Shown here piece by piece: positions 1 through 64,000 of a DNA stretch of 64,000 bases; the first letter of the stretch is position 1, and every line of letters starts with the position of its first letter. The stretch spans positions 124,001-188,000 of the forward strand of contig NZ_JAGIAW010000001.1 in NCBI RefSeq assembly GCF_017744655.1, read 5' to 3'. Position numbers and translations under genes: made by a program. This DNA is from Devosia sp. Lineage in GTDB: Bacteria > Pseudomonadota > Alphaproteobacteria > Rhizobiales > Devosiaceae. The notes under the pieces are model-generated. The model was not told the DNA's origin, ran no database searches, and saw nothing but the letters and a program-made list of their open reading frames with translations.

Positions 1-401
1 ATGCCATAAGCGCGGGCGGCTTCGACCTCGCCACGCGGCACGGCGCGCAGGGCGCCGTAGAAGATTTCGCCGGTATAGGCGGCAGTGTTCAGAACCAGCA
101 CCAGCGGCCCCATGAAGAGCGGGTGGAGCACGAAGCCGGAAATCCCGAGTGGCTTCCACACCGCGATATTGAGCGACAGCGCCAGGGAATAGAACATGAA
201 GAACTGGATGAAGAGCGGCGAGCCGCGGAAGGCGTAGATGTATCCGCGGGTGAGGCGGTTGATGATCGGGTTGGGCGAGGCCTTGCCGAGGGCGAGGAAG
301 ACGGCCAGCACGAAGCCGATGGGGATCGAGGCCGCGGCAAAGTAGATGTTGAAGAGGACCGCCTGGGACATCAGGGCGAGATCGTTGAGGAAGGCCTGCA
401 T
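1..401 (-). CDS. Polar amino-acid ABC transporter permease (HisM-like), C-terminus outside window
   Basis: Inner-membrane permease subunit of a polar amino-acid importer. 133 complete codons are visible from the ATG; the frame leaves the window inside the cytoplasmic EAA loop (EAARAYG), which contacts the ATPase, so roughly the last third is missing if the family length of 220-240 residues holds. Visible family features are a first membrane helix (around residues 12-35), the RGSPLFIQFF loop typical of HisM/HisQ proteins, and further hydrophobic helices. Its ATG shares one base with the TGA of the preceding permease gene (TGATG), so translation is probably coupled. It is the last visible gene of a four-gene operon (ATPase, binding protein, permease, permease). 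The substrate cannot be read from the permease. Confidence 0.93.
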   Translation of the reverse strand, partial: MQAFLNDLALMSQAVLFNIYFAAASIPIGFVLAVFLALGKASPNPIINRLTRGYIYAFRGSPLFIQFFMFYSLALSLNIAVWKPLGISGFVLHPLFMGPLVLVLNTAAYTGEIFYGALRAVPRGEVEAARAYG

Positions 402-1213
402 CAGACGCGCGCCTCGCTCAGAATGCCCTTGCCGGCCCGGCGCATGATTGCCTCGAAGGCGCGCTCGGAGAGCCAGGTGACGAGGATGTAGAAGACGAAG
501 AGCACAAGGTAGTAGCGCCAGCGCCAATCCTCATGGACGAGGCCGACAGCGGGCAGGAAGTTGGGAGCGCCGAGGCGGTCGGCCCAGAGGACGATATCGG
601 CGATCTGCAGCAGCGAGAGCAGGGAGGTTGCCTTGACGATCAGCATCCAGACATTGGAGAGGCCGGGCAGGGCATAGACCCACATCTGGCGGATCTGGAT
701 GCGCCAGAGCACCTGGCCGGGCGACATGCCGAAGGCGCGCGCGGCTTCAAGCTGACCATTGGGCACGGAGCGCAGGGCGCCGTGAATGACATTGGTGGCG
801 AAGGCGCCATAGACGAGGCCGAGCGAAACGCTGGCAAGGATCAGATATTCGGTGGTGCCGAGGAACCAGTTGGCTTCCTTGCAGGGGGGCCAGGCTGCCG
901 TCTGGGCAGCGATGGCTTCCGGCGAGCAAATCTGGCTGGCGACCAGCCACTCGACGCCCTGCTCGAAGGCGAGCGGAAAGAAGAGGAAGAAAAGCACGTC
1001 GGGCACGCCGCGGACGATGGACGAATAGAACGTGCCGATGAGGCGCAGCGGGAGAAAACGCGAATTCTTGAGGGTCGCGCCGAGGAGGCCGAAGACGACG
1101 GCCAGCGCACCGCCCATCAGGGCGGCGAAAATGGTGAACTGGAAGCTGGCATACCAGGTCAGATGCTTGCCGTTGGTCAGATAGCTGAACCAATAGGCGA
1201 TGTCGTCGGTCAT
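401..1213 (-). CDS. Polar amino-acid ABC transporter permease (HisQ-like)
   Basis: 270-residue inner-membrane permease, partner of the following permease in the same importer. It shows the family pattern: an N-terminal helix (FTIFAALMGGALAVVFGLL), a VRGVPDVLFFLFF loop matching the R-G-x-P signature, and an EAA loop (LEAARAFGMSPGQVLWRI) for ATPase docking. It is slightly longer than the usual 220-240 residues because of a periplasmic insert with two Cys residues (around residues 90-115). It lies between the binding-protein gene (61-bp gap upstream) and the second permease (1-base overlap). Likely ligands are Arg/Lys/ornithine/His-type amino acids, by family resemblance only. Confidence 0.93.
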   Translation of the reverse strand: MTDDIAYWFSYLTNGKHLTWYASFQFTIFAALMGGALAVVFGLLGATLKNSRFLPLRLIGTFYSSIVRGVPDVLFFLFFPLAFEQGVEWLVASQICSPEAIAAQTAAWPPCKEANWFLGTTEYLILASVSLGLVYGAFATNVIHGALRSVPNGQLEAARAFGMSPGQVLWRIQIRQMWVYALPGLSNVWMLIVKATSLLSLLQIADIVLWADRLGAPNFLPAVGLVHEDWRWRYYLVLFVFYILVTWLSERAFEAIMRRAGKGILSEARV

Positions 1214-1273
1214 GTGGCTTGCACCAGTTCGGGAGGCGGGCGAGGGGCAGTTGGCTCCTCGCCCGGAAAAGCC

Positions 1274-2026
1274 TTATTCGGCGAAGTAGGGGCCGCGGCC
1301 TTCGAACCACTTGGCGATCAGCTCGTCGACGGTGCCGTCTGCCTTGAGGGCGGTCAGGGTTTCGTCGAGCTTGGCCTTGAGTTCGGTATCTTCCTTGCGC
1401 AGACCACCGCCGACGCCGTTGCCGATCAGGATGTCTTCGCCGACGAAGGCGATGGTGCCACCGGAGGCGGCAACGACGGGTTCGAGATAGGCGCCGTCAG
1501 CGAGGATGGTGTCGAGATTGCCGGCGGCGAGGTCAGCCATGGCCTGGTCGGCGGTGGCGAAGGTCACGACGGTATTGCCCGAAGCGTAGTTCTCTTCGGC
1601 ATAGGCAGCCTGGATGGTGCCGCCCTGGACGCCAACGCGCTTGCCGGAGAGAGCGGCAAAGTCGATCTCGGTGCCGGCCATGGCAACGAACTTGGAGGGA
1701 TCGGGCGGAAAATAGTTCTGGGTGAAGTCGATGGTTTCGAGGCGTTCGTCGGTGATCGACATGCCGGCCATGATCAGGTCGTAGTTGCCGGCGAGCAGGT
1801 TCGGGATGATGGAATCCCAATCGTTGATCAGCCATTCGCAGGTGAGGCCGGCCTTTTCGCAGATGGCATTGCCGAGGTCGATTTCGAAGCCGGCAGGCTT
1901 GCCGCTGTCATCGAGGAAGTTCCACGGCGCATAGGCGCCTTCGGTAGCGATGCGGATGGATTCCTGTGCCATGGCCGAACCGCCGAGGGCGAGTGCGGCG
2001 ACCGCTGCCAGCATAATCTTCTTCAT
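1274..2026 (-). CDS. Periplasmic amino-acid-binding protein of the ABC importer
   Basis: 250-residue extracellular solute-binding protein of the HisJ/ArgT/ArtJ family (SBP_bac_3). Residues 1-20 form a Sec signal peptide ending in SAMA before QESIRIATEG. The family core is clear: the first strand IRIATEGAYAPWNF, DLIMAGMSITDERLETIDFT for the ligand-binding hinge, and a GVQGGTIQ segment. It captures the amino acid in the periplasm and hands it to the two downstream permeases. It sits second in the operon, after the ATPase. Lys/Arg/ornithine or His specificity is plausible but not provable from sequence. Confidence 0.93.
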   Translation of the reverse strand: MKKIMLAAVAALALGGSAMAQESIRIATEGAYAPWNFLDDSGKPAGFEIDLGNAICEKAGLTCEWLINDWDSIIPNLLAGNYDLIMAGMSITDERLETIDFTQNYFPPDPSKFVAMAGTEIDFAALSGKRVGVQGGTIQAAYAEENYASGNTVVTFATADQAMADLAAGNLDTILADGAYLEPVVAASGGTIAFVGEDILIGNGVGGGLRKEDTELKAKLDETLTALKADGTVDELIAKWFEGRGPYFAE

Positions 2027-2088
2027 GTTGTCTCCGTTGCGTTTGACGTCGCATGTCTGCCCGGTTTGGCCGGGTCTGGATGGAGCCG

Positions 2089-2895
2089 CTAGCTGTGGCT
2101 GGCGGCGTTGAGGAACTGTTTGAGGCGGGCCGATTTGGTGGCGCCGAACACTTCGTCCGGCGTGCCTTCTTCCTCGATCTGGCCATGGTGGAGGAAAATC
2201 ACCTTGTCCGAGACCGAGCGGGCGAATTCCATGTCATGGGTCACCAGCACCATGGAGCGGCCTTCGTCTGCCAGAACCTTGATGACGCGCAGGACTTCCA
2301 CTTCAAGCTCGGGATCGAGAGCCGAGGTCGGCTCGTCGAAGAGCATGACGCGCGGATTGATGCAAAGGGCGCGGGCAATGGCGGCGCGCTGCTGCTGGCC
2401 ACCGGAAAGCTGGGAGGGATAGGCGTCGGTCTTGGAGCCGATGCCGACCTTGTCGAGCATGGCGCGGGCTTCGGCCTCAACCTCGGCACGCTGGCGCCCC
2501 TGCACGACAAGCGGGGCTTCCATGACGTTTTCGAGAATCGTCATATGCGCCCAGAGATTGAACGACTGGAACACCATGCCGAGTTCGGAGCGGATGCGGC
2601 GGATCTGGGCTTCGTCGGCAATGTGCCGGTTCTGGCCGGTGCCGCGCAGCTTGATCGGTTCGCCGTCGATCAGCACGTCGCCGCCATCAGGCACTTCGAG
2701 CATGTTGATGCAGCGCAAAAGTGTCGATTTGCCGGAGCCGGACGAGCCGATGAGCGAAATAACTTCGCCTTCACGGGCCGAAAAGGAAATGCCTCTGAGG
2801 ACCTCCAACGCGCCGAAGGACTTGTGCAAGTCCCGTAACTCTACAACCGGCGATGTCCCCGCCCGTGCGGGCCTAGCTTCGTGCATGCTCACCAT
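2089..2895 (-). CDS. Amino-acid ABC transporter ATP-binding protein (HisP-like)
   Basis: 268-residue cytoplasmic ATPase energising the amino-acid importer. Walker A is GSSGSGKST, the signature is LSGGQQQR, Walker B is [12 protein letters not shown], and the H-loop is LVTHDM. The length matches HisP/GlnQ proteins. The frame stays open upstream, but an upstream start would overlap the divergent gene region and add a low-complexity tail. I chose the ATG giving MVSMHEARP; the second ATG, three codons on, has a GGTGAG ribosome-binding site and is an equal candidate. It is the first gene of the operon, with its promoter in the short gap towards the YdcF-like gene. Confidence 0.92.
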
Positions 2896-3080
2896 GTCGC
2901 CCGGGATCGGGCGTTCCTGAACGGCAATTGCCTTTTTTTGAGGCTGGCAATTTTGACCGCCTCCAACAAAAGCAAATGGTGGGCATAAGGCAAGGGGAAA
3001 AAGCGATAGTGCCCAGCGCACTTGGCCTTGCGAGCGAATGCGGGCACAAGGCGGGGGTCGAAGCTAACGGGAAAACGCGC

Positions 3081-3875
3081 ATGTTCTTTCTCGCGTCCAA
3101 AGTCTTCTGGTTGCTGGCCCAGCCCCTCAGTGTGGTCTTCCTGCTGATGCTGATCGCCATAGCGACACTTTTTTGGGGACGGCGGCGGCTGGCGGCGGCG
3201 GCACTTGTCCTTGGCCTGCTGATCCACGGAATAGTGAGCTTCTCCAATCTGGGCTATCTGATCATGCAGCCCCTGGAGGACCGCTTTGCCGTCCCGGCGC
3301 CGCCGCCCGAGAATGTCGATGCCATCATCATGCTGGGTGGCGCGACGCTGGAACGGCCGAGTTCCGCCCGGCAGATCACGGAACTCAACGATGCAGGCGA
3401 TCGGCTGACGACGACGCTTTGGCTTGCCAAGAAGTATCCGGCTGCGAAGATCTTCATCAGTGGTGGCAGTGGAGCCCTGACGGATGAAGGAGAGGCGGAG
3501 GCAACGACGGCGGAACGTTTCTTTCTCGCCTTCGGAATTTCTCGGGATCGGCTGGTGCTTGAGGGAGCGTCGCGCAATACCGACGAGAATGTTGCCAATA
3601 CCAAGGCGTTGCTGGGGGCGAACGCGGATGGAACGATCCTTCTCGTCACATCGGCATTTCACATGCCGCGGTCGGTCGGGATTTTCGAGAAAACAGGGCT
3701 GTCGGTCATCCCCTGGCCAACCGACTACCGTACGCCCGGCCAGCAGAGCTTCGGTTTTGACATCGCCAACCCCGTGCAGAACGTGAATGTCACCACGGCA
3801 GGGATCAAGGAGTGGGTTGGACTGCTGATCTACAACTGGACCGGCAAGACGAGCGACCTCTTCCCCGGACCATGA
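3081..3875 (+). CDS. YdcF/SanA-like envelope protein (DUF218)
   Basis: 264-residue membrane-anchored protein. Two hydrophobic helices occupy residues 1-60 (FLLMLIAIATLFW and AAALVLGLLIHGIVSF). The DUF218 domain follows: a VDAIIMLGG strand, a nucleotide-like IFISGGSGA motif, then a conserved E-G-x-S-R-N-T-x-E-N segment and LLVTSAFHMPRS. DUF218 proteins (YdcF, SanA, ElyC) act in envelope maintenance and peptidoglycan precursor homeostasis; the exact reaction is unsettled. I chose the ATG just before MFFLASKVFW because it begins the first membrane helix; an upstream in-frame ATG would overlap the divergent ATPase gene. It is a single gene ended by a strong hairpin. Confidence 0.85.
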   Translation: MFFLASKVFWLLAQPLSVVFLLMLIAIATLFWGRRRLAAAALVLGLLIHGIVSFSNLGYLIMQPLEDRFAVPAPPPENVDAIIMLGGATLERPSSARQITELNDAGDRLTTTLWLAKKYPAAKIFISGGSGALTDEGEAEATTAERFFLAFGISRDRLVLEGASRNTDENVANTKALLGANADGTILLVTSAFHMPRSVGIFEKTGLSVIPWPTDYRTPGQQSFGFDIANPVQNVNVTTAGIKEWVGLLIYNWTGKTSDLFPGP

Positions 3876-3904
3876 AAAAAGGCGGCCAGCTGGCCGCCTT
3901 TTTT
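3875..3904. terminator. Bidirectional intrinsic terminator
   Basis: A-run, stem GGCGGCC / GGCCGCC around a central AGCT, then a T-run. The symmetric A/T flanks let it end transcription from the YdcF-like gene on the plus strand and from the DUF1328 gene on the minus strand. Confidence 0.9.
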
Positions 3905-3923
3905 CGTTCGTGCCTCTAAATCC

Positions 3924-4088
3924 TTAGGTCCGGCGGAAGAGGCCAATGACCAGCGACACCACGAGGAATGCCAGGAACAGGAAGAACAGAATCTGCGCGA
4001 TGCCGGCAGAAGCGCCGGCAATACCGCCGAAGCCGAGCACGCCGGCGATCAGGGCGATGACGAGAAAGACGAGGGCATAATAGAGCAT
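3924..4088 (-). CDS. DUF1328 (YtjA-like) small membrane protein
   Basis: 54-residue inner-membrane protein starting [20 protein letters not shown] and ending VIGLFRRT, with two hydrophobic helices separated by a Gly/Ala turn. This is the DUF1328 pattern; the function is unknown. A strong GGAGG ribosome-binding site precedes the ATG. Small membrane proteins of this type are common general-stress targets in alphaproteobacteria. Here an exact EcfG-type promoter lies 31 bp upstream of the start, which strongly suggests stress induction. It sits beside phyR. Confidence 0.9.
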
Positions 4089-4118
4089 GGGTGCCTCCAT
4101 GAGTTGTCTTGTCGAATA

Positions 4119-4143
4119 AACGTTGAACGACTTGGCAAGTTCC
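4119..4143 (-). promoter_or_regulatory. EcfG-type promoter for the DUF1328 gene
   Basis: On the minus strand GGAAC (4143-4139) is followed after exactly 16 bases by CGTT (4122-4119). This matches the alphaproteobacterial general-stress sigma consensus GGAAC-N16/17-CGTT with no mismatch. The -10 lies 31 bp from the DUF1328 start codon. Confidence 0.85.
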
Positions 4144-4153
4144 TGAAGGCAAC

Positions 4154-4178
4154 AAAAAAGCCGGCAGAGCCGGCTTTT
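4154..4178 (-). terminator. Intrinsic terminator after phyR
   Basis: Stem GCCGGC-aga-GCCGGC with a six-T run on the minus strand, 25 bp past the phyR stop. It separates phyR from the DUF1328 promoter. Confidence 0.88.
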
Positions 4179-4202
4179 GAGTTTGCATGGGAGGATGGAG
4201 GA

Positions 4203-4997
4203 TTACGCCGCAGCGCGGGAGCCATCTTCGAAGAACAGCGCCTGGCTGATCAGCGCCTTCACCATATCGGGATTGAAAGGCTTCGTCACGAGGAAGGTGG
4301 GTTCGGGACGTTCGCCCGTCAGGAGGCGTTCGGGGAACGCGGTGATGAAGATCACCGGCACCGAATGGGTGTTGAGGATATCATTGACCGCATCGATGCC
4401 CGAGCTGCCATCGGCGAGCTGGATGTCGGCCAGGATCATGCGCGGGTTGGTCTGGTTGAACAGCTTGATCGCCTCGGCATGGGTGCGGGCGATGCTGACT
4501 ACCTTGTGGCCGAGGCTTTCCACCATCTGCTCGATATCCATGGCGATCAGCGGTTCGTCTTCGATGATCATGATTTCGGTCGCCACCTGACGCGAAATCT
4601 CATTCGAAGCCTCCTCAAGGAAGCTTGCGAACTCTGTGTCGCTGACATCAAGCACTTCGGCTGCCTGTGCATGGGTAAAGCCCTCGACAGCGACAAGCAG
4701 GAAGGCCTGGCGGGGGCGGGGCGACAGGTTGGCCAGGTTTCGCGCCGCGCGCTGCTCCCAGGCGAAGCTGGACGTAGGAGCCGGAATGTCGACGGAAGAC
4801 GAGGTAAACAGCGCCGAGAAGAGCTTGTACAATGCAATCCGATCGCTAGACGCCTCCGGGAAGAGGGAAATGTCTGAGATCAGTGCTTCCAGCGTGGCTG
4901 CGACATAGGCGTCGCCAGACGTCTGCGACCCTGTAACCGCCCGGGAAAAACGCCGGAGGTAAGGCAGGTGCGGCGCGATCCGCGTGGACAATGACAT
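4203..4997 (-). CDS. phyR: PhyR general stress response regulator
   Basis: 264-residue anti-anti-sigma response regulator of the alphaproteobacterial general stress response. Residues 1-130 resemble an ECF sigma factor (sigma2-like part, then LSPRPRQAFLLVAVEGFT and a sigma4-like helix pair). Residues 141-255 are a receiver: acidic pair IIEDEP (145-147), phosphoacceptor Asp about 191 (ILADIQL), Thr about 219 (FITA), Lys about 239 (VTKP). Once phosphorylated, the sigma-like domain binds NepR and frees EcfG. It is divergent from nepR-ecfG, the usual arrangement. GGAAC elements lie in the shared intergenic region. Length and domain order match the family. Confidence 0.97.
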   Translation of the reverse strand: MSLSTRIAPHLPYLRRFSRAVTGSQTSGDAYVAATLEALISDISLFPEASSDRIALYKLFSALFTSSSVDIPAPTSSFAWEQRAARNLANLSPRPRQAFLLVAVEGFTHAQAAEVLDVSDTEFASFLEEASNEISRQVATEIMIIEDEPLIAMDIEQMVESLGHKVVSIARTHAEAIKLFNQTNPRMILADIQLADGSSGIDAVNDILNTHSVPVIFITAFPERLLTGERPEPTFLVTKPFNPDMVKALISQALFFEDGSRAAA

Positions 4998-5044
4998 ATA
5001 GGAACTCCAGTGACGCTTAAGATCGTGACTTCACGAGTTGAGTA

Positions 5045-5069
5045 AATCGCCGCGCAAAAGAAAAGTTCC
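5045..5069 (-). promoter_or_regulatory. Candidate EcfG-type promoter for phyR (degenerate -10)
   Basis: Minus strand GGAAC (5069-5065), 16-base spacer, then GATT (5048-5045), where the consensus is CGTT. Position and spacing fit autoregulation of phyR; the -10 has two mismatches. Confidence 0.5.
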
Positions 5070-5077
5070 GTGGCCTT

Positions 5078-5102
5078 GGAACTATTTTTGACGAACGGAA
5101 TT
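5078..5102 (+). promoter_or_regulatory. Candidate EcfG-type promoter for nepR-ecfG (degenerate -10)
   Basis: GGAAC (5078-5082), 16-base spacer, then AATT (5099-5102); only TT of the CGTT consensus is kept. The start codon of nepR is 43 bp downstream. The two GGAAC elements here face away from each other, 8 bp apart. Confidence 0.45.
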
Positions 5103-5144
5103 TCTGATCGGTAGCGGCAAGCCCCGGGAAGCTAGAGTTAGGGT

Positions 5145-5354
5145 ATGACGAAAGATAATTTTGCGAGCCAACAGCGCATGCGGCTTCAGCCGGATGACGG
5201 ACTGGGTCCAACTTCGGATATTGGTTCGCGGTTGCGGGCTCTGTATGGAGCCGTGCAAGAGGAGGGGGTTCCAGACCAACTCCTCGACCTATTGGAGAAG
5301 CTCGATAATGCCGAGCGGGCCCAGACCAAGCAGACATCGCAGGGCGGAGACTGA
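5145..5354 (+). CDS. nepR: NepR anti-sigma factor
   Basis: 69-residue protein with the NepR core IGSRLRALYGAVQEEGVPDQ, followed by LLDLLEKLDNAE, which form the two helices that clamp EcfG. The N- and C-termini are polar and probably disordered, as in known NepR proteins. Under non-stress conditions it sequesters EcfG; phosphorylated PhyR competes for it. It lies immediately upstream of ecfG (4-bp gap) and divergent from phyR, the conserved order. The ribosome-binding site is weak (AGGGT), consistent with tight dosage. Confidence 0.95.
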   Translation: MTKDNFASQQRMRLQPDDGLGPTSDIGSRLRALYGAVQEEGVPDQLLDLLEKLDNAERAQTKQTSQGGD

Positions 5355-5358
5355 TCGC

Positions 5359-5913
5359 ATGGCGACCGAGACCCCCTCGTTCAAGCGAGAAATGCTGTCC
5401 ACACTTCCGAGCCTGCGCGCTTTTGCCGTCTCCTTGACGGGTAAGCACGACAAGGCCGATGACCTCGTGCAGGACACTGTGATGAAGGCCTGGGCAAAGC
5501 AGTCCAGCTTTGAAATGGGCACCAATATCAAGGCCTGGCTCTTCACTATCCTCCGCAACGAATTCTACAGCCAGATGCGAAAGCGCGGCCGGGAAGTGCA
5601 GGATAGCGACGGTGCTTTCACCGAACGCCTTTCCGTGCATCCATCCCAATATGGCGCGATGGATCTGGAGGATTTCAAGAAAGCCCTGGCGGAGCTGCCG
5701 GACGACCAGCGCGAAGCCATCATTCTCATCGGTGCCTCGGGCTTTTCCTATGAAGAAGCCGCCGAGATTTGCGATTGCGCCGTGGGAACGATGAAGAGCC
5801 GCGTCAGCCGCGCACGATCGCGCCTGCAGGACATGCTCAAGGTGAGCGGAGAATCCGACTATGGTCCGGATGCTCTGTCGACGCAGGTTACGACGACCAA
5901 TCACTCCTTCTGA
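5359..5913 (+). CDS. ecfG: EcfG general stress ECF sigma factor
   Basis: 184-residue ECF sigma factor. Region 2 includes LVQDTVMKAWAK (around residues 37-48). Region 4 includes LPDDQREAIILIGASGFSYE and AVGTMKSRVSRARSRL, the helix-turn-helix that reads the GGAAC -35. I chose the ATG giving MATETPSFKRE because it follows the nepR stop by 4 bp and has an upstream GGAG; a longer frame would overlap all of nepR. It directs RNA polymerase to general-stress promoters, several of which occur in this window. Its last 13 bases overlap the end of the convergent receiver gene. Confidence 0.96.
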   Translation: MATETPSFKREMLSTLPSLRAFAVSLTGKHDKADDLVQDTVMKAWAKQSSFEMGTNIKAWLFTILRNEFYSQMRKRGREVQDSDGAFTERLSVHPSQYGAMDLEDFKKALAELPDDQREAIILIGASGFSYEEAAEICDCAVGTMKSRVSRARSRLQDMLKVSGESDYGPDALSTQVTTTNHSF

Positions 5914-6269
5914 GTCTCAAAAAGCTGGGCGATCACGGCGAGTGTGCGCTCGGAAGGCGCGGGTTTGAGCAGGATCGGGGTTCCCGTAAAGTTCAGGTGC
6001 TGCTGAAGATCGACATCTGCAGTCAGTCCGATCACGGGAACGCCCTTGCGCTGCAATTCGCCGACAAGCGCGATGTGCTCTGGCAGTTCCCGTTCGACTT
6101 CGACGATGGCGAGGGCACAGTTGGCCCAATCCTCGGCAAGCTCCCGGGCGTGACCCGGGTTCTGGGCGATGACGACCTTTCCGGGATCCAGTGGGTCCAG
6201 GGTATTTTGCAGATCAAGGGCAATGAGGTATTGAGCCTCGACGATCAGCACCGTGCGGCCAGAAAGCAT
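5901..6269 (-). CDS. Single-domain receiver-like protein with Glu at the phosphoacceptor position
   Basis: 122-residue protein with a receiver fold and no output domain. The strands align with the PhyR receiver: LIVEAQYLIALDL against IIEDEPLIAMDI. The second acidic residue of the Mg-binding pair is Ala. The phosphoacceptor Asp is replaced by Glu (about residue 57, LAIVEVER). The switch Thr (GLTAD) and the conserved Lys (about 102, LLKPAPS) remain. Loss of the Asp predicts that it cannot be phosphorylated normally; Glu could mimic the active state. I chose the ATG giving MLSGRTVLIV because it begins the first strand; an in-frame start about 19 codons upstream exists. It converges on ecfG with a 13-bp overlap, which points to a stress role by position only. 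Confidence 0.8.
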   Translation of the reverse strand: MLSGRTVLIVEAQYLIALDLQNTLDPLDPGKVVIAQNPGHARELAEDWANCALAIVEVERELPEHIALVGELQRKGVPVIGLTADVDLQQHLNFTGTPILLKPAPSERTLAVIAQLFETQKE

Positions 6270-6344
6270 AACACCTATCCGTGGTAAGGTAGCCTGCTTG
6301 TGGGCGCTGCCAAGGTTGGGTGTCATTTAAAAAAGACATGTCGT

Positions 6345-6369
6345 GGAACGGGTTTGGTGATCGGGCGTT
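6345..6369 (+). promoter_or_regulatory. EcfG-type promoter for the Crp/Fnr-kinase cluster
   Basis: GGAAC (6345-6349), 16-base spacer, CGTT (6366-6369), an exact consensus match. It lies 38 bp upstream of the proposed start of the Crp/Fnr gene. Confidence 0.82.
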
Positions 6370-6407
6370 GAGCAGCCACCAAGCCATGAACCGACTGGGA
6401 CTTCCCA

Positions 6408-7163
6408 TTGAGCCTCGTTCTTCCCAGCACCGGCCGTCGCGTGCCGTGCGAGCAATGTCCGTTGCGCGGCATGTCCGGTTTTCGGGATTTCACCGACCAG
6501 GAATTGCGCTTCGTTTCGTCCTTCAAACGCGGCGAGCTGGTGGCGGAAGCGGGCTCGACCATCCTCTCGGAAGGGGCGCACAGCCCCCACCTTTATACGG
6601 TGCTCTCGGGCTGGGCCTTTCGGTTCAAGACGCTGCCGGATGGGCGGCGGCAGATATTGAACTATCTGCTGCCGGGCGATCTATTGGGGCTGCAGGGCTC
6701 GATCATGGGGGAGATGGAGCATTCCGTAGAGGCGCTGACCACAGTGGTGCTCTGCGTCTTCCAGCGTGACAAGCTCGACAGTCTTTTCGAGGGCTATCCC
6801 GGCCTCGGCTTCGATGTGACGTGGCTTGCAGCTCGAGAAGAGCGGATGCTGGACGAACACCTCTTGAGCGTCGGGCGCCGGACGGCGGTGGAGCGCGCCG
6901 CCTATCTCCTCGCCTTTCTCCATAGCCGGGCCGAGGCGCTGGGGAAGATTTCCTACAAATCCCTCCACATCCCCGTCACGCAGCAGCACGTGGCCGACAC
7001 GCTGGGCCTGTCGATCGTGCATACCAACAAGACACTCCGCAAACTGGCGGAGAGGGGCCTCATCCAGTGGCTCGACCGGAGCTGCGAGATCGTCGATGCA
7101 GAAGGGCTGCGCGCTCTTGCCGACTGGGAGAAACCGAAGGAGCGAAAACGCCCGCTGATATAG
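6408..7163 (+). CDS. Crp/Fnr-family transcriptional regulator
   Basis: 251-residue regulator. An N-terminal CEQCPLR motif precedes a cyclic-nucleotide-binding-like beta roll (residues 35-150; LVAEAGSTILSEGAHSPHLY, LPGDLLGLQG). A winged helix follows (about 185-235; VTQQHVADTLGLSIVHTNKT). CxxCPLR occurs at the start of many alphaproteobacterial Fnr/FixK relatives. Only two N-terminal Cys are obvious, so a 4Fe-4S cluster is not assured. The start is uncertain: the frame opens at a TGA at 6387, and TTG at 6408 is the only start that keeps the Cys motif, while the first ATG (6471) would lose it. An exact EcfG promoter precedes it, and a histidine kinase and lipid kinase follow on the same strand. 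Confidence 0.88.
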   Translation: MSLVLPSTGRRVPCEQCPLRGMSGFRDFTDQELRFVSSFKRGELVAEAGSTILSEGAHSPHLYTVLSGWAFRFKTLPDGRRQILNYLLPGDLLGLQGSIMGEMEHSVEALTTVVLCVFQRDKLDSLFEGYPGLGFDVTWLAAREERMLDEHLLSVGRRTAVERAAYLLAFLHSRAEALGKISYKSLHIPVTQQHVADTLGLSIVHTNKTLRKLAERGLIQWLDRSCEIVDAEGLRALADWEKPKERKRPLI

Positions 7164-7261
7164 GGCCCAAGCCTCATTGCTGCCATTGCAGCATGGCAAG
7201 CGGTGGACATACCATAGGGGGCTGTCGGGCTTTTGGCGCGGGTCGGAAAGAGACGGTGTGG

Positions 7262-8683
7262 ATGAGTGTCGTGGCACAACGAGCGGCGGGCGCACAGACG
7301 CCAGTTTTAGGACGGCGAACGGCAAGGCGCATTGCCATATGGGTGTCGCTCGTTCTGGTTTGTCTCGCGGCGGTCGTTTCGCTGCTGCTCATGCAGGGCA
7401 TGGATCGTCAGCTTCGGGATATCACCGATACCTATGCGGTTCGCGACACAGCGCGGGAACTGGTCAATGTTATGAGCCAGGCTGAAGCCAGCCAACGCGG
7501 CTATGTGCTGACCCGCGATACGCAATTTCTTGAGCCCTATCATGCCGCGGCCGCCCAGGTTGATAGCTATGTGCAGACCTTGCTGGAAATGACGGCGGAT
7601 GATGCGGCCCAGGCGGAGCGGGTGCGCTCCATCACGGGAGACATCGCCGGCAAGATGGCCGAAATGGCGCGCACCGTCGAACTGGTTGCCACAGCGCGGC
7701 AGGACGAAGCACAGAGCCTGATCGAGACTGGCATGGGCGCGCGCCTGATGAGCGAAGTGCGTGCCACGCTTGAAGATTTCATTGCCGAAGAGAACCAGAA
7801 GCTCGCCTTGCGCAACGAGGGGATCGACCGATCCCGTGTCTGGCTCGTCGGCACGATCATAGCGGCGCTCGCAGCGGCCGTCTGTCTTGCCTATGCCCTG
7901 ATGGCTCGGACGCAGAAACAGGTCAGCGCTATGGCCCAGCGTCATCGCGGCCTTATCAATCAGAATGAAGCGCTGGAGGCCGAGATCGCCGAGCGCACCC
8001 GTGCGATCGAGGAGGCGCGGGCGCATGCCGAGCGCGAACGGCAGCGTGTCGAAGCCCTGCTGCAGGACACCAGCCACCGGATCGGCAATTCGCTGGCGAC
8101 GGTTTCTTCGCTACTGGCGCTGCAGCTCATGCGCACCCGTTCCGCCGAGGTGCGCACGGCGCTCGAAGCGGCTCGGCTGCGTGTCCATGCCATTGCCTCC
8201 GCCCATCGCCGCCTGCGCCTGGGGGACGATATGGAATCGGCCAGTGCCGATGAATTTCTGAGTGCGGTGTTGGAAGACATTGCGACGACCCAGACCGATT
8301 CCGGGCGCATTGCCATCGAAGGCAAGATCGAGAGCATCGAGGTCAGCGCGCGTGATGCGACGACGCTCGGCATTCTGGTCGGCGAGTTTGTGACCAATGC
8401 TCTCAAGCATGGTTTTCCTGATGGCCGCCGGGGCCGCGTCGAAGTGGCGCTGTTTCGCGACGAAGCGGGCGTGCCGACGCTGAAGGTCTCGGATAATGGT
8501 GTCGGCCTGCCGGAGGGACAAGATGAAGGCGGGCTCGGGTCGGTGATCATCCGTCAGCTCTCGGGCCAGTTCGGCGGTGAACCTGTCTATTCGAGCGTTC
8601 CGGGTGAAGGCGTCAGCATCTCCGTTTCCTTGCCCGCGCTCGACCGAACGCCGGCTCCACCCAGCCAGTCGGCCATGGAGTGA
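7262..8683 (+). CDS. CHASE3 sensor histidine kinase, HisKA_2/HWE type
   Basis: 473-residue membrane sensor kinase. Helix 1 is about residues 22-45. A CHASE3-type extracytoplasmic domain spans 46-190 (QAEASQRGYVLTRDTQFLEP). Helix 2 is about 193-215. A coiled linker follows to about 265. A HisKA_2 dimerisation domain carries His about 272 in LQDTSHRIGNSL, and the HATPase domain has EFVTNALKHGFP, VSDNGVGLP and GGLGSVIIRQLSGQ. HisKA_2/HWE kinases are the usual partners of PhyR, so a role in the stress cascade is reasonable given phyR 2.3 kb away. No receiver gene is fused or adjacent. The lipid kinase start lies next to its stop. Confidence 0.92.
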   Translation: MSVVAQRAAGAQTPVLGRRTARRIAIWVSLVLVCLAAVVSLLLMQGMDRQLRDITDTYAVRDTARELVNVMSQAEASQRGYVLTRDTQFLEPYHAAAAQVDSYVQTLLEMTADDAAQAERVRSITGDIAGKMAEMARTVELVATARQDEAQSLIETGMGARLMSEVRATLEDFIAEENQKLALRNEGIDRSRVWLVGTIIAALAAAVCLAYALMARTQKQVSAMAQRHRGLINQNEALEAEIAERTRAIEEARAHAERERQRVEALLQDTSHRIGNSLATVSSLLALQLMRTRSAEVRTALEAARLRVHAIASAHRRLRLGDDMESASADEFLSAVLEDIATTQTDSGRIAIEGKIESIEVSARDATTLGILVGEFVTNALKHGFPDGRRGRVEVALFRDEAGVPTLKVSDNGVGLPEGQDEGGLGSVIIRQLSGQFGGEPVYSSVPGEGVSISVSLPALDRTPAPPSQSAME

Positions 8684-8688
8684 ATCAT

Positions 8689-9594
8689 ATGCGCGTTGCC
8701 GCAATTCTCAATCGCGACAGCGGCACCTTGCGCACCATGGATCTCGACGCATTCTGCGCCGAGGCCATGGCCGTGTTTGCCGAGGCCGGGCACGAGTTGC
8801 AGTGCCATGTGGTCAGCGGCAGCGACGTGCTCGCCACGATCGAGCGGTTTTCGGTCGATCCCGATGTCGACGCCATGATCGCTGCGGGTGGGGATGGCAC
8901 CATTTCCTCGGCGGCCGCGATCGCGCACCGCACAGGCAAGGTGCTCGGCGTCCTGCCGGCCGGTACGATGAACCTATTTGCGCGCGCGCTCGGTGTGCCA
9001 CCCGACATTCGCAGGGCGCTGCATGCGGTGGCTAAGGGGACGGTGGGGCAGGTTGATCTGGCGGCGGCCAATAACCAACCCTTCGTGCATCAGTTCGGCG
9101 TGGGCATTCACGCGCGTCTCGTGCGAATCCGCAATGGCATGGTCTATCGCAGCCGCGTCGGAAAGATGCTGGCGAGCCTGCGCGCCATTGCGGCGGCGGC
9201 GATCAATCCTCCTCGTTTCGAAGTCGAATTCGAGGATGGTTCGGGCCGCCAGAAGCGAATGTTGTCCGGCATCGCCGTTTCCAACAATCCGCTCGATGAT
9301 GGTCCGGTGCCTGTGGCGCAGCGCCTCGATACCGGGCGGCTGGGGGTCTATTTTGCGGGTACGGTGACGACGGGCGAACTCATCAGTCTGGTCGTCGACG
9401 TGCTGGTCGGTCGCTGGCGGGCCAACCCGCAGGTTACTGAACTCGAAAGCGAAAGCCTTGTTCTTCACTTCCCAAAGCGCAAGCGGGAGGTGCATGCGGT
9501 GATCGATGGCGAATTGATCGAGCTTGAGCGCGATGTCGAACTCACCATTCTGCCGCTGGCGCTGTCGGTTATTTTCCCAGCGAAAGACGTCTAG
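8689..9594 (+). CDS. Diacylglycerol kinase-family lipid kinase
   Basis: 301-residue cytosolic kinase of the DAGK catalytic family (YegS/DgkB-like). The ATP-binding motif AAGGDGTISSAA and the LGVLPAGTMNLFARALGVP motif are intact. A C-terminal beta-sandwich ends with DGELIELERDVELTIL. It phosphorylates a lipid headgroup (diacylglycerol or a related lipid) for phospholipid turnover; the substrate cannot be told from sequence. A GTG at 8680 overlaps the kinase stop (GTGA), but the ATG three codons on has GGAG at 8-base spacing, so I chose that. Its position behind the histidine kinase suggests co-transcription. Confidence 0.9.
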   Translation: MRVAAILNRDSGTLRTMDLDAFCAEAMAVFAEAGHELQCHVVSGSDVLATIERFSVDPDVDAMIAAGGDGTISSAAAIAHRTGKVLGVLPAGTMNLFARALGVPPDIRRALHAVAKGTVGQVDLAAANNQPFVHQFGVGIHARLVRIRNGMVYRSRVGKMLASLRAIAAAAINPPRFEVEFEDGSGRQKRMLSGIAVSNNPLDDGPVPVAQRLDTGRLGVYFAGTVTTGELISLVVDVLVGRWRANPQVTELESESLVLHFPKRKREVHAVIDGELIELERDVELTILPLALSVIFPAKDV

Positions 9595-9614
9595 AAACTC
9601 GTGGCGGCAAGCCG

Positions 9615-10052
9615 TCACGAGTCGGGCGCATCCTTCTCGCGCAGCAAGGCCAGGACCGTAAGGGCGGCCGCCGGAATGCCCAGGCGAACCAGCATGGGCG
9701 AACGGGTGAGAAGGGGGAGCGCGGTGAGCGCGGCGGTCGTCAGGAAGGCGCCTGCATCGCTGGCGCGACGACGTTCGGCAAGGCGCTTGCGGCGCCGGCT
9801 TTCGCTGATGGCCAAGCCGATATAGACGATGAGCGCCAAAGCGAGGAAAGAGCCGGCAAGGATCAATGCGGCCGTGAGGGGCCCCATGGCGTTAATAAGC
9901 GCGATATAACCGGCAGTGATGAGGAAGCCAAAGCCGATCACTGCGCAGACGAGAATCAACGCATAGACGATCGCCAGACCCTTAACGCGTTGGCTGAGCC
10001 CCTCGACCTCCAGGCCGAGGAGCCCCGCAAGAGGCATCAACAGACCAAGCAT
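9615..10052 (-). CDS. YqjE-like holin-superfamily membrane protein
   Basis: 145-residue membrane protein. Two strong helices lie at about residues 28-52 (GLAIVYALILVCAVIGFGFL) and 60-82 (LTAALILAGSFLALALIVYI). A basic SRRRKRLAERRR segment follows, then a weaker hydrophobic C-terminus. It resembles YqjE/Phage_holin_3_6 proteins, which in many proteobacteria follow a DUF883 (YqjD/ElaB) gene, as here. Its ATG shares one base with the DUF883 stop (TGATG). It is not a phage lysis gene in this context; the molecular role is unknown. It is probably stress-induced from the EcfG promoter upstream of its partner. Confidence 0.8.
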   Translation of the reverse strand: MLGLLMPLAGLLGLEVEGLSQRVKGLAIVYALILVCAVIGFGFLITAGYIALINAMGPLTAALILAGSFLALALIVYIGLAISESRRRKRLAERRRASDAGAFLTTAALTALPLLTRSPMLVRLGIPAAALTVLALLREKDAPDS

Positions 10053-10420
10053 CAGCGCGTCAGCAGGGCCAGAACGAAGCCAATGCCGAGAGCGGTCGCG
10101 ACCGCCGTCAGAGGCTTTTCGCGGATCGTGTCCTTGAGCTGCTGCTCGTATTCTCCAGCCTGATCCTGCGCCTCCTCGACCATGTGCTGGCCACGACGCT
10201 TGAGGTGGCGGAACTCGGCTTCCGCAATGTCGCGCACTTCGCCCGCTTTTTCGCCTGTCAGCTTGCGCAGGGTTTCGGTGATGGACTTGAGGTCGGACTG
10301 GAGTTGGGCGACCTGTGCCTCAAGCTCCTGCTCGCGCGTTTTGGTGGCGGGGCGGCGGGAACTTGCACTGCTGCCACTCTTGCGGGTCGTGGTGGGAGCC
10401 ATATCAGTCGTCGAAGCCAT
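10052..10420 (-). CDS. DUF883 (YqjD/ElaB-like) membrane-anchored protein
   Basis: 122-residue protein. It has a Ser/Thr/Arg-rich N-terminus, a long charged amphipathic helix (about residues 30-95, with ELEAQVAQLQSDLKSITETL as heptads), and a single C-terminal helix AVATALGIGFVLALLTR. This is the DUF883 plan; E. coli YqjD and ElaB are tail-anchored ribosome-associated stress proteins. I chose the ATG before ASTTDMAPTT because AGGAG lies just upstream. An exact EcfG promoter sits 28 bp upstream of the start. It is followed by, and overlaps, the YqjE-like gene. Confidence 0.87.
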   Translation of the reverse strand: MASTTDMAPTTTRKSGSSASSRRPATKTREQELEAQVAQLQSDLKSITETLRKLTGEKAGEVRDIAEAEFRHLKRRGQHMVEEAQDQAGEYEQQLKDTIREKPLTAVATALGIGFVLALLTR

Positions 10421-10447
10421 GGGTACACTCCTGTTTTGTGAACGGAA

Positions 10448-10472
10448 AACGCCTGACACGGCAGGCGGTTCC
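10448..10472 (-). promoter_or_regulatory. EcfG-type promoter for the YqjD/YqjE-like operon
   Basis: Minus strand GGAAC (10472-10468), 16-base spacer, CGTT (10451-10448), an exact consensus match 28 bp upstream of the DUF883 start. Confidence 0.85.
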
Positions 10473-10485
10473 GCTGGAATTGCCG

Positions 10486-10523
10486 ATGAAAGAGAAAGCC
10501 CCGATGCACTTGTGCACCGGGGC
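10486..10523 (-). terminator. Intrinsic terminator after the DUF3309 gene
   Basis: Stem GCCCCG-TGCAC / GTGCA-CGGGGC (10498-10523) followed on the minus strand by TTTCTCTTT. It ends the DUF3309 transcript before the YqjD/E promoter. Confidence 0.75.
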
Positions 10524-10605
10524 GAGGGGGCGAACCGAAAGGGGGGCGTCTGTCGGTTCGCAGGGGCACGAAACGCCTAGAGCGCGTGCCTTTATTGCGG
10601 TGATG

Positions 10606-10764
10606 CTAGACCCGTCCCATCAGGACCAGGATGAGCACCACGATGAGGACAACACCCAGAATGCCGGACGGGAAATAGCCGAAGCCGCGGGAATAACCCC
10701 AGCTCGGCAAGGCGCCGATCAGCAGAAGGATCAGGATGATGATGAGGATGGTACCGAGTGTCAT
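10606..10764 (-). CDS. DUF3309 small membrane protein
   Basis: 52-residue protein, MTLGTILIIILILLLIGALP followed by SWGYSRGFGYFPSG and a second hydrophobic helix ending LVLMGRV. This matches the DUF3309 pattern of two helices joined by a W-G-Y/S/G-rich turn. The function is unknown; the family is frequent among alphaproteobacterial stress genes. No EcfG-type promoter is evident upstream, unlike its neighbours. A good hairpin terminator follows. Confidence 0.87.
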   Translation of the reverse strand: MTLGTILIIILILLLIGALPSWGYSRGFGYFPSGILGVVLIVVLILVLMGRV

Positions 10765-10842
10765 GAAACTATCTCGACTTTTTTATCTGGCCCTATCTTC
10801 AAGCTTGGGGCGGGCCGATTGTTGTTGTCTTTGTGGGGCAGG

Positions 10843-11010
10843 CTAGAGCAGGGCAACAAGCAGCGCGGTAGCTGCCGCCAGGATCAGCGCCGCGGGAAAT
10901 AGGGCCCGGGCGACGTCGCCAAAATGGGGGGAACTGTCGTAGACCTCGTTTGACCACACTGCGGTCGAGCGGCCTGCATGTTCGAGGGCTCTGATTTCAG
11001 CCTGCGTCAT
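10843..11010 (-). CDS. Small tail-anchored membrane protein, hypothetical
   Basis: 55-residue hypothetical protein. A polar N-terminal half starts MTQAEIRALEHAGRSTAVWS; a single C-terminal helix ALILAAATALLVALL ends the protein with no tail. I chose this ATG because GGAGG lies 7 bases upstream; a longer in-frame start exists. I recognise no family. A near-consensus EcfG promoter (AGAAC-N16-TGTT) precedes it, and it sits among small stress proteins. Confidence 0.65.
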   Translation of the reverse strand: MTQAEIRALEHAGRSTAVWSNEVYDSSPHFGDVARALFPAALILAAATALLVALL

Positions 11011-11020
11011 CTGTGCCTCC

Positions 11021-11045
11021 AACACTCCGCAAGTAGCGGAGTTCT
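11021..11045 (-). promoter_or_regulatory. Weak EcfG-like promoter
   Basis: Minus strand AGAAC (11045-11041), 16-base spacer, TGTT (11024-11021). One mismatch lies in each box of GGAAC-N16-CGTT. It sits 10 bp from the proposed start codon, so a very short leader would result. Confidence 0.35.
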
Positions 11046-11124
11046 CAGTCAAATTGCCCGTCGCGGGCGGCATGACAGACAAACGGCGAGGTGCAGATTT
11101 GGTTCCAGCGGTGCGAACGCGGGG

Positions 11125-12003
11125 CTATTCGACCTTGATGACGTCGACGGACTGGCGCGTTTCGTGCGAGCCGTGGGTGCGCAGCACGCCGACGATGGGC
11201 GAGATATCGGCATAGTCACGGCCGTGGCCGATGGAGATATGGTCGCCACCGGCGATCATGGCGTTGGTGGGGTCGAATTCGACCCAGCCGGTGTGGGCGC
11301 CACACCAGACGCGCACCCAGGCATGCATGGCATCGGCGCCTTCGAGGCGTGCCTGCCCTGCTGGCGGAATGGTGCGGAGAAATCCGGAGACATAGCCGGC
11401 CGGAATGCCCATGCCGCGCAGCCCCGAGATCATGACGTGGGCAAAGTCCTGGCATACGCCCTTCTTGAGATTGAAGGCTTCCGCCGGCTTGGTTTCGACG
11501 TCGGTGGCCTTCGGGTCGTATTCGAAGTCCTTATGAATGGCGAGGCAGAGCGCCATGGCCTTGGCGAGAACGGTTTCAGCCTCCGCAGTCTCGTTCTCGG
11601 CATATTCGGTGATATCGGGCACGATCTGCACGCGAGGCGAGGCGGCAAGGAAGTGCTGGGGACTATCAGCCTCGACCGACCAATAGCGAGCCACCTCGAG
11701 CCCGAGCTGGTCGAGCGAAGCCGAAAGGTCGGCAGGCTGCCCGAGATCGTCCACCTGAACCCGCGCGGCCAGCCGGACTTCGAGCTTTTCATGCGGCTCG
11801 ACGAAGGTGACGTCGCTGACCGTATTGCCGAAGAAATCGACGAAACTGGTCAGGCGATGCGGCTTTGGCGAGAAGGACAGGGACGAGGCGACAACCCGCT
11901 GCACGCCCGGCACGGTGGTGGGGGCGACGCGAATATGATGACGCCCGCCGTGGACGGGCGCGTCGTAGTCGTAGGTCAGGGTCAGGCGAACATCGTAGAG
12001 CAT
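11125..12003 (-). CDS. Transglutaminase-like cysteine peptidase-fold protein
   Basis: 292-residue protein. Residues 1-150 are the bacterial transglutaminase N-terminal beta domain (LYDVRLTLTYDYDAPVHGGR). A transglutaminase-like core follows with the full triad: Cys in KKGVCQDFAHVMISGLRGMG, His in MHAWVRVW, Asp in GWVEFDPTNAM. Such domains can act as peptidases, amidases or transferases. It has no signal peptide, so it is cytoplasmic. It is third in an operon with an ATP-grasp/alpha-E protein (3-bp gap) and a large transglutaminase-DUF2126 protein. That association was described as a predicted peptide-ligation/degradation module; the substrate is unknown. Confidence 0.9.
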   Translation of the reverse strand: MLYDVRLTLTYDYDAPVHGGRHHIRVAPTTVPGVQRVVASSLSFSPKPHRLTSFVDFFGNTVSDVTFVEPHEKLEVRLAARVQVDDLGQPADLSASLDQLGLEVARYWSVEADSPQHFLAASPRVQIVPDITEYAENETAEAETVLAKAMALCLAIHKDFEYDPKATDVETKPAEAFNLKKGVCQDFAHVMISGLRGMGIPAGYVSGFLRTIPPAGQARLEGADAMHAWVRVWCGAHTGWVEFDPTNAMIAGGDHISIGHGRDYADISPIVGVLRTHGSHETRQSVDVIKVE

Positions 12004-12006
12004 GGT

Positions 12007-14418
12007 TCAGGTAAAATAGTGCGCGGCGATGAGGCTGGCTAGGAGGCCGATTTCGCTGGAGATTTCGTCCAGCTTGTCCGGCGTCATGGTTTCGGGCTCG
12101 GCCGTGATGAGGCGCGTCTGCAATTGCAGGGCGGCCTTGGCGACGCTCGAAAGCTGGCCATCGCGAATGCCGCCGGGCAGGGTTTCGAGCTGGGTGCGCA
12201 GTTCGGTAAGCTGGAAGAGGACCGAGCGCGGATTGAGCGGATCGAGGACCAAGAGGTCGATGGCGCTTTGCGTGCCAGCGGTCACCGAATAGCGGCGGCG
12301 GTGCGACATGACGCTGTCGCCGATCTCCAGCAGCATTTCGAGCGAACCGTCGGGTGCATCTTCGCCGGTCAGCCAGCCAGTGATGCGCGCGATCTGGATA
12401 GCGCGTTCCAGACGGCGGCCGATTTCGAGGAAGCGCCAGCCGGCAAAGCGGTACATGTTTTCGTGCACGAGGCCGGAAAAGCCCGCCAGCTTGCGCAGCA
12501 AGACGGTCATGGCGCGAGTGGCGTCGTCGCCGGTGCGGATGCGGGTGGCGAAGCGCTGCGCGGTCTTTTGCAGATCGTTGAGCGCCAACCAGCCATCGGG
12601 CGAGAAGCGGTCGCGGATCTGGCCGGCGCTGTGCACGGCGCTATCGATCGACATAAGAAGACCCTGCGGCATGGCCTCGGTGGCATCGACGTCGATGCTT
12701 TCGAGGAATTCGGCGCAGTGGGTGAGGATCGGCAGGTCGGGCTTTGATAGTTCGGCGAGGCGCGCGTTATAGGCGCGCAGGATGCGGACCGTCGCTTCGC
12801 AGCGCTCGGCATAGCGACCGAGCCAGATGAGATTGTCGGCGGCGCGGCTGGGCAGGCTGCCGGGCGAATTGCGCACGAGCCGGTCGCCTTCCTGCGGCAG
12901 CAGCGAAACCTGTTCGACCGGGGTGGAGGACACCACCCAGACGTCGGCTGCCTGGCCGCCGCGCTGCATGGCGAGGGCGGTGGTATCAGGCGTCGAGCCG
13001 ACGCGGGCGAAACCGCCGGGCATGATGCTCCAGCCGTTCTCGGTGCGTGCCGCAAAGACGCGCAAGGTGATGGGGCGCGGTTCGAGTTTGCCTTCGGAAT
13101 AGACCGGGGCGGTCGAGAGGCGCACGGGCTCCTGGCCGACGTAGTCGCGGCCGTGGGTGGCAATACGATCCCTAAGCTGGGACTTTTGGGCCGGGGTCAT
13201 GCTGGCGCCGAGTGCGGTTCCGCGCAGATCGTCGAAGGGCAGGGTGGTGGCGAAGGCCGGCCCGATCATCAGGTCATCGAAATTGTCTAGGACATATTCG
13301 CGTTCGGCTGCCTGGCCGCACCACCAGGTGGCAATTTCAGGCAGTTCGAGGCCGGTGCTGAGCAGGTGCTTGCACAGCCGCGGCATGAAAGCGGCGAGGG
13401 CGCGGGTTTCGAGAATGCCGGTGCCAAGGGCGTTGATCATGGAAATGGAACCCGAACGCACGGCCTCGACCATGCCGGGGGTGCCGATGCGGCTGTCGTA
13501 GCGCAGTTCCAGAGGGTCGACGAAGCTGGCATCCATGCGGCGCCAGAGGACGCTGACGGGCTTTAGCCCAGCCACGGTGCGCACCATGACCTGGCCGTCC
13601 TCGACGACGAGGTCTTCACCCTCAAGCAGCATGAGCCCGAGATAGCGGGCGATATAGGCGTGTTCGAAATAGGTTTCGTTGAGCTGGCCGGGCGTGAGAA
13701 TGCCGACGCGGCCGCCGTCGCGCTTGGCCTGGACGAAGAGGTGATCGCGGAAATCGCGGAAGAAACCAGCGAGACGCTGGATGTTCATCTCGCCATAGAC
13801 ATCGGACAGGGCGCGCGTGGTGGCGACGCGGTTTTCAAGCGCGAAGCCGGCGCCCGAGGGGGCCTGCATACGGTCGCCCAGCACCCACCAGGCGCCATCG
13901 GGGCCACGGCCGAGTTCGAAGGCGCAGAAATGCAGGAAATGGCTGCTGGCGGGTTTGACGCCGACGAGGGGGCGGAGGAACTCGTTGTTTTGCGCCACCA
14001 GTTCGGGCGGCAGCAGGCCTTCCTGGACCAGTCGATTGTCGCCGTAGATGTCGGCAACGATGTTTTCCATCAGCTCGGCGCGCTGCACGAGGCCCCTGGA
14101 AATGGTCAGCCATTCGGCTTCGTCGATCAGCAGCGGGATATGGGCCAGTGGCCAGGCGCGTTCCTTGCCCTCGGCACCGTCATATTTGCGATAGAAGACG
14201 CCGGCGTCGCGCAGATATTGGTCAGCGCGCTCGAAACGGGCTGCGAGTTCGGTCGAGCCCAGCGCATCGAAAGCCGACATGAGGCGATCCCAGCCCGGGC
14301 GCAGGGCGCCGTTGGGGTCGATCATCTCATCGGGGACGCCGGGCAACAGGTGATAGTCCGAGATGATGCTCGGACCTTCTGGAGGGGCGCTGCGGGATTC
14401 GGAGTTCCGCTTGATCAT
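12007..14418 (-). CDS. Circularly permuted ATP-grasp and alpha-E fusion protein
   Basis: 803-residue two-domain protein. Residues 1 to about 480 are a circularly permuted type 2 ATP-grasp domain (COG2308-like; ERAWPLAHIPLLIDEAEW, VGVKPASSHFLHFCAFELG, RTVAGLKPVSVLWRRMDAS). Residues from about 505 to the end are the all-helical alpha-E domain (COG2307-like; RAADNLIWLGRYAERCEATV). In many genomes these are separate adjacent genes; here they are fused. ATP-grasp enzymes make amide bonds from a carboxyl phosphate and an amine, so an amidoligase is the best guess. It lies 5 bp after the large DUF2126 gene and 3 bp before the small transglutaminase. Confidence 0.9.
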   Translation of the reverse strand: MIKRNSESRSAPPEGPSIISDYHLLPGVPDEMIDPNGALRPGWDRLMSAFDALGSTELAARFERADQYLRDAGVFYRKYDGAEGKERAWPLAHIPLLIDEAEWLTISRGLVQRAELMENIVADIYGDNRLVQEGLLPPELVAQNNEFLRPLVGVKPASSHFLHFCAFELGRGPDGAWWVLGDRMQAPSGAGFALENRVATTRALSDVYGEMNIQRLAGFFRDFRDHLFVQAKRDGGRVGILTPGQLNETYFEHAYIARYLGLMLLEGEDLVVEDGQVMVRTVAGLKPVSVLWRRMDASFVDPLELRYDSRIGTPGMVEAVRSGSISMINALGTGILETRALAAFMPRLCKHLLSTGLELPEIATWWCGQAAEREYVLDNFDDLMIGPAFATTLPFDDLRGTALGASMTPAQKSQLRDRIATHGRDYVGQEPVRLSTAPVYSEGKLEPRPITLRVFAARTENGWSIMPGGFARVGSTPDTTALAMQRGGQAADVWVVSSTPVEQVSLLPQEGDRLVRNSPGSLPSRAADNLIWLGRYAERCEATVRILRAYNARLAELSKPDLPILTHCAEFLESIDVDATEAMPQGLLMSIDSAVHSAGQIRDRFSPDGWLALNDLQKTAQRFATRIRTGDDATRAMTVLLRKLAGFSGLVHENMYRFAGWRFLEIGRRLERAIQIARITGWLTGEDAPDGSLEMLLEIGDSVMSHRRRYSVTAGTQSAIDLLVLDPLNPRSVLFQLTELRTQLETLPGGIRDGQLSSVAKAALQLQTRLITAEPETMTPDKLDEISSEIGLLASLIAAHYFT

Positions 14419-14423
14419 GGTGT

Positions 14424-17400
14424 TCAGGTGAACCGGGGCGGTCGCCGGAGGTCAAGCGTCAGCGGGAATTCGTCCGCTGGCCGCTCCGGGCGGTAGGGAT
14501 AGGTGCCGGGCGTATAGTTGTGCGGCACGAAACGCGCAAGGCGGCGGGCTTCGGCCTCATTACCATTGACGGGGAAAGTCTCGTAATTGCGGCCGCCCGG
14601 ATGGGCGACGTGATAGGTGCAGCCGCCGATCGGGCGGCCGGTCCACTTGTCGTAGATGTCGAAGACCAGCGGGGCGTGCACGGACATGACCGGGTGCATG
14701 CCGGAGGCGGGTTGCCAGGCCTTGAAGCGGACCCCGGCGATAGATGTTCCTGCAGTACCGGTAGGCGCGAGCGGCGTCGGGCGCTGGTTGCAGGTGACGG
14801 TGTAGCGGTCCGGATTTGGCGCCGTCAGCTTGACCTGCAGGCGCTCGACGGAGCTGTCGACAAAGCGCACTGTGCCGCCAATGGCGCCTTCTTCACCCAT
14901 GACGTGCCAGGGCTCAAGGGCCTGGCGCAGTTCGAGTTTTACGCCTTCCACCTCAACCTCGCCGCAGAAGGGGAAACGGAATTCGAGTTGGGCTGCGAAC
15001 CAGGCGGGATCGAAGGAAAAGCCAGCGCGGTCGAGATCGGCGAGCACACCCAAAAAGTCCTGCCAGACGAAGTGGGGCAGCATGAAGCGATCATGCAGAG
15101 TCGTGCCCCAGCGCACGAGGTCGCCCTGTGCCGGCTCGCGCCAGTAGCGGGCGATGAGGGCGCGGACCAGCAATTGCTGGGCGAGACTCATGCGGGCATT
15201 GGGCGGCATTTCGAAGCCGCGGAATTCGACAAGGCCAAGGCGGCCCGTGGGGCCATCGGGCGAATAGAGCTTGTCGATGCAGATTTCCGAGCGGTGGGTG
15301 TTGCCGGTGACGTCGGTCAGAAGATTGCGGAAGAGGCGGTCGACGAGCCAGGGCAGCGGCGGCAGACCTTGGCCGGGCGCGTAGACCTGTGCCATGGCGA
15401 TTTCGAGTTCGTAGAGGCTGTCGTGGCGGGCTTCATCGAAGCGCGGTGCCTGGCTTGTGGGGCCGATGAAGAGGCCAGAGAACAGGTAGCTCATCGAAGG
15501 ATGGTGCTGCCAGTGGAGGATCAGCGACTTCAGGAGGTCAGGTCGGCGGAGGAAGGGGCTATCATTGGGCGTGGCGCCACCGACGACCACGTGATTGCCG
15601 CCGCCGGTGCCGGTGTGCTTGCCGTCGAGCATGAATTTGTCAGCGCCGAGGCGGCTTTGTCGGGCTTCTTCGTAGATCGCCGCTGTCGTCGCGACGCAAT
15701 CGTCCCAGGTCGAGGCCGGGTGGATATTGACTTCGATCACGCCGGGATCGGGGGCGACGCGGATGACGTTGAGGCGAGAATCGTGTGGGGGTGCGTAGCC
15801 TTCGAGATGGACGGGCTGGCCGATTTCCTTCGCAGCGACTTCGGTTGCGGCCACCAGTTCGAGATAGTCTTCGAGGCGCTCGACCGGGGGTAGGAAAACG
15901 CAGAGGCGGTGGTCACGAATCTCGGCAGTGACGGCGGTGCGGACTTCGCCTTCGATCTCGCTGATGACCTGTTCGGTGCGGTCTTGCTGTTCGCTTGCAG
16001 CAGTGAACGACGAGGCGGTTTGCTGGCGAGCGTCGGCTTTCTCGCGAAAAAGCAGCTCTTCCGGATCGGGCAGCGGTGCGCGGGGCGCGCCGGGGTCGAG
16101 CGGGACGACGTGGGGATAGGAGGTTGCCCTGAGGTGCTTTAGCGAGGCCAAGGGCAGGCGGTAGCCGGCTGGGCTGTCGCCTGGGGCGAGGAAGAGTTTG
16201 CCGCGCCTGGTCTTCCACTTTTCGGTCAGCCAGGGGCTGGAGGCGGCGGCGTTCCAGCGCTGGACCGGGAGGACGTAGCCGGTGGGATTGGTCAGGCCGC
16301 GTTCGAAGACGCGGGCGATGCGCGAGCGGGCTTCGGGGTCGGCGAGTTCGGAGTTCGCGGGGTCGACATTGGCAGGGAGCTTGGCTTCCTTGAGGAGCCA
16401 CTCGCCGGGGTCTTCATAGGCTTCGTCGATGGTGTCGCCGGTGAGGCCGAGATTGCGGGCGAAGGATTCGAGGAACTTGCGCGCGTCGTCGTGCGTGGCG
16501 GTGGTCTTAACCCCTTCGCGGGCAATGAGTTTTTCGTCGCGCCAGACCGGCTTGCCGTCGAGGCGCCAGTAGAGGGAGAAGGTCCAGCGGGGCAGGGTTT
16601 CGCCGGGGTACCATTTGCCTTGGCCGTAATGCAGCATGCCCTGGGGGGCGAAGCGGCCGCGGAGGCGGCGGATCAGGTCGTCGGCTAGGCGGCGCTTGGT
16701 GGGGCCGACGGCGCCGGCATTCCATTCGTCCGCTTCGAAATCGTCGATGGAGACGAAAGTGGGCTCGCCGCCCATGGTCAGGCGGACGTCTTCAGCCTTC
16801 AGAATAGAATCGACTTCGTGGCCTAAACTATTGAGGCGGTTCCAGCTTTCGTCCGAGAAGGGCTTGGTGATGCGCGGGTGTTCGGCAACGCGCGTGACCT
16901 TCATGTCGAAGTTGAAGTCGACTTCGGCATAGGAGGCGAGGCCGGAAATCGGGGCGGCGTTGCGGTAATGCGGGGTGGCGGCGAGGGGGACGTGGCTCTC
17001 GCCGGTGAGGAGACCAGAGGTGGGGTCCAGGCCGACCCAGCCGGCGCCGGGGAGGTAGACTTCGCACCAGGCGTGGAGGTCGGTGAAATCGTGGTCGGTG
17101 CCGGCGGGGCCGTCGAGCGAGACGAGGTCGGGCTTGAGCTGGATCAGGTAGCCGGAGACGAAGCGCACCGCAAAGCCCAGGTTTCTCAATATGTTAACGA
17201 GAAGCCAACTGGAGTCGCGGCACGAACCTTGACCATTGGTCAGGGTTTCCTCGGGTGTCCAGACGCCGGGCTCCATGCGGACGATGTAGTTGATTTTCTG
17301 CTGGAGGGTCGCATTCAGCTCGGTGACGAAGGTCACGGTGTTGCGCGGCCGTCTGTCGATAGTATCGAGGAAGGCTTGCAGGGCGGGAGTAAGTTTTTCC

Positions 17401-17759
17401 GGGACGCGGTAGATCGAGAGGTCGTCGCGGATGTCTTCGGGATATTCGAAGGGCCAGGTCTCGGCCGATTCCTCGACGAAAAAGTCGAAGGGGTTGTAGA
17501 CCGTCATGTCGGCGATGAGGTCGACTTCGATCTTGAGTTCGGTAACGGGCTCCGGAAAAACGAAGCGGGTCAAGAAGTTACCGTATGGGTCCTGCTGCGT
17601 ATTGACGAAGTGCAGGTCGGGCGCGACGCGGAGCGAGTGGCTCAGGACCTTGGTTTTGGAATGGGGCGCCGGCTGCAATCGGATGATCTGCGGACCGAGG
17701 ACAACGGGGCGATCATACTTGTAATGGGTGCGGTGATAGATTGCGGCTTTGATCGACAT
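14424..17759 (-). CDS. Transglutaminase-DUF2126 large protein
   Basis: 1111-residue cytoplasmic protein. Residues 1 to about 300 are a transglutaminase-like module: beta N-domain, then Cys in [20 protein letters not shown], His in [14 protein letters not shown], Asp in LDPTSGLL. The remainder (about 320-1100) is DUF2126 (COG4196), with conserved stretches such as [38 protein letters not shown] and [14 protein letters not shown]2126 has been proposed to relate to the glutamine-synthetase-fold ligases, which I cannot verify here. Length is normal for the family. It is the first gene of the three-gene operon, so its promoter should be in the 104-bp gap to the GntR gene. Confidence 0.9.
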
Positions 17760-17863
17760 TCGAACGCGTCGCTCGCTCCATGGCCACAGATATTCAGCTT
17801 CCCAATGGGGAGCTTAGCGGTGATTCAGGGGCTTGGATAGGCGGTGAGTTCGTTAGCAGACTG

Positions 17864-18631
17864 TTAGCTTCGAACGGGCGACTGGGCCATTTTTGTTACG
17901 GCCATGCGAATGTCGCGTTCGGTATCGCGCAGGTGCATGCGCATGGCCTCGGCGGCGGCCCTGCCATTGCCCTCGCGGATGCAATCGAGAATGCGCTGGT
18001 GGGCGGCGATGGTGTCCTGTGGGGTGTGACCGCGATCGGCGTGACCGCGCTGGCTGATGAAGAAGCCCTCGCGCAGGGGCACGGCCATGGCTTCGAACAG
18101 ATATCCGAGAACACGGTTACCACTCGCCAAAGCGACGGCTTCGTGAAAGCCGAAATCGAAAGAGTGGAAGCTGGCTTCGGCGGCCTCGTCTGCGAAGTCG
18201 GGAGAATCGCCAACGGCGTCGCGCATGCCTTGGAGGGCGTTTTCGATGGCGACGATGCCGGCGCGGTTGGCCCTTTTGGCCGCCAGCGTGGCCGATTGCA
18301 CTTCCAATGACAAACGTACCTCAACGAGGTCGAAAAGCCCTTTGGGATCGGTCCTTACGATGGATGTGAGGAAGTCGGTGAAGGCGGAGCCATCGGGTTC
18401 GCGCACCATGGCGCGGCGACCCCGGGCAAGCTCCAAAAGGCCCCGGCCAGCAAGGAGTTTTACGGCCTCGCGAATCGTCAGACGGCTGACCGAATAACGC
18501 TCTGCGAGATCCGCCTCGCTGGGAAGGCTTTGGCCCGGCGCCAACTCCCCAAGGATCAGTTGCGCCAGATCGTCTGCCACCGCGCTTGCAGCACTGCCGT
18601 GATCGGAGCGCGCGTCTCCACTCAAACTCAC
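17864..18631 (-). CDS. GntR/FadR-subfamily transcriptional regulator
   Basis: 255-residue regulator. A winged helix-turn-helix occupies about residues 15-85 (LPSEADLAERYSVSRLTIRE, AVKLLAGRGLLEL). An FCD effector domain follows with its metal-binding and ligand His residues (FHEAVALASGN, AHQRILDCIREGN, MRMHLRDTE). I chose the second of two adjacent GTG codons because GGAGGA lies 6 bases upstream; the frame continues further but only to a poor TTG. A perfect inverted repeat lies 15-29 bp upstream of this start. It is divergent from chvE-gguA-gguB and probably senses a sugar acid or related metabolite to control that importer. Confidence 0.88.
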   Translation of the reverse strand: MSLSGDARSDHGSAASAVADDLAQLILGELAPGQSLPSEADLAERYSVSRLTIREAVKLLAGRGLLELARGRRAMVREPDGSAFTDFLTSIVRTDPKGLFDLVEVRLSLEVQSATLAAKRANRAGIVAIENALQGMRDAVGDSPDFADEAAEASFHSFDFGFHEAVALASGNRVLGYLFEAMAVPLREGFFISQRGHADRGHTPQDTIAAHQRILDCIREGNGRAAAEAMRMHLRDTERDIRMAVTKMAQSPVRS

Positions 18632-18645
18632 CACAACTCCTCCCG

Positions 18646-18660
18646 AGGTATCAGATACCT
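18646..18660. promoter_or_regulatory. Palindromic operator, probable GntR-regulator site
   Basis: Perfect inverted repeat AGGTATC-A-GATACCT (7-bp arms, 1-bp centre) directly upstream of the GntR gene ribosome-binding site. FadR-subfamily proteins bind short palindromes of this size, so autoregulation is likely. Confidence 0.65.
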
Positions 18661-18828
18661 TTGACTCTCGCCGACCGTTTTCCGGTTCATATTGGCGAGG
18701 CGATTTCCTCGTATTCCTCAAGGTTAGCGACTGTCATGCCGGACAGCAACCGCCTGAAAGTGGGCCTTCTACGCGCAAGTTTATATCTTCGACAATCGAA
18801 AAAATAACCTTCCACCACTTTGCCCTGC

Positions 18829-18857
18829 TTTACACGCATATCTGATTATCCTAGTTT
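18829..18857 (+). promoter_or_regulatory. Candidate chvE promoter containing a second GntR-like site
   Basis: TTTACA (18829-18834) and TAGTTT (18852-18857), 17 bp apart, form a weak sigma70-like promoter. Between them TATCTGATT (18839-18847) matches 8 of 9 bases of the operator core TATCTGATA (reverse strand of the 18646-18660 site). A repressor there would block the promoter. The rest of the 453-bp GntR-chvE gap holds a candidate leader ORF and no other clear signal. Confidence 0.4.
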
Positions 18858-18917
18858 GCGGGCCGTGGATCCCGAGAGGGCCAAGGCGGCATCCAAGCCG
18901 TCACGCAGGAGGACATC

Positions 18918-18965
18918 ATGCAGTTCCATCCAAAGCTGCCGGCGTCAGGCCGGCGGGCAGAGTAG
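18918..18965 (+). CDS. Candidate 15-codon leader ORF upstream of chvE
   Basis: ATG preceded by a textbook ribosome-binding site (AGGAGG, 6-base spacing), encoding MQFHPKLPASGRRAE and then TAG. It lies 119 bp upstream of chvE on the same strand, downstream of the candidate promoter. The strong initiation signal is unusual for chance sequence. The function is unknown: it may be a leader peptide coupling translation to transcript fate, or a chance reading frame. Confidence 0.35.
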   Translation: MQFHPKLPASGRRAE

Positions 18966-19083
18966 AGCGCCCTTTTCGGGTAGGCTCGCCTCGCCCGGAC
19001 TGGATGCAGGAACCAATTGGCCTGATCGGCGGAAACCACGACGAACACATCAATCACCTCGAAAAATCTAAGGGAGTCGAGAC

Positions 19084-20160
19084 GTGAAGGTTCTGAAATC
19101 AATTGCGACGCTGTTTGCTGCCGGTGCCCTGATGGCCACCGCCGCGACCGTTGCCTACGCCCAGGACAAGGGTGCGATCGGCATTGCCATGCCGACCCAG
19201 TCGTCGCTTCGCTGGATCTCCGACGGTAACGAACTGAAGACCGCCCTCGAAGGCAAGGGTTACACCGTCGACCTGCAGTATGCAGAAGACGACATCCCGA
19301 ACCAGCTCGCCCAGATCGAAAACATGGTCACCAAGGGCGTGAAGGCCCTCGTGGTCGCTTCGATCGACGGCACCACGCTGTCGGCCGTGCTGCAGCAGGC
19401 TGCCGATGCCGGCATCAAGGTCGTCGCCTATGACCGCCTGATCCGTGAATCGGGCAATGTCGACTACTACACCACCTTCGACAACTTCCAGGTGGGCGTG
19501 CTTCAGGCAAACTCGCTGGTTGCCGGCCTCAAGGAACGCTTCCCCGACACCAAGCCGTGGAACGTTGAACTCTTCGGCGGTTCGCCGGACGACAACAACG
19601 CATTCTTCTTCTATGACGGCGCCATGAGCGTCCTTCAGCCGCTGATCGACGCTGGCGACATCGTCGTCAAGTCCGGCCAGCAGGGCATGGAAACCGTCGG
19701 TACCCTCCGTTGGGACGGCGCTGTTGCCCAGGCCCGCATGGACAACATCCTGTCGGCCAACTACTCGGACGGCTCGCGCGTCGATGGCGTGCTGGCTCCC
19801 TATGACGGCCTGTCGCGCGGCATCATCTCGTCGCTCCGCGGCGTGGGCTACGGTTCGGCTGACCTCGCATGGCCGATCATCACCGGTCAGGACGCTGAAG
19901 CTCCGTCGGTGAAGGCAATCATTGCCGGCGAACAGTACTCGACCGTCTACAAGGACACCCGCGAACTGGCCAAGGTCACTGCCGACCTCGTCGACACCGT
20001 CGTCTCCGGCGGTACGCCGGAAGGCCTCGACACCACCACCTATGACAATGGCGTCAAGGTTGTGCCGTCGGTTCTCCTGACCCCGTACTCGGTCGACCTG
20101 ACCAACTACCAGGCCCTGGTTGTCGACTCGGGCTACATCAAGCCGGAAGAACTCCAGTAA
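19084..20160 (+). CDS. chvE: ChvE-like multiple monosaccharide-binding protein
   Basis: 358-residue periplasmic sugar-binding protein. The signal peptide is about residues 1-26, ending TVAYA before QDKGAIGIA. The core is typical of ChvE and xylose/galactose-binding proteins: [60 protein letters not shown] and [14 protein letters not shown]. In Agrobacterium ChvE binds aldoses for uptake by GguAB and for VirA signalling; only the uptake role is supported here. Translation starts at GTG with GGGAG 7 bases upstream. Codon use is strongly biased to C-ending codons, suggesting high expression. gguA and gguB follow. Confidence 0.93.
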
Positions 20161-20182
20161 GCGCTTGTCGCAGAACAAGTTT

Positions 20183-20208
20183 GGGGCTCCGCGGAAACGC
20201 GGGGCCCC
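20183..20208 (+). terminator. Hairpin after chvE, attenuator or mRNA-stabilising stem
   Basis: Stem GGGGC-CCGCG / CGCGG-GCCCC with a GAAA loop, not followed by a clean T-run. It lies between chvE and gguA. This arrangement usually keeps binding-protein mRNA in excess over the membrane components. Confidence 0.6.
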
Positions 20209-20325
20209 TTCGAGATTTTAGATGGTCCCTCGGGACGGTCTGATCAAATGTCGGGCTCGCAGGGGCCGTAATGCTACCGCGTCCCGCCAGACGGGATGGG
20301 GTTTGTTGAGATAGCAGGGCCCAGT

Positions 20326-21858
20326 ATGTCCAAGACTATTCTTGAGATGCGGAACATCACCAAGACGTTCCCCGGCGTTAAAGCGCTGTCGGACGTCAAT
20401 CTCGATGTGCGGGAAGGTGAAATCCACGCCATCTGCGGCGAGAACGGGGCGGGTAAATCCACCCTGATGAAGGTGCTGAGCGGCGTCTATCCCCATGGCT
20501 CCTATGAGGGCCAGATCGTCTACAAGGGCGAGGAACAGCATTTCCGCTCCATTCGCGACAGCGAACACAAGGGCATCGTGATCATCCACCAGGAACTTGC
20601 CCTGGTGCCGCTGCTCTCGATCGCCGAAAACATTTTCCTCGGCAACGAGCAGGCCAAGAACGGCGTGATCGACTGGGACGAGACGCGCGACGGCGCGCGC
20701 AAACTCCTTTCGATGGTGGGGCTCACCGAAGATCCGGATACGCTGGTTACCAATATTGGCCTAGGCAAACAGCAGCTCGTCGAAATCGCCAAGGCGCTTT
20801 CCAAGCAGGTGCAGTTGCTCATTCTCGACGAGCCGACCGCCTCGCTCTCGGAAAAGGATAGCCAGGCGTTGCTGGACCTGCTGCTCGAATTCAAGAAGCA
20901 GGGCATTACCTCGATCATCATCAGCCACAAGCTGAATGAGATTTCGCGCATTGCCGACCGCGTGACCGTGATCCGCGACGGCCGCACTATCGAGACGATG
21001 GACACCAACGATATCACCGAAGACCGTATCATCACCTCGATGGTGGGGCGCTCGCTGGAAGACCGCTATCCCGGTCGCGAGCCGAAAATCGGGGATGTGG
21101 TGCTCGAAGTGAAGAACTGGTCGGTCTATCACCCGCAGCACCGCGACCGGCAGGTGATCAAGAATATCGACATCTCGCTGCGCAAGGGCGAAGTCGTTGG
21201 TATTGCCGGGCTAATGGGCTCGGGCCGCACTGAATTTGCCATGAGCCTTTTCGGCAAGTCCTATGGCCAGAAGATTTCGGGCGATGTGTTCAAGAACGGG
21301 CAGCGCATCGACACGTCGAGCGTGGACAAGGCCATTGCCAATGGCATTGCCTATGCCACCGAGGACCGCAAGCATTACGGCCTCAACCTCATCGACCACA
21401 TCAAGCACAATATCACGATCGCCAACCTGACCGGCATCGCGCGCTGGGGGGTGATCGACGACCTCGCCGAACTCGACGTGGCCAACGATTATCGCAAGAA
21501 GACCAATATCCGGTCTTCCAGCGTCTATCAGGTGGTGGGCAATCTTTCTGGTGGTAACCAGCAGAAGGTCGTTCTTTCCAAGTGGCTCTATGCCAATCCG
21601 GAAGTGCTGATCCTCGACGAGCCGACCCGCGGTATCGACGTGGGCGCGAAATATGAAATCTACACGATCATCAATCAGCTTGCCGCCCAGGGTAAGGCGA
21701 TCCTGGTGATCTCTTCGGAAATGCCCGAACTGCTCGGCATTACTGATCGTCTCTACGTTATGAATGAAGGCCGCATCGTGGGCGAAATGCCCACCAGCGA
21801 GGCGAGCCAGGAAAAGATCATGCGCTCCATCGTGCGCGCTGAAGGAAAGGCATCATGA
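20326..21858 (+). CDS. gguA: GguA-like sugar ABC transporter ATPase
   Basis: 510-residue double ATPase of a monosaccharide importer (MglA/XylG type). The first domain has Walker [10 protein letters not shown], a Q-loop and Walker [14 protein letters not shown]. The second has the degenerate Walker [10 protein letters not shown] typical of this family, then [15 protein letters not shown] and [14 protein letters not shown] chose the ATG giving [10 protein letters not shown], which begins the first strand; the frame opens earlier without good signals. It overlaps gguB by 4 bp (ATGA). Together with ChvE it should import glucose, galactose, xylose and related sugars. Confidence 0.93.
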
Positions 21859-23132
21859 CCGTTCACACTGCACCGACCGGCGCCCCGGCCGATCAGGCCA
21901 AATCTGCCGAGCTGAGCTTCATCGGGGCCCTGCGCGCCAATATGCGCGACTATGGCCTCTTGCTCGCGCTCATTCTCATCATGTTGTTTTTCCAGTATTT
22001 CACCGCTGGCGTGCTGTTCAAGCCGGTGAACCTGACCAACATCATCCTCCAGAACAGCTACATCATCGTGATGGCGCTGGGCATGCTGCTGGTGATCGTG
22101 GCCGGCCATATCGACCTGTCGGTGGGCTCGGTCTCGGGCTTTGTGGGGGCCCTTGCCGCTATGCTGATGGTGGGCTGGAAATTCCCGCCGGAGCTGGCTT
22201 TCCTTGCCAATCCGATCGTTGCTGGTGCCATCTGTCTCGTGGTTGGCGCGGCAATCGGGGCGGCACAGGGCTACATCATTGCCTATCACCGCGTGCCCGC
22301 CTTCATCGTGACGCTGGCCGGCATGTTGATCTTCAAGGGGCTGTCGCTCGCCATCCTGGCCGGCAAGTCGGTCGGGCCGTTCCCGGCTGAGTTCCAGCTG
22401 CTTTCGGCAGGTTTCATACCCGACGTGATCGGGCCGACGACGCTGCCCTGGCTGGCTGAAAACGGCCAGAACGTCGTGCTGCACACCACCACAATGGTGA
22501 TCGCTATCCTCGCTGTTGTCGGTTCGGTGTTCTTCTCGATCCGTACGCGTGCGCGTCGCCGCGCTCGTGGCTATGACGTCGAGCCGTTCAGCCTCTTCGT
22601 CGTCAAGAACCTCGTGATCGCGGTGCTGGTGCTGTTCTTTGCCTATATGCTCGCTTCCTATCGCGGCCTGCCGAACGTGCTGGTGGTGATGGGCGTACTG
22701 ATCGCCGGCTTCGTGTTCCTCACCAAGCGCATGACCTTTGGCCGCCGCATCTATGCTCTCGGCGGCAACCTCAAGGCGGCGGCCCTCTCGGGCGTGAAGA
22801 CCGAACGCACGACCTTCTACATCTTCGCCATCATGGGGGCGCTCGCAGCGCTTGCCGGCATGATCTATGCCGCGCGCCTCAACTCTGCGACGCCGAAGGC
22901 AGGGCAGGGTCTCGAGCTCGACGTGATCGCGGCCGTGTTCATCGGCGGCGCTTCGGCGCTGGGCGGTGTCGGCCAGGTGGCGGGTGCGGTGATCGGCGCC
23001 TTTATCATGGGTGTGATGAACAACGGCATGTCGATCATGGGCGTCAACATCGATTGGCAGCAGATGATCAAGGGCGTGGTGCTGCTGGCAGCCGTGTTCT
23101 TCGACCTCTACAACAAGAACCGCTCGGCGTAA
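21855..23132 (+). CDS. gguB: GguB-like sugar ABC transporter permease
   Basis: 425-residue inner-membrane permease of the BPD_transp_2 family with about 10 hydrophobic helices. The characteristic [20 protein letters not shown] motif is present, as are [20 protein letters not shown] and a C-terminal [20 protein letters not shown]. The N-terminus (about 30 residues) is polar and cytoplasmic. The ATG is coupled to the gguA stop. A strong terminator follows, so chvE-gguA-gguB is a closed operon. Confidence 0.93.
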
Positions 23133-23153
23133 GGTTTTGCGCTTGAGGAATGG

Positions 23154-23184
23154 GGCCGCCGGAGAAATCCGGCGGCCTTTTTTT
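23154..23184 (+). terminator. Intrinsic terminator of chvE-gguAB
   Basis: Stem GGCCGCCGGA / TCCGGCGGCC with a short GAAA-type loop, then a run of seven T, 21 bp after the gguB stop. Confidence 0.92.
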
Positions 23185-23290
23185 GTTGCGCGATCAGGGT
23201 AATTTCACGGCAATTTCCGTGTTGCATCCGGACCACCCGGCGGCAAATGGCCATGCTCGGCCCCATCGAAATCGATGATCGGAGCGTGCC

Positions 23291-23530
23291 ATGACTGTGC
23301 TCGGTGTTTTTCTGAAGACGGACGGCGGCTGGGGTTGGCTCAGGCGGTTGGCGGGGGCGGCATTTTCATGGTGCCTCGTCTCGGAGATCGATGAGATGTC
23401 GGCGGAGCAACTGGCCGATATTGGCATGGGCCATGTGGACATGCGGGCGCGGTGGGTGGATGGCACGGAAACCAGGCTCGTCTCCGAACGCGTCCATAGA
23501 CAAGCACCCACGGATCGCGCCCCAGGCTGA
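23291..23530 (+). CDS. Small DUF1127-like protein, hypothetical
   Basis: 79-residue protein starting MTVLGVFLKTDGGWGWLRRL. The central SEIDEMSAEQLADIGMGHVD resembles the DUF1127 motif (short helix followed by L-x-D-I-G-h). The tail is charged and unlike any family I know. The ATG has GGAG 8 bases upstream. DUF1127 proteins are short Arg-rich regulators in alphaproteobacteria; this one lacks a strongly Arg-rich face, so the assignment is tentative. It ends 30 bp before the next gene. Confidence 0.5.
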   Translation: MTVLGVFLKTDGGWGWLRRLAGAAFSWCLVSEIDEMSAEQLADIGMGHVDMRARWVDGTETRLVSERVHRQAPTDRAPG

Positions 23531-23559
23531 GGCGCTGGAATGCCGGGCGATTTTTGCGC

Positions 23560-25206
23560 ATGATGGGCGAGGCAGCGCCGGGGCAGTCCAAGATGTCACT
23601 TTTCAGTTTCGCCGGACACACGCTCGACCTCATCCAGGGACGGCTGCGCAATGGGGCCGAGGAGGTGATGCTGCGGCCGAAATCGTTGGCGCTGCTGACC
23701 TACCTGTTGCGCAATCCCGGCAGGGTGATCGGCAAGGAAGAGCTTATCCTTGCGGTGTGGCCTGACGTGGTCGTTTCCGACGATTCACTCAGCCAGTGCG
23801 TGAAAGACATTCGCATTGCGCTCGGCCCCCAGGGGGAGGGGCTGATCCGCACCGTGCCGCGGCGGGGTTTTATCCTTGATGAGCAAAGGGTTGAGCAGGC
23901 CAGCGGCCCGACGAGGGTGGGGCCGCCGGAGGTTCGGACGCCATCCGTTGCGGTTCTTGCCTTTGATACCACGCCGGATCAGGAGTGGTTCTCGGATGGT
24001 ATCGCCGAGGACATCACCACGGCGCTGGCAAAGAGCAGGCAGCTTCGGATCGTCTCCAAGAACTATAGTTTTTCGTTCAGGAACAGTGCGCGGCGCGGCG
24101 ATGAGATTGCCCGGGAACTAGAGGTGACGCATCTGCTCGAAGGAAGCGTCCGGCTCGCGGGCGACCGGACGAGGGTATCGATCCGCCTGCTCGTCGGGGC
24201 GACGGGTGAACTGCTATGGGCGGAACGCTTCGACCGTCGCGTGGCCGATATTTTCGCCATTCAGGACGAAATCACCGATGCGGTGGTGGGCCATCTCGAA
24301 CTGGAATTGCTTCCGGAAGAACGGCGGGCCATTCGCCAGACGCGCACCAATAGCCTTGAGGCCTATAATTATGAACTGAGGGCCCGGCAACTGGCGCTGG
24401 TGCTGACGAAATCCTACCTGGTGCCGGCCCGGCGCATGTATGGGAAGGCGGCCGAACTCGATCCGGGTTATGCGCGGGCCTATGCCGGGATGGCAACCTG
24501 CGATTGCTATCTGCGCGACTGGCACGGGGAGGCAATTTCGGCCGAGGCCATGCTGCAGACAGCAGAAAAGGCGATCGAACTCGATCCTGGCCTTGCCGAG
24601 GCACATGCGGCGCGCGGGTTCGCCTTGTTCTGCAACGAACGGCACGCCGAGGCTGCGCAGGCTCACCAGATGGCTCTTTCGATCGATCCGCACTCATATG
24701 AGGCGAACTATTTTTATGCCATGTCCATGGCGCGGATGAGCGAGGATCGGGAGCGAACGGCCGAACTGTTCAAGCTGACGAGCCGGCTGCGCAGCGATGA
24801 CTATGCCTCGCCAATGATGGTGTCGAGCTTTCTGCCGCGGGGAAGCGCGGAAAAGTCCGAATGGGCAATGCTGGCGGTCGAGCGGGCCACGCGCGCGTCC
24901 GAGCTGCATCCGGAAAATGCGGCGCCCTTGCATAGGGGCGCCGTGGCCCTGGCGCATCTGGGCGAAACCGAGAAGGCCTATGCCTGGCTGGGGCGCGCGC
25001 TGGTGATCGATCCGGATGACTTTATCGGCCATATCAATGCGGCCTGTGTCTATGCATTGCTGGGCGATCCCGAACGGGCGATGGACCACATCGAGACCGC
25101 GGTGCGCGATGTGCCGCAGAATACGCTCGATATCATGCGCAATGATCCCGATTTCGAGGCACTGCGCCCCCTTCCAAGGTTCCAGCGCCTCGTGCGCAGA
25201 CGGTAG
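23560..25206 (+). CDS. Winged-helix / TolB-like / TPR regulator
   Basis: 548-residue cytoplasmic protein in three parts. Residues 10-105 are an OmpR/CadC-type winged helix (LRPKSLALLTYLLRNPGRVI, WPDVVVSDDSLSQCVKDIR, VPRRGFIL). Residues about 125-245 are a TolB-like amino-terminal domain (SVAVLAFDTTPDQEWFSDG, LEVTHLLEGSVRL). Residues about 265-548 are TPR-type helical repeats (ELDPGYARAYAGMATCD, IELDPGLAEAHAARGFALF, SIDPHSYEANYFYAM). No membrane segment is seen, unlike CadC. This architecture is common in alphaproteobacteria, usually with unknown signals. The start is uncertain: ATG at 23560, 23563 or 23593 are all in frame with poor ribosome-binding sites. Confidence 0.85.
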   Translation: MMGEAAPGQSKMSLFSFAGHTLDLIQGRLRNGAEEVMLRPKSLALLTYLLRNPGRVIGKEELILAVWPDVVVSDDSLSQCVKDIRIALGPQGEGLIRTVPRRGFILDEQRVEQASGPTRVGPPEVRTPSVAVLAFDTTPDQEWFSDGIAEDITTALAKSRQLRIVSKNYSFSFRNSARRGDEIARELEVTHLLEGSVRLAGDRTRVSIRLLVGATGELLWAERFDRRVADIFAIQDEITDAVVGHLELELLPEERRAIRQTRTNSLEAYNYELRARQLALVLTKSYLVPARRMYGKAAELDPGYARAYAGMATCDCYLRDWHGEAISAEAMLQTAEKAIELDPGLAEAHAARGFALFCNERHAEAAQAHQMALSIDPHSYEANYFYAMSMARMSEDRERTAELFKLTSRLRSDDYASPMMVSSFLPRGSAEKSEWAMLAVERATRASELHPENAAPLHRGAVALAHLGETEKAYAWLGRALVIDPDDFIGHINAACVYALLGDPERAMDHIETAVRDVPQNTLDIMRNDPDFEALRPLPRFQRLVRRR

Positions 25207-25211
25207 GAAGT

Positions 25212-28200
25212 CTACTCCGCCGGTTCGGTCCTGGCCGATATTTCGTCGAATTCCCGCTCGAGCCGCGCTTCTTCTTCCGATTTGGGTTTGGAGAAGCGGG
25301 CGAGGAGGAGATAGGCGACGGGGGTCAGATAGAGCGTGGCGATGGCGGCGAAGCCGAGGCCGCCGACCATGACCCAGCCGAGAGCGGCGCGGGCTTCGGC
25401 ACCAGCGCCGGAGGCGAGGACTAAGGGGACGCCGCCGAGGATCGTCGCGATCATGGTCATGACGACGGGTCTGAGGCGGATGTTGGAGGCTTCCTCAATG
25501 GCTTGGGCGACGGAGAGGCCGCGGTCGCGCAGCTGATTGGCGAACTCGACGATGAGAATGCCGTTTTTGGCCATGATGCCGACGACGAGAACGAGGCCGA
25601 TCTGGGAGAAAATATTGAGGCTGCCGCCAGTGAGGAGGATGGCCCAGAGGCCGGCCGCGACGCCGAAGGGCACGGTGGCCATGACGATGATGGCGCTCCA
25701 GAAACTTTCGAACTGGGCGGCGAGGACGAGGAGGATGATCACCAGCGCGAAGCCGAAGGTGAGAAAGAGGGCGTTGTTGGCTTCGCCGATGGTTTTGGCT
25801 TCGGCGAGGGGTAGGATGGACGTGCCCTGGGGCAGTAGCGGGGCGGCGATCTTTTGCAGTTCATTGAAGGCGTCGCCGAGGGCGAGGCCATCTTCGAGGC
25901 TGGCGGTGACCGTGACGGCGCGGCGCTGCTGTTCGCGGCGGAGCGAAGGGGGAACCGGAGCTTCCTCGATCGTGGCGATGGTGGACATCGGCACATAGCG
26001 GCCGTCGCCGGTGCGCACGAAGAGGGTTTCGAGATCGCGCGGGTCGTTGACGGGATTGCTCGTCGAGAGCATGCGGATCGAATAGCTCTCGTCGTTGATA
26101 AAGATGGTGCCGACATCGGAGCCGTCGATCATGGCTTGCATGGTGGGGGCGAGGCCGTTGATGTCGATGCCGAGGGAGGCGGCACGGGCGCGGTCGACGG
26201 TGAGGGTCAGTTGCGGCTGGCTGGTGTCGAAATTGACCGAGACGCGACCGAAGCGGCCATCGGCTTCGAGGGCTTTGGAGATGGTGTCGGCGGTCTCGGC
26301 GAGGATGGTGTAGTCGGAGCCGGCGACGGCGAATTGCAGGCCGGAGCCGCCGCCGCGAATGCCGAGGCTATTGCCCTGGCTGACATTGGCGCGGACGCCG
26401 GGGACCTGAGCCATGAGCCCGTTGATCTCGGAGGCGATCTGCTGCTGGCTGCGGGAGCGTTCGCCCCAGGGGGCGAGGGTGAGGGTGATGGAGCCGCCAT
26501 TGCCCCAGCCGGAGAGCACGAAGACAGAGCGGACTTCGCCGCTGTCGACATAGGGCTTGAGCATGGATTCGACCTGGCCGAGACGGGTGCGGACGAAATC
26601 GAGGCTGGCCGTATTGGGGGCATTGATGCGCAGGTTGATGGCCGAGCGATCTTCGGAAGGTGTGATCTCCTGACGGAGGCCGCCATAGACGTAGTAGGCG
26701 GAGCCGGCAAAGAGCAGGGCGAGGAGGATGACGACCACGGGATTGCGCAGGGCTACGCGCAGGGTCACGCGGTAGAGGCCGGCAAAGAAGCGGCCGATGG
26801 CGCCGAAGGGGCCGCCGGTATGTTCCTTGTGGTCGTTTTTGAGGAGGCGCGAGGCGACCATGGGGCCCATGGAGAGCGCGACGACGGCCGAGAGCAACAC
26901 GGCGATGGCAAGGGTGAAGCCGAACTCGCGGAAGAGACGACCGGTCTGGCCTTCGAGGAAGCTCAAAGGGACGAAGACGGCGACGAGGGTCAGCGTGGTC
27001 GCGATGACGGCGAAGAAGACTTCCTGGGTGCCGAGAACGGCGGCGGCGCGAGGGCCGGCGCCCATGTGCTTGCGGCGCATGATGTTTTCGAGGACCACGA
27101 TGGCGTCGTCGACGACGAGGCCGGTGGCGAGGACGAGCGCGAGGAGAGTGATGATATTGAGCGAGAAGCCGGCGAGATACATGCCGGCAACGGCGCCGAG
27201 GAGGGCGATGGGCATGGAAATGGCAGGCACGATGATGGCGCGCCAATCGAGCAGGAAGAGGTAGATGATGCCGATGACGACGACGAGGGCGACGATCAGC
27301 GCGATTTCGACTTCGTGCAGGGCGCCTTCGATGAAGACGGCTTCGTCGCTCGAAATCTTGACGGTCACGCCTTCGGGTAGGGTGTCGTTGAGGCTGTCTA
27401 CGGCCGCGTGGACGGCGTGGGAGATCGAGACGGAATTGGACTGGGCCTGGCGGACGATGCCAAGGCCGATGGCGGGGCGGCCATCGGCGCGGATGGAGGA
27501 GGTGCTGGCGGCGGCATCGAAGACGACGCTGGCGACATCGCCGAGGCGCGTGCGGCCATTGATGATGATCTCTTCGAAATCGCTGGGCTCGGTGATTTCG
27601 GAGATGGCGCGAACGGAGATGTTCTGGTTGGGGCCATTGATGGAGCCGGCGGGGGAGTCGAAGGCGATAGTGGACAGGGCGTTGCGGATATCGGCGACGG
27701 TGAGGCCGTGGCTGGCGAGTTTTACCGGGTCGATATCGACTTCGAAGGAGGACGTGCGGGTGCCATAGACTTGGACTTCAGCGACGCCTTCGACAGCGGC
27801 GAGGCGCTCGGTGACGATGCCATCGACCAGTTCGCTGAGGTCGGCAATGCTGAGGCGATCCGAGGTGACGGATAGCTGCATGATGGGCTGCGCGTCGCTG
27901 TCGGCCTTAAAGATGGTGGGGGCTTCGACGCTGTCGGGTAGTTGGCGGGTGACGCGGCTCAATGCATCACGCACGTCGGAAGTGGCGATATCGAGATTGG
28001 TGCTTTCGGAGAATTCCAGCGTGACGCGGCTCTGGCCAACGGAGGAACTGGAGGAAATGGCGGTGACGCCCTGAACGCGGGCGACGGCGCCTTCGACGAT
28101 GGCCGTTACCTCGCGGTCAACGGTTTCGGCGGCGGCGCCGGTGAAGCTGGTCGAGACCGAAAGGACCGGGCTTTCGACGCGGGGGAGTTCGCGAACCTCG

Positions 28201-28325
28201 ATGCCGAGAAGTGCGGCGAGGCCGGCCACCAGGATGAGGGCATTGATGACCACGGCCATGACCGGGCGGCGGACGAAGAGCGTTGCCAGTGCGCCGCCCC
28301 GTTCGTTCTTGCTGGCAATGGACAT
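25212..28325 (-). CDS. RND efflux pump inner-membrane transporter
   Basis: 1037-residue RND transporter of the AcrB/MexF (HAE-1) type. Helix 1 is near residues 18-36, followed by a large periplasmic loop. The central helices carry the proton-relay Asp pair in GLVVDDAIVVLENIMRR. A second half repeats the plan with VLVVGIMAKNGILIVEFANQ. N-terminal RRPVMAVVINALILVAG is typical. Length is normal. It exports hydrophobic or amphipathic compounds; the substrate is not predictable. The adaptor gene lies 12 bp upstream; no outer-membrane TolC-type gene is in the operon. It ends 5 bp from the convergent regulator gene. Confidence 0.95.
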   Translation of the reverse strand: MSIASKNERGGALATLFVRRPVMAVVINALILVAGLAALLGIEVRELPRVESPVLSVSTSFTGAAAETVDREVTAIVEGAVARVQGVTAISSSSSVGQSRVTLEFSESTNLDIATSDVRDALSRVTRQLPDSVEAPTIFKADSDAQPIMQLSVTSDRLSIADLSELVDGIVTERLAAVEGVAEVQVYGTRTSSFEVDIDPVKLASHGLTVADIRNALSTIAFDSPAGSINGPNQNISVRAISEITEPSDFEEIIINGRTRLGDVASVVFDAAASTSSIRADGRPAIGLGIVRQAQSNSVSISHAVHAAVDSLNDTLPEGVTVKISSDEAVFIEGALHEVEIALIVALVVVIGIIYLFLLDWRAIIVPAISMPIALLGAVAGMYLAGFSLNIITLLALVLATGLVVDDAIVVLENIMRRKHMGAGPRAAAVLGTQEVFFAVIATTLTLVAVFVPLSFLEGQTGRLFREFGFTLAIAVLLSAVVALSMGPMVASRLLKNDHKEHTGGPFGAIGRFFAGLYRVTLRVALRNPVVVILLALLFAGSAYYVYGGLRQEITPSEDRSAINLRINAPNTASLDFVRTRLGQVESMLKPYVDSGEVRSVFVLSGWGNGGSITLTLAPWGERSRSQQQIASEINGLMAQVPGVRANVSQGNSLGIRGGGSGLQFAVAGSDYTILAETADTISKALEADGRFGRVSVNFDTSQPQLTLTVDRARAASLGIDINGLAPTMQAMIDGSDVGTIFINDESYSIRMLSTSNPVNDPRDLETLFVRTGDGRYVPMSTIATIEEAPVPPSLRREQQRRAVTVTASLEDGLALGDAFNELQKIAAPLLPQGTSILPLAEAKTIGEANNALFLTFGFALVIILLVLAAQFESFWSAIIVMATVPFGVAAGLWAILLTGGSLNIFSQIGLVLVVGIMAKNGILIVEFANQLRDRGLSVAQAIEEASNIRLRPVVMTMIATILGGVPLVLASGAGAEARAALGWVMVGGLGFAAIATLYLTPVAYLLLARFSKPKSEEEARLEREFDEISARTEPAE

Positions 28326-28337
28326 GGCAGCGCCTCC

Positions 28338-29606
28338 CTAGTTGGTCGCGACTGACGGTTGCGGTGGGGTGGTTCCGGTGCCGTCGGGGCCTTCGAGCAG
28401 GGTGACGGTGGCGCCTTCGCTGAGCTGCAAGATGCCTTCGGTGATGATGGCGTCGCCGGGCTTGAGATCGGCGCGGACGAGCACGCCGTCGCTATTGCGC
28501 TGGATGATCTCGGCCATGACGCGGGTGGCCTTGCCGTCGAGATATTTCCAGACATAGGAGCCCTGGGCGGACCAGAGGATGGCGAGCGGATTGACCGCCG
28601 GATAGGTTTCGCCGGGGAAGGCGAGCGAGACGGTGAAGCTCATGCCGGCGCGGAGAATGCCTTCGGGATTGGGGATTTCGGCCTGGACCTGCAGGGTGCG
28701 GCTGGCCGGGTCGATGCGGGTATCGATGGCGGAAATGTCGCCGCCAAAGGCCTGGCCGGGGAGGGCGATGGCGTTGACCGTGACGGCCATGCCGGGCTCG
28801 ATCTGGGCGGCGTAGCGTTCGGGCACCCAGAAATCGATGAGGATGGAGGAGGTGTCATCGATGGAGGTGACGGTGGTCTGGGCGGGCACGTAATTGCCGG
28901 GGGTGACGCGGATGAGGCCGACCTTGCCGCCGATGGGGCTATCTATGGTGCGGCGGGTGAGGGCCATTTCGGCGTTGCGCAGGGCCAGTTCGGCATTGGC
29001 GGCGCTGAGCTGGGCGGCAGTGAGGGCGGTGCCGGCGACGACGTTGTTATTGGCGAGACCCTCGGTGCGGGTGAGGGTGGCGCGGGCGTCTTCGAGGGCG
29101 AGCTGGGCGCGATCGTATTCGATCTGCTCGGCGGCTGAATCAAAACGCGCGATAGTGGCACCGGCCTCGACGATCTGACCGGGGCGGACCAGCACTTCGG
29201 TCAGCTCGCCGCCGGAGGTGGCGGCGACGGTGACGGAGCGCACGGGCGTGCCTTCGCCGATGGCAGAGAGGGTGGCGTTTATGTGGGCGACGGTGACGCC
29301 AGTTGTGATGACATTGGTGGTGCGAGCGCCGAAGCCGCCGGGGCGGCCTCCACCGGGACCGCCGCCCGGTCCGCCACCACTACCTGGTCCGCCAGAGGCG
29401 TGAGGGCCGCCTGGGCCCTGACCGCCGGGGCGCTGGCCCGGCCCGCCTGCCTGGGGAGCAGGGGCGGAAGACGCTTCAGCCTGGGGGCCGAAGGGCAGGA
29501 CGATGCCGGCATTAGTCAAAACCTGGGGCGCGCCGGGCGCAAAATAGAGCCAGGCAAAGGCGGCCGCGGCGATAACCGCGATGGAGGCAAGAAACTGCCG
29601 GATCAA
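28338..29606 (-). CDS. RND efflux periplasmic adaptor with Gly/Pro-rich linker
   Basis: 422-residue membrane-fusion protein. An N-terminal signal anchor (MIRQFLASIAVIAAAAFAWL) is followed by a low-complexity Gly/Pro/Gln segment at about residues 44-95. The adaptor body then follows: a lipoyl half (VRPGQIVEAGATIARFD), a helical hairpin (EQIEYDRAQLALEDARATLT), a beta-barrel, and a C-terminal membrane-proximal domain. The start is TTG with GAGG 7 bases upstream, as no ATG precedes the anchor. It links the RND pump to an outer-membrane channel. The Gly-rich linker is much longer than in standard AcrA-type proteins. Confidence 0.92.
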   Translation of the reverse strand: MIRQFLASIAVIAAAAFAWLYFAPGAPQVLTNAGIVLPFGPQAEASSAPAPQAGGPGQRPGGQGPGGPHASGGPGSGGGPGGGPGGGRPGGFGARTTNVITTGVTVAHINATLSAIGEGTPVRSVTVAATSGGELTEVLVRPGQIVEAGATIARFDSAAEQIEYDRAQLALEDARATLTRTEGLANNNVVAGTALTAAQLSAANAELALRNAEMALTRRTIDSPIGGKVGLIRVTPGNYVPAQTTVTSIDDTSSILIDFWVPERYAAQIEPGMAVTVNAIALPGQAFGGDISAIDTRIDPASRTLQVQAEIPNPEGILRAGMSFTVSLAFPGETYPAVNPLAILWSAQGSYVWKYLDGKATRVMAEIIQRNSDGVLVRADLKPGDAIITEGILQLSEGATVTLLEGPDGTGTTPPQPSVATN

Positions 29607-29751
29607 AAGAAAACCTCAAATGCGGGGGCGCGCAAAATCGGAATGAGCGTAACAGCTTGCGCCGTTTGGCTACATTAAAATCTGGTAAGATTGCGGGAAT
29701 GTGAGGGGGTACGGTCCCCGCGTCGTTCAATGACAATTCGGGGCGGTATCG

Positions 29752-29776
29752 AAAATCCCGCTTTTGCGGGGATGAC
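29752..29776. repeat. REP-like palindromic unit
   Basis: AATCCCGC-tttt-GCGGGGATGAC. It is a single, slightly diverged copy of the unit found as a perfect inverted pair at 43848-43922. It lies in the gap between the HIT and adaptor genes, which otherwise shows nothing clear. Confidence 0.65.
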
Positions 29777-29789
29777 TTCGTGGTCCTGG

Positions 29790-30236
29790 CTAGGCCAGAA
29801 GGTACTGGCTGAGCGCTTCTCGCGTTGCGGCGATGAAATCGGCCTGGGCGACGGGATCGAACGGGGGCGAGTTTTTCCAGTCGTACACCATGCAGGCAGG
29901 CATACGTCGCTTCTCGATTGGCTCGGATTCGTATCGCGGCATGATGTGGGTGTGGAGCGCGGGTTCGCTGTTGCCCCAGATTTCGTAATTGATCCGGTCG
30001 GCGTTGGTAGAGGCCAAGAGAGCGTCACCGATCCGGGCTGTGTCGAGGAGATATGCTGCGCGGGCAGCTTCATTGAGCTCGTTGATGCTTGATACGACTG
30101 GGTCTGCAAGATGCAGGCAATAGCCAGGCAAGGGCTGAACGTCGCCGATCACCAGCCAGCCTGAATGAAGACGGGCAATGACATAGGGGTTCGTGCCAAG
30201 GCGAGCGCATTCCACCCGTTCAGAAATCAGGTTCAC
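29790..30236 (-). CDS. HIT-family hydrolase-like protein
   Basis: 148-residue protein of the histidine-triad superfamily. The nucleotide-binding motif is LHTHIMPRY, close to the consensus H-x-H-x-H; the third His is replaced by Met-Pro, so activity may differ. YCLHLADPVVSSINEL and INYEIWGNSEPALH match the upstream strands of HIT/diadenosine hydrolase-like proteins. Translation begins at GTG (NLISERVECA follows). Its short C-terminus is charged. It lies just downstream of the mercaptopyruvate sulfurtransferase gene on the same strand (35-bp gap). Confidence 0.8.
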   Translation of the reverse strand: MNLISERVECARLGTNPYVIARLHSGWLVIGDVQPLPGYCLHLADPVVSSINELNEAARAAYLLDTARIGDALLASTNADRINYEIWGNSEPALHTHIMPRYESEPIEKRRMPACMVYDWKNSPPFDPVAQADFIAATREALSQYLLA

Positions 30237-30271
30237 GGATTTTCTCTTGTTCTAGGGGTGCTCAGCGGGCT

Positions 30272-31105
30272 TCAGCTTTCGACTTCTGCATCCGGCCTTG
30301 CGCCCCATTCGGACCAGGAGCCGTCATAAACGGCGACGGTCTTGGCGCCGACCTGGTCGAGCGCGAGGGCGAGGGTGGAGGCGGTGACGCCGGAGCCGCA
30401 GGAGGTGATGATGGGCTTTGAAAGATCCACACCGCGCTCGTCGAAGATGGCCTTGAGGGCCTCGGGGGATTTGAGGACGCCATTTTCGGAGAGGAGGCTC
30501 ACCGGGATATTGCGGCTGTTTGGGATGTGACCGGCGCGGAGGCCCGGACGGGGCTCGGGGACTTCGGCGTGGAAGCGCTGGGCCGGGCGGGCGTCGAGGA
30601 TTTGCGCGGTTTTGTCCTGGCTGCGGGCGCGGACGAAGTCGAAATCGGCGACGCGGGTGGGGTGGAATTTGACGTCAAAGTGGGCGGCGCGCTTGGCGAC
30701 GAGGCCAGCTTCGAGCGGGCGGCGCTCGGCGCGCCACTTTGGGCCGCCGCCGGAGAGGATGTGTACCTTTGCGGCGCCGAAGGTTTTGAAAGTCCACCAG
30801 ACGCGGGGGGCGCTGAAGAGGCCGAGTTCGTCATAGATGATGATGGTCATGTCGCTGCCGATGCCGAGGGCGCCGACCATGTGAGCGAAATCGGCCGGGG
30901 AGGGCAGCATGTGGGGCAGGTCGGTGGTGGTGTCGGCGATGCCGTCGATGTCGAAGAAGACGGCGCCGGGGATGTGACCGGCGAGATATTCGGCCTGGGC
31001 GTTGCGGGGCGCGTTGGGGAGGTGCCAGCTCGCGTCGACCACGACGAGATTGGGGTCGCTCAGGTGGGCGGCGAGCCATTCGGTGGTGACGAAGGTGGTG
31101 TCCAT
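30272..31105 (-). CDS. sseA: 3-mercaptopyruvate sulfurtransferase
   Basis: 277-residue protein with two rhodanese domains. The catalytic Cys about 236 lies in TSCGSGVTAS, the CG[S/T]GVT loop that distinguishes mercaptopyruvate sulfurtransferase from thiosulfate sulfurtransferase. The N-terminal domain is inactive as usual (VVVDASWHLPNAPRNAQAEY). It moves sulfur from 3-mercaptopyruvate (from cysteine) to an acceptor, giving pyruvate. I chose the ATG giving MDTTFVTTEW; an upstream extension runs into repeat DNA. The ABC operon upstream is separated by a palindromic repeat. Confidence 0.93.
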   Translation of the reverse strand: MDTTFVTTEWLAAHLSDPNLVVVDASWHLPNAPRNAQAEYLAGHIPGAVFFDIDGIADTTTDLPHMLPSPADFAHMVGALGIGSDMTIIIYDELGLFSAPRVWWTFKTFGAAKVHILSGGGPKWRAERRPLEAGLVAKRAAHFDVKFHPTRVADFDFVRARSQDKTAQILDARPAQRFHAEVPEPRPGLRAGHIPNSRNIPVSLLSENGVLKSPEALKAIFDERGVDLSKPIITSCGSGVTASTLALALDQVGAKTVAVYDGSWSEWGARPDAEVES

Positions 31106-31207
31106 GGCGCGATTCCCCTTTGTGTTGGCGGGAGAATGGGCCGGGGCGGGGTGGGTGGTCAAAGGGTATTTGGGGCAAATGTGCTTGCCGTTACCCCCAC
31201 CCCCATT

Positions 31208-31227
31208 CCCTCCCCACAAGGGGAGGG
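31208..31227. repeat. GC palindrome CCCTCCCC-acaa-GGGGAGGG
   Basis: 8-bp perfect arms with a 4-base loop, between the sulfurtransferase and the ABC ATPase genes. A related copy with one extra G lies at 34039-34059, so this is a small dispersed repeat. It may also act as a weak terminator for the ABC operon. Confidence 0.7.
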
Positions 31228-31249
31228 AGGTGCATCGAGGATGCCGGGA

Positions 31250-32233
31250 TTACGCCCCCAGCGTCAGCACGTCTTTGGCGGCGAGGTGCAGCGTGACGGT
31301 GTCGCCGCGCTGGGGCGGGGTGGTGGCGTGGCTGTTAAAAGTGTCGATGTTGATGGGGGTGCCGGAGACGTCGACGCGGAGGCGGACGACGGAGCCGAGG
31401 AAGCCGACGTCGGAGATGGTGCCGGTGAGGGTCGTGTCGGTTTCGGGGCGTGGGGCGAGGGAGATCAGCTCGGGGCGGATGGCGCGGTTGGGGCCGAAAC
31501 TGGCTTCGGGCAGCGTGTTGAGCTGGCCGACGAAGGTTGCGACGAAGCGGGTCGAGGGGCGGTTATAGATCTCGTGGGGGGAGCCCATCTGGTCGAGATT
31601 GCCCGCGTTCATGACCACGATGCGATCGGAAATGGACATGGCCTCTTCCTGATCGTGGGTGACGAAGACGGTGGTGATGCCCAGGTCCTGCTGGATGGCG
31701 CGGATTTCTTCGCGGAGGGAGACGCGGATCTTGGCGTCGAGCGCGGAGAGCGGCTCGTCGAGGAGCAGGAGGCGCGGTTTTGGCGCGATGGCGCGGGCGA
31801 GGGCGACGCGCTGCTGCTGGCCGCCGGACATTTCATAGGGGAAACGCTTTTCAAAGCCGGGGAGGCCGATAAGTCTAAGCATTTCCTCGACGCGGGCGCG
31901 GCGCTGGTCGGCAGGCATGCCGGCGATTTTGAGGCCAAAGGCGATGTTGTCGCCGACGGTGAGATTGGGGAAGAGGGCGTAGGCCTGGAAGACCATGCCG
32001 AGCTTGCGCTGGTTGGGTTTCAGGTGCGTGATCTCGTCGCCATCGACGCGGATGGCGCCCGAGGTGGGGCGTTCGAAACCGGCGATCATTCTGAGGATCG
32101 TGGTCTTGCCGCAGCCGGAGGGGCCGAGGAGCGAGATGAACTCGCCCTTTTCGAAGGCGAAATTGACGCCCTTCACGACCGTATTGGTGCCGAAGGATTT
32201 GACGAGGTTCTGGACTTCGAGGAAGGCGGCCAT
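31250..32233 (-). CDS. PotA-type ABC transporter ATPase
   Basis: 327-residue ATPase of the spermidine/putrescine, iron and phosphonate importer group. Walker A is GPSGCGKTT, the signature MSGGQQQR, Walker B LLLLDEPLSALD, the H-loop FVTHDQEEAM. A C-terminal TOBE_2 regulatory domain runs from about residue 235. It energises the two permeases upstream (2-bp gap). Substrate specificity is set by the binding protein, not this subunit. It is the last gene of a four-gene operon preceded by a Pho-box-like array. Confidence 0.93.
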   Translation of the reverse strand: MAAFLEVQNLVKSFGTNTVVKGVNFAFEKGEFISLLGPSGCGKTTILRMIAGFERPTSGAIRVDGDEITHLKPNQRKLGMVFQAYALFPNLTVGDNIAFGLKIAGMPADQRRARVEEMLRLIGLPGFEKRFPYEMSGGQQQRVALARAIAPKPRLLLLDEPLSALDAKIRVSLREEIRAIQQDLGITTVFVTHDQEEAMSISDRIVVMNAGNLDQMGSPHEIYNRPSTRFVATFVGQLNTLPEASFGPNRAIRPELISLAPRPETDTTLTGTISDVGFLGSVVRLRVDVSGTPINIDTFNSHATTPPQRGDTVTLHLAAKDVLTLGA

Positions 32234-32235
32234 GG

Positions 32236-33027
32236 TCAGTCGGTCCTGGCGGAAGTGCGGGGGGCGAAGCGGCCGAGCACGTTGATCATGCCCATGGCGC
32301 CCCAGGTGATGATGAAGGAGATGATGGCGAGTGCTGCAGGCTCATAGGCGCGGTTGGTGCCGATGCCGACGAGATAGGGGCCGAAGGCCGGCCGGTTGAG
32401 CAGGCTCGCAATGGTGAACTCGCCGATGACGATGGCGAAGGTGAGGAAGGCGCCGGAGAGGATGGCGACGAGGATATTGGGCAGGATGATCTGGCCGATG
32501 ATCTGGAGCTGGTTGGCGCCGGCGATCTGGGCGGCTTCGGTCAGGGTGCCGATGTCGATGGTGCGCATGCCGTTGTCGACGGCCCGGTACATGTAGGGCA
32601 GGGCCAGGGTGACATAGGCGCATGTGAGGAGGATGTCGGTGCCGAGGACGGAGCCGGTAAAGGGGATGAAGGAGGACGAGCCGTAGAGGCGGATATAGCC
32701 GTAGACGAGCACCAGCGCGGGGATGACTAGCGGCAGGAGGGTGACGAATTCCATGAAGGGGCGCAGCCAGGGCATGCGCAGGCGGACGAAATAGACGGCC
32801 GGGACGACGACGAGGATGCCGACCACGATGGTGAAGAGGCCGACGATCACCGAATAGGCGAAGCTCGAGGCAAAGTAGGGGTCGGCGAAGACCGAGGCAT
32901 AGGCGTCGAAGGAGTATTCGCCGCGGCGCATGCGCAGGGAGAACTCGAAGGTCGCGGCCAGCGGAATGATGAAATAGGCGGCGCCGAGGACGAAGATGAG
33001 CCAGGCCCAGAACTTTTGCGACTTCAT
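32236..33027 (-). CDS. PotC-like ABC transporter permease
   Basis: 263-residue inner-membrane permease with six helices. MKSQKFWAWLIFVLGAAYFI starts the first helix. The EAA loop has LTEAAQIAGANQLQIIGQII, with the EAA and G residues that dock on the ATPase. The gene overlaps the first permease by 4 bp (ATGA), so translation is coupled. It is similar to PotC/AfuB-type permeases. The start is fixed by the overlap and by the first membrane helix. Confidence 0.92.
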   Translation of the reverse strand: MKSQKFWAWLIFVLGAAYFIIPLAATFEFSLRMRRGEYSFDAYASVFADPYFASSFAYSVIVGLFTIVVGILVVVPAVYFVRLRMPWLRPFMEFVTLLPLVIPALVLVYGYIRLYGSSSFIPFTGSVLGTDILLTCAYVTLALPYMYRAVDNGMRTIDIGTLTEAAQIAGANQLQIIGQIILPNILVAILSGAFLTFAIVIGEFTIASLLNRPAFGPYLVGIGTNRAYEPAALAIISFIITWGAMGMINVLGRFAPRTSARTD

Positions 33028-33905
33028 TTCATCCACCTTTCGGCGCGGGCGGCGACAACGAGATAGATGACATTGGCGAGCGAGGTGATGACGATCATGC
33101 CCAGGGCGAGAGCGGCGCCGAGGCCTGGGTTTTGCAGGGCGTCGCCGCGGATCTGGTTGTAGAGCAGCACGGTGACGATGTTGAGGTTCGAGCCAGTCAG
33201 CGCCCAGGCGGTTGCGATGGCGCCAAAGGCGTTGGCGAAGAGCAGCGACAGGGTGCCGAGGACGGACGGCCAGAGGATGGGGAAGCCGATATAGCGCCAG
33301 AACTGCCAGGTATTGGCGCCGAGGGTCTGGGCGGCTTCGTTCCACTCCTTCTTGAGGCCGTCGATCGCCGGGGCGATGGTCAGGACCATCAGCGGGATCT
33401 GGAAGTAGAGATAGGTGAGCGTCAGGCCCCAGAAGGAGAAGAGGTTGAAGCCGCCCTGGCGATAGATGTCGAAATCGAACAGCGTGCGGATGATGATGGT
33501 GACGAGGCCGAGGCGTCCGAGCGTGGCGATAAAGGCGAAGGCCAGGGGGACGCCGGCGAAATTGGAAGCCACGCCGGAAAAGGTCATGACGGCGGAGCGC
33601 AGGCCCTGGGGGAGCTTGCCGCGGATGATGGCGAGGGTGATGGCGAGACCGATCAGCGCGCCGAGAATGGCGGAGGCGCCAGAAATCCGGATCGAAATCC
33701 AGTAGGCAGCCAGGATCTGGTCGGTGAAAAGGCCGGCGATGTTTTCGAAGGTGAAATTGCCGGCGCGGTCGGTGAAGGCGCCGCCTATCAGCGAGAACGT
33801 GGGCAGGAAGAGGAACATCACCGCGAAGATGACGAAGGGGAGAACCGCGAGGGAATCCCAGGGGATGCGGCGGGGTGGTTTTGGTGGTGCGGCGATGTCG
33901 GTCAT
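33024..33905 (-). CDS. PotB-like ABC transporter permease
   Basis: 293-residue inner-membrane permease with six helices. The first helix is LAVLPFVIFAVMFLFLPTFS. The EAA loop is EAAQTLGANTWQFWRYIGFP. I chose the ATG giving MTDIAAPPKPP because longer frames run into the palindromic repeats between this gene and the binding protein. It pairs with the PotC-like permease to form the channel. Confidence 0.92.
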   Translation of the reverse strand: MTDIAAPPKPPRRIPWDSLAVLPFVIFAVMFLFLPTFSLIGGAFTDRAGNFTFENIAGLFTDQILAAYWISIRISGASAILGALIGLAITLAIIRGKLPQGLRSAVMTFSGVASNFAGVPLAFAFIATLGRLGLVTIIIRTLFDFDIYRQGGFNLFSFWGLTLTYLYFQIPLMVLTIAPAIDGLKKEWNEAAQTLGANTWQFWRYIGFPILWPSVLGTLSLLFANAFGAIATAWALTGSNLNIVTVLLYNQIRGDALQNPGLGAALALGMIVITSLANVIYLVVAARAERWMK

Positions 33906-33960
33906 TGTGACACTTCTGATCGTGTGGAGGCGCCGGACGGGCCGCATGCTGGATGCAGCA

Positions 33961-34059
33961 CCTCCCCCTTGATGGGGGAGGCAGGGTGGGGGTGGAGCCA
34001 CGAGCACGGAGCACGTGGCCAGAACCCCCACCCTTGATCCCTCCCCACAAGGGGGAGGG
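33961..34059. repeat. Compound GC-rich inverted repeats between binding protein and permease
   Basis: Two palindromes, CCTCCCCC-ttgat-GGGGGAGG (33961-33981) and CCCTCCCC-acaa-GGGGgAGGG (34039-34059), flanked by mutually inverted GGGTGGGGGT and ACCCCCACCC. They can fold into one large structure in the mRNA. Such structures after a binding-protein gene usually lower downstream expression. Copies of the same unit lie at 31208. Confidence 0.75.
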
Positions 34060-34086
34060 TGTCGACTGGGAATTCAGTCGATCAGC

Positions 34087-35196
34087 TTACTGAACCGAAG
34101 CGCCGACGGTGGAGTCCCAGCCGCCGGTGATGGTGGCCTTGTTGGCGTTCTGCTCTTCGATCGAGGGGAACACGGCCTTTGCGTAGTTCTCGGCGGCCGG
34201 GAGCTTAGCCATCAGGTCGGCCGGGAGCTTGCCGGCTTCGGCGAGGGCGTTGAAGCGGATCGGGTGGCAGTAGCCAGCGAGCCAGCCGAGCTGACCTTCG
34301 TCGGAATAGAGGTATTCCATCCAGAGTTTTGCAGCATTCGGGTGGGGTGCAAAGGCCGAGATGGCCTGGACGTAGACGCCAGCCACAACGCCGTCGGACG
34401 GGACGACGACTTCGATCGGCGGGTTGCCGTTGAGGTTGTCGCGCGCGGCGAGCAGGTTGTAGTCCCAGTTGATGGCGATCGGGGTCGTGCCCTGGGCAAT
34501 AGCGGCAGCTTCAGCGTCGACGGGGACGAAGTTGCCCTTGTCGTTGAGGGCCTTGAAGTATTCGAGGCCCGCCTGAGCAGCGGCGTCCTGGGCAGCACCG
34601 GTCGAGAGACCAGCGGCAAAGACCGACATGATGGCGTTGTTGGCGGTACGCGGATCGCCGGCCAGAGCGACGGAATTGGCAAATTCGTCCTTCTGGAGAT
34701 CGGCCCACGAGGTCGGGTTGTCGCCGGTGATGATGTCCTTGTTGATGCCGAGGGCGAGCACGCCGTAGTAGTCGCCGTACCAGAAGCCATCAGCGTCCTT
34801 GGCATCGTCCGGGATTTCTTCCCAGGTCGAGACCTTATAGGCCTGCAGCAGGCCTTCGTCCTTGGCCTGCGGGCCAAAGGCGAGACCGATATCGAGAACG
34901 TCCGGAGCCTGCGGGCCGGTATTGCCCTTGTTGGCGCGGACGGCTTCGAGCTCGTCGGCCGAACCGGCGTCCGGGTTCAGTTCATTGACGGTGATGCCCG
35001 GATAGGCAGCCTTGAAACCTTCGATCACGCCGCCATAGTTGCACCAGGAATGGGGCAGGGCGATCACGGTAAGCTGGCCTTCGGCCTTGGCGGCTTCGTA
35101 AAGCGCTGTGAGATCAGTTTGGGCGAAAGTCGGAGCCGCGAAGCTGAGCACGGTGAGAAGCGAAACCGAGGTGGTCAGCGCAGACTTGAACGTCAT
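34087..35196 (-). CDS. ABC transporter solute-binding protein, ligand uncertain
   Basis: 369-residue periplasmic binding protein (SBP_bac_6/8 group; iron, polyamine or aminophosphonate relatives). The signal peptide is about residues 1-25, ending APTFA before QTDLTALYEAA. Core motifs are GQLTVIALPHSWCNYGGVIE, DVLDIGLAFGPQAKDEGLL, WYGDYYGVLALGINKDI and ITGGWDSTVGASVQ. It is the first gene of the operon. The polyamine-binding pattern (multiple acidic/aromatic clamps) is not obvious to me. A Pho-box-like array 83 bp upstream suggests a phosphorus-containing ligand, for example an aminophosphonate or phosphoester; this is inference. Confidence 0.85.
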   Translation of the reverse strand: MTFKSALTTSVSLLTVLSFAAPTFAQTDLTALYEAAKAEGQLTVIALPHSWCNYGGVIEGFKAAYPGITVNELNPDAGSADELEAVRANKGNTGPQAPDVLDIGLAFGPQAKDEGLLQAYKVSTWEEIPDDAKDADGFWYGDYYGVLALGINKDIITGDNPTSWADLQKDEFANSVALAGDPRTANNAIMSVFAAGLSTGAAQDAAAQAGLEYFKALNDKGNFVPVDAEAAAIAQGTTPIAINWDYNLLAARDNLNGNPPIEVVVPSDGVVAGVYVQAISAFAPHPNAAKLWMEYLYSDEGQLGWLAGYCHPIRFNALAEAGKLPADLMAKLPAAENYAKAVFPSIEEQNANKATITGGWDSTVGASVQ

Positions 35197-35278
35197 TCTT
35201 TGTCTCCCTGAATGAGCAGTCGCGGGCTTTCCCGAGGGGGATAGCCGCTGCGAACGGGCGAGGGAGTAGAGGGGCGAC

Positions 35279-35311
35279 ATGACAGTGCAATGACAGTTGA
35301 ATGACGGCTCG
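35279..35311 (-). promoter_or_regulatory. Pho-box-like triple direct repeat
   Basis: On the minus strand, reading towards the ABC operon, three 11-bp units run CGAGCCGTCAT, TCAACTGTCAT, TGCACTGTCAT. The last two give CTGTCAT-N4-CTGTCAT, the PhoB-box pattern with the correct 11-bp period; the first has one change (CCGTCAT). They lie 83-115 bp upstream of the binding-protein start codon. The 320-bp gap to the divergent aminotransferase gene holds one more isolated CTGTCAC and no other clear element. Confidence 0.7.
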
Positions 35312-35516
35312 GAGTCGCCCGCGAGTGGGCGTTACTTGCCGCAACCTCAGTATATTGCGCCTATTTGCCCATCTGCTCGCGTCCTCCCAGCCGCGGAGGG
35401 AGATTGCCCAATTGTGACAGTTTCGTCCAGATGGTCAAAAATTTCTGTGGGCCTCGACTTTGCGGCGGTGAGAGGAGATGGTTTCGCCGCGTCTAATCAA
35501 GAGAAAGCCTACCCTT

Positions 35517-36446
35517 ATGGCCTATGGCGTCCATGCCTATGCGGACGATCCGCGCAACGCTTCCATTCTTATTGCCGTCAATGACCAGTTGATGCCGCGC
35601 GACAAGGCGGTGGTGTCGGTCTTCGACTCGGGCTTTGTGCTGGGCGATGGCGTCTGGGAGGGGTTGCGGCTGCATGAGGGTGGCATTCCGTTTCTCTGGG
35701 CGCATCTGGAGCGGCTTTATGAGGGGGCGAAGACGCTCGATTTTTCCGTTGGGTTGACGCCCGACGAACTGGTGAAGCGGATTTTCGATTGTCTTGCGGC
35801 AAACGGCATGACGGATGGCGTGCATATCCGATTGATGGTTACGCGGGGGATCAAGGCGACGCCGTATCAAGACCCGCGGGTGACGATTGGCGATGCGACC
35901 ATCGTCATCATTCCCGAATATAAGGCGCCGTCGCCGAAGCCGGACGGGATTTCGCTGTTTACCTCGACGATCCGCCGTACGGCGCCGGATATGCAGGATC
36001 AGAAACTCAATTCGCACTCGAAACTCAATTGTATTCAGGCGTGTATCCAGGCGGCCAAGGCTGGGGCGGACGAGGCACTGATGCTGGACCCGCAAGGGTT
36101 TGTGGCGACGTGCAATTCGACGCATTTCTTTATCGTGCGGCGGGGTGAGGTTTGGACCTCGACGGGGGACTACTGTCTTGGCGGGATTACGCGCGGGAAT
36201 ATCATTCGGGTGGCTGAGGCCGCGGGGATCACCGTGCGGCAGAAGAATTTCTCGCTGACGGATGTCTATGGGGCCGATGAGGCTTTTGTGACCGGGACAT
36301 TTGCGGGGCTGACCTCGGTGCGCGAGGTTGATGGGCGCCGGATGGGGCATCCGCTGAAGGGGCCGGGTCCGATCCCCGGGGAGATGACGGCGCGGTTGGC
36401 CGGGCTTTATCGCGAGCTGATCGAGGCGGAGACTTTTAGGCCATGA
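35517..36446 (+). CDS. PLP-dependent class IV aminotransferase
   Basis: 309-residue fold-type IV aminotransferase (branched-chain or D-amino-acid aminotransferase family). FDSGFVLGDGVWEGLRLHEG is the class signature region. The PLP Lys is probably K169 in NSHSKLNCIQA. GFVATCNSTHFFIV and GGITRGNIIRVAEA are cofactor-phosphate loops. The substrate is not predictable. I chose the ATG before AYGVHAYADDP because homologous proteins start near there; an ATG 13 codons upstream has AGGAG touching it and is an alternative. It overlaps the sulfotransferase-like gene by 4 bp (ATGA), and a phosphotransferase gene follows without a gap. Confidence 0.9.
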   Translation: MAYGVHAYADDPRNASILIAVNDQLMPRDKAVVSVFDSGFVLGDGVWEGLRLHEGGIPFLWAHLERLYEGAKTLDFSVGLTPDELVKRIFDCLAANGMTDGVHIRLMVTRGIKATPYQDPRVTIGDATIVIIPEYKAPSPKPDGISLFTSTIRRTAPDMQDQKLNSHSKLNCIQACIQAAKAGADEALMLDPQGFVATCNSTHFFIVRRGEVWTSTGDYCLGGITRGNIIRVAEAAGITVRQKNFSLTDVYGADEAFVTGTFAGLTSVREVDGRRMGHPLKGPGPIPGEMTARLAGLYRELIEAETFRP

Positions 36447-37174
36447 GCGAAGTCAGAAGAATTGCCATGTGGTCGGGGCCGCGGAATCTGTCCACGGCGA
36501 TGATGCGCAGTTTTTCCTCGCGAGCGGATTGTTTCGTCAGCGATGAGCCGTTTTACGCGGCCTATTTGAAGGCGACCGGGCTGGTTCATCCCATGCAGGA
36601 CGAGGTACTTGCAGCGCAGCCGCAGGATGCCGATGAGGTGGTGCGGCAGATCATGGGGCCGGTGCCGGGCGGAAAATCGGTCTGGTATCAGAAGCATATG
36701 AGCCACCACATGGTTGAGGGCTTTCCGCTCGACTGGATGGATGGGGTCACCAATGTGTTCCTGCTGCGCTCGCCGGAGCGGGTGCTGGCGTCCTATGCGC
36801 AGAAGCGGGAGAGCGTGACGCTGGCCGATATCGGGTTCGAGGGGCAGGCCATGTTGTTCGACCGGGTTGCGGAGCGGACGGGGACGGCGCCGGTGGTCGT
36901 GGACAGCGACGATATCAGGCGCGATCCGGAGGGGACACTGTCGGCGCTTTGTGCGGCGGTGGGGCTGAGCTGGAACCCGGCCATGCTTGGCTGGGCCAAG
37001 GGGGCGCATGAGCAGGACGGTGTTTGGGGGCCGCACTGGTACAATGCCGTCTACGACAGCACCGGGTTTTCTCCGCCGGACGAGATTGGGGCACTGCCGG
37101 ATCGGCTGGCTCAGATCGCGGATGAGGCGCGGCCGTTTTATGAGCGGATGAGAGAGTTTCGGTTGACCAGCTAA
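36443..37174 (+). CDS. Sulfotransferase-like P-loop protein
   Basis: 243-residue protein of the sulfotransferase/P-loop superfamily. The N-terminal MWSGPRNLSTAMMRSFSSRA motif resembles the PAPS 5'-phosphosulfate loop. VFLLRSPERVLASYAQKRES resembles the 3'-phosphate-binding Arg/Ser region. Bacterial members of this family often sit beside class IV aminotransferases, but the acceptor is unknown. The start is fixed by the ATGA overlap with the aminotransferase. The following phosphotransferase ATG begins directly after its TAA. All three genes look like one operon acting on the same metabolite. Confidence 0.82.
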   Translation: MSEVRRIAMWSGPRNLSTAMMRSFSSRADCFVSDEPFYAAYLKATGLVHPMQDEVLAAQPQDADEVVRQIMGPVPGGKSVWYQKHMSHHMVEGFPLDWMDGVTNVFLLRSPERVLASYAQKRESVTLADIGFEGQAMLFDRVAERTGTAPVVVDSDDIRRDPEGTLSALCAAVGLSWNPAMLGWAKGAHEQDGVWGPHWYNAVYDSTGFSPPDEIGALPDRLAQIADEARPFYERMREFRLTS

Positions 37175-38080
37175 ATGATTGATGCCGAACAACTTGCTTC
37201 TGTTTTGGCCGATCTGCGCCTCGCCCGATTTGTTGGGATTGAGGAGCTTCGTGGCGGCTCGACAGCAGTGTTCCGCGTCGATCTTGCCGACGACACGGCC
37301 CTGATCCTCAAGACCTATGATCGAGCAGAAATGGTGCCGCATCGAGAGGCCTATGCGTCGGGCCTGCTGGCTGCCGTGAATGTACCGCATCCGCGCTACT
37401 TGTTGATCGATGAAAGTCTTACGAGGCTGCCTTATAGGTTCGCGCTGACGACATATGTGACCGGCGTGGTTGGGAGCGCGTTTCTGGCCGAGCGCGAATT
37501 GTTCACCGGTATTGGCCGTCTTGCGCGCCAGCTCCATTCGGTTGCCCTGCCAGGGTTTGGGGCACTCCCGGAACCGGAATATGAGACCAATGCTGCCTAC
37601 ATAAGTGGGCTGGCGAACCACGCCTTTGGCAGGTTCCTCGAATATGGCGCCGATCCGGTACTAGCGAGGTCTCTACGAGCCATTTTTGAGCGTGACTTTG
37701 CTTCTGTGGTGCTGGAGGCGGACAGGCCGGTCTTTGCGCACGACGACCTGCATCCGGGAAATGTGCTAGTTTCCGGCGTCGGGGCGGGAGTGTCGATTGT
37801 CGGACTGGTCGATTTCGGCAATGCACGGGCGAGCACAGCCCTCATGGATCTCGCCAAAACCATCTTCATCTGCGAGCACGAAATGCCGGGAATCGGCGCG
37901 GCGGTACTCGCTGGTTATGGGCCTATCGATCATCCGGACCCGGAGAAGGCGCTGGCCTTTTACACGCTATTGCATCGTGTCATCATGTGGTGGTGGCTGC
38001 GCCATATCGGCGTGTTGGCAACTGCCGATGCGGAGGTCGATGTGATGAGCGCGCTGCGGGTGACGGCGGCGGACGGATGA
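37175..38080 (+). CDS. APH-family small-molecule kinase
   Basis: 301-residue phosphotransferase of the aminoglycoside phosphotransferase/choline kinase fold. The catalytic loop is FAHDDLHPGNVLV (Asp and Asn) and the metal-binding Asp is in GLVDFGNARAS. An N-lobe with ALILKTYDRAE provides the ATP-binding Lys. Antibiotic resistance is not implied; the family phosphorylates many amines and sugars. It is translated from an ATG directly abutting the preceding stop. Its last bases lie 7 bp from the convergent thuR stop. Confidence 0.88.
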   Translation: MIDAEQLASVLADLRLARFVGIEELRGGSTAVFRVDLADDTALILKTYDRAEMVPHREAYASGLLAAVNVPHPRYLLIDESLTRLPYRFALTTYVTGVVGSAFLAERELFTGIGRLARQLHSVALPGFGALPEPEYETNAAYISGLANHAFGRFLEYGADPVLARSLRAIFERDFASVVLEADRPVFAHDDLHPGNVLVSGVGAGVSIVGLVDFGNARASTALMDLAKTIFICEHEMPGIGAAVLAGYGPIDHPDPEKALAFYTLLHRVIMWWWLRHIGVLATADAEVDVMSALRVTAADG

Positions 38081-38087
38081 GCCAGCG

Positions 38088-39107
38088 CTAAAACAGCGGC
38101 GCGGGACCGGAACTTTCCCGAAGCACCAGTTCCACCGGCCAGAGTTCGTGGATGTCGGCGACCGGTTTGCCGCCCAGCATTTGCAATAGGAGTTCGGCCA
38201 TGCGTTCGCCGGCCTGGCGGATGGAGGAGCGGGTCGTCGACATGGTGGGGTACATGTTGTCGGCGTTGAGATAGGGGAAGACGTCGTCGTGAGCGATCAT
38301 GGAGACGTCGGTGCCCAATTGCATGCCGGCCTGGCGGATGGCGCGGAAGACGCCCAAGGCCGTCATCATGGAGCCAGCGAGAAAGGCCGTGGGGCGGGGG
38401 CGGAGTTCGAGCATGGACTGGGCCAGGCGGAAGGCGACTTCGTCGGTGAAGGCCGAATTGCCCATCAGTGCGGGATCGAAGGGCACGCCACGGGCGGAGA
38501 GGGCGGCCATATAGCCCAGCTCGCGGTGCTCGGCGAAGGTGCGGCCCTTGATGCCGTTCAAGAGCGCGATGCGGCGGTGGCCGAGATCGAGCAGGTGGCT
38601 GGTGGCGCGTTCGAGCGCGCCGGTATTGTCGATGTCGAGCCAGGCAACGGGCCGGGTGACATTGGTGCGGCCATGCAGGACGAACGGAATTTTCAGGTCC
38701 AGCAGGAGTTCGGCCCGTTCGTCCTTGAGGGTCGGCGAATGCAGAATCATGGCGTCGACGCGCTGGCTGGCGGCGAGACGGCGATAGGCGGCAAGCTCTT
38801 CCTGGTGCGAGGCGACGGTGGTGACGACGATGTCGATATCCTGCGTCGCCATGCGGCCGCCAAGGCCGGAGAGGAATTCAGACATGTGAGGGCCGAGTTC
38901 ATCGGCGCCGCGCAGCACGAGGCCAATGGCGCCGGCGCGGCCGGTGGCGAGCCTGAGGGCGCTGGCATTGGGGCGATAGCCAAGCTGCGCCGCCGCCTCG
39001 GAAACGCGCACGCGCGTCGCTTCCTTGACTTCGGGATAGCCATTGAGTGCGCGGCTCACCGTCGTTTGCGACAGGCCGAGATGCTCGGCAAGGTCTTTCA
39101 ATCTCAT
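38088..39107 (-). CDS. thuR: LacI-family repressor of the trehalose operon
   Basis: 339-residue LacI/GalR regulator. Residues 1-50 form the DNA-binding headpiece (LKDLAEHLGLSQTTVSRALN, GYPEVKEATRVRVSEAA) and hinge helix. The effector domain follows (AIGLVLRGADELGPHMSEFL, AFLAGSMMTALGVFRAIRQA). It is divergent from thuEFGKAB, the same layout as thuR in Sinorhizobium. A perfect LacI-type palindrome (39461-39472) lies in the shared region and a diverged one nearer its own start, so it should repress both directions and release on a trehalose-derived ligand. The role is assigned by operon context. Confidence 0.87.
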   Translation of the reverse strand: MRLKDLAEHLGLSQTTVSRALNGYPEVKEATRVRVSEAAAQLGYRPNASALRLATGRAGAIGLVLRGADELGPHMSEFLSGLGGRMATQDIDIVVTTVASHQEELAAYRRLAASQRVDAMILHSPTLKDERAELLLDLKIPFVLHGRTNVTRPVAWLDIDNTGALERATSHLLDLGHRRIALLNGIKGRTFAEHRELGYMAALSARGVPFDPALMGNSAFTDEVAFRLAQSMLELRPRPTAFLAGSMMTALGVFRAIRQAGMQLGTDVSMIAHDDVFPYLNADNMYPTMSTTRSSIRQAGERMAELLLQMLGGKPVADIHELWPVELVLRESSGPAPLF

Positions 39108-39243
39108 AGCGGCTTATGGCCCAGATGGTTTCGGCACCCCGGTTTTCCCGGGGCTTGGCCTTGTGGCCGCTCGGTACGCCTCGCCATTAGGGCAGGCAGG
39201 GCTCTTTGACCAGAGCCTTTGCCCAACTCCTCCAAACAGCATT

Positions 39244-39255
39244 CAAAGCGATTTC
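39244..39255. promoter_or_regulatory. Diverged LacI-type operator near thuR
   Basis: CAAAGCGATTTC, matching 10 of 12 bases of the perfect operator at 39461. It lies 137 bp upstream of the thuR start, so it could serve autoregulation or DNA looping. Confidence 0.45.
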
Positions 39256-39293
39256 AATTTTGGATGCAAGAGGGCTCCAAAGTTTGAAAATGG

Positions 39294-39311
39294 CTGAGGT
39301 GCGTACCTCAG
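39294..39311. promoter_or_regulatory. Inverted repeat CTGAGGT-N4-ACCTCAG
   Basis: 7-bp perfect arms around GCGT in the 489-bp thuR-thuE gap. It does not resemble the LacI operator. It could be a site for another regulator; no T-run follows, so it is not a good terminator. Confidence 0.4.
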
Positions 39312-39425
39312 TTGCATTTTAACGATTTGGCGGAAAAACGAAGTTTGGAAATTTCTAACTTATTGAAAATATACGTAATTTTATAGTTGCTCGCAAAAAT
39401 GGTGAAAATTAGCCGTGCCCACCGC

Positions 39426-39472
39426 TTGACAGTTTTCTGCCGCTCTGGTTCCTTTTCATCCAAAGCGCTTTG
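39426..39472 (+). promoter_or_regulatory. thuE promoter region with perfect LacI operator
   Basis: TTGACA at 39426-39431 is a good -35; no clear -10 follows at 17 bp (TTCCTT). The palindrome CAAAGCGCTTTG (39461-39472) matches the LacI/GalR operator core and lies where a -10/start-site repressor would act, 123 bp upstream of thuE. The AT-rich block 39303-39400 lies immediately upstream. The remainder of the gap has nothing else I can name. Confidence 0.65.
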
Positions 39473-39595
39473 AAAACCTGCTGGCGTGAACGGCGGGGTG
39501 GGTGCTTTAGGGGAGGGAATTGCGAGCTCACGCATGTTGCGTCGGGCCGCGCCGTTTTGCCTCCCTGCGCAAAGTTTCTTTCGGGAGGATTTCCA

Positions 39596-40864
39596 ATGAC
39601 ACTGAACAAGATGCTCGTGGCGATGCTGGCGAGCGTGACGCTGGTGGCCGGTGCGGCTCAGGCTGCCGAGCTCTCCATCGTTTCGGGCGATACGGGCAAT
39701 GGCCTTGAATTCCTGCGCGGCCAGCTCGACAAGTTCGAAGCCGACACGGGCCACAAGGTGACCATCGTGCCGATGCCGTCTTCGACCACCGACCAGTTCG
39801 GCCAGTACAAGCTCTGGCTGGCTGCCGGCAATACCGACATCGACGTCTACCAGACCGACGTGATCTGGGCGCCGCAGCTCGCTGACCAATTCCTCGACCT
39901 CACCGAAGCTGCCAAGGATGTCGTGGGCCAGCACTTCCCCTCGATCATCGAATCCCAGACCGTGAACGGTAAGCTCGTCGCCCTGCCGGCCTTCACCGAC
40001 GCTCCGGCGCTCTACTACCGCAAGGATCTGCTGGAAAAGTACGGCAAGGAAGTCCCCAAGACCTGGGCTGAGCTGACCGCGACCGCTCAGGAAATCATGG
40101 ATGGCGAGCGCGCCGACGGTAATGCCGAAATGTGGGGCTTCGTGTTCCAGGGCAATGCCTATGAAGGCCTGACCTGTAACGCCCTTGAATGGGTCAAGTC
40201 CTACGGCGGTGGCCAGATCATCGAGGCTGACGGTTCGATCTCGATCAACAACGAGAACGCAGCCAAGGCCATCGACATGGCGGCAAGCTGGGTCGGTACC
40301 ATCTCTCCGGAAGGCAACCTGGCCTATATGGAAGAAGAAAGCCGTGGCGTCTGGCAGCTCGGCAATGCCGTGTTCCACCGCAACTGGCCCTATGCCTACT
40401 CGCTCGGCAATGGCGCCGACTCGCCGATCGCCGGCAAGTTCGACGTTGCTCCGCTCCCGGCCGGCGAAGGCCCGGATGCTCGCTCGGCCGCCACGCTCGG
40501 TGGTTGGAACGTTGCCGTGTCCAAGTACTCGCCCGATCCGGATGCCGCCATCGAACTGGCGCTCTACCTGAGCTCGGCCGAAGTGCAGAAGGAACGCGCC
40601 CTGATGCAGTCCAACCTGCCCACGATCGAAGCGCTCTATGACGACGCCGACATCGCTGCCGGCCAGCCGATCATCCCGGCCTGGAAGGAAATCTTCCAGA
40701 ACGCCGTGCCGCGTCCGTCCGCACCCACCCAAGCTAAGTACAACGAGGTCTCCTCGCTGTTCTGGAGCGCCGTGCATGACACGCTGTCGGGCAATGGCAC
40801 TGCCGCCGAGAACCTCGAAGTTCTCGAGGCCGACCTGACCGACCTCAAGGGCGACGCCTGGTAA
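39596..40864 (+). CDS. thuE: Trehalose/maltose-binding protein ThuE
   Basis: 422-residue periplasmic sugar-binding protein (SBP_bac_1). The signal peptide is residues 1-23, ending AAQA before AELSIVSG. Core motifs are IDVYQTDVIWAPQLADQFLD, LVALPAFTDAPALYYRKDLL, WGFVFQGNAYEGLTCNALEW and GGWNVAVSKYS. The ligand-binding aromatic residues of maltose/trehalose-type proteins are expected in these regions. A strong GGGAGG ribosome-binding site precedes the ATG. It is the first gene of thuEFGKAB. Trehalose as ligand is inferred from the thuAB genes downstream. Confidence 0.9.
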   Translation: MTLNKMLVAMLASVTLVAGAAQAAELSIVSGDTGNGLEFLRGQLDKFEADTGHKVTIVPMPSSTTDQFGQYKLWLAAGNTDIDVYQTDVIWAPQLADQFLDLTEAAKDVVGQHFPSIIESQTVNGKLVALPAFTDAPALYYRKDLLEKYGKEVPKTWAELTATAQEIMDGERADGNAEMWGFVFQGNAYEGLTCNALEWVKSYGGGQIIEADGSISINNENAAKAIDMAASWVGTISPEGNLAYMEEESRGVWQLGNAVFHRNWPYAYSLGNGADSPIAGKFDVAPLPAGEGPDARSAATLGGWNVAVSKYSPDPDAAIELALYLSSAEVQKERALMQSNLPTIEALYDDADIAAGQPIIPAWKEIFQNAVPRPSAPTQAKYNEVSSLFWSAVHDTLSGNGTAAENLEVLEADLTDLKGDAW

Positions 40865-40957
40865 GTCCTCCCAGGGCCCAATGACAAGGCGGACGGCCGG
40901 GTTTTTCCCGCCGCCCGCCTTGCGCAATAAATACCGCAGGCGTTGGGAGGAGCAACG

Positions 40958-42783
<1,826 letters not shown>

Positions 42784-42796
42784 GGAGTTTTAGAAA

Positions 42797-43801
42797 ATGG
42801 CTGCGATCGAACTTCGCAATATCCGCAAGTCCTTTGGCATGGTCGACGTGATCAAGGGTGTCGACCTCGAAGTCCGCAAGGGCGAGTTCATGGTGTTTGT
42901 CGGCCCATCGGGCTGCGGCAAATCCACCCTCTTGCGCCTGATCTCGGGCCTCGAGGACATCACCTCGGGCGAGATGCTTTTCGACGGCAAGCTGGTCAAT
43001 GCACTGGCGCCTTCGAAGCGCGGCATTGCCATGGTGTTCCAGTCCTATGCGCTCTATCCGCATATGACGGTTTACGAAAACATGGCTTTCGGCCTGACGC
43101 TCGAAAAGGGCAAGGGCAAGGAAGAAATCCAGCGGCGCGTCGAAAAGGCCGCCGACATGCTGCAGATCCGGCAGTATCTCGACCGGTTGCCGAAGCAGCT
43201 TTCGGGTGGCCAGCGCCAGCGCGTTGCCATTGGCCGCGCCATCACGCGCGATCCGAAGGTGTTCCTTTTTGACGAGCCGCTGTCGAACCTCGACGCGGCG
43301 CTGCGCGTGGCGACCCGTATCGAGATCGCCAAGCTGCATGAGGAAATGAACCAGGTCACGATGATCTATGTGACGCATGACCAGGTGGAGGCGATGACGC
43401 TGGCCGACCGCATCTGCGTGCTGCGCGATGGTTATGTGGAACAGGTCGGCACGCCGATGGAGCTTTATGAGCGCCCGGACAGCATTTTCGTTGCCGGTTT
43501 TATCGGTTCGCCCAAGATGAACTTCATTGCCGGCGACAAGGCTGACAAGTTCGGCTGCACGACGCTGGGTATCCGCGGCGAGCACATGGACATCAAGGCA
43601 GACGGCATCTGGGAAGGCACCGTCATCCACACCGAGAACCTCGGCGCGGACTCCTATGTCTATCTCGACATGGGTCAGGAAGAGCCGGTGGTGGTTCGTC
43701 TCGATGGTGCGTCGACCTACCAGAGCGGTGCGGTCCTGAAGGTTTCGCCGCAGGAAGAACGCATTCATCGCTTCGATACTGCGGGCAAGCCGATCCGCTG
43801 A
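42797..43801 (+). CDS. thuK: Trehalose ABC transporter ATPase ThuK
   Basis: 334-residue MalK-family ATPase. Walker A is GPSGCGKST, the signature LSGGQRQRVAIGRA, Walker B VFLFDEPLSNLD, the H-loop YVTHDQVEAM. A C-terminal regulatory TOBE/OB domain is present but shorter than MalK of E. coli (371 residues). AAGGAG precedes the ATG. A 31-bp perfect inverted repeat lies after it, before thuA. Confidence 0.93.
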   Translation: MAAIELRNIRKSFGMVDVIKGVDLEVRKGEFMVFVGPSGCGKSTLLRLISGLEDITSGEMLFDGKLVNALAPSKRGIAMVFQSYALYPHMTVYENMAFGLTLEKGKGKEEIQRRVEKAADMLQIRQYLDRLPKQLSGGQRQRVAIGRAITRDPKVFLFDEPLSNLDAALRVATRIEIAKLHEEMNQVTMIYVTHDQVEAMTLADRICVLRDGYVEQVGTPMELYERPDSIFVAGFIGSPKMNFIAGDKADKFGCTTLGIRGEHMDIKADGIWEGTVIHTENLGADSYVYLDMGQEEPVVVRLDGASTYQSGAVLKVSPQEERIHRFDTAGKPIR

Positions 43802-43847
43802 GATCACAAATGCAGTGACTGCCCCAAGGCTGTCACAAAGCCAATCG

Positions 43848-43922
43848 CTGCGTCATTCCCGCGAAAGCGGGAATCTCCCTTGACCAAAAAAGGAGATTCC
43901 CGCTTTCGCGGGAATGACGCAG
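43848..43922. repeat. 31-bp perfect inverted pair of REP-like units
   Basis: Arms 43848-43878 and 43892-43922 are perfect reverse complements across a 13-base loop. Each arm contains its own small palindrome CCCGC-gaaa-GCGGG. It lies between thuK and thuA and would form a very stable mRNA hairpin. A diverged single unit is at 29752. Confidence 0.92.
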
Positions 43923-43979
43923 AGAAATGAGAAAGGGCCGGTGCCTCTCCACCTGTCCCGCCAAACTAGGAGACTACCA

Positions 43980-44768
43980 ATGCCGATCCGTACGCTTGTC
44001 TGGGGCGAGAACGTCCACGAGCAGAAGAATAAGGTTGTGGCCGAGAACTATCCCAACGGCATGCACAACCAGATCGCCTCGCTGATCGCGCAGGACAGCA
44101 ATATTTCCACCAAGACCACGACGCTTCAGGAACCGGAGCACGGGCTGACCGATGCCGTGCTGGCCGAGACCGACGTGCTGGTCTGGTGGGGCCATGCGGC
44201 GCATGACAAGGTCGACGACGTGGTCGTCAAGCGCGTGATGGAGCATGTGTGGCAGGGCATGGGCCTGATCGTGCTGCATTCGGGCCACCACTCGAAGGTC
44301 TTCAAGGGTCTGATGGGTTCGCCGGCGAACCTTCATTGGCGCGAAGCGGGCGAGCGCGAACGCCTCTGGGTCGTCAATCCGGGTCACCCGATCGCCAAGG
44401 GCCTGCCGGCCTATTTCGAACTCGAATATGAAGAAATGTATGGCGAGCCCTTCTCCGTGCCGGAGCCGCTCGAAACCGTGTTCGTTTCCTGGTTCCAGGG
44501 TGGCGAGGTGTTCCGTTCGGGCCTGACCTATCGTCGTGGCGCGGGCAATATCTTCTACTTCCGTCCCGGCCACGAAACCTACCCGACCTATCACGACGCC
44601 AATGTTGGCCAGGTGCTGCGCAATGCGGTCAACTGGGCCTATAACGGCGACCGCCATGCGCACCTCATGAAGGCGCCGAATACGCCGGTCGGCGAAGCGA
44701 TCGAAAAGATCGAAGAGCGCGGTGCCAAGCTTTCCGCTTCGGACCACGCCGGCGAAGTGAAGAAGTAA
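43980..44768 (+). CDS. thuA: Trehalose utilisation protein ThuA
   Basis: 262-residue cytoplasmic protein of the ThuA (class I glutamine-amidotransferase-like fold) family. The core shows [59 protein letters not shown]. It lacks the amidotransferase catalytic Cys. In Sinorhizobium thuA and thuB are needed for trehalose catabolism, with 3-keto-sugar intermediates proposed. GGAG precedes the chosen ATG; the frame opens earlier inside the repeat. It is followed by thuB after a repeat-containing gap. Confidence 0.92.
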
Positions 44769-44784
44769 GACGCCTTGTCCCTTC

Positions 44785-44871
44785 CATCGGCATTGCCCGG
44801 CTTGTCCGGGCAATCCAGGGGGCCGCGAGCGCGGTAATGGATCGCCCGGACAAGCCGGGCGATGACGATGG
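44785..44871. repeat. Inverted pair of a second REP-like unit
   Basis: GCCCGGCTTGTCCGGGC and GCCCGGACAAGCCGGGC arms face each other around a short GC-rich stretch, between thuA and thuB. The core CCCGG-cttgt-CCGGG is palindromic itself. This is a different family from the pair at 43848. Confidence 0.85.
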
Positions 44872-44922
44872 GCAGGTATCGAGGGCCAGTTCGCGGTCCC
44901 GGTGAGTTGAAAACTGTTTAGC

Positions 44923-44938
44923 GGCCGCCGCGGCGGCC
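44923..44938. repeat. 16-bp perfect palindrome upstream of thuB
   Basis: GGCCGCCGCGGCGGCC, directly upstream of the AAGGAAT ribosome-binding site of thuB. As RNA it could pair next to the start and affect initiation, or be a binding site. Confidence 0.5.
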
Positions 44939-44952
44939 AAGGAATCAAAAGA

Positions 44953-45996
44953 ATGCGTATCCTCATTCTGGGTACCGGCGGCATGGCCAATCAGCATGCC
45001 AAGCATTTTGCGGCGATTGACGGCGTGACGCTGGCGGGCGGCGTGGACGTCGATCCGGCGCGAGTGGAGGCGTTCAACAAGACGCATGGGATCGAGAGGG
45101 GCTTTGGCTCGCTCGATGCGGCGCTGGCCTGGGGCGAGTTCGATGCGGTGGCCAATGTCACCCCCGACAGCATCCACCACCCGACGACCATGGCGGCGCT
45201 CAATGCCGGCAAGCACGTCTTCTGCGAAAAGCCCCTTGCCACTGACCATGCCAAGGCCATGGAAATGACCGAGACGGCCGAGCGGCTGGGCCTCGTCAAC
45301 ATGGTCAACCTGACCTATCGCAATGTGGCGCAGCTGCAGAAGGCACGCGAAATCGTGCAGTCGGGCCAGGTCGGCACGGTGAAGCACTTTGAGGCGAGCT
45401 ATCTGCAGAGCTGGCTGGTGTCGAAGGCCTGGGGCGATTGGCGCACGGAAAGCCAGTGGCTGTGGCGCCTGTCGAAGAAGCACGGCTCCAACGGCGTGCT
45501 CGGCGATATCGGCGTGCACATTCTCGACTTTGCCGCCTATGGCGCCGGCAGCGATTTCTCGGATGTTTTCTGCCGTCTCCACACCTTCGACAAGGCCGAG
45601 GGCAACAAGATCGGTGAATACGATCTGGACGCCAATGACAGCTTTGCCATGACGGCGCAGCTTGAGAATGGCGCGCTGGGTGTTGTTCATGCGACCCGCT
45701 GGGCCACCGGCCACTTCAATGAGCTGCGCCTGCGTGTGTATGGCGAAAAGGGCTCGGTGGAAGTGCAGCATCGCCATGACTGGTCGAAGCTTTTTACGTG
45801 CCTTGGTGATGATATCGAGACCGGGACCTGGACCGAGGTTGAGGTCGATGCGGTGCCGACCAACTATCAGCGTTTTGCCGAGGCGGTGCGCATGGGCAAG
45901 AACCTCGAGCCGAGCTTCCGCCATGCGACCAATATCCAGAAGGTGCTGGATCTTGCGACTGTGACGGATCGGGATCGGTCTGAGCACCGGGTCTGA
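44953..45996 (+). CDS. thuB: Trehalose utilisation oxidoreductase ThuB
   Basis: 347-residue NAD(P)-dependent oxidoreductase of the Gfo/Idh/MocA family. The Rossmann fold is ILILGTGGMANQHAKHF. The active-site motif CEKPLATDH includes the conserved Lys. The C-terminal alpha/beta domain has HGSNGVLGDIGVHILDFAAY. In thu systems this enzyme oxidises the sugar, with 3-keto products proposed. It is the last gene of the operon, followed by a strong terminator. Confidence 0.92.
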   Translation: MRILILGTGGMANQHAKHFAAIDGVTLAGGVDVDPARVEAFNKTHGIERGFGSLDAALAWGEFDAVANVTPDSIHHPTTMAALNAGKHVFCEKPLATDHAKAMEMTETAERLGLVNMVNLTYRNVAQLQKAREIVQSGQVGTVKHFEASYLQSWLVSKAWGDWRTESQWLWRLSKKHGSNGVLGDIGVHILDFAAYGAGSDFSDVFCRLHTFDKAEGNKIGEYDLDANDSFAMTAQLENGALGVVHATRWATGHFNELRLRVYGEKGSVEVQHRHDWSKLFTCLGDDIETGTWTEVEVDAVPTNYQRFAEAVRMGKNLEPSFRHATNIQKVLDLATVTDRDRSEHRV

Positions 45997-46028
45997 ACCC
46001 AGCGCGACTGGCAATTTGCCTGTTGAGA

Positions 46029-46057
46029 ACACCGTCCGGATATTCGGGCGGTGTTTT
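46029..46057 (+). terminator. Intrinsic terminator of thuEFGKAB
   Basis: Stem AACACCG-CCG / CGG-CGGTGTT with a GATATT loop, followed by five T, 32 bp after the thuB stop. Confidence 0.9.
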
Positions 46058-46169
46058 TGTTTGGGTAGCTGGAACTGGGCTACCAAAGATTTTCGCGTTT
46101 TGGCGTTGTCACGCTTGTATGTCAGGCAAGCGGTTCCAATTTATGCGCTGTTATCGTGGGAGCGCTTTT

Positions 46170-46421
46170 ATGGGAATTCTCTGGGCCATCATCATTGGTT
46201 TTCTGGCCGGCCTGATCGCCAAGTGGATCACCCCAGGCGACAACAAACCGCAGGGGTTCATCCTCACGACGGTGCTGGGCATTGTTGGTTCGGTGGTGGC
46301 GACCTTGCTCGGCCAGCAGATTGGCTGGTATGGGCCGGGCGATGGGGCGAATTTCATCGGCGCGATTGTGGGCGCGGTGGTGATCTTGCTGGCCTGGGGG
46401 CAGTTGGCGCGGCGGGTCTAG
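46170..46421 (+). CDS. GlsB/YeaQ/YmgE-family stress membrane protein
   Basis: 83-residue membrane protein (transglycosylase-associated protein family). Helices are GILWAIIIGFLAGLIAKWI, FILTTVLGIVGSVVATLLG and IVGAVVILLAWG; a GDNKPQG loop follows the first. The family responds to acid or general stress, and its enzymatic name is historical. GGGAG lies 8 bases upstream of the ATG. No EcfG promoter with correct spacing is present. Confidence 0.88.
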   Translation: MGILWAIIIGFLAGLIAKWITPGDNKPQGFILTTVLGIVGSVVATLLGQQIGWYGPGDGANFIGAIVGAVVILLAWGQLARRV

Positions 46422-46439
46422 ATCGTTTCTCTTTTGTTT

Positions 46440-46600
46440 TGAAACGCCAGTTCAAGAGGCCTCTGGTGAGGTGCTTTGCAGAGCAAAGCCTCGAACCACG
46501 AGGTCGAGAGAGTGGAGGTCTGGGTGCCACGCCCAGAGCGCTACGCCGCGCTCCGCGCCTCAGGATGAGGTCTACTTTTGTTTGAATTCTTTAGTGAAAC
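46440..46600. repeat. Degenerate intergenic repeat
   Basis: The 191-bp gap between the GlsB-like and DUF2277 genes is a run of short complementary segments (GTGCTTTGCAGAGCAAAGC, GGTGCCACGCCCAGAGC, GCGCTCCGCGCCTCAGGATG). This looks like a repeat element of the type found in Hyphomicrobiales gaps. No coding signal is visible. Confidence 0.45.
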
Positions 46601-46612
46601 GATCTAGTGCGC

Positions 46613-46885
46613 TCAGGTCGTGCCGTATCGCTCGCGGGCTCGTTCGCGGGCCTTGGCCGCGACGACTTCGCGATCCCTCGGTGGTGCCTTGGTGTCGAGG
46701 GCGTTTAGCAGCTTGCGGACTGATTTCTCGATTTCTTCCACGGCGTCATAAAATGCCGGCTCGTTGGCTTGCGAGGGGCGGTTAAAGCCGGAGATCTTGC
46801 GGACGAATTGCAGGGCAGCTTCGTGCATCTCATTCTTGCTGGCGGGCGGCTCGAAATTGAAAAGCGGCTTGATGTTCCTGCACAT
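46613..46885 (-). CDS. DUF2277 small protein
   Basis: 90-residue protein starting MCRNIKPLFNFEPPASKNEM, the DUF2277 signature with a Cys-Arg-Asn-Ile start. FVRKISGFNRPSQANEPAFY and a basic C-terminus (EVVAAKARERARERYGTT) follow. The function is unknown. I chose the ATG giving MCRNI because the family begins exactly there. It lies downstream of the 5'-nucleotidase on the same strand, separated by a terminator. Confidence 0.88.
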   Translation of the reverse strand: MCRNIKPLFNFEPPASKNEMHEAALQFVRKISGFNRPSQANEPAFYDAVEEIEKSVRKLLNALDTKAPPRDREVVAAKARERARERYGTT

Positions 46886-46933
46886 GGCATCGTCCTTTGG
46901 CGCTAAATCAGCGGTATAGAAGGAATAACGCAA

Positions 46934-46959
46934 AAGGGCGCCCGATGGGGCGCCCTTCG
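46934..46959 (-). terminator. Intrinsic terminator after the 5'-nucleotidase
   Basis: Stem AAGGGCGCCC-gatg-GGGCGCCCTT, followed by TTTT on the minus strand, 21 bp after the nucleotidase stop. Confidence 0.88.
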
Positions 46960-46979
46960 TGTTTGGCGAGGCAAAAACC

Positions 46980-48581
46980 TTACTTCACGGTGATGCGGCC
47001 ATCGAGGTAGGGCGTGTATTCGCCGCCGAGCTTGGCGATGTATTCAGCAACAACCTGTTCGAGCGGCGGGCCGAAGTCATAGGGATTTTCACCCGAGGCG
47101 AAGGTTTCGTAACCGTCGCCGCCGCCGCGCACATAGTTGTTGGTGACGACGATATAGTCGGCTTCCTCGTCGATCGGCACCCAGGTGTCGCCTTCGCCCT
47201 TGACCAGCACGTCGCTGATGCGGCTGCCGGCGGGATTGGCGAGGGTGTAGGTATACTTGAGGCCGGCGACCTGAGCGAAGCGGCCGGCGCCGTTCTCAAT
47301 GTCGCTGACGCCGTTTTCGAGGGCTTCGATGACGTCGGCACCGCTCACCTGAACGGTGGCGAGGGTGTTCGAGAAGGGCAGGACGGTCAGCACGTCGCCG
47401 ACGGTGACTTCACCGGCGTCGATGGAGGCACGGATGCCGCCGCCGTTCTGGAAGGCGATGGTTGCACCCTGATCGGCAACGCGATCGAGGATGGCGTCAG
47501 CCAGGAGGTTGCCCATGGAGCATTCTTCGACGCGGCAGACCTCGCGGGCGCCTTCGAGCTTGTCGGTGGTGGTGCCGATGACCTGGCTGGTCATTTCTTC
47601 GATCGGGCCAAGCAGGGTTTCGAGCTGGGCCTTGAAGTCTTCATTGGCAGTAACCGAGGCATCGATCAGGTAGGGTTCGCCTTCGGCCTTGGTGACGGTG
47701 CCATTGTCATCCCAGGTGATGGCGATGTCGCCGAGATACTTGCCGTACTGATTGGCCTGGACCACCGGGACTTCGACGCCGACCGGGTTGGTGACCATGG
47801 TCGGGTAGGGGCCGGCAGCGCCTTCAGCGGTGTTGGACAGCAGAGTGTGGCTGTGACCGCCGACGATGACGTCGACCAGCGGCAGGGAGGCCGCCACGTT
47901 GAGGTCTTCGGTGTAGCCGATGTGGCTGAGAAGGATGATCTTGTTGACGCCGGCCGCATCGAGCGCTTCGGAGGCGCCGCGGACATACTGGATGACATCG
48001 TGGAATTCGACATCTCCGGGCGAGGCGATTTCGGGGGTGTCTTCGGTGGTGGCGCCGATAATGCCGATCTTTTCGCCACCGACTTCGATGACGATGGAGC
48101 CGCGGACCTTGCCGCGCAGGCCTTCATCCTTGGTGACGTCGAAATTGCCGCCGATGATGGGGAATTCGGCTGCTTCGATGAACTTCAGATATTCTTCCGG
48201 GCCATCGTCGAATTCGTGGTTGCCGGTGGCGACGACGTCAAAGCCCATCTGGTTGAAGAAGTCGGAAACGACCTTGGACTTGTAGGTGGTGTAGTAGAGC
48301 GAGCCCTGGAAATTGTCGCCGGCCGAAAGCAGCAGGGAATTGCCGGCTTCATATTTGGCGCGGGTGTCGTCGATGATGGTTTTGAGGCGCGCAATGCCAC
48401 CAAAACATTCGCCGGCGGCGTCGGTTTCGGCGTCGCAATTGGAGTCAGATCCGGTGATCGGATCGAAGCGCGAATGGAAGTCGTTGATGTGCAGGATGTT
48501 GAGTGTGAATTCGGCATGGGCGGCGGTCGAAAAACCGGCGCAGAGGGTGAGCGCTGTGGCGCCCAGCAAAAGCTTCTTCAT
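46980..48581 (-). CDS. Periplasmic 5'-nucleotidase (UshA-like)
   Basis: 533-residue exported metallophosphatase. The signal peptide is residues 1-23, ending AHA before EFTLNILHIND. Metal-binding motifs are in order: NDFHSR, GDNFQGS, GNHEFDDG, LSHIGYTEDL, GGHSHTLL. The C-terminal domain has FQNGGGIRASIDAGEV, the substrate-binding loop. It hydrolyses nucleotides in the periplasm, releasing phosphate and nucleoside. I chose the ATG at the signal peptide; a longer frame lacks a signal. A single CTGTCAC lies upstream, but not as a proper Pho box. Confidence 0.92.
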   Translation of the reverse strand: MKKLLLGATALTLCAGFSTAAHAEFTLNILHINDFHSRFDPITGSDSNCDAETDAAGECFGGIARLKTIIDDTRAKYEAGNSLLLSAGDNFQGSLYYTTYKSKVVSDFFNQMGFDVVATGNHEFDDGPEEYLKFIEAAEFPIIGGNFDVTKDEGLRGKVRGSIVIEVGGEKIGIIGATTEDTPEIASPGDVEFHDVIQYVRGASEALDAAGVNKIILLSHIGYTEDLNVAASLPLVDVIVGGHSHTLLSNTAEGAAGPYPTMVTNPVGVEVPVVQANQYGKYLGDIAITWDDNGTVTKAEGEPYLIDASVTANEDFKAQLETLLGPIEEMTSQVIGTTTDKLEGAREVCRVEECSMGNLLADAILDRVADQGATIAFQNGGGIRASIDAGEVTVGDVLTVLPFSNTLATVQVSGADVIEALENGVSDIENGAGRFAQVAGLKYTYTLANPAGSRISDVLVKGEGDTWVPIDEEADYIVVTNNYVRGGGDGYETFASGENPYDFGPPLEQVVAEYIAKLGGEYTPYLDGRITVK

Positions 48582-48832
48582 CCCTGTGGTTCCTTCGTGA
48601 TTGCAGCAAGGCCCTGCTTCGACATCCGGCGCTCCCGACAATTTTTTCGCGTCGCCAATGAAGCATTAAGGAGAGTTAACCAGCTAATTGTGACAGTGGA
48701 AAGTGTTTCATTTCCTAGATTTATCCGGTGGTTGGTCGAGCGCGGGCGGGCGGCGCAATCGATACCATTTGGGGTTTCAATAGCGGATGAGTCAGGTATT
48801 CTCCGCCCCGTTTGATTTGAGGGGGTGCCCTG

Positions 48833-49483
48833 ATGCGCAGTGCTTTGATCGTCTATGGCGGCTGGGAAGGCCATGATCCCGAGGAATGCGCGACGATCTA
48901 TCGTCGCTGGCTGCACGAGGACGGCTATTCGGTGCGTACCGCGACCGAGACCAGCGCCTTTGCCGATCCCTCCATTCGCGACTTGTCGCTGATCATTCCG
49001 ATCTTCACGATGAGCAAGATTGCCAAGGAAGAAGTGGAGAACCTCACCAAGGCGGTCGAAGGCGGCGTCGGTCTGGCCGGGCACCATGGCGGCATGAGCG
49101 ACGCTTTCCGCGAGGCGGTAGACTATCAGTTCATGGTTGGCGGCCAATGGGTGGCGCATCCGGGCAATATCATCGACTACACGGTCGATGTGACCAAGCC
49201 CGAGGACCCGATCATGGCGGGGATTTCCGGTTCGTTCCCCTACAAGTCCGAGCAGTATTACATGCATGTCGACCCCTCCAACGAGGTGCTGGCGACGACG
49301 ACTTTTACGGGTGAGCATGCCTATTGGATCGACGGCGTGGTAATGCCGGTGGTCTGGAAACGCAAGCATGGCAAGGGCAAGGTGTTCCATATGACGCTGG
49401 GGCATCAGGCCAAGGAATTCGAGAATTCCAACATGGCGACGATCATGCGCCGCGGCATGAACTGGGCGGCGAAGGACGAATAG
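48833..49483 (+). CDS. Second ThuA-like protein
   Basis: 216-residue ThuA-fold protein, shorter than the operon ThuA. SALIVYGGWEGHDPEECATI opens the fold; GGVGLAGHHGGMSDAFREAV resembles the [12 protein letters not shown] segment of ThuA; KGKVFHMTLGHQAKEFENSN ends it. No oxidoreductase partner is adjacent. Proteins of this class act on sugars and related compounds in several pathways, so it need not be for trehalose. It is a single gene between the 5'-nucleotidase and nrsF. A GGGGG ribosome-binding site precedes the ATG. Confidence 0.85.
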   Translation: MRSALIVYGGWEGHDPEECATIYRRWLHEDGYSVRTATETSAFADPSIRDLSLIIPIFTMSKIAKEEVENLTKAVEGGVGLAGHHGGMSDAFREAVDYQFMVGGQWVAHPGNIIDYTVDVTKPEDPIMAGISGSFPYKSEQYYMHVDPSNEVLATTTFTGEHAYWIDGVVMPVVWKRKHGKGKVFHMTLGHQAKEFENSNMATIMRRGMNWAAKDE

Positions 49484-49490
49484 CCCCCCG

Positions 49491-50129
49491 CTACCAGCGC
49501 AGAACGAACTTTCCGATGACGGCGCCGAGGAGGGCCGTCATCGCGATACCCAGAGAATACCAGACGGCCATGAACATCATGCCGGTTTCGCCGCAATAAA
49601 AGGCATAGGCCCAGGCGCCGAAGCCGCCCGCGACGAGGCCGGCGGCGAAGCCGGCGAGGGTGGGCGAGCGCGGCGCGGTGGTGCGTAGCGCCGAGAGCAG
49701 AGCAATCAGTACAGGCGTGCCGGCGAGCGTGATCAGCCATGGGCAGACCATGGCGGTCTGGCCCATGAGCATGGGCATGGACCAATCGGCGCGCATCCAC
49801 ATCATGGTGCCGCTGCCGAGGGCGAAGAGGGCGAGGAGGCCGGCGCCGGCGAGGGGCCAGATGATGCGGCCATCGGGGCGGGCGAGGACCGGCGCGGCGG
49901 CGAGGCCCAGGAGGCCGAAGGCCAGCGTATAGCCAAACTTTGTCCAGAACATCATGGCGCTATCGGCGCCGCCGAAGGGGCGGCCCATCACGAGGTCGAG
50001 GACGAGATAGACGCCGACTATGGTGACCAGGACGCCGATGATGAGGGCGAGGATCAGCCGGCGTTCGATGGCGCGAGGCGGAGTGGGTTTTAGATCGGCG
50101 GCGAGGCGATTGATGAGGTCGTCGGTCAT
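49491..50129 (-). CDS. nrsF: NrsF-like anti-sigma factor (DUF1109)
   Basis: 212-residue membrane anti-sigma factor. A short cytoplasmic N-terminus (MTDDLINRLAADLKPTPP) is followed by six hydrophobic helices (LILALIIGVLVTIVGVYLVL to the end), the DUF1109/NrsF plan. In Caulobacter NrsF holds SigF at the membrane until oxidants act on periplasmic Cys. Here Cys residues lie at about 132 (MVCPWL) and 179 (YCGETG), plausible sensors. It overlaps sigF by 4 bp (ATGA). Confidence 0.9.
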   Translation of the reverse strand: MTDDLINRLAADLKPTPPRAIERRLILALIIGVLVTIVGVYLVLDLVMGRPFGGADSAMMFWTKFGYTLAFGLLGLAAAPVLARPDGRIIWPLAGAGLLALFALGSGTMMWMRADWSMPMLMGQTAMVCPWLITLAGTPVLIALLSALRTTAPRSPTLAGFAAGLVAGGFGAWAYAFYCGETGMMFMAVWYSLGIAMTALLGAVIGKFVLRW

Positions 50130-50677
50130 TTCTCGCCTCCGGCAAACTTGCCCATCAGGGCTTTCAGACCGCGATGGATGGAGACCTTTGCCGCGGTTTC
50201 GGTGATGCCGTGGCGGGCGGCGGCTTCGGCGACCGTGGCGCCTTCGAGGCGGGTCTGGCGGATGAGGTCGGAGGTGCGGGGCGGAACCTGGCTCAGGACG
50301 GTTTCGATGTCGTGGCGGTCGGCGGCGCTGGCGCTGTCATCGGTGGCGAAGATCGGCGCATCGTCTTCGAGGGGGACGGTGGGACGGATGGCGTAGCGGC
50401 GGACGTGGTCCACGAATTTGTGGTGGGCGACGGCGTGCAGCCAGGCGGTGAAGGGCCGGGTGCGATCATAGGTTTCGCGCCGCGTGTGCACGGCCAGCAG
50501 GGTTTCCTGCACGAGGTCCTCCGCGTGCGAAGCATGGGCGGGACTGAGGCGGCGGGCAAACCAAGGACGCAGATAGCGTGTGAGGTCGGCCAGAAGCATT
50601 CGATAGGCGGAAGCGTCGCCATCGAGCGAAGCGAGCATTAGCCCGCGCAGTCGCATCTCGGTTTCGTCCGCCTTCAT
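50126..50677 (-). CDS. sigF: SigF-like ECF sigma factor
   Basis: 183-residue ECF sigma factor of the SigF/NrsF group. Region 2 has HAEDLVQETLLAVHTRRETY and PFTAWLHAVAHHKFVDHVRR. Region 4 has VPPRTSDLIRQTRLEGATVA and ITETAAKVSIHRGLKALMG. It directs transcription from GTAACC-N16-CGAA promoters; one is placed 10-36 bp upstream of its own start, so it is autoregulated. With so short a leader the messenger may begin close to the ATG, and a downstream start (for example MRLRGLML) is an alternative. Confidence 0.92.
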   Translation of the reverse strand: MKADETEMRLRGLMLASLDGDASAYRMLLADLTRYLRPWFARRLSPAHASHAEDLVQETLLAVHTRRETYDRTRPFTAWLHAVAHHKFVDHVRRYAIRPTVPLEDDAPIFATDDSASAADRHDIETVLSQVPPRTSDLIRQTRLEGATVAEAAARHGITETAAKVSIHRGLKALMGKFAGGEK

Positions 50678-50687
50678 TGGCTCTCCA

Positions 50688-50713
50688 TTCGCGGCAAAGC
50701 GGAGCGAGGTTAC
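50688..50713 (-). promoter_or_regulatory. SigF-type promoter of sigF-nrsF
   Basis: Minus strand GTAACC (50713-50708), 16-base spacer, CGAA (50691-50688). This matches the reported Caulobacter SigF consensus exactly. A start site 6-8 bases beyond would lie almost at the annotated ATG. Confidence 0.85.
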
Positions 50714-50760
50714 ACGGCAGACAGAAAAAAGCGAGGAGGGAACACGGCTGCGTGATCACG

Positions 50761-50786
50761 GTAACTGTTTGCGCTTCTTGGGCGAA
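50761..50786 (+). promoter_or_regulatory. SigF-type promoter of the Met-rich protein operon
   Basis: GTAACT (50761-50766), 16-base spacer, CGAA (50783-50786), one mismatch in the -35. It is 50 bp upstream of the Met-rich protein start and reads away from sigF. Confidence 0.8.
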
Positions 50787-50836
50787 TGGCGGGGACGAAC
50801 CGTGGCAGGGGCTGCGGTCGTCAAAGGGAGATGATT

Positions 50837-51145
50837 ATGTCTGTCAAAACCACCAGCCTTTCTGCTGCGCTTGTGCTGGCCCTGTTCATGGGCGGCAGCG
50901 TGTTGGCTCAGGACGCCATGGCGCCGGCGACCGACGGAATGGCCATGGATGCGATGGCGCCGATGATGAGCGATGACGACCTTGCCAAGTGTGTCGAGCA
51001 AGCCAAGGCAATTAGTTTTCCCGATGTCGCCATGGTCGCCGAACAGGCCTGCCACAACATCCACAATGGCCATGACGCAATGGGTAGCGATGCCATGGGT
51101 GGCGCTGCCATGATGGGCGGGGACGCCATGGCACCGAAGCAATAA
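50837..51145 (+). CDS. mrpX: Periplasmic methionine-rich protein (MrpX-like)
   Basis: 102-residue exported protein. A signal peptide (residues 1-24) ends GGSVLA before QDAMAP. The mature 78 residues hold 12 Met, mostly in DAM/AM repeats at both ends. Two Cys (KCVEQ and EQACHN) flank a middle helix, with several His. A Met-rich periplasmic protein linked to sigF-nrsF and a YedY-type reductase was described in Azospira as a hypochlorite scavenger regenerated by the reductase; sequence, order and promoter here match that plan. I chose this ATG because GGAG is 6 bases upstream. Expression is probably SigF-dependent. Confidence 0.8.
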   Translation: MSVKTTSLSAALVLALFMGGSVLAQDAMAPATDGMAMDAMAPMMSDDDLAKCVEQAKAISFPDVAMVAEQACHNIHNGHDAMGSDAMGGAAMMGGDAMAPKQ

Positions 51146-51162
51146 AATCGACGTGATGGCGA

Positions 51163-51201
51163 CCATCTGTCAGATGCAATACCGTTGCTACTGGCAGATG
51201 G
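51163..51201 (+). promoter_or_regulatory. Long hairpin between mrpX and the cytochrome gene
   Basis: CCATCTGTCAG (51163-51173) pairs with CTGGCAGATGG (51191-51201), 10 of 11 positions, across a 17-base loop. A further ATCTGCC copy follows at about 51206. No T-run follows, so it probably tunes read-through or mRNA stability rather than ending transcription. Confidence 0.55.
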
Positions 51202-51223
51202 TACTATCTGCCCGGGGGAAACC

Positions 51224-52072
51224 ATGACCGAAGCTGAAGATCTTTCAACCAAGCGGGGGCCGCTGGTCTATCGTCAATCTGTGTGGACGCGCGTTACGCA
51301 CTGGGTCTGGGCAATCTGCCTGTTTTTCCTAATGCTCTCGGGGCTGCAAATATTTAATGCTTTTCCTTCGCTCCATATTGGGCAGCAGGCAGGCTTCGAG
51401 TTTGACAATGCAGTGCTCAAGATCGGGGCGGTGAACACGCCCCAAGGCCCCCGCGGGCAAACGACCATCCTTGGTCAGACGTTCGATACGACCGGCGTTC
51501 TGGGGATGAGCGGTACGGCAGAAGCGCCGCAATATGTCGGCTTTCCAGGGGCCGTGACCATCCCGTCCTTCCGGGATCTGGCGACAGGGCGCGTGGTGCA
51601 CTTCTTCTTCGGCTGGGTGTTTGTCGCCGCGCTGTTTGTGTGGTTTCTGGCGAGTTTCATCAACGGACATTTGCGGCGCGATATTTTGCCGAAGGGCTCG
51701 GACATTTCGGGCCTGCCGAAAGATGCGCTCGATCACGCGCGGCTGAAGCTACACCACGGGCGCTCCTATACACCGCTGCAAAAGCTGAGCTATTTCGCGG
51801 TTTTCTTCGTACTCTTCCCGCTGATCATTCTAACCGGACTGACCATGAGCCCCGGTATGGATGCGGCCTGGCCTTGGCTGCTGGAGTTGTTTGGCGGGCG
51901 GCAAACGGCACGGACAATCCATTTTGGGGTCATGGTGCTGCTGGTGCTGTTTTTCATCGTGCATATCATCATGGTGCTGCTGGCCGGGCCGCTCAATGAA
52001 TTGAGATCAATGGTAACGGGCTGGTATCGCACTAGCCCCGACACACCGACCGAGGCGGGAGACAAGCCGTGA
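51224..52072 (+). CDS. Cytochrome b561-type membrane protein, partner of the oxidoreductase
   Basis: 282-residue inner-membrane protein of the di-heme cytochrome b561 / thiosulfate reductase-b group. Helix 1 contains WTRVTHWVWAICLFFLMLSG with a heme His; RVVHFFFGWVFVAALFVWFL holds a second; later helices have RTIHFGVMVLLVLFFIVHII with two more His. An insert of about 80 residues after helix 1 faces the periplasm. It should pass electrons from quinol to the adjacent molybdopterin protein, the role of YedZ/MsrQ elsewhere. It overlaps that gene by 4 bp (GTGA). A GGGGGAA ribosome-binding site precedes the ATG. Confidence 0.85.
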   Translation: MTEAEDLSTKRGPLVYRQSVWTRVTHWVWAICLFFLMLSGLQIFNAFPSLHIGQQAGFEFDNAVLKIGAVNTPQGPRGQTTILGQTFDTTGVLGMSGTAEAPQYVGFPGAVTIPSFRDLATGRVVHFFFGWVFVAALFVWFLASFINGHLRRDILPKGSDISGLPKDALDHARLKLHHGRSYTPLQKLSYFAVFFVLFPLIILTGLTMSPGMDAAWPWLLELFGGRQTARTIHFGVMVLLVLFFIVHIIMVLLAGPLNELRSMVTGWYRTSPDTPTEAGDKP

Positions 52073-52860
52073 GCAATATCATTCTCAATCGGCGAAAGCT
52101 TCTCGTCGGGTCGGCGGCACTTGGATCGAGCCTGGCGCTGGCGGGTTGCGATCAGTTCGACTTTTTGGGACAGCGGGGCCATCCGGTGAGGCAGGCGCTA
52201 GAGCAGGCCAATGTTCTTACCTATCGGGCGCAGCGGGCGCTGATCGGCGATCAGACGTTGGCGCGGGAATATTCGGCGAGCGAAATCCGGCAGGGCATGA
52301 AGCCTAATGGTTCGACCGAGCCGATGACGCCGGAGTACTTGTTCCTAAAGGGGCAGAATTTTACGAACTACAAGCTGACCATCAAGGGCATGGTTGAGCG
52401 GGAAGTGTCGTTCTCGCTCGACGAGTTGCGGAATATGCCGGCGCGCAGCCAGATCACGCGGCACGATTGCGTCGAAGGATGGAGCTGCATCGCCAAGTGG
52501 ACGGGAACGGCGTTGGGGCCGGTGCTGGATATGGCGGGAGTGAAGCCGGAGGCGCGGTATTGCGTCTATCACTGCTTCGACAATATCCAGAAGACGCTGT
52601 CAGGCGATATTTTCTATTATGAGAGTTCGGACCTGGTGGACGCCTATCATCCGCAGACGATCCTCTCCTATGGGCTCAACGACCAGGTTTTGCCGGTGAG
52701 CAATGGTGCGCCGGTGCGGCTGCGGATCGAGCGGGCGCTGGGGTACAAGCAGCCCAAGTATCTGCACACCATCGAGCTGGTGGATGATCTCACCCCGTTC
52801 GGGCGGGGGAAGGGCGGATATTGGCCGGATAATGGGTACGACTGGTACGGGGGCATATGA
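52069..52860 (+). CDS. YedY/MsrP-like molybdopterin oxidoreductase
   Basis: 263-residue exported protein of the sulfite-oxidase/MsrP superfamily. The N-terminus NRRKLLVGSAALGSSLALAG combines a twin-Arg-like RRK with a lipobox-like LAGC, so it may be Tat-exported and membrane-tethered. The molybdenum-ligand Cys is in TRHDCVEGWSCIAKW. FDNIQKTLSGDIFYYESSDL and NGAPVRLRIERALGYKQPKY complete the fold. MsrP-type enzymes reduce Met-sulfoxide in periplasmic proteins. Start is GTG, fixed by a GTGA overlap with the cytochrome gene. With mrpX it forms a Met-oxidation/repair pair. A 253-bp gap with no clear feature follows. Confidence 0.88.
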   Translation: MSNIILNRRKLLVGSAALGSSLALAGCDQFDFLGQRGHPVRQALEQANVLTYRAQRALIGDQTLAREYSASEIRQGMKPNGSTEPMTPEYLFLKGQNFTNYKLTIKGMVEREVSFSLDELRNMPARSQITRHDCVEGWSCIAKWTGTALGPVLDMAGVKPEARYCVYHCFDNIQKTLSGDIFYYESSDLVDAYHPQTILSYGLNDQVLPVSNGAPVRLRIERALGYKQPKYLHTIELVDDLTPFGRGKGGYWPDNGYDWYGGI

Positions 52861-53113
52861 GGGCGGCACAGCACCCATGCGCCTGCCACACTTGCCTTTC
52901 CGGGCGTTTTCCCCCATATGGGAAGCAGCGTTGCGGCATAGAGTGCCGCTAACGGGCTTCTCTTCTTACTCAAGCGGTGAGCGGCGAAGTCATCCCGGAT
53001 AGCGAAAATGCTCCGGGTTTGAGCCAGCACCCGCGCGATAATCTCCTATCGCCCGATTGCAATTTTTGTTCATGGCGCCTGCCTCTTGCAGAGCGCCCGC
53101 GCAGCATTTGCGC

Positions 53114-54592
<1,479 letters not shown>

Positions 54593-54600
54593 TCAGAACA

Positions 54601-54627
54601 AAGGGCGGCCGAGAGGCCGCCCTTTTT
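54601..54627 (+). terminator. Intrinsic terminator after the helicase
   Basis: Stem AAGGGCGGCC-gaga-GGCCGCCCTT followed by TTT, 8 bp after the stop. Confidence 0.93.
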
Positions 54628-54670
54628 GTATCTCCACTCGCTCGCCTGGGAGTGCGGCGACGAAACGGTT

Positions 54671-56086
54671 TCAGGCCACCGAGGCCATATAGATCACGTC
54701 GCGGGCGCCGGAGCCGGCTTCGCCAATGCCGGGGGAGAGGCGCTCAAGGAAGCTGAGCGCCCAGTCGTCGACATTATGGGCGCGGGCGACGGCGTCGAGG
54801 GCTTGCCATCTTGTCTTGCGTTCTTCGAGCGGCATATCGAGCGCCATGCGCAGGGCTTCGGCGGTTTCATCGGTGTCGAAGGGATTGACGAGGAGGGCTT
54901 CGGGAAAAATCTCGGCGGCTCCGGCGAAGCGGGAGAGCACGAGGACGCCGGGATTTTCCGGATCCTGGGCGCCGATATATTCGTGGGCGACGAGGTTCAT
55001 GCCATCGCGCAAGGGTGTCACGAGGGCGACCCGGGCGAGTCGGTAGAGGCCGGCTAGGCTCGGTTGGCCATAAGCGCGTTTCACATAGGTGAGCGGCGCC
55101 CAATCTGGCTCGGCGAAGCGGCCCATGACGTGGCCGCACATGGCGTCGAGCGTGTCGCTGGTCTCCTGATATTCCTTGATCGTGTCGCGGGAGGGCGGCG
55201 CGACCTGCAGCAGATGCACGTTGCGGCGGAAGCGCTGGTTATTGGCGAGGAGCTTTTCATAGGCTTCGACGCGCTGAGGCAGGCCTTTTGAATAGTCGAG
55301 GCGGTCGACACCGAGGATCAGGGCCTGTTCGCCTAAGGCGCGCCGCATGCGGTGAATCATCTTCTTGGCAGCGGGGCTATTGGACAGTCGCGCAAAGGCT
55401 TCGGGATCGGAGCCGATAGGGAAGGCGGCGACTTCGGTTTTGGAGAAATCCACCGCTTCTGTAGCACGGGTGCCAAAGGTCGAGGGCGCCTGATGTTCGG
55501 CGAAATCGGTGAAGGCGGCGACGTCGCGATTGGCCTGGAAGCCGATGAGATCGTAGCGGGAGAGATCGCGCATCAATTCGCCATGGTGGGGAATGGCATA
55601 GAGCGCGTCTGCGGTGGGGAAGGGGATGTGGAGATAGAACCCGATGCGGTTTTTAGCGCCAAGGCTGCGTAGTTCGCTGGCGAGTGGGATCAGATGATAG
55701 TCGTGCACCCAGATCACGTCATCCGGCTTGAGGAGCGGCATCAGCGCCTTGGCAAACTGGGCGTTGACACGACGATAGCCCTCGTACCAGTGGCTTTCAA
55801 TCGTCGCGAGGTCGAGCCGCAGGTGAAAGCTGGGCCAAAGGATAGAGTTGGAAAAGCCCGAATAGTAAGCGCGGTGATCGTCGGGCGAGAGGTCGATCTG
55901 GGCGATGTTGAGGCCGTCGATATCTTCGAAGCGCGGCTTGGCGTCGGGGTTTTCGGTGAGCTTGCCGGACCAACCGAACCAGAAGCCTTCCCGCTCGCTC
56001 AATACTTTCTTGAGGGCCACGGCGAGACCGCCGGCGGCGGGACCCTTGCCGGGTGTGCGATTGGAAACGATGACGATGCGGCTCAT
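54671..56086 (-). CDS. otsA: Trehalose-6-phosphate synthase OtsA
   Basis: 471-residue GT20 glycosyltransferase making trehalose-6-phosphate from UDP-glucose and glucose-6-phosphate. The N-terminal SNRTPGKGPAAGGLAVALK holds the substrate-binding GGL loop. DDVIWVHDYHLIPLASELR, ILGVDRLDYSKGLPQRVEAY and PLRDGMNLVAHEYIGAQ are the sugar-nucleotide motifs. Length is normal. It follows otsB on the same strand with a 90-bp gap containing a hairpin. Trehalose protects against osmotic and drying stress. Confidence 0.96.
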   Translation of the reverse strand: MSRIVIVSNRTPGKGPAAGGLAVALKKVLSEREGFWFGWSGKLTENPDAKPRFEDIDGLNIAQIDLSPDDHRAYYSGFSNSILWPSFHLRLDLATIESHWYEGYRRVNAQFAKALMPLLKPDDVIWVHDYHLIPLASELRSLGAKNRIGFYLHIPFPTADALYAIPHHGELMRDLSRYDLIGFQANRDVAAFTDFAEHQAPSTFGTRATEAVDFSKTEVAAFPIGSDPEAFARLSNSPAAKKMIHRMRRALGEQALILGVDRLDYSKGLPQRVEAYEKLLANNQRFRRNVHLLQVAPPSRDTIKEYQETSDTLDAMCGHVMGRFAEPDWAPLTYVKRAYGQPSLAGLYRLARVALVTPLRDGMNLVAHEYIGAQDPENPGVLVLSRFAGAAEIFPEALLVNPFDTDETAEALRMALDMPLEERKTRWQALDAVARAHNVDDWALSFLERLSPGIGEAGSGARDVIYMASVA

Positions 56087-56122
56087 GGCAGACGGGCCCC
56101 CTGTATAAAGATCAAAGTAAGA

Positions 56123-56141
56123 CCGGGCGCGAAGCGCCCGG
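56123..56141 (-). terminator. Hairpin between otsB and otsA
   Basis: Stem CCGGGCGC-gaa-GCGCCCGG, followed on the minus strand by TCTTACTTTGATC, only weakly T-rich. It may partly end otsB transcripts or only fold in the messenger. Confidence 0.5.
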
Positions 56142-56175
56142 GCCGAGGTCGTACGGACTTGCGATCAGGCGCGTC

Positions 56176-56961
56176 TCAGTGCGCCGTCGTCTCGGTGAGC
56201 ACCGGCTCGGCACGATGTACGAGGTCGCCGAGGCCGCCGATCAGGGCGCGTACGGAAGTGACATCGGCGATGCGCAAACGGGCGGCGGTTTCACCGGGGC
56301 CGATCTTGATGCCGACACCGCCCAGTTCCTGTGCAGCACGGAAGGCGTCTTCATCGGTGACGTCGTCGCCGATGAAAATGGGCGTTCGGCCAATGAAGGG
56401 CTCTTCCTGCATGAAGGCGCGGAGGGCTGCACCCTTGTCAAAGCCGATGGGGCGGGCCTCGTAGACCATCTTGCCTTCGACCAGCGAATATTGGGGGTGG
56501 TCGGCCAGCACCTCTTCGAGAGCGCGGAGGCAGGCGTCGGCTAGTTCGGGCGCCTGGCGATAATGGAGGGCGACCGTGCCTGGCTTGGGTTCGATCAGGA
56601 GTTCGGGATGGGCGACGGCCAGTGGCTCGATGGCGCGGGCGATTTCTTCCGCTCCGGCAATGAGTTCTTCGTCGACTTCCTCCATCGAGCCATCGGCGCG
56701 ACGGCGCTGCGAGCCATGGGCACCGGCGATCGGGAGATGCAGGGGCGCGAGGAAGCGATCGATGTCGGCGATTTCTCGGCCGGTGAGCACGGCAAAAGCG
56801 TTATCGAATTCGCGGGTGATGCGGTTGATCTGCTCGGCCAGATCATTGGGCACGTGAACTGAATCCGGCGTCTCGGCGATCTCCACGAGCGTGCCGTCGA
56901 AGTCGGTGAACAGGGCGAGCGCGGGCACGTCGGTACCGGTTTCGAGAAGCGGCTGGTTCAT
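56176..56961 (-). CDS. otsB: Trehalose-6-phosphate phosphatase OtsB
   Basis: 261-residue HAD-superfamily phosphatase producing trehalose from trehalose-6-phosphate. The catalytic motif is LFTDFDGTLVEIA (two Asp). GAHGSQRRRADGSMEEVDEE is the cap region. Motif III/IV is PIFIGDDVTDEDAFRAAQEL. Length is typical. It is upstream of otsA, forming otsBA. An imperfect EcfG-type site (GGAAC-N17-CGCT) lies upstream on the minus strand; regulation by general stress is possible. Confidence 0.95.
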   Translation of the reverse strand: MNQPLLETGTDVPALALFTDFDGTLVEIAETPDSVHVPNDLAEQINRITREFDNAFAVLTGREIADIDRFLAPLHLPIAGAHGSQRRRADGSMEEVDEELIAGAEEIARAIEPLAVAHPELLIEPKPGTVALHYRQAPELADACLRALEEVLADHPQYSLVEGKMVYEARPIGFDKGAALRAFMQEEPFIGRTPIFIGDDVTDEDAFRAAQELGGVGIKIGPGETAARLRIADVTSVRALIGGLGDLVHRAEPVLTETTAH

Positions 56962-56998
56962 CGGGATTCCTCACCTGGCACTTTGGGGGTCATGCAGG

Positions 56999-57023
56999 GG
57001 AACGCCAGGGAGCGAAAAAGGTT
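56999..57023 (+). promoter_or_regulatory. EcfG-type promoter candidate for a small gene
   Basis: GGAAC (56999-57003), 16-base spacer, GGTT (57020-57023), a one-mismatch match of the accepted -10. It points away from otsB towards the small ORF at 57185. Confidence 0.5.
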
Positions 57024-57184
57024 CGCGCCACATGCCTGCCATGCACGCGGCGGGCTTATGAACGAAACATTAATCACGCATTCGTGATCCATTCAGCGAT
57101 GGAGCGATATGGCTGGTTCCAACGTTGCTGCAATACGTCCTGCCGGATCGGCCAGGGCGAAAAGTTGAGGGAAAACAACATCAA

Positions 57185-57331
57185 ATGCGTCCAGTGCTGT
57201 CCAAACCCGCACAGTCTCAAATGCTCCTGTCGGCCCTGTTCGTCGCGGCCTTAAGCTTCATCACGCTCGCCGCATCCTTTGCTGAAATGCCGACAGAAGA
57301 TGCTTCGGCCCAGGCCGGCCTTCATGAATAA
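57185..57331 (+). CDS. Small hypothetical membrane or exported protein
   Basis: 48-residue protein. After MRPVLSKPAQSQ comes a hydrophobic segment LLSALFVAALSFITLAASFA, then an acidic tail (EMPTEDASAQAGLHE). It reads like a short exported or single-pass protein with a possible signal. No family is recognised. A longer frame begins at 57125; this ATG places the start just before the hydrophobic segment. An EcfG-like promoter lies about 160 bp upstream. Real expression is uncertain. Confidence 0.45.
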   Translation: MRPVLSKPAQSQMLLSALFVAALSFITLAASFAEMPTEDASAQAGLHE

Positions 57332-57454
57332 GGCAGGACTTTCGGATCGTGACCGGCTCTCGCTGAGCCTGTGGCGCGTGGTCCTGCCCATGCCGAAAAC
57401 CGCGCAAGTCGTGGCCGGCGCCGCGCGACGCCCGCTGAAATCGCTGCGCAAGGT

Positions 57455-58078
57455 TCAGGCGAGTGGAATGCCCTTGTTGCCCTTGTCGCGCTGATAGATG
57501 GCGGAGAGGTCGGCATAGGCGGCGCTGATATCGTCGAGGCGCGCGAGGAGGTTTTCGCGGTGTCCGCGATCGAGGCCCGCGACCATTTCCTGCAGGCCAC
57601 GGCTTTTAAAGAAAGCGTTGGTGCGGTTGTAGAGCGGGCGGTCAGCAGGGACCTCGCTGCGATCTGGATCGGGCACGGCATAGACAGATTGCAGGATCTG
57701 GATGTCGTAGGGGATGCCAAAGCTGTCGCGGCTATCTTCGTAGGTGAAGAGATAATAGAAATTGTCGAAGCCTGACCAAGTGATGCCGGAGAGGCAGAGC
57801 GAGCAGGGTTCGTGCGAGGTGAGGAAAACGCAGTCTTTCGTGGGCGGGCGCTGATCCTCGGGCAGTTCGAAGAAGCGCTTGATGGCGTGCATTTCACCGT
57901 GCCAGAGCGGGTTTTCCGTCTCGTTATTGGTTTCGGCTACCACTACCGACAGGTCCGATTTTCGCAGGATCGCCGCGCCGAAGAGCTTGTTGCCTTCAGC
58001 GACACCGCGCGCGGTCATGGGTATCACGTCTTGCTCAATGACATCGAGCAGGCGCGAGATGAAGTCCGCACTGTCCAA
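57455..58078 (-). CDS. Nucleoside/nucleobase deaminase-like protein
   Basis: 207-residue protein of the zinc-dependent cytidine deaminase superfamily. The zinc site is His60-Gly-Glu62 (LWHGEMHAI) and Pro-Cys92-x-x-Cys95 (HEPCSLCLSG); Glu62 is the proton shuttle. The C-terminal region (about 110-207) is longer than in CDA/guanine deaminase and may alter specificity. Guanine or a related base is plausible given the purine catabolism nearby. The TTG start has AAGGAG at 8-base spacing; no ATG is available. The YbaY/META gene lies 5 bp upstream. Confidence 0.85.
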   Translation of the reverse strand: MDSADFISRLLDVIEQDVIPMTARGVAEGNKLFGAAILRKSDLSVVVAETNNETENPLWHGEMHAIKRFFELPEDQRPPTKDCVFLTSHEPCSLCLSGITWSGFDNFYYLFTYEDSRDSFGIPYDIQILQSVYAVPDPDRSEVPADRPLYNRTNAFFKSRGLQEMVAGLDRGHRENLLARLDDISAAYADLSAIYQRDKGNKGIPLA

Positions 58079-58083
58079 GTTGA

Positions 58084-58836
58084 TTACTCCTTGGTTCGCA
58101 CGAGGCCGATCAGCGGAACGGCTGCCGCATCGAGAAGGCGCAGGCTGTCCGCGGACGTTTCGTAGCCATTCACGGCAACAAGCGCGGAGAAGAAGGCGCT
58201 CTCCTGATTCATGATGTCAGGCTGGCAGGCCATGCGGGTTGAGGCGGGGGGCGCAAATTGCAGCCTGGTTTCGTCCATGGTCGCCTGGGTGAAATAGCTG
58301 TTGCAGCCTGCATGGCCATCGACGCGGAGGTCGGCAGCGATGGCGAGGGTCAGCGGTTGGGCGCCGATGATGGGGCTGCCGCCGATGCTGGTCACAGTCC
58401 AGGTCGTGTTGATGAGATTCTTGTCCAGTTCGGGCTCGGGAGGCGTCGGGGCGATCGGGGCCCTGGTGACGAGGATGGAAACCGGAGCAGGCGCGCTCAG
58501 GTCAACGGGGACGGCAATGTCGTTGCGCCACATTGCAGCACCGCCGACGCGGATTTCGGCTATGAGACCGAAGGCGCCGCTCGATTTTGCGACATCGCTG
58601 CGAACGGCGAGGGAGAATTGCAGCGGCACCTGGCCACCGGCCGGGACGGCGGCGCCGGCACCGACTATGGGCTGGCCATTGGGCAGGGCGACGAGGCCGA
58701 CATGCAAGGTGGCGCCGGGGGGTAGGGCCATGCGTTCGCGATAGAAAACGTCGCCGGTCAGCGTCAGGTCCTCTGCGCTGGCGGCGCCGACGAGCAGCAT
58801 GAGCGAGAGCACGAGTGTCAGGAGCCGATTGAGCAT
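58084..58836 (-). CDS. YbaY and META domain protein
   Basis: 250-residue exported protein. The signal peptide is about residues 1-21, ending GAASA before EDLTLTGDV. Residues about 22-125 form a YbaY-type beta domain (LTLTGDVFYRERMALPPGAT). Residues about 140-250 are a META/HslJ domain (TWTVTSIGGSPIIGAQPLT, VDGHAGCNSYFTQATMDETR, FAPPASTRMACQPDIMNQES). Both domain types occur in envelope or heat-stress proteins of unknown molecular role. It is the gene preceding the deaminase. Confidence 0.87.
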   Translation of the reverse strand: MLNRLLTLVLSLMLLVGAASAEDLTLTGDVFYRERMALPPGATLHVGLVALPNGQPIVGAGAAVPAGGQVPLQFSLAVRSDVAKSSGAFGLIAEIRVGGAAMWRNDIAVPVDLSAPAPVSILVTRAPIAPTPPEPELDKNLINTTWTVTSIGGSPIIGAQPLTLAIAADLRVDGHAGCNSYFTQATMDETRLQFAPPASTRMACQPDIMNQESAFFSALVAVNGYETSADSLRLLDAAAVPLIGLVRTKE

Positions 58837-58908
58837 GGCAGTCCTCCCAATTTCCTGGCGAGCCTAAACCAGCATGGGTCCACTGGCGAGGCAAAGCCGC
58901 GGAAGCGG

Positions 58909-59418
58909 TTAAGCACCTCGTTCGCGATGGGTCACGAGGAAGGGCGGATCGAGGGGGAATTCCTCGAGGTTATTGCCATCGCCGCCACGGTCGACGACCA
59001 GGAAATCGGTCTCCTTGTCGAGCGTGGTGAGGACGCCGTGCCAGGTGTTCATGGCGATATTGACGCCCTGGCCGGGGCCCGGGAGGAAGGCACGGATATT
59101 GATGGGTGTACCGCTCTGGTCTTCTGCAACGATGACGAGCCAGTGGGCGTCGCCGATGGGGTAGAAGGCCTGGCTGCCGAGTGGATGGCGTTCGACGAGG
59201 GTCAGGCTGAGCGGCAGGGCGTAGGGTTGGCCGCGGAAGATGGAAATGAGCGGGCGGGGGTGGACACCGCCAAGCTCGACCTTGGCCAGATCATGGAAGC
59301 GCTCGGTCTTGCCGGCATTGATCGGATAGTGATGCGCGCCCGGCGTCTGGATCACCTGGCCGAACGGGGCGAAGGCGTCGGGGGTCAGCGGCTCGATGTA
59401 GATGGTGCGATCGCTCAT
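58909..59418 (-). CDS. allA: Ureidoglycolate lyase AllA
   Basis: 169-residue cupin-like enzyme splitting ureidoglycolate to glyoxylate and urea. The N-terminal IYIEPLTPDAFAPFGQVIQT is a family signature. VIVAEDQSGTPINIRAFLPG and MNTWHGVLTTLDKETDFLVV hold the active-site His. I chose the ATG before SDRTIYIEP at the family start. It lies 2 bp after allE, showing co-translation in ureide catabolism. Confidence 0.92.
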   Translation of the reverse strand: MSDRTIYIEPLTPDAFAPFGQVIQTPGAHHYPINAGKTERFHDLAKVELGGVHPRPLISIFRGQPYALPLSLTLVERHPLGSQAFYPIGDAHWLVIVAEDQSGTPINIRAFLPGPGQGVNIAMNTWHGVLTTLDKETDFLVVDRGGDGNNLEEFPLDPPFLVTHRERGA

Positions 59419-59420
59419 GG

Positions 59421-60239
59421 TCAGAAGGGGAGCTTCGCGTGGCGGTTGACGTCTTTGTAGAGCAGGTAGCGGAACCGCTCGGGGCCGGCATAGCAGGCCT
59501 GGGGGCAGAAGGCGCGTAGCCACATGAAATCGCCCGGCTCGACCTCGACCCAATCGCGGTTGAGGCGATAGACCGCCTTGCCTTCGAGCACGTAGAGGCC
59601 GTGTTCCATGACGTGGGTTTCCTCGAAGGGGATGACCGCGCCAGGTTCGAGGGTGACGATATTGACATGCATATCGTGGCGGAGGTCGGTGGGCTCGACG
59701 AAGCGCGTGGTGCCCCAGGTGTTTTTGGTGTCGGGCATCCAGCGGATGGGTTCGTCCTGCTCGTTAGTGACGAAGGCGGGCGGGATGTCGACGCCTTCCA
59801 CCACTTCATAGCGCTTGCGCACCCAATGGAAGCGGGCAGGGGAAGTGGTGCGGTTGACGAGACTCCACTGCGTGTCGGGGGGCAGGAAGGCATAGCCGCC
59901 CTCCTTCAGGATATGCGGCTCGCCGGCAATGGTGAGATTGATCTGGCCGGTGACGACGAAGAGGACGCCTTCGGCTTCGGGGTTCTGCTCCGGACGCTCG
60001 CTGCCGCCGCCGGGAAAGACTTCCACGATGTATTGCGAGAAGGTTTCGGCAAAGCCCGAGAGTGGGCGGGCGATAATCCAGGCGCGGCTATCGCGCCAAT
60101 GGGGCAGGTAGGAGGTGACGATGTCGCGCATGACGCCGTTAGGGATGAGCGCATAGGCCTCGTTAAAGGTGGCGCGGCCGGTGTGGAGGGCCATCTGCGA
60201 CGGCAGGCCGGCGATAGGAGAAGCGTAAGTGGAGGCCAT
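59421..60239 (-). CDS. allE: (S)-ureidoglycine aminohydrolase AllE
   Basis: 272-residue bicupin enzyme. It converts ureidoglycine to ureidoglycolate plus ammonia. The first cupin has IVEVFPGGGSERPEQNPEAE; the second has IPFEETHVMEHGLYVLEGKA, with the Mn-binding His/Glu set, and VEPGDFMWLRAFCPQACYAG. I chose the ATG giving MASTYASPI, which has GGAG nearby. Its product feeds allA directly downstream. Confidence 0.93.
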   Translation of the reverse strand: MASTYASPIAGLPSQMALHTGRATFNEAYALIPNGVMRDIVTSYLPHWRDSRAWIIARPLSGFAETFSQYIVEVFPGGGSERPEQNPEAEGVLFVVTGQINLTIAGEPHILKEGGYAFLPPDTQWSLVNRTTSPARFHWVRKRYEVVEGVDIPPAFVTNEQDEPIRWMPDTKNTWGTTRFVEPTDLRHDMHVNIVTLEPGAVIPFEETHVMEHGLYVLEGKAVYRLNRDWVEVEPGDFMWLRAFCPQACYAGPERFRYLLYKDVNRHAKLPF

Positions 60240-60316
60240 GAGCTCTCGTTCAGTCTGGACGATTCCGCTTGAGACTAGAGCCATGTGGGCCGGCAGGCCA
60301 AGGCCTCAGGGCCGAT

Positions 60317-60646
60317 TTATTCGCTCAGTTCCATTTCCTGCTTCAGGCGGCTGAGCATGTTCACCGCATAGGCGGCGTAGGGGCCGATCCAGCGCTCGTG
60401 GATGGCGTGGACCGGCAGGGCGTCGAGATGGTTCCAACGCTCGCGGCCGCGACGCTCGGCGACGACGAGGCCGGCTTCTTCCAATACACCGAGGTGCTGC
60501 ATGACCGTGCAGCGGTCGAGTTCGGGGAAGGTGGTGCAGAGCGCGCCGGTCGTGGCGGGGCCGGCCTTGAGCGCATCGAGCATGCGCCGCCGGATGCGGT
60601 GGCTGAGGGCCTTGAAAATGAGGTCGTCTGCGTCGTCGGTTGACAT
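60317..60646 (-). CDS. ArsR-family repressor
   Basis: 109-residue winged-helix regulator. The HTH is ALSHRIRRRMLDALKAGPAT and DRCTVMQHLGVLEEAGLVVA. It has no CxC or other metal site of ArsR/SmtB, so it belongs to the SRPBCC-linked group that senses organics or has no known ligand. An 8-bp-arm palindrome overlaps the start, indicating autoregulation. It is divergent from an SRPBCC-VOC-SRPBCC operon. Confidence 0.9.
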   Translation of the reverse strand: MSTDDADDLIFKALSHRIRRRMLDALKAGPATTGALCTTFPELDRCTVMQHLGVLEEAGLVVAERRGRERWNHLDALPVHAIHERWIGPYAAYAVNMLSRLKQEMELSE

Positions 60647-60664
60647 GTTATATTTTTATAACAT
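60645..60664. promoter_or_regulatory. Palindromic operator of the ArsR/SRPBCC module
   Basis: ATGTTATA-tttt-TATAACAT, perfect 8-bp arms with a 4-base centre, overlapping the ArsR start codon and 32 bp upstream of the divergent SRPBCC gene. This is a typical ArsR-family site, controlling both directions. Confidence 0.8.
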
Positions 60665-60696
60665 ATCGTTGGGACCGTCAAGCAGAGGAGAGCAGC

Positions 60697-61155
60697 ATGG
60701 CCTATGAATTCACGGTGGGTGGCCGTATCGCGAAGCCAGTGCACGAGGTGTTCGAGGCGGTGGTGGATCCCAAGCAGCTATCGCACTATTTCACGACGGG
60801 CGGGGCCAAAGGGCGGCTCGAAAAGGGGGCGACGGTGACATGGGATTTCCATGATTTTCCCGGCGCTTTTCCCGTGCATGTCGTCGATCTGGTGAAGGAC
60901 AAGCAGATCGTGCTGCGCTGGGATGCGCCTCCGGACGGCGATCCGGCCGGGAACTACGAAACCACCGTGACGATGACTTTTGAGGGGCTGGAGGATGGCC
61001 GCACGCTGGTGCGTATCCACGAGGCCGGCTGGCGCGAGAACGAGGCCGGGCAGAAGGCATCCTACGGCAATTGCGAGGGATGGACAGGCATGCTCGCGGC
61101 GATGCGCGTGTGGCTTGAACACGGCATCCACTTTCGCGAAGGATTTTACAAATGA
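60697..61155 (+). CDS. SRPBCC (AHSA1-type) domain protein
   Basis: 152-residue START/Bet v1-like ligand-binding protein. MAYEFTVGGRIAKPVHEVFE starts the fold; SHYFTTGGAKGRLEKGATVT and the C-terminal WTGMLAAMRVWLEHGIHFRE form the AHSA1 helix. It binds a hydrophobic ligand; the substrate is unknown. It is first in the operon repressed by the divergent ArsR gene, and overlaps the VOC gene by 4 bp. Confidence 0.88.
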   Translation: MAYEFTVGGRIAKPVHEVFEAVVDPKQLSHYFTTGGAKGRLEKGATVTWDFHDFPGAFPVHVVDLVKDKQIVLRWDAPPDGDPAGNYETTVTMTFEGLEDGRTLVRIHEAGWRENEAGQKASYGNCEGWTGMLAAMRVWLEHGIHFREGFYK

Positions 61156-61514
61156 CGGGTGCGGCTGTTGGCGGCGTCAATATCGCGATGAAAGTGCCGG
61201 CGCATCAATATGAGGCGGTAGTGGCGTTCTATCGCGATGTTCTAAAACTGCCAGAGCTGGAGGGGGGCAGCGACGTGTCGTTTGCCTATGGGCCGAACCG
61301 GCTCTGGATCGACAATGTGCCCCAGATGTCGCAGGCCGAGCTTTGGCTCGAACTCGTCACTCCAAGCTTTGACGACGCGGCTGCAAGCCTGGAAGCGGCT
61401 GGTGTGACACGCAATGACGGGATCGAACCGTTGCCTAATAGCGAGACTTTTCGGGGTGGTTGGTTCTTCAACCCCGCGGGCATAGTGCACCTGCTCAAAC
61501 AAACCAGGACATGA
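61152..61514 (+). CDS. VOC-superfamily (glyoxalase-like) protein
   Basis: 120-residue protein. VNIAMKVPAHQYEAVVAFYR and LWIDNVPQMSQAELWLELVT form the beta-alpha-beta-beta-beta repeats. Metal residues are not all clear, so it may be a binding protein. ATGA overlap with the preceding SRPBCC gene couples translation, and a second SRPBCC gene follows 9 bp on. Confidence 0.82.
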   Translation: MTGAAVGGVNIAMKVPAHQYEAVVAFYRDVLKLPELEGGSDVSFAYGPNRLWIDNVPQMSQAELWLELVTPSFDDAAASLEAAGVTRNDGIEPLPNSETFRGGWFFNPAGIVHLLKQTRT

Positions 61515-61523
61515 AGGGACGGT

Positions 61524-61973
61524 ATGGTGGAGACGGTCACTGCGGTTGCGCAGCATGAGTTCGTTAGTCTCAGCGCCCGGGAGGTCTTTGACGCCTGGAC
61601 CGATCCGGCGCTGCTGCACGTCTGGATGGAACGCCATTTGAAGGCGCGCGATGCCTTGGCCAGCGTTACGCGGCTGGACGTCGTCGCAAAAGTTGGCGGC
61701 CGCTTTCACTTTGCCGATACACGTCCGGAATCCGACGCCTGGGGCTACTATCGCGTGTTGGAGCGGCCGCACCGCATTGTCTTCACCTGGTTCGTTTCGG
61801 CAGAAGAGGAAGACGAGAATTCCTCTGTCGTCACGCTGGACATCACGCCTAAAGCCCAAGGCTCTGTTGCTACCATTCGCCACGAGATGGATGGGCAATG
61901 GGCCGACTACATCGATCCAACAGCGAAGGCCTGGGGATCGATGTTGGCGGCCATCGACGATGCTTTGAGCTAA
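61524..61973 (+). CDS. Second SRPBCC domain protein
   Basis: 149-residue AHSA1-type protein. AQHEFVSLSAREVFDAWTDP opens the domain. VVAKVGGRFHFADTRPESDA and HRIVFTWFVSAEEEDENSSV are central strands; AWGSMLAAIDDALS is the terminal helix. It is distinct in sequence from the first SRPBCC protein, so the two may bind different ligands. It ends 6 bp from the convergent puuE-uraD gene. Confidence 0.85.
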   Translation: MVETVTAVAQHEFVSLSAREVFDAWTDPALLHVWMERHLKARDALASVTRLDVVAKVGGRFHFADTRPESDAWGYYRVLERPHRIVFTWFVSAEEEDENSSVVTLDITPKAQGSVATIRHEMDGQWADYIDPTAKAWGSMLAAIDDALS

Positions 61974-61979
61974 CGTTCG

Positions 61980-63398
61980 TCAGGGCAGCAGCGCCTTGAG
62001 CCTTAGCAGGGCGATGCGCTCGACCTGGGCGCAGGCGGTGGTGAACTCCTCATCGGCACTGTTGGCGATGCGCTTCTCGAAGGCTTCGAGGATGCTGGCC
62101 TTGGTGTTGTCGCGGACGGCGATGATGAAGGGAAAGCCGAATTTTTGCACATAGGCGGTGTTGAGCGCGGTGAATTTTTCGCGCTCGGCATCGGTCAGGG
62201 CGTCGAGGCCGGCCGAGGCCTGTTCAGCGGTTGACTCTGCTGTGAGGCGTTTGGCGGTAGCGAGTTTGCCGGCAAGATCGGGATGAGCGCGGAGGACGGC
62301 TATGCGTTCTTCCGGCGTTGCAGCGCGGAATTGGGTGCGCAGGGCAAAGTGGAGGCCGACGGCAGTGTCATTGGCAGGGGCGAGTTCGCCATCCCAGGCG
62401 CGTTCGGCGATCCAGGCGGAATGCTCGAAAATGGAGCCATAGCGGGCGACGAAGTCGGCGCGGTCGAGTTGGCTCGGGATGACTTCAGGAGCGATATAGG
62501 GGTGTTCGTTGGCCCAGTGCTGGGCGATGTCGAGACGAGTCGGTACCCAGACTTTGTCGAATGTCCTGATGTAATCCACGAACTTCTTGAGGCCCTGGAA
62601 GCGGCCCGGCTGGCCGACGAGGCGGCAATGGAGGCCCAGCGACATCATCTTGGGGCTGCCGGCCTGGCCTTCGGCATAGAGGCAGTCAAAAGTGTCCTTG
62701 AGGAACTGGAAATATTCCTCGCCATTGTCGAAGCCCGGGCCGGTGACGAAACGCATATCGTTGGTCGACAAGCTATAGGGGATGATCAGCTGCGGCTTGC
62801 CGTTGATCACTTTCCAATAGGGGAGGTCGTCGTCGTAGGTGTCTGAAATATAAGCGAAACCGCCTTGCTCGGCGACGAGGTCGACGGTGTTGAGCGAGGA
62901 GCGGCCTGTGTACCAGCCAAGGGGGCGGAAGCCGGTTGCCAGGGTGTGGAGGCGGATCGCTTCGGCGATCTGAGCACTCTCCTCTTCGGGTGGCATGTCC
63001 TTGTGCTGAACCCACTTGTAGCCGTGGGAGGCGATTTCCCAGCCGGCTTCCTGCATGGCGGCAAGCTGTTCGGGTGCACGCATCAGGGCGGTGGCGACGC
63101 CGTAAATGGTGACCGGTAGATTGGCCTCGGTGAAGAGGCGGTGGAGGCGCCAGAAGCCGGCGCGGGCGCCGTATTCGTACATGCTTTCGACATTGGCGTG
63201 ACGCTGGCCGGGCCAGGGGGCGGCGCCGAGGACGTCGACGAGGAAGGCTTCAGAGGCGGCGTCGCCGTGGAGAATGTTGTTCTCGCCGCCCTCTTCGTAA
63301 TTGAGCACGAATTGCACCGCCACATGGGCACCGCCGGGCCAGTTCGCATTGGGAATATTGCGGCCATAGCCTTGCATGTCACGGGGATAGCGGTTCAT
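61980..63398 (-). CDS. puuE: Allantoinase PuuE - OHCU decarboxylase UraD fusion
   Basis: 472-residue two-domain enzyme of purine catabolism. Residues 1 to about 305 are PuuE-type allantoinase with a polysaccharide-deacetylase fold (MNRYPRDMQGYGRNIPNANW, NYEEGGENNILHGD, EIASHGYKW). Residues about 310-472 are 2-oxo-4-hydroxy-4-carboxy-5-ureidoimidazoline decarboxylase (FVARYGSIFEHSAWIAERAW, AHPDLAGK with the catalytic His 372, and QKFGFPFI). The fusion gives two consecutive steps from the urate pathway on one protein. I chose the ATG before NRYPRDMQGYG because longer frames lack homology. The LysR gene lies just upstream. Confidence 0.94.
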   Translation of the reverse strand: MNRYPRDMQGYGRNIPNANWPGGAHVAVQFVLNYEEGGENNILHGDAASEAFLVDVLGAAPWPGQRHANVESMYEYGARAGFWRLHRLFTEANLPVTIYGVATALMRAPEQLAAMQEAGWEIASHGYKWVQHKDMPPEEESAQIAEAIRLHTLATGFRPLGWYTGRSSLNTVDLVAEQGGFAYISDTYDDDLPYWKVINGKPQLIIPYSLSTNDMRFVTGPGFDNGEEYFQFLKDTFDCLYAEGQAGSPKMMSLGLHCRLVGQPGRFQGLKKFVDYIRTFDKVWVPTRLDIAQHWANEHPYIAPEVIPSQLDRADFVARYGSIFEHSAWIAERAWDGELAPANDTAVGLHFALRTQFRAATPEERIAVLRAHPDLAGKLATAKRLTAESTAEQASAGLDALTDAEREKFTALNTAYVQKFGFPFIIAVRDNTKASILEAFEKRIANSADEEFTTACAQVERIALLRLKALLP

Positions 63399-63456
63399 CG
63401 ATGTCTCATTCGTCGTAGGAGTCTGCGTCAACGTAAGCGCAAGTCCGGTGATTGCG

Positions 63457-64000
63457 CTAGATGGCGCCAGGCAATTGCAGCTCGTCGAAATAGCCCTTGG
63501 CGTGATCGAAGAAGATGGCGGGCGCAAGATGGAGCGAGCTTCCTGAGCGGACGAGGATGCCGAAGCGATTGGTGGGCAGGCCGGTGTCGCTGAGGGGCTT
63601 GAAGACGAGGCGTCCATCGGCGATTTCGTTCTGGGCGCCTATGGGGGTCATGATCGAGAGGTAGTGGCCGCCAAGGGCCAGTTCGACCAGCATGCGGATG
63701 GAATTGACCTCGACCATGGGTGGAAGCATGGAGCCGGAACGGCGAAGGAAAGGTTCTATCACTTCGCGGATGGAGATTTCCGGCCGGGCCACCGCGAGGG
63801 CGTGGTCGAGACACTGTTCCATGGTGAGGTTTTGGGCTGAGGCCAGCGGATGATCGGGCACCATGACGGCGCCGATATGCACGTCGCGGCGGAAGGCGAT
63901 GTCGACCTGACGTGAAGGCTTGGCGATGAAGCCGAAGCCGATGTCTACGCGTTCCTCGACGAGGCGTTCGACGACTTCGCTGGAGGAGACGATGGAGAGA
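63457..64000 (-). CDS. LysR-type regulator, N-terminal part outside window
   Basis: The last 180 codons of a LysR regulator: effector-domain strands with VVERLVEERVDIGFGFIAKP, the HIGAVMVPDHPLAS segment and FLRRSGSMLPPMVEVNSIRM, ending DELQLPGAI. The frame is open to the window edge; the helix-turn-helix is off the end. Its position 58 bp upstream of the allantoinase fusion suggests it controls purine or ureide catabolism. Its metabolite ligand cannot be told. Confidence 0.88.
   Translation of the reverse strand, partial: LSIVSSSEVVERLVEERVDIGFGFIAKPSRQVDIAFRRDVHIGAVMVPDHPLASAQNLTMEQCLDHALAVARPEISIREVIEPFLRRSGSMLPPMVEVNSIRMLVELALGGHYLSIMTPIGAQNEIADGRLVFKPLSDTGLPTNRFGILVRSGSSLHLAPAIFFDHAKGYFDELQLPGAI

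What the first reader, a model, noticed from the sequence alone, without database searches (positions are those of the whole stretch)
49491..52860. SigF-NrsF locus driving a Met-rich scavenger and MsrP-type repair operon
nrsF-sigF faces mrpX, a b561-type cytochrome and a YedY/MsrP-like oxidoreductase. The mature MrpX-like protein has 12 Met in 78 residues. This matches the reactive-chlorine response described in Azospira, in which a Met-rich peptide is oxidised and then reduced by a YedY-type enzyme. Here the electron donor is a b561-type protein with a large periplasmic insert, instead of the usual MsrQ/YedZ form, and the MrpX-like protein has two added Cys residues.
Basis: partly seen in the sequence, partly recalled or inferred. 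Interest (0 to 1): 0.7.

Follow-up and report, generated by a model that had tools for sequence, protein, structure and literature searches.

The report
SigF-controlled envelope methionine-oxidation defence operon
A Devosia bacterium carries a switch-controlled gene set that most likely lets it soak up oxidants on a disposable methionine-rich protein outside the inner membrane and then repair that protein, using a repair enzyme and electron feeder that differ from the textbook pair.

Summary
In detail: nrsF-sigF (ECF16 type) faces genes for a secreted Met-rich protein, a b561-family cytochrome with an insert, and a YedY-fold molybdoenzyme. Both operons carry GTAAC-N17-CGAA promoters. The methionine-oxidation reading is well supported: the only three TGTAAC-N17-CGAA sites in the genome precede sigF and two msrB genes, and in Devosia the msrB motifs track SigF-NrsF: 23 of 23 genomes with versus 0 of 7 without; 17 of 20 versus 1 of 10. 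The genome gave no MsrP or MsrQ hit. But the enzyme is not MsrP (85 bits, cut-off 207; outside the MsrP clade). The b561-YedY pair is widespread and relatives are in print: an E. coli operon needed against an organic peroxide (PMC8550376) and a Burkholderia trio induced by hypochlorite (PMC2830190). So the b561 donor is not new. New here, as far as searched: the regulon, the invariant Tat/lipobox signature, and a conserved C-x19-C core in the Met-rich protein (29 of 29 extracted). Inducing oxidant, enzyme activity and Cys role are untested. New variant of a known kind.

The parts
49491..50129 (-). nrsF, membrane anti-sigma factor with Cys129 and Cys179
   Evidence: Pfam NrsF 174.3 bits; NCBIfam AntiSigF_NrsF 124 bits, under its cut-off of 300; Cys129 kept in 21 of 23 and Cys179 in 23 of 23 aligned NrsF
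50126..50677 (-). sigF, ECF sigma factor
   Evidence: Sigma70_r2 and r4_2; NF009191 181 bits over its cut-off of 171
50688..50713 (-). ECF16-type promoter of sigF-nrsF, GTAAC-N17-CGAA
50761..50786 (+). ECF16-type promoter of mrpX-b561-YedY, GTAAC-N17-CGAA
   Evidence: same motif upstream in 28 of 29 extracted Devosia mrpX genes
50831..51145 (+). mrpX-like gene, secreted Met-rich protein (start may be 50837)
   Evidence: homologues in 36 of 75 Devosia genomes, 35 linked
50972..51067 (+). two-Cys helical core of the Met-rich protein (residues 48-79, C54 and C74)
   Evidence: C-x19-C in 29 of 29; two helices modelled at pLDDT about 85-92
51224..52072 (+). b561-family membrane cytochrome
   Evidence: Ni_hydr_CYTB 72.9 bits; four His invariant in 20 aligned sequences
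51377..51541 (+). insert between membrane helices 1 and 2 of the cytochrome (approximate limits)
   Evidence: present in the closer relatives (group A), absent from the short cytochromes (group B)
52069..52860 (+). YedY-fold molybdopterin oxidoreductase with RR motif and lipobox Cys27
   Evidence: Oxidored_molyb 103 bits; R8, R9, C27 and C134 invariant in 24 aligned sequences; model matches 1xdq/1xdy first

Best explanation
A SigF-NrsF (ECF16) controlled cell-envelope defence against methionine oxidation. Oxidant acts on NrsF and frees SigF (inferred from studied homologues). SigF transcribes its own operon, the mrpX-b561-YedY operon and two msrB genes (promoter motifs shown, transcription inferred). 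The secreted Met-rich protein is oxidised in place of other envelope proteins (inferred). The YedY-fold molybdoenzyme, probably a Tat-exported lipoprotein, reduces methionine sulfoxide in it and in other envelope proteins with electrons from quinol passed on by the b561-family cytochrome, which takes the place of MsrQ (inferred). A Tat-type MsrB and a cytosolic MsrB repair R-sulfoxides in their own compartments (family shown, activity inferred).
For: Both facing promoters match the ECF16 consensus. In the whole genome the only three TGTAAC-N17-CGAA sites precede sigF and two msrB genes. In Devosia the msrB motif follows NrsF: 23 of 23 with, 0 of 7 without; and 17 of 20 with, 1 of 10 without; background 0 of 418 and 0 of 407 windows. 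The motif lies upstream of the b561/mrpX operon in 10 of 10 loci with SigF alongside and 1 of 64 without, and in 14 of 14 and 2 of 65 named loci. MrpX was never linked to YedY without NrsF, save one genome where NrsF is on another contig. NrsF keeps C129 and C179, the residues studied in OsrA (PMC3420878, passages). No MsrQ-family hit and no MsrP hit in the genome. Homologous systems: Brucella bcrXQP induced by HOCl (PMC8315932), UPEC c3566-c3567 mutants sensitive to tert-butyl hydroperoxide (PMC8550376), Burkholderia BCAL1105-1107 induced by NaOCl and H2O2 (PMC2830190).
Against: No expression or enzyme data for this organism. The b561-YedY pair is in 75 of 75 Devosia genomes (three matches broken or partial), 25 of them without linked NrsF and 40 without linked MrpX, so it does not depend on the rest. 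Other ECF16 systems answer to metals (Caulobacter chromium and cadmium), and the S. meliloti one was not induced by H2O2, cadmium or chromate. The Brucella mutants showed no H2O2 phenotype and the UPEC relative was tied to peroxide rather than chlorine, so the oxidant is open. Genomes compared are related, so the counts are not independent.
Confidence: 0.72

Rival explanations
1. It is mainly a metal response: SigF-NrsF senses copper or another soft metal, the Met/Cys protein binds the ion in the periplasm, and the reductases repair metal-driven Met oxidation as a side task.
For: Caulobacter SigF acts in chromium and cadmium stress and controls a YedY gene (PMC3511200, passages). Met-rich sequence with Cys and His can bind Cu(I) (general knowledge). 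E. coli MsrP takes part in copper stress (PMC9302797, abstract in the listing).
Against: The three TGTAAC-N17-CGAA sites of the genome lead to sigF and two msrB genes, none to a metal gene. 17 of the 39 weaker sites were not examined. Two MsrB genes fit oxidation better than metal binding.
Confidence: 0.12
2. The b561-YedY pair is a housekeeping sulfur- or N-oxide redox enzyme (for example a sulfoxide reductase or sulfite dehydrogenase) that SigF has recruited in some lineages; MrpX is not its substrate.
For: The pair is in 75 of 75 Devosia genomes, with or without SigF and MrpX, and 61 of 79 named loci showed neither regulator, motif nor an upstream Met-rich gene. The enzyme is outside the MsrP clade.
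Against: It keeps the CVE-W stretch of MsrP at the Mo-ligand Cys. Met-rich peptides lie beside such pairs in alpha-, beta- and gammaproteobacteria. The UPEC relative gives an oxidant phenotype.
Confidence: 0.14

Closest known systems
BcrS-AbcS and bcrXQP of Brucella melitensis (PMC8315932; passages and section 7 read)
   Same: ECF16 sigma with NrsF-family anti-sigma; ECF16 promoters; Met-rich protein first in an operon with a putative MetO reductase pair; induced by HOCl.
   Different: Its Q and P are described as MsrQP homologues; here the pair is b561 plus YedY-like. But its gene order X-Q-P is that of b561-YedY loci, and Brucella tritici has b561-YedY at the matching place. I could not check BcrQ and BcrP themselves. 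The Brucella tritici peptide has no Cys.
UPEC c3564-c3568 (PMC8550376; passages and section 10 read)
   Same: Cytochrome, MsrP-like oxidoreductase (27.6% identical to MsrP) and Met-rich peptide in one operon, with an oxidant-resistance phenotype. A UTI89 relative has a PF01292 cytochrome beside it.
   Different: Two-component control instead of SigF-NrsF; Met-rich gene last; the short cytochrome without insert. c3566-c3568 themselves were not fetched; the link rests on gene order, the reported identity and the UTI89 relative.
SigF-NrsF, MrpX and YedYZ of Azospira and perchlorate islands (Melnyk 2015 not held; known here from PMC4623255 and PMC8315932 passages and recall)
   Same: Same regulators, a Met-rich scavenger and a YedY-fold enzyme.
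   Different: YedYZ (MsrPQ) there; b561 and a non-MsrP enzyme here; two conserved Cys in the Met-rich protein.
BCAL1105-1107 of Burkholderia cenocepacia (PMC2830190 and PMC2559838; passages read)
   Same: Exported protein, cytochrome b561 and oxidoreductase, raised by NaOCl 12.7, 8.3 and 3.4 fold (microarray). The published BCAL1107 primers encode ESTYRL and KNPKHI; placed on the Caballeronia homologue they span 377 bases, the published product length.
   Different: Sequence not fetched; of the primers only the reverse one matches the Caballeronia DNA (1 mismatch), the forward one matches only as peptide. Whether BCAL1105 is Met-rich was not seen.
EcfF-OsrA of Bradyrhizobium (PMC3420878; passages read)
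   Same: NrsF-family anti-sigma with C129 and C179; regulon with three peptide MetO reductases.
   Different: The regulon table seen lists no b561-YedY pair under those names.

Membership tests
MsrPQ | MsrP curated model NF003767 (cut-off 207 bits) | tested here: not met
   85.1 bits; an Azospirillum MsrP scores 482
MsrPQ | Enzyme inside the MsrP clade | tested here: not met
   MsrP is a 100/100 clade of 9 rows without it; groups A and B lie outside, but deeper joins are weak (39/16) and long branches are warned of
MsrPQ | MsrQ partner (PF01794) | tested here: not met
   partner is PF01292; no PF01794 match in the genome; Azospirillum MsrQ control gives PF01794
MsrPQ | Mo-ligand Cys in a CVE-W stretch, YedY fold | tested here: met
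   C134, E136, W138; best solved relatives 1xdq and 1xdy by sequence and fold
MsrPQ | Protein MetO reductase activity | not testable with these tools
   needs enzyme assay
MrpX / MXKDX repeat proteins | TIGR02953 model (cut-off 41 bits) | tested here: not met
   19.7 bits; Caballeronia and Rahnella peptides score 59.5 and 56.8
MrpX / MXKDX repeat proteins | Small, secreted, Met-rich, in an operon with a YedY-fold enzyme | tested here: met
   12 Met in 78 mature residues; Met 10.2-19.1% in 29 Devosia peptides
MrpX / MXKDX repeat proteins | Sacrificial oxidation and reduction by the linked enzyme | not testable with these tools
   needs mass spectrometry
ECF16 SigF-NrsF | NrsF-domain anti-sigma encoded with the sigma factor | tested here: met
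   Pfam NrsF 174.3 bits; the narrower NCBIfam equivalog is not reached, 124 of 300 bits
ECF16 SigF-NrsF | Cys129 and Cys179 in the anti-sigma factor | tested here: met
   both present; 21 of 23 and 23 of 23 aligned sequences
ECF16 SigF-NrsF | Promoter (T/C)GTAAC-N17-CGAA at own and target operons | tested here: met
   TGTAAC for sigF; GGTAAC for mrpX, first base outside the quoted consensus
b561-YedY-Met-rich loci (UPEC c3566-c3568 kind) | PF01292 cytochrome, Oxidored_molyb enzyme and Met-rich peptide adjacent | tested here: met
   the enzyme is 36-40% identical to three group-B enzymes
b561-YedY-Met-rich loci (UPEC c3566-c3568 kind) | Short cytochrome and two-component control | tested here: not met
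   insert-bearing cytochrome and ECF sigma control here; Caballeronia has DUF1109 and sigma beside the short cytochrome

The most novel reading that the evidence does not exclude
The Met-rich protein is more than a methionine sink: its conserved C-x19-C helical hairpin is a thiol switch that forms a disulfide under oxidant and either docks the protein to the b561-YedY repair complex or reports the oxidation state to NrsF, so that scavenger, repair enzyme and anti-sigma factor form one feedback circuit.
Probability: 0.15. Interest if true: 0.75.

Novelty: new variant of a known kind. Interest (0 to 1): 0.48.

Why it matters
It ties genes now labelled only 'cytochrome b/b6 domain-containing' and 'molybdopterin-dependent oxidoreductase' to a defined regulon for methionine oxidation that reaches envelope and cytosol, in a genome where no MsrP or MsrQ was found. 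If the enzyme reduces Met-sulfoxide, the quinol-to-MetO repair line exists with two unrelated membrane partners. Published systems called MsrPQ-like may belong to this other lineage. The conserved Cys core gives a direct question about how a sacrificial protein is recycled.

Tried and rejected
Rejected: that the enzyme is MsrP; that the cytochrome is MsrQ; that the b561 partner is peculiar to this locus. Weighed and not preferred: metal response; housekeeping enzyme.

Led nowhere: looking in papers for the annotation of Brucella BcrQ and BcrP by locus tag; sigma-70, terminator and inverted-repeat scans, nothing above chance; Rfam and tRNA scans of the window, no hit. Of 39 weaker motif sites in the genome (reversed control 137), 20 came as loci. 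Two of the 20 are the sigF and mrpX promoters; the other 18 lie in ORFs of at least 100 aa, which were not checked as genes. The remaining 19 include the two msrB sites; 17 were not looked at. Avoidance of MsrP and b561-YedY in 297 genomes (both 38, pair only 45, MsrP only 162, neither 52; p 1.9e-6) is not corrected for relatedness and gets little weight. In the tree, group A itself has weak support (67/55), and whether A and B are one lineage is not resolved; 7 of the 10 MsrP loci entered it, one as a partial sequence, with 2 MsrP from plasmid records.

Rows dropped and limits: a weak MrpX hit (G306, E 9e-4, elsewhere in its genome) was not counted as linked; G338 was counted as MrpX-linked though its NrsF lies on another contig. 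MrpX was extracted from 29 of the 30 loci held, of 36 genomes with a hit. msrB promoters were checked at the 30 best loci for each gene, of 74 genomes with a match; one without the motif (G338, cytosolic) has a truncated frame, and the one motif in a genome without NrsF (G334) is in a genome 85% complete. Three of 75 YedY matches are broken or partial (G298, G360, G362). The 73 loci are those I fetched, not every match. Met-rich genes were sought only upstream. Nine Rhizobium-type peptides were measured for Cys spacing; two more (L228, L229) were seen and not measured.
Full report
What is there. The window lies in a 4.41 Mb genome. Its genus is Devosia, judged by the names of the closest named loci. 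On the minus strand nrsF (49491-50129) and sigF (50126-50677) overlap by four bases. Facing them are genes for a Met-rich secreted protein (50831-51145), a b561-family cytochrome (51224-52072) and a molybdopterin oxidoreductase (52069-52860), the last two overlapping by four bases.

Promoters. Both operons carry GTAAC, 17 bases, CGAA: 50713-50688 on the minus strand and 50761-50786 on the plus strand. The ECF16 consensus (T/C)GTAAC-N17-CGAA is quoted in PMC8315932 (section 7). The sigF site has T before GTAAC; the mrpX site has G, which is outside that quoted consensus.

Regulon. In the whole genome TGTAAC-N(16-19)-CGAA occurs five times, its reversed control 46 times. The three sites with 17 bases precede sigF, a msrB whose product has an RR-type signal (by eye), and a cytosolic msrB. 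I then asked whether the msrB motifs follow SigF in the genus. At the 30 best loci for each gene the motif was upstream of the first msrB in 23 of 23 genomes with NrsF and 0 of 7 without, and of the second in 17 of 20 and 1 of 10; other windows of the same loci gave 0 of 418 and 0 of 407. In 74 b561-YedY loci of the order, the window included, the motif lay upstream of the operon in 10 of 10 with SigF alongside and 1 of 64 without; other windows gave 15 of 1231 and the reversed control 1 of 74. In 79 named loci the figures were 14 of 14 and 2 of 65. Related genomes are not independent, but the contrast is large.

Distribution. A YedY match was found in 75 of 75 Devosia genomes (three broken or partial), linked NrsF in 50 and linked MrpX in 35. 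MrpX was not linked without NrsF, apart from one genome where NrsF is on another contig. So the layers are nested: enzyme in all, regulators in most, sink protein in about half. Sixteen genomes have linked NrsF and no MrpX hit; there NrsF and YedY lie 1554-1909 bases apart, against 1921-2446 with MrpX. In the three of these that I fetched, the promoter lies 122-130 bases before the cytochrome gene. The seven Devosia genomes in the order sample gave no MsrP match at E 1e-30, while 200 of 297 genomes of the order did. The window genome has no MsrQ-family match and two other, short molybdopterin-domain frames.

The enzyme. Its best solved relative by sequence is E. coli YedY/MsrP (1xdq, E 6e-14); the model (mean pLDDT 81.6) finds the same first by fold. 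It keeps the CVE-W stretch at the Mo-ligand Cys. It differs from MsrP in score (85 of 207 bits), identity (25.6% to E. coli MsrP) and place in the tree, and it has an RR motif and a lipobox Cys, invariant in 24 aligned sequences, which I read as a Tat-exported lipoprotein; no signal predictor was run. Groups A (insert-bearing cytochrome) and B (short cytochrome) both fall outside MsrP, but the tree does not settle whether A and B are one lineage.

The cytochrome. Four His are invariant in 20 aligned sequences, enough for two b haems (ligation recalled). The insert of about 55 residues is shared by group A and missing in group B. That it faces the periplasm follows from the known topology of this family (recalled).

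The Met-rich protein. In 29 of 29 extracted Devosia peptides two Cys are kept, 19 residues apart, in a stretch poor in Met (60 of 986 residues), while the rest of the mature proteins has 309 Met in 1543. The model gives two helices, 48-59 and 64-79, at high local confidence; the whole model is weak (pLDDT 61.7, pTM 0.38), and I could not measure the Cys-Cys distance. The same spacing is in nine of nine Rhizobium-type peptides measured and in one from Rahnella; others have no Cys (L068, L105, L180, L234) or other spacings (5, 7, 45, 51 residues: L073 and L076, L208, L107, L104). In five-residue repeats a distance of 20 positions is a multiple of the repeat, so register alone may explain part of the agreement.

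What is already known. In Brucella melitensis the homologous sigma factor drives bcrXQP, which is induced by HOCl; deleting the operon lowers survival in HOCl and not in H2O2 (PMC8315932, passages and section 7). Its Q and P are called MsrQP homologues. Yet the order X-Q-P is that of b561-YedY loci, and Brucella tritici has b561-YedY at this place; I could not settle it. In uropathogenic E. coli c3566 (cytochrome B), c3567 (27.6% identical to MsrP) and c3568 (Met-rich) form an operon under a two-component system, and c3566 and c3567 mutants suffer under tert-butyl hydroperoxide and in macrophages (PMC8550376). The UTI89 relative has a PF01292 cytochrome. In Burkholderia cenocepacia BCAL1105-1107 rise with NaOCl and H2O2 (PMC2830190), and the BCAL1107 primers fit this enzyme family in encoded peptides and product length. 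A Caballeronia plasmid has DUF1109 and sigma facing b561, YedY and MXKDX genes. The paper searches (20 of 29 papers listed) listed no paper that joins cytochrome b561 by name with MsrP, YedY or MrpX; subscription papers are mostly outside that library.

How it most likely works. Oxidant alters NrsF, SigF is freed, the sink protein, the b561-YedY pair and two MsrB are made, and Met in the sink is oxidised and reduced again. Shown: gene content, promoter motifs, their conservation with SigF-NrsF, protein families. Inferred: the oxidant, SigF release, substrate, electron path, and any role of the Cys hairpin. I put the general model at 0.72 and hypochlorite as main natural signal at about 0.5.

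Verdict. The regulon, the non-MsrP enzyme and the Cys core make it a new variant.

Noticed in passing
L324 (E. coli plasmid NZ_AP024113.1): A two-component system faces b561, YedY-like and Met-rich genes on a conjugative F-type plasmid; the pair is in 73 of 5426 complete E. coli genomes at 99% identity or more, every one of the 74 places on a plasmid. A 77% identical enzyme gene lies on chromosomes (288 places).
   Followed up: partly
L180, Brucella tritici: The SigF-NrsF locus carries b561-YedY and a Met-rich gene, which raises the question whether the published Brucella BcrQP is really MsrQP.
   Followed up: partly
Devosia genomes without NrsF, e.g. G303, G329, G336, G337, G351: Where SigF-NrsF is missing the msrB promoter motifs are missing too, as if the regulon decayed together, while b561-YedY stays.
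   Followed up: partly
L041, L042, L043: SigF promoter directly before b561 with no room for a Met-rich gene: the operon exists without its presumed sink protein.
   Followed up: partly
L104 and L107: Met-rich proteins with 26-28% Met lie downstream of the short-cytochrome pair, with two Cys 45-51 residues apart.
   Followed up: no
L320, site G000:C7:101414-101441: A weaker motif (18-base spacer) lies 86 bases before a 214-aa ORF with a signal-peptide-like start; possible further SigF target.
   Followed up: no
window 48833-49483 (+) and 53093-54592 (+): Neighbours: a ThuA-domain protein downstream of nrsF on the other strand and a DEAD-box helicase after the operon; no sign that they belong to the system.
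   Followed up: no
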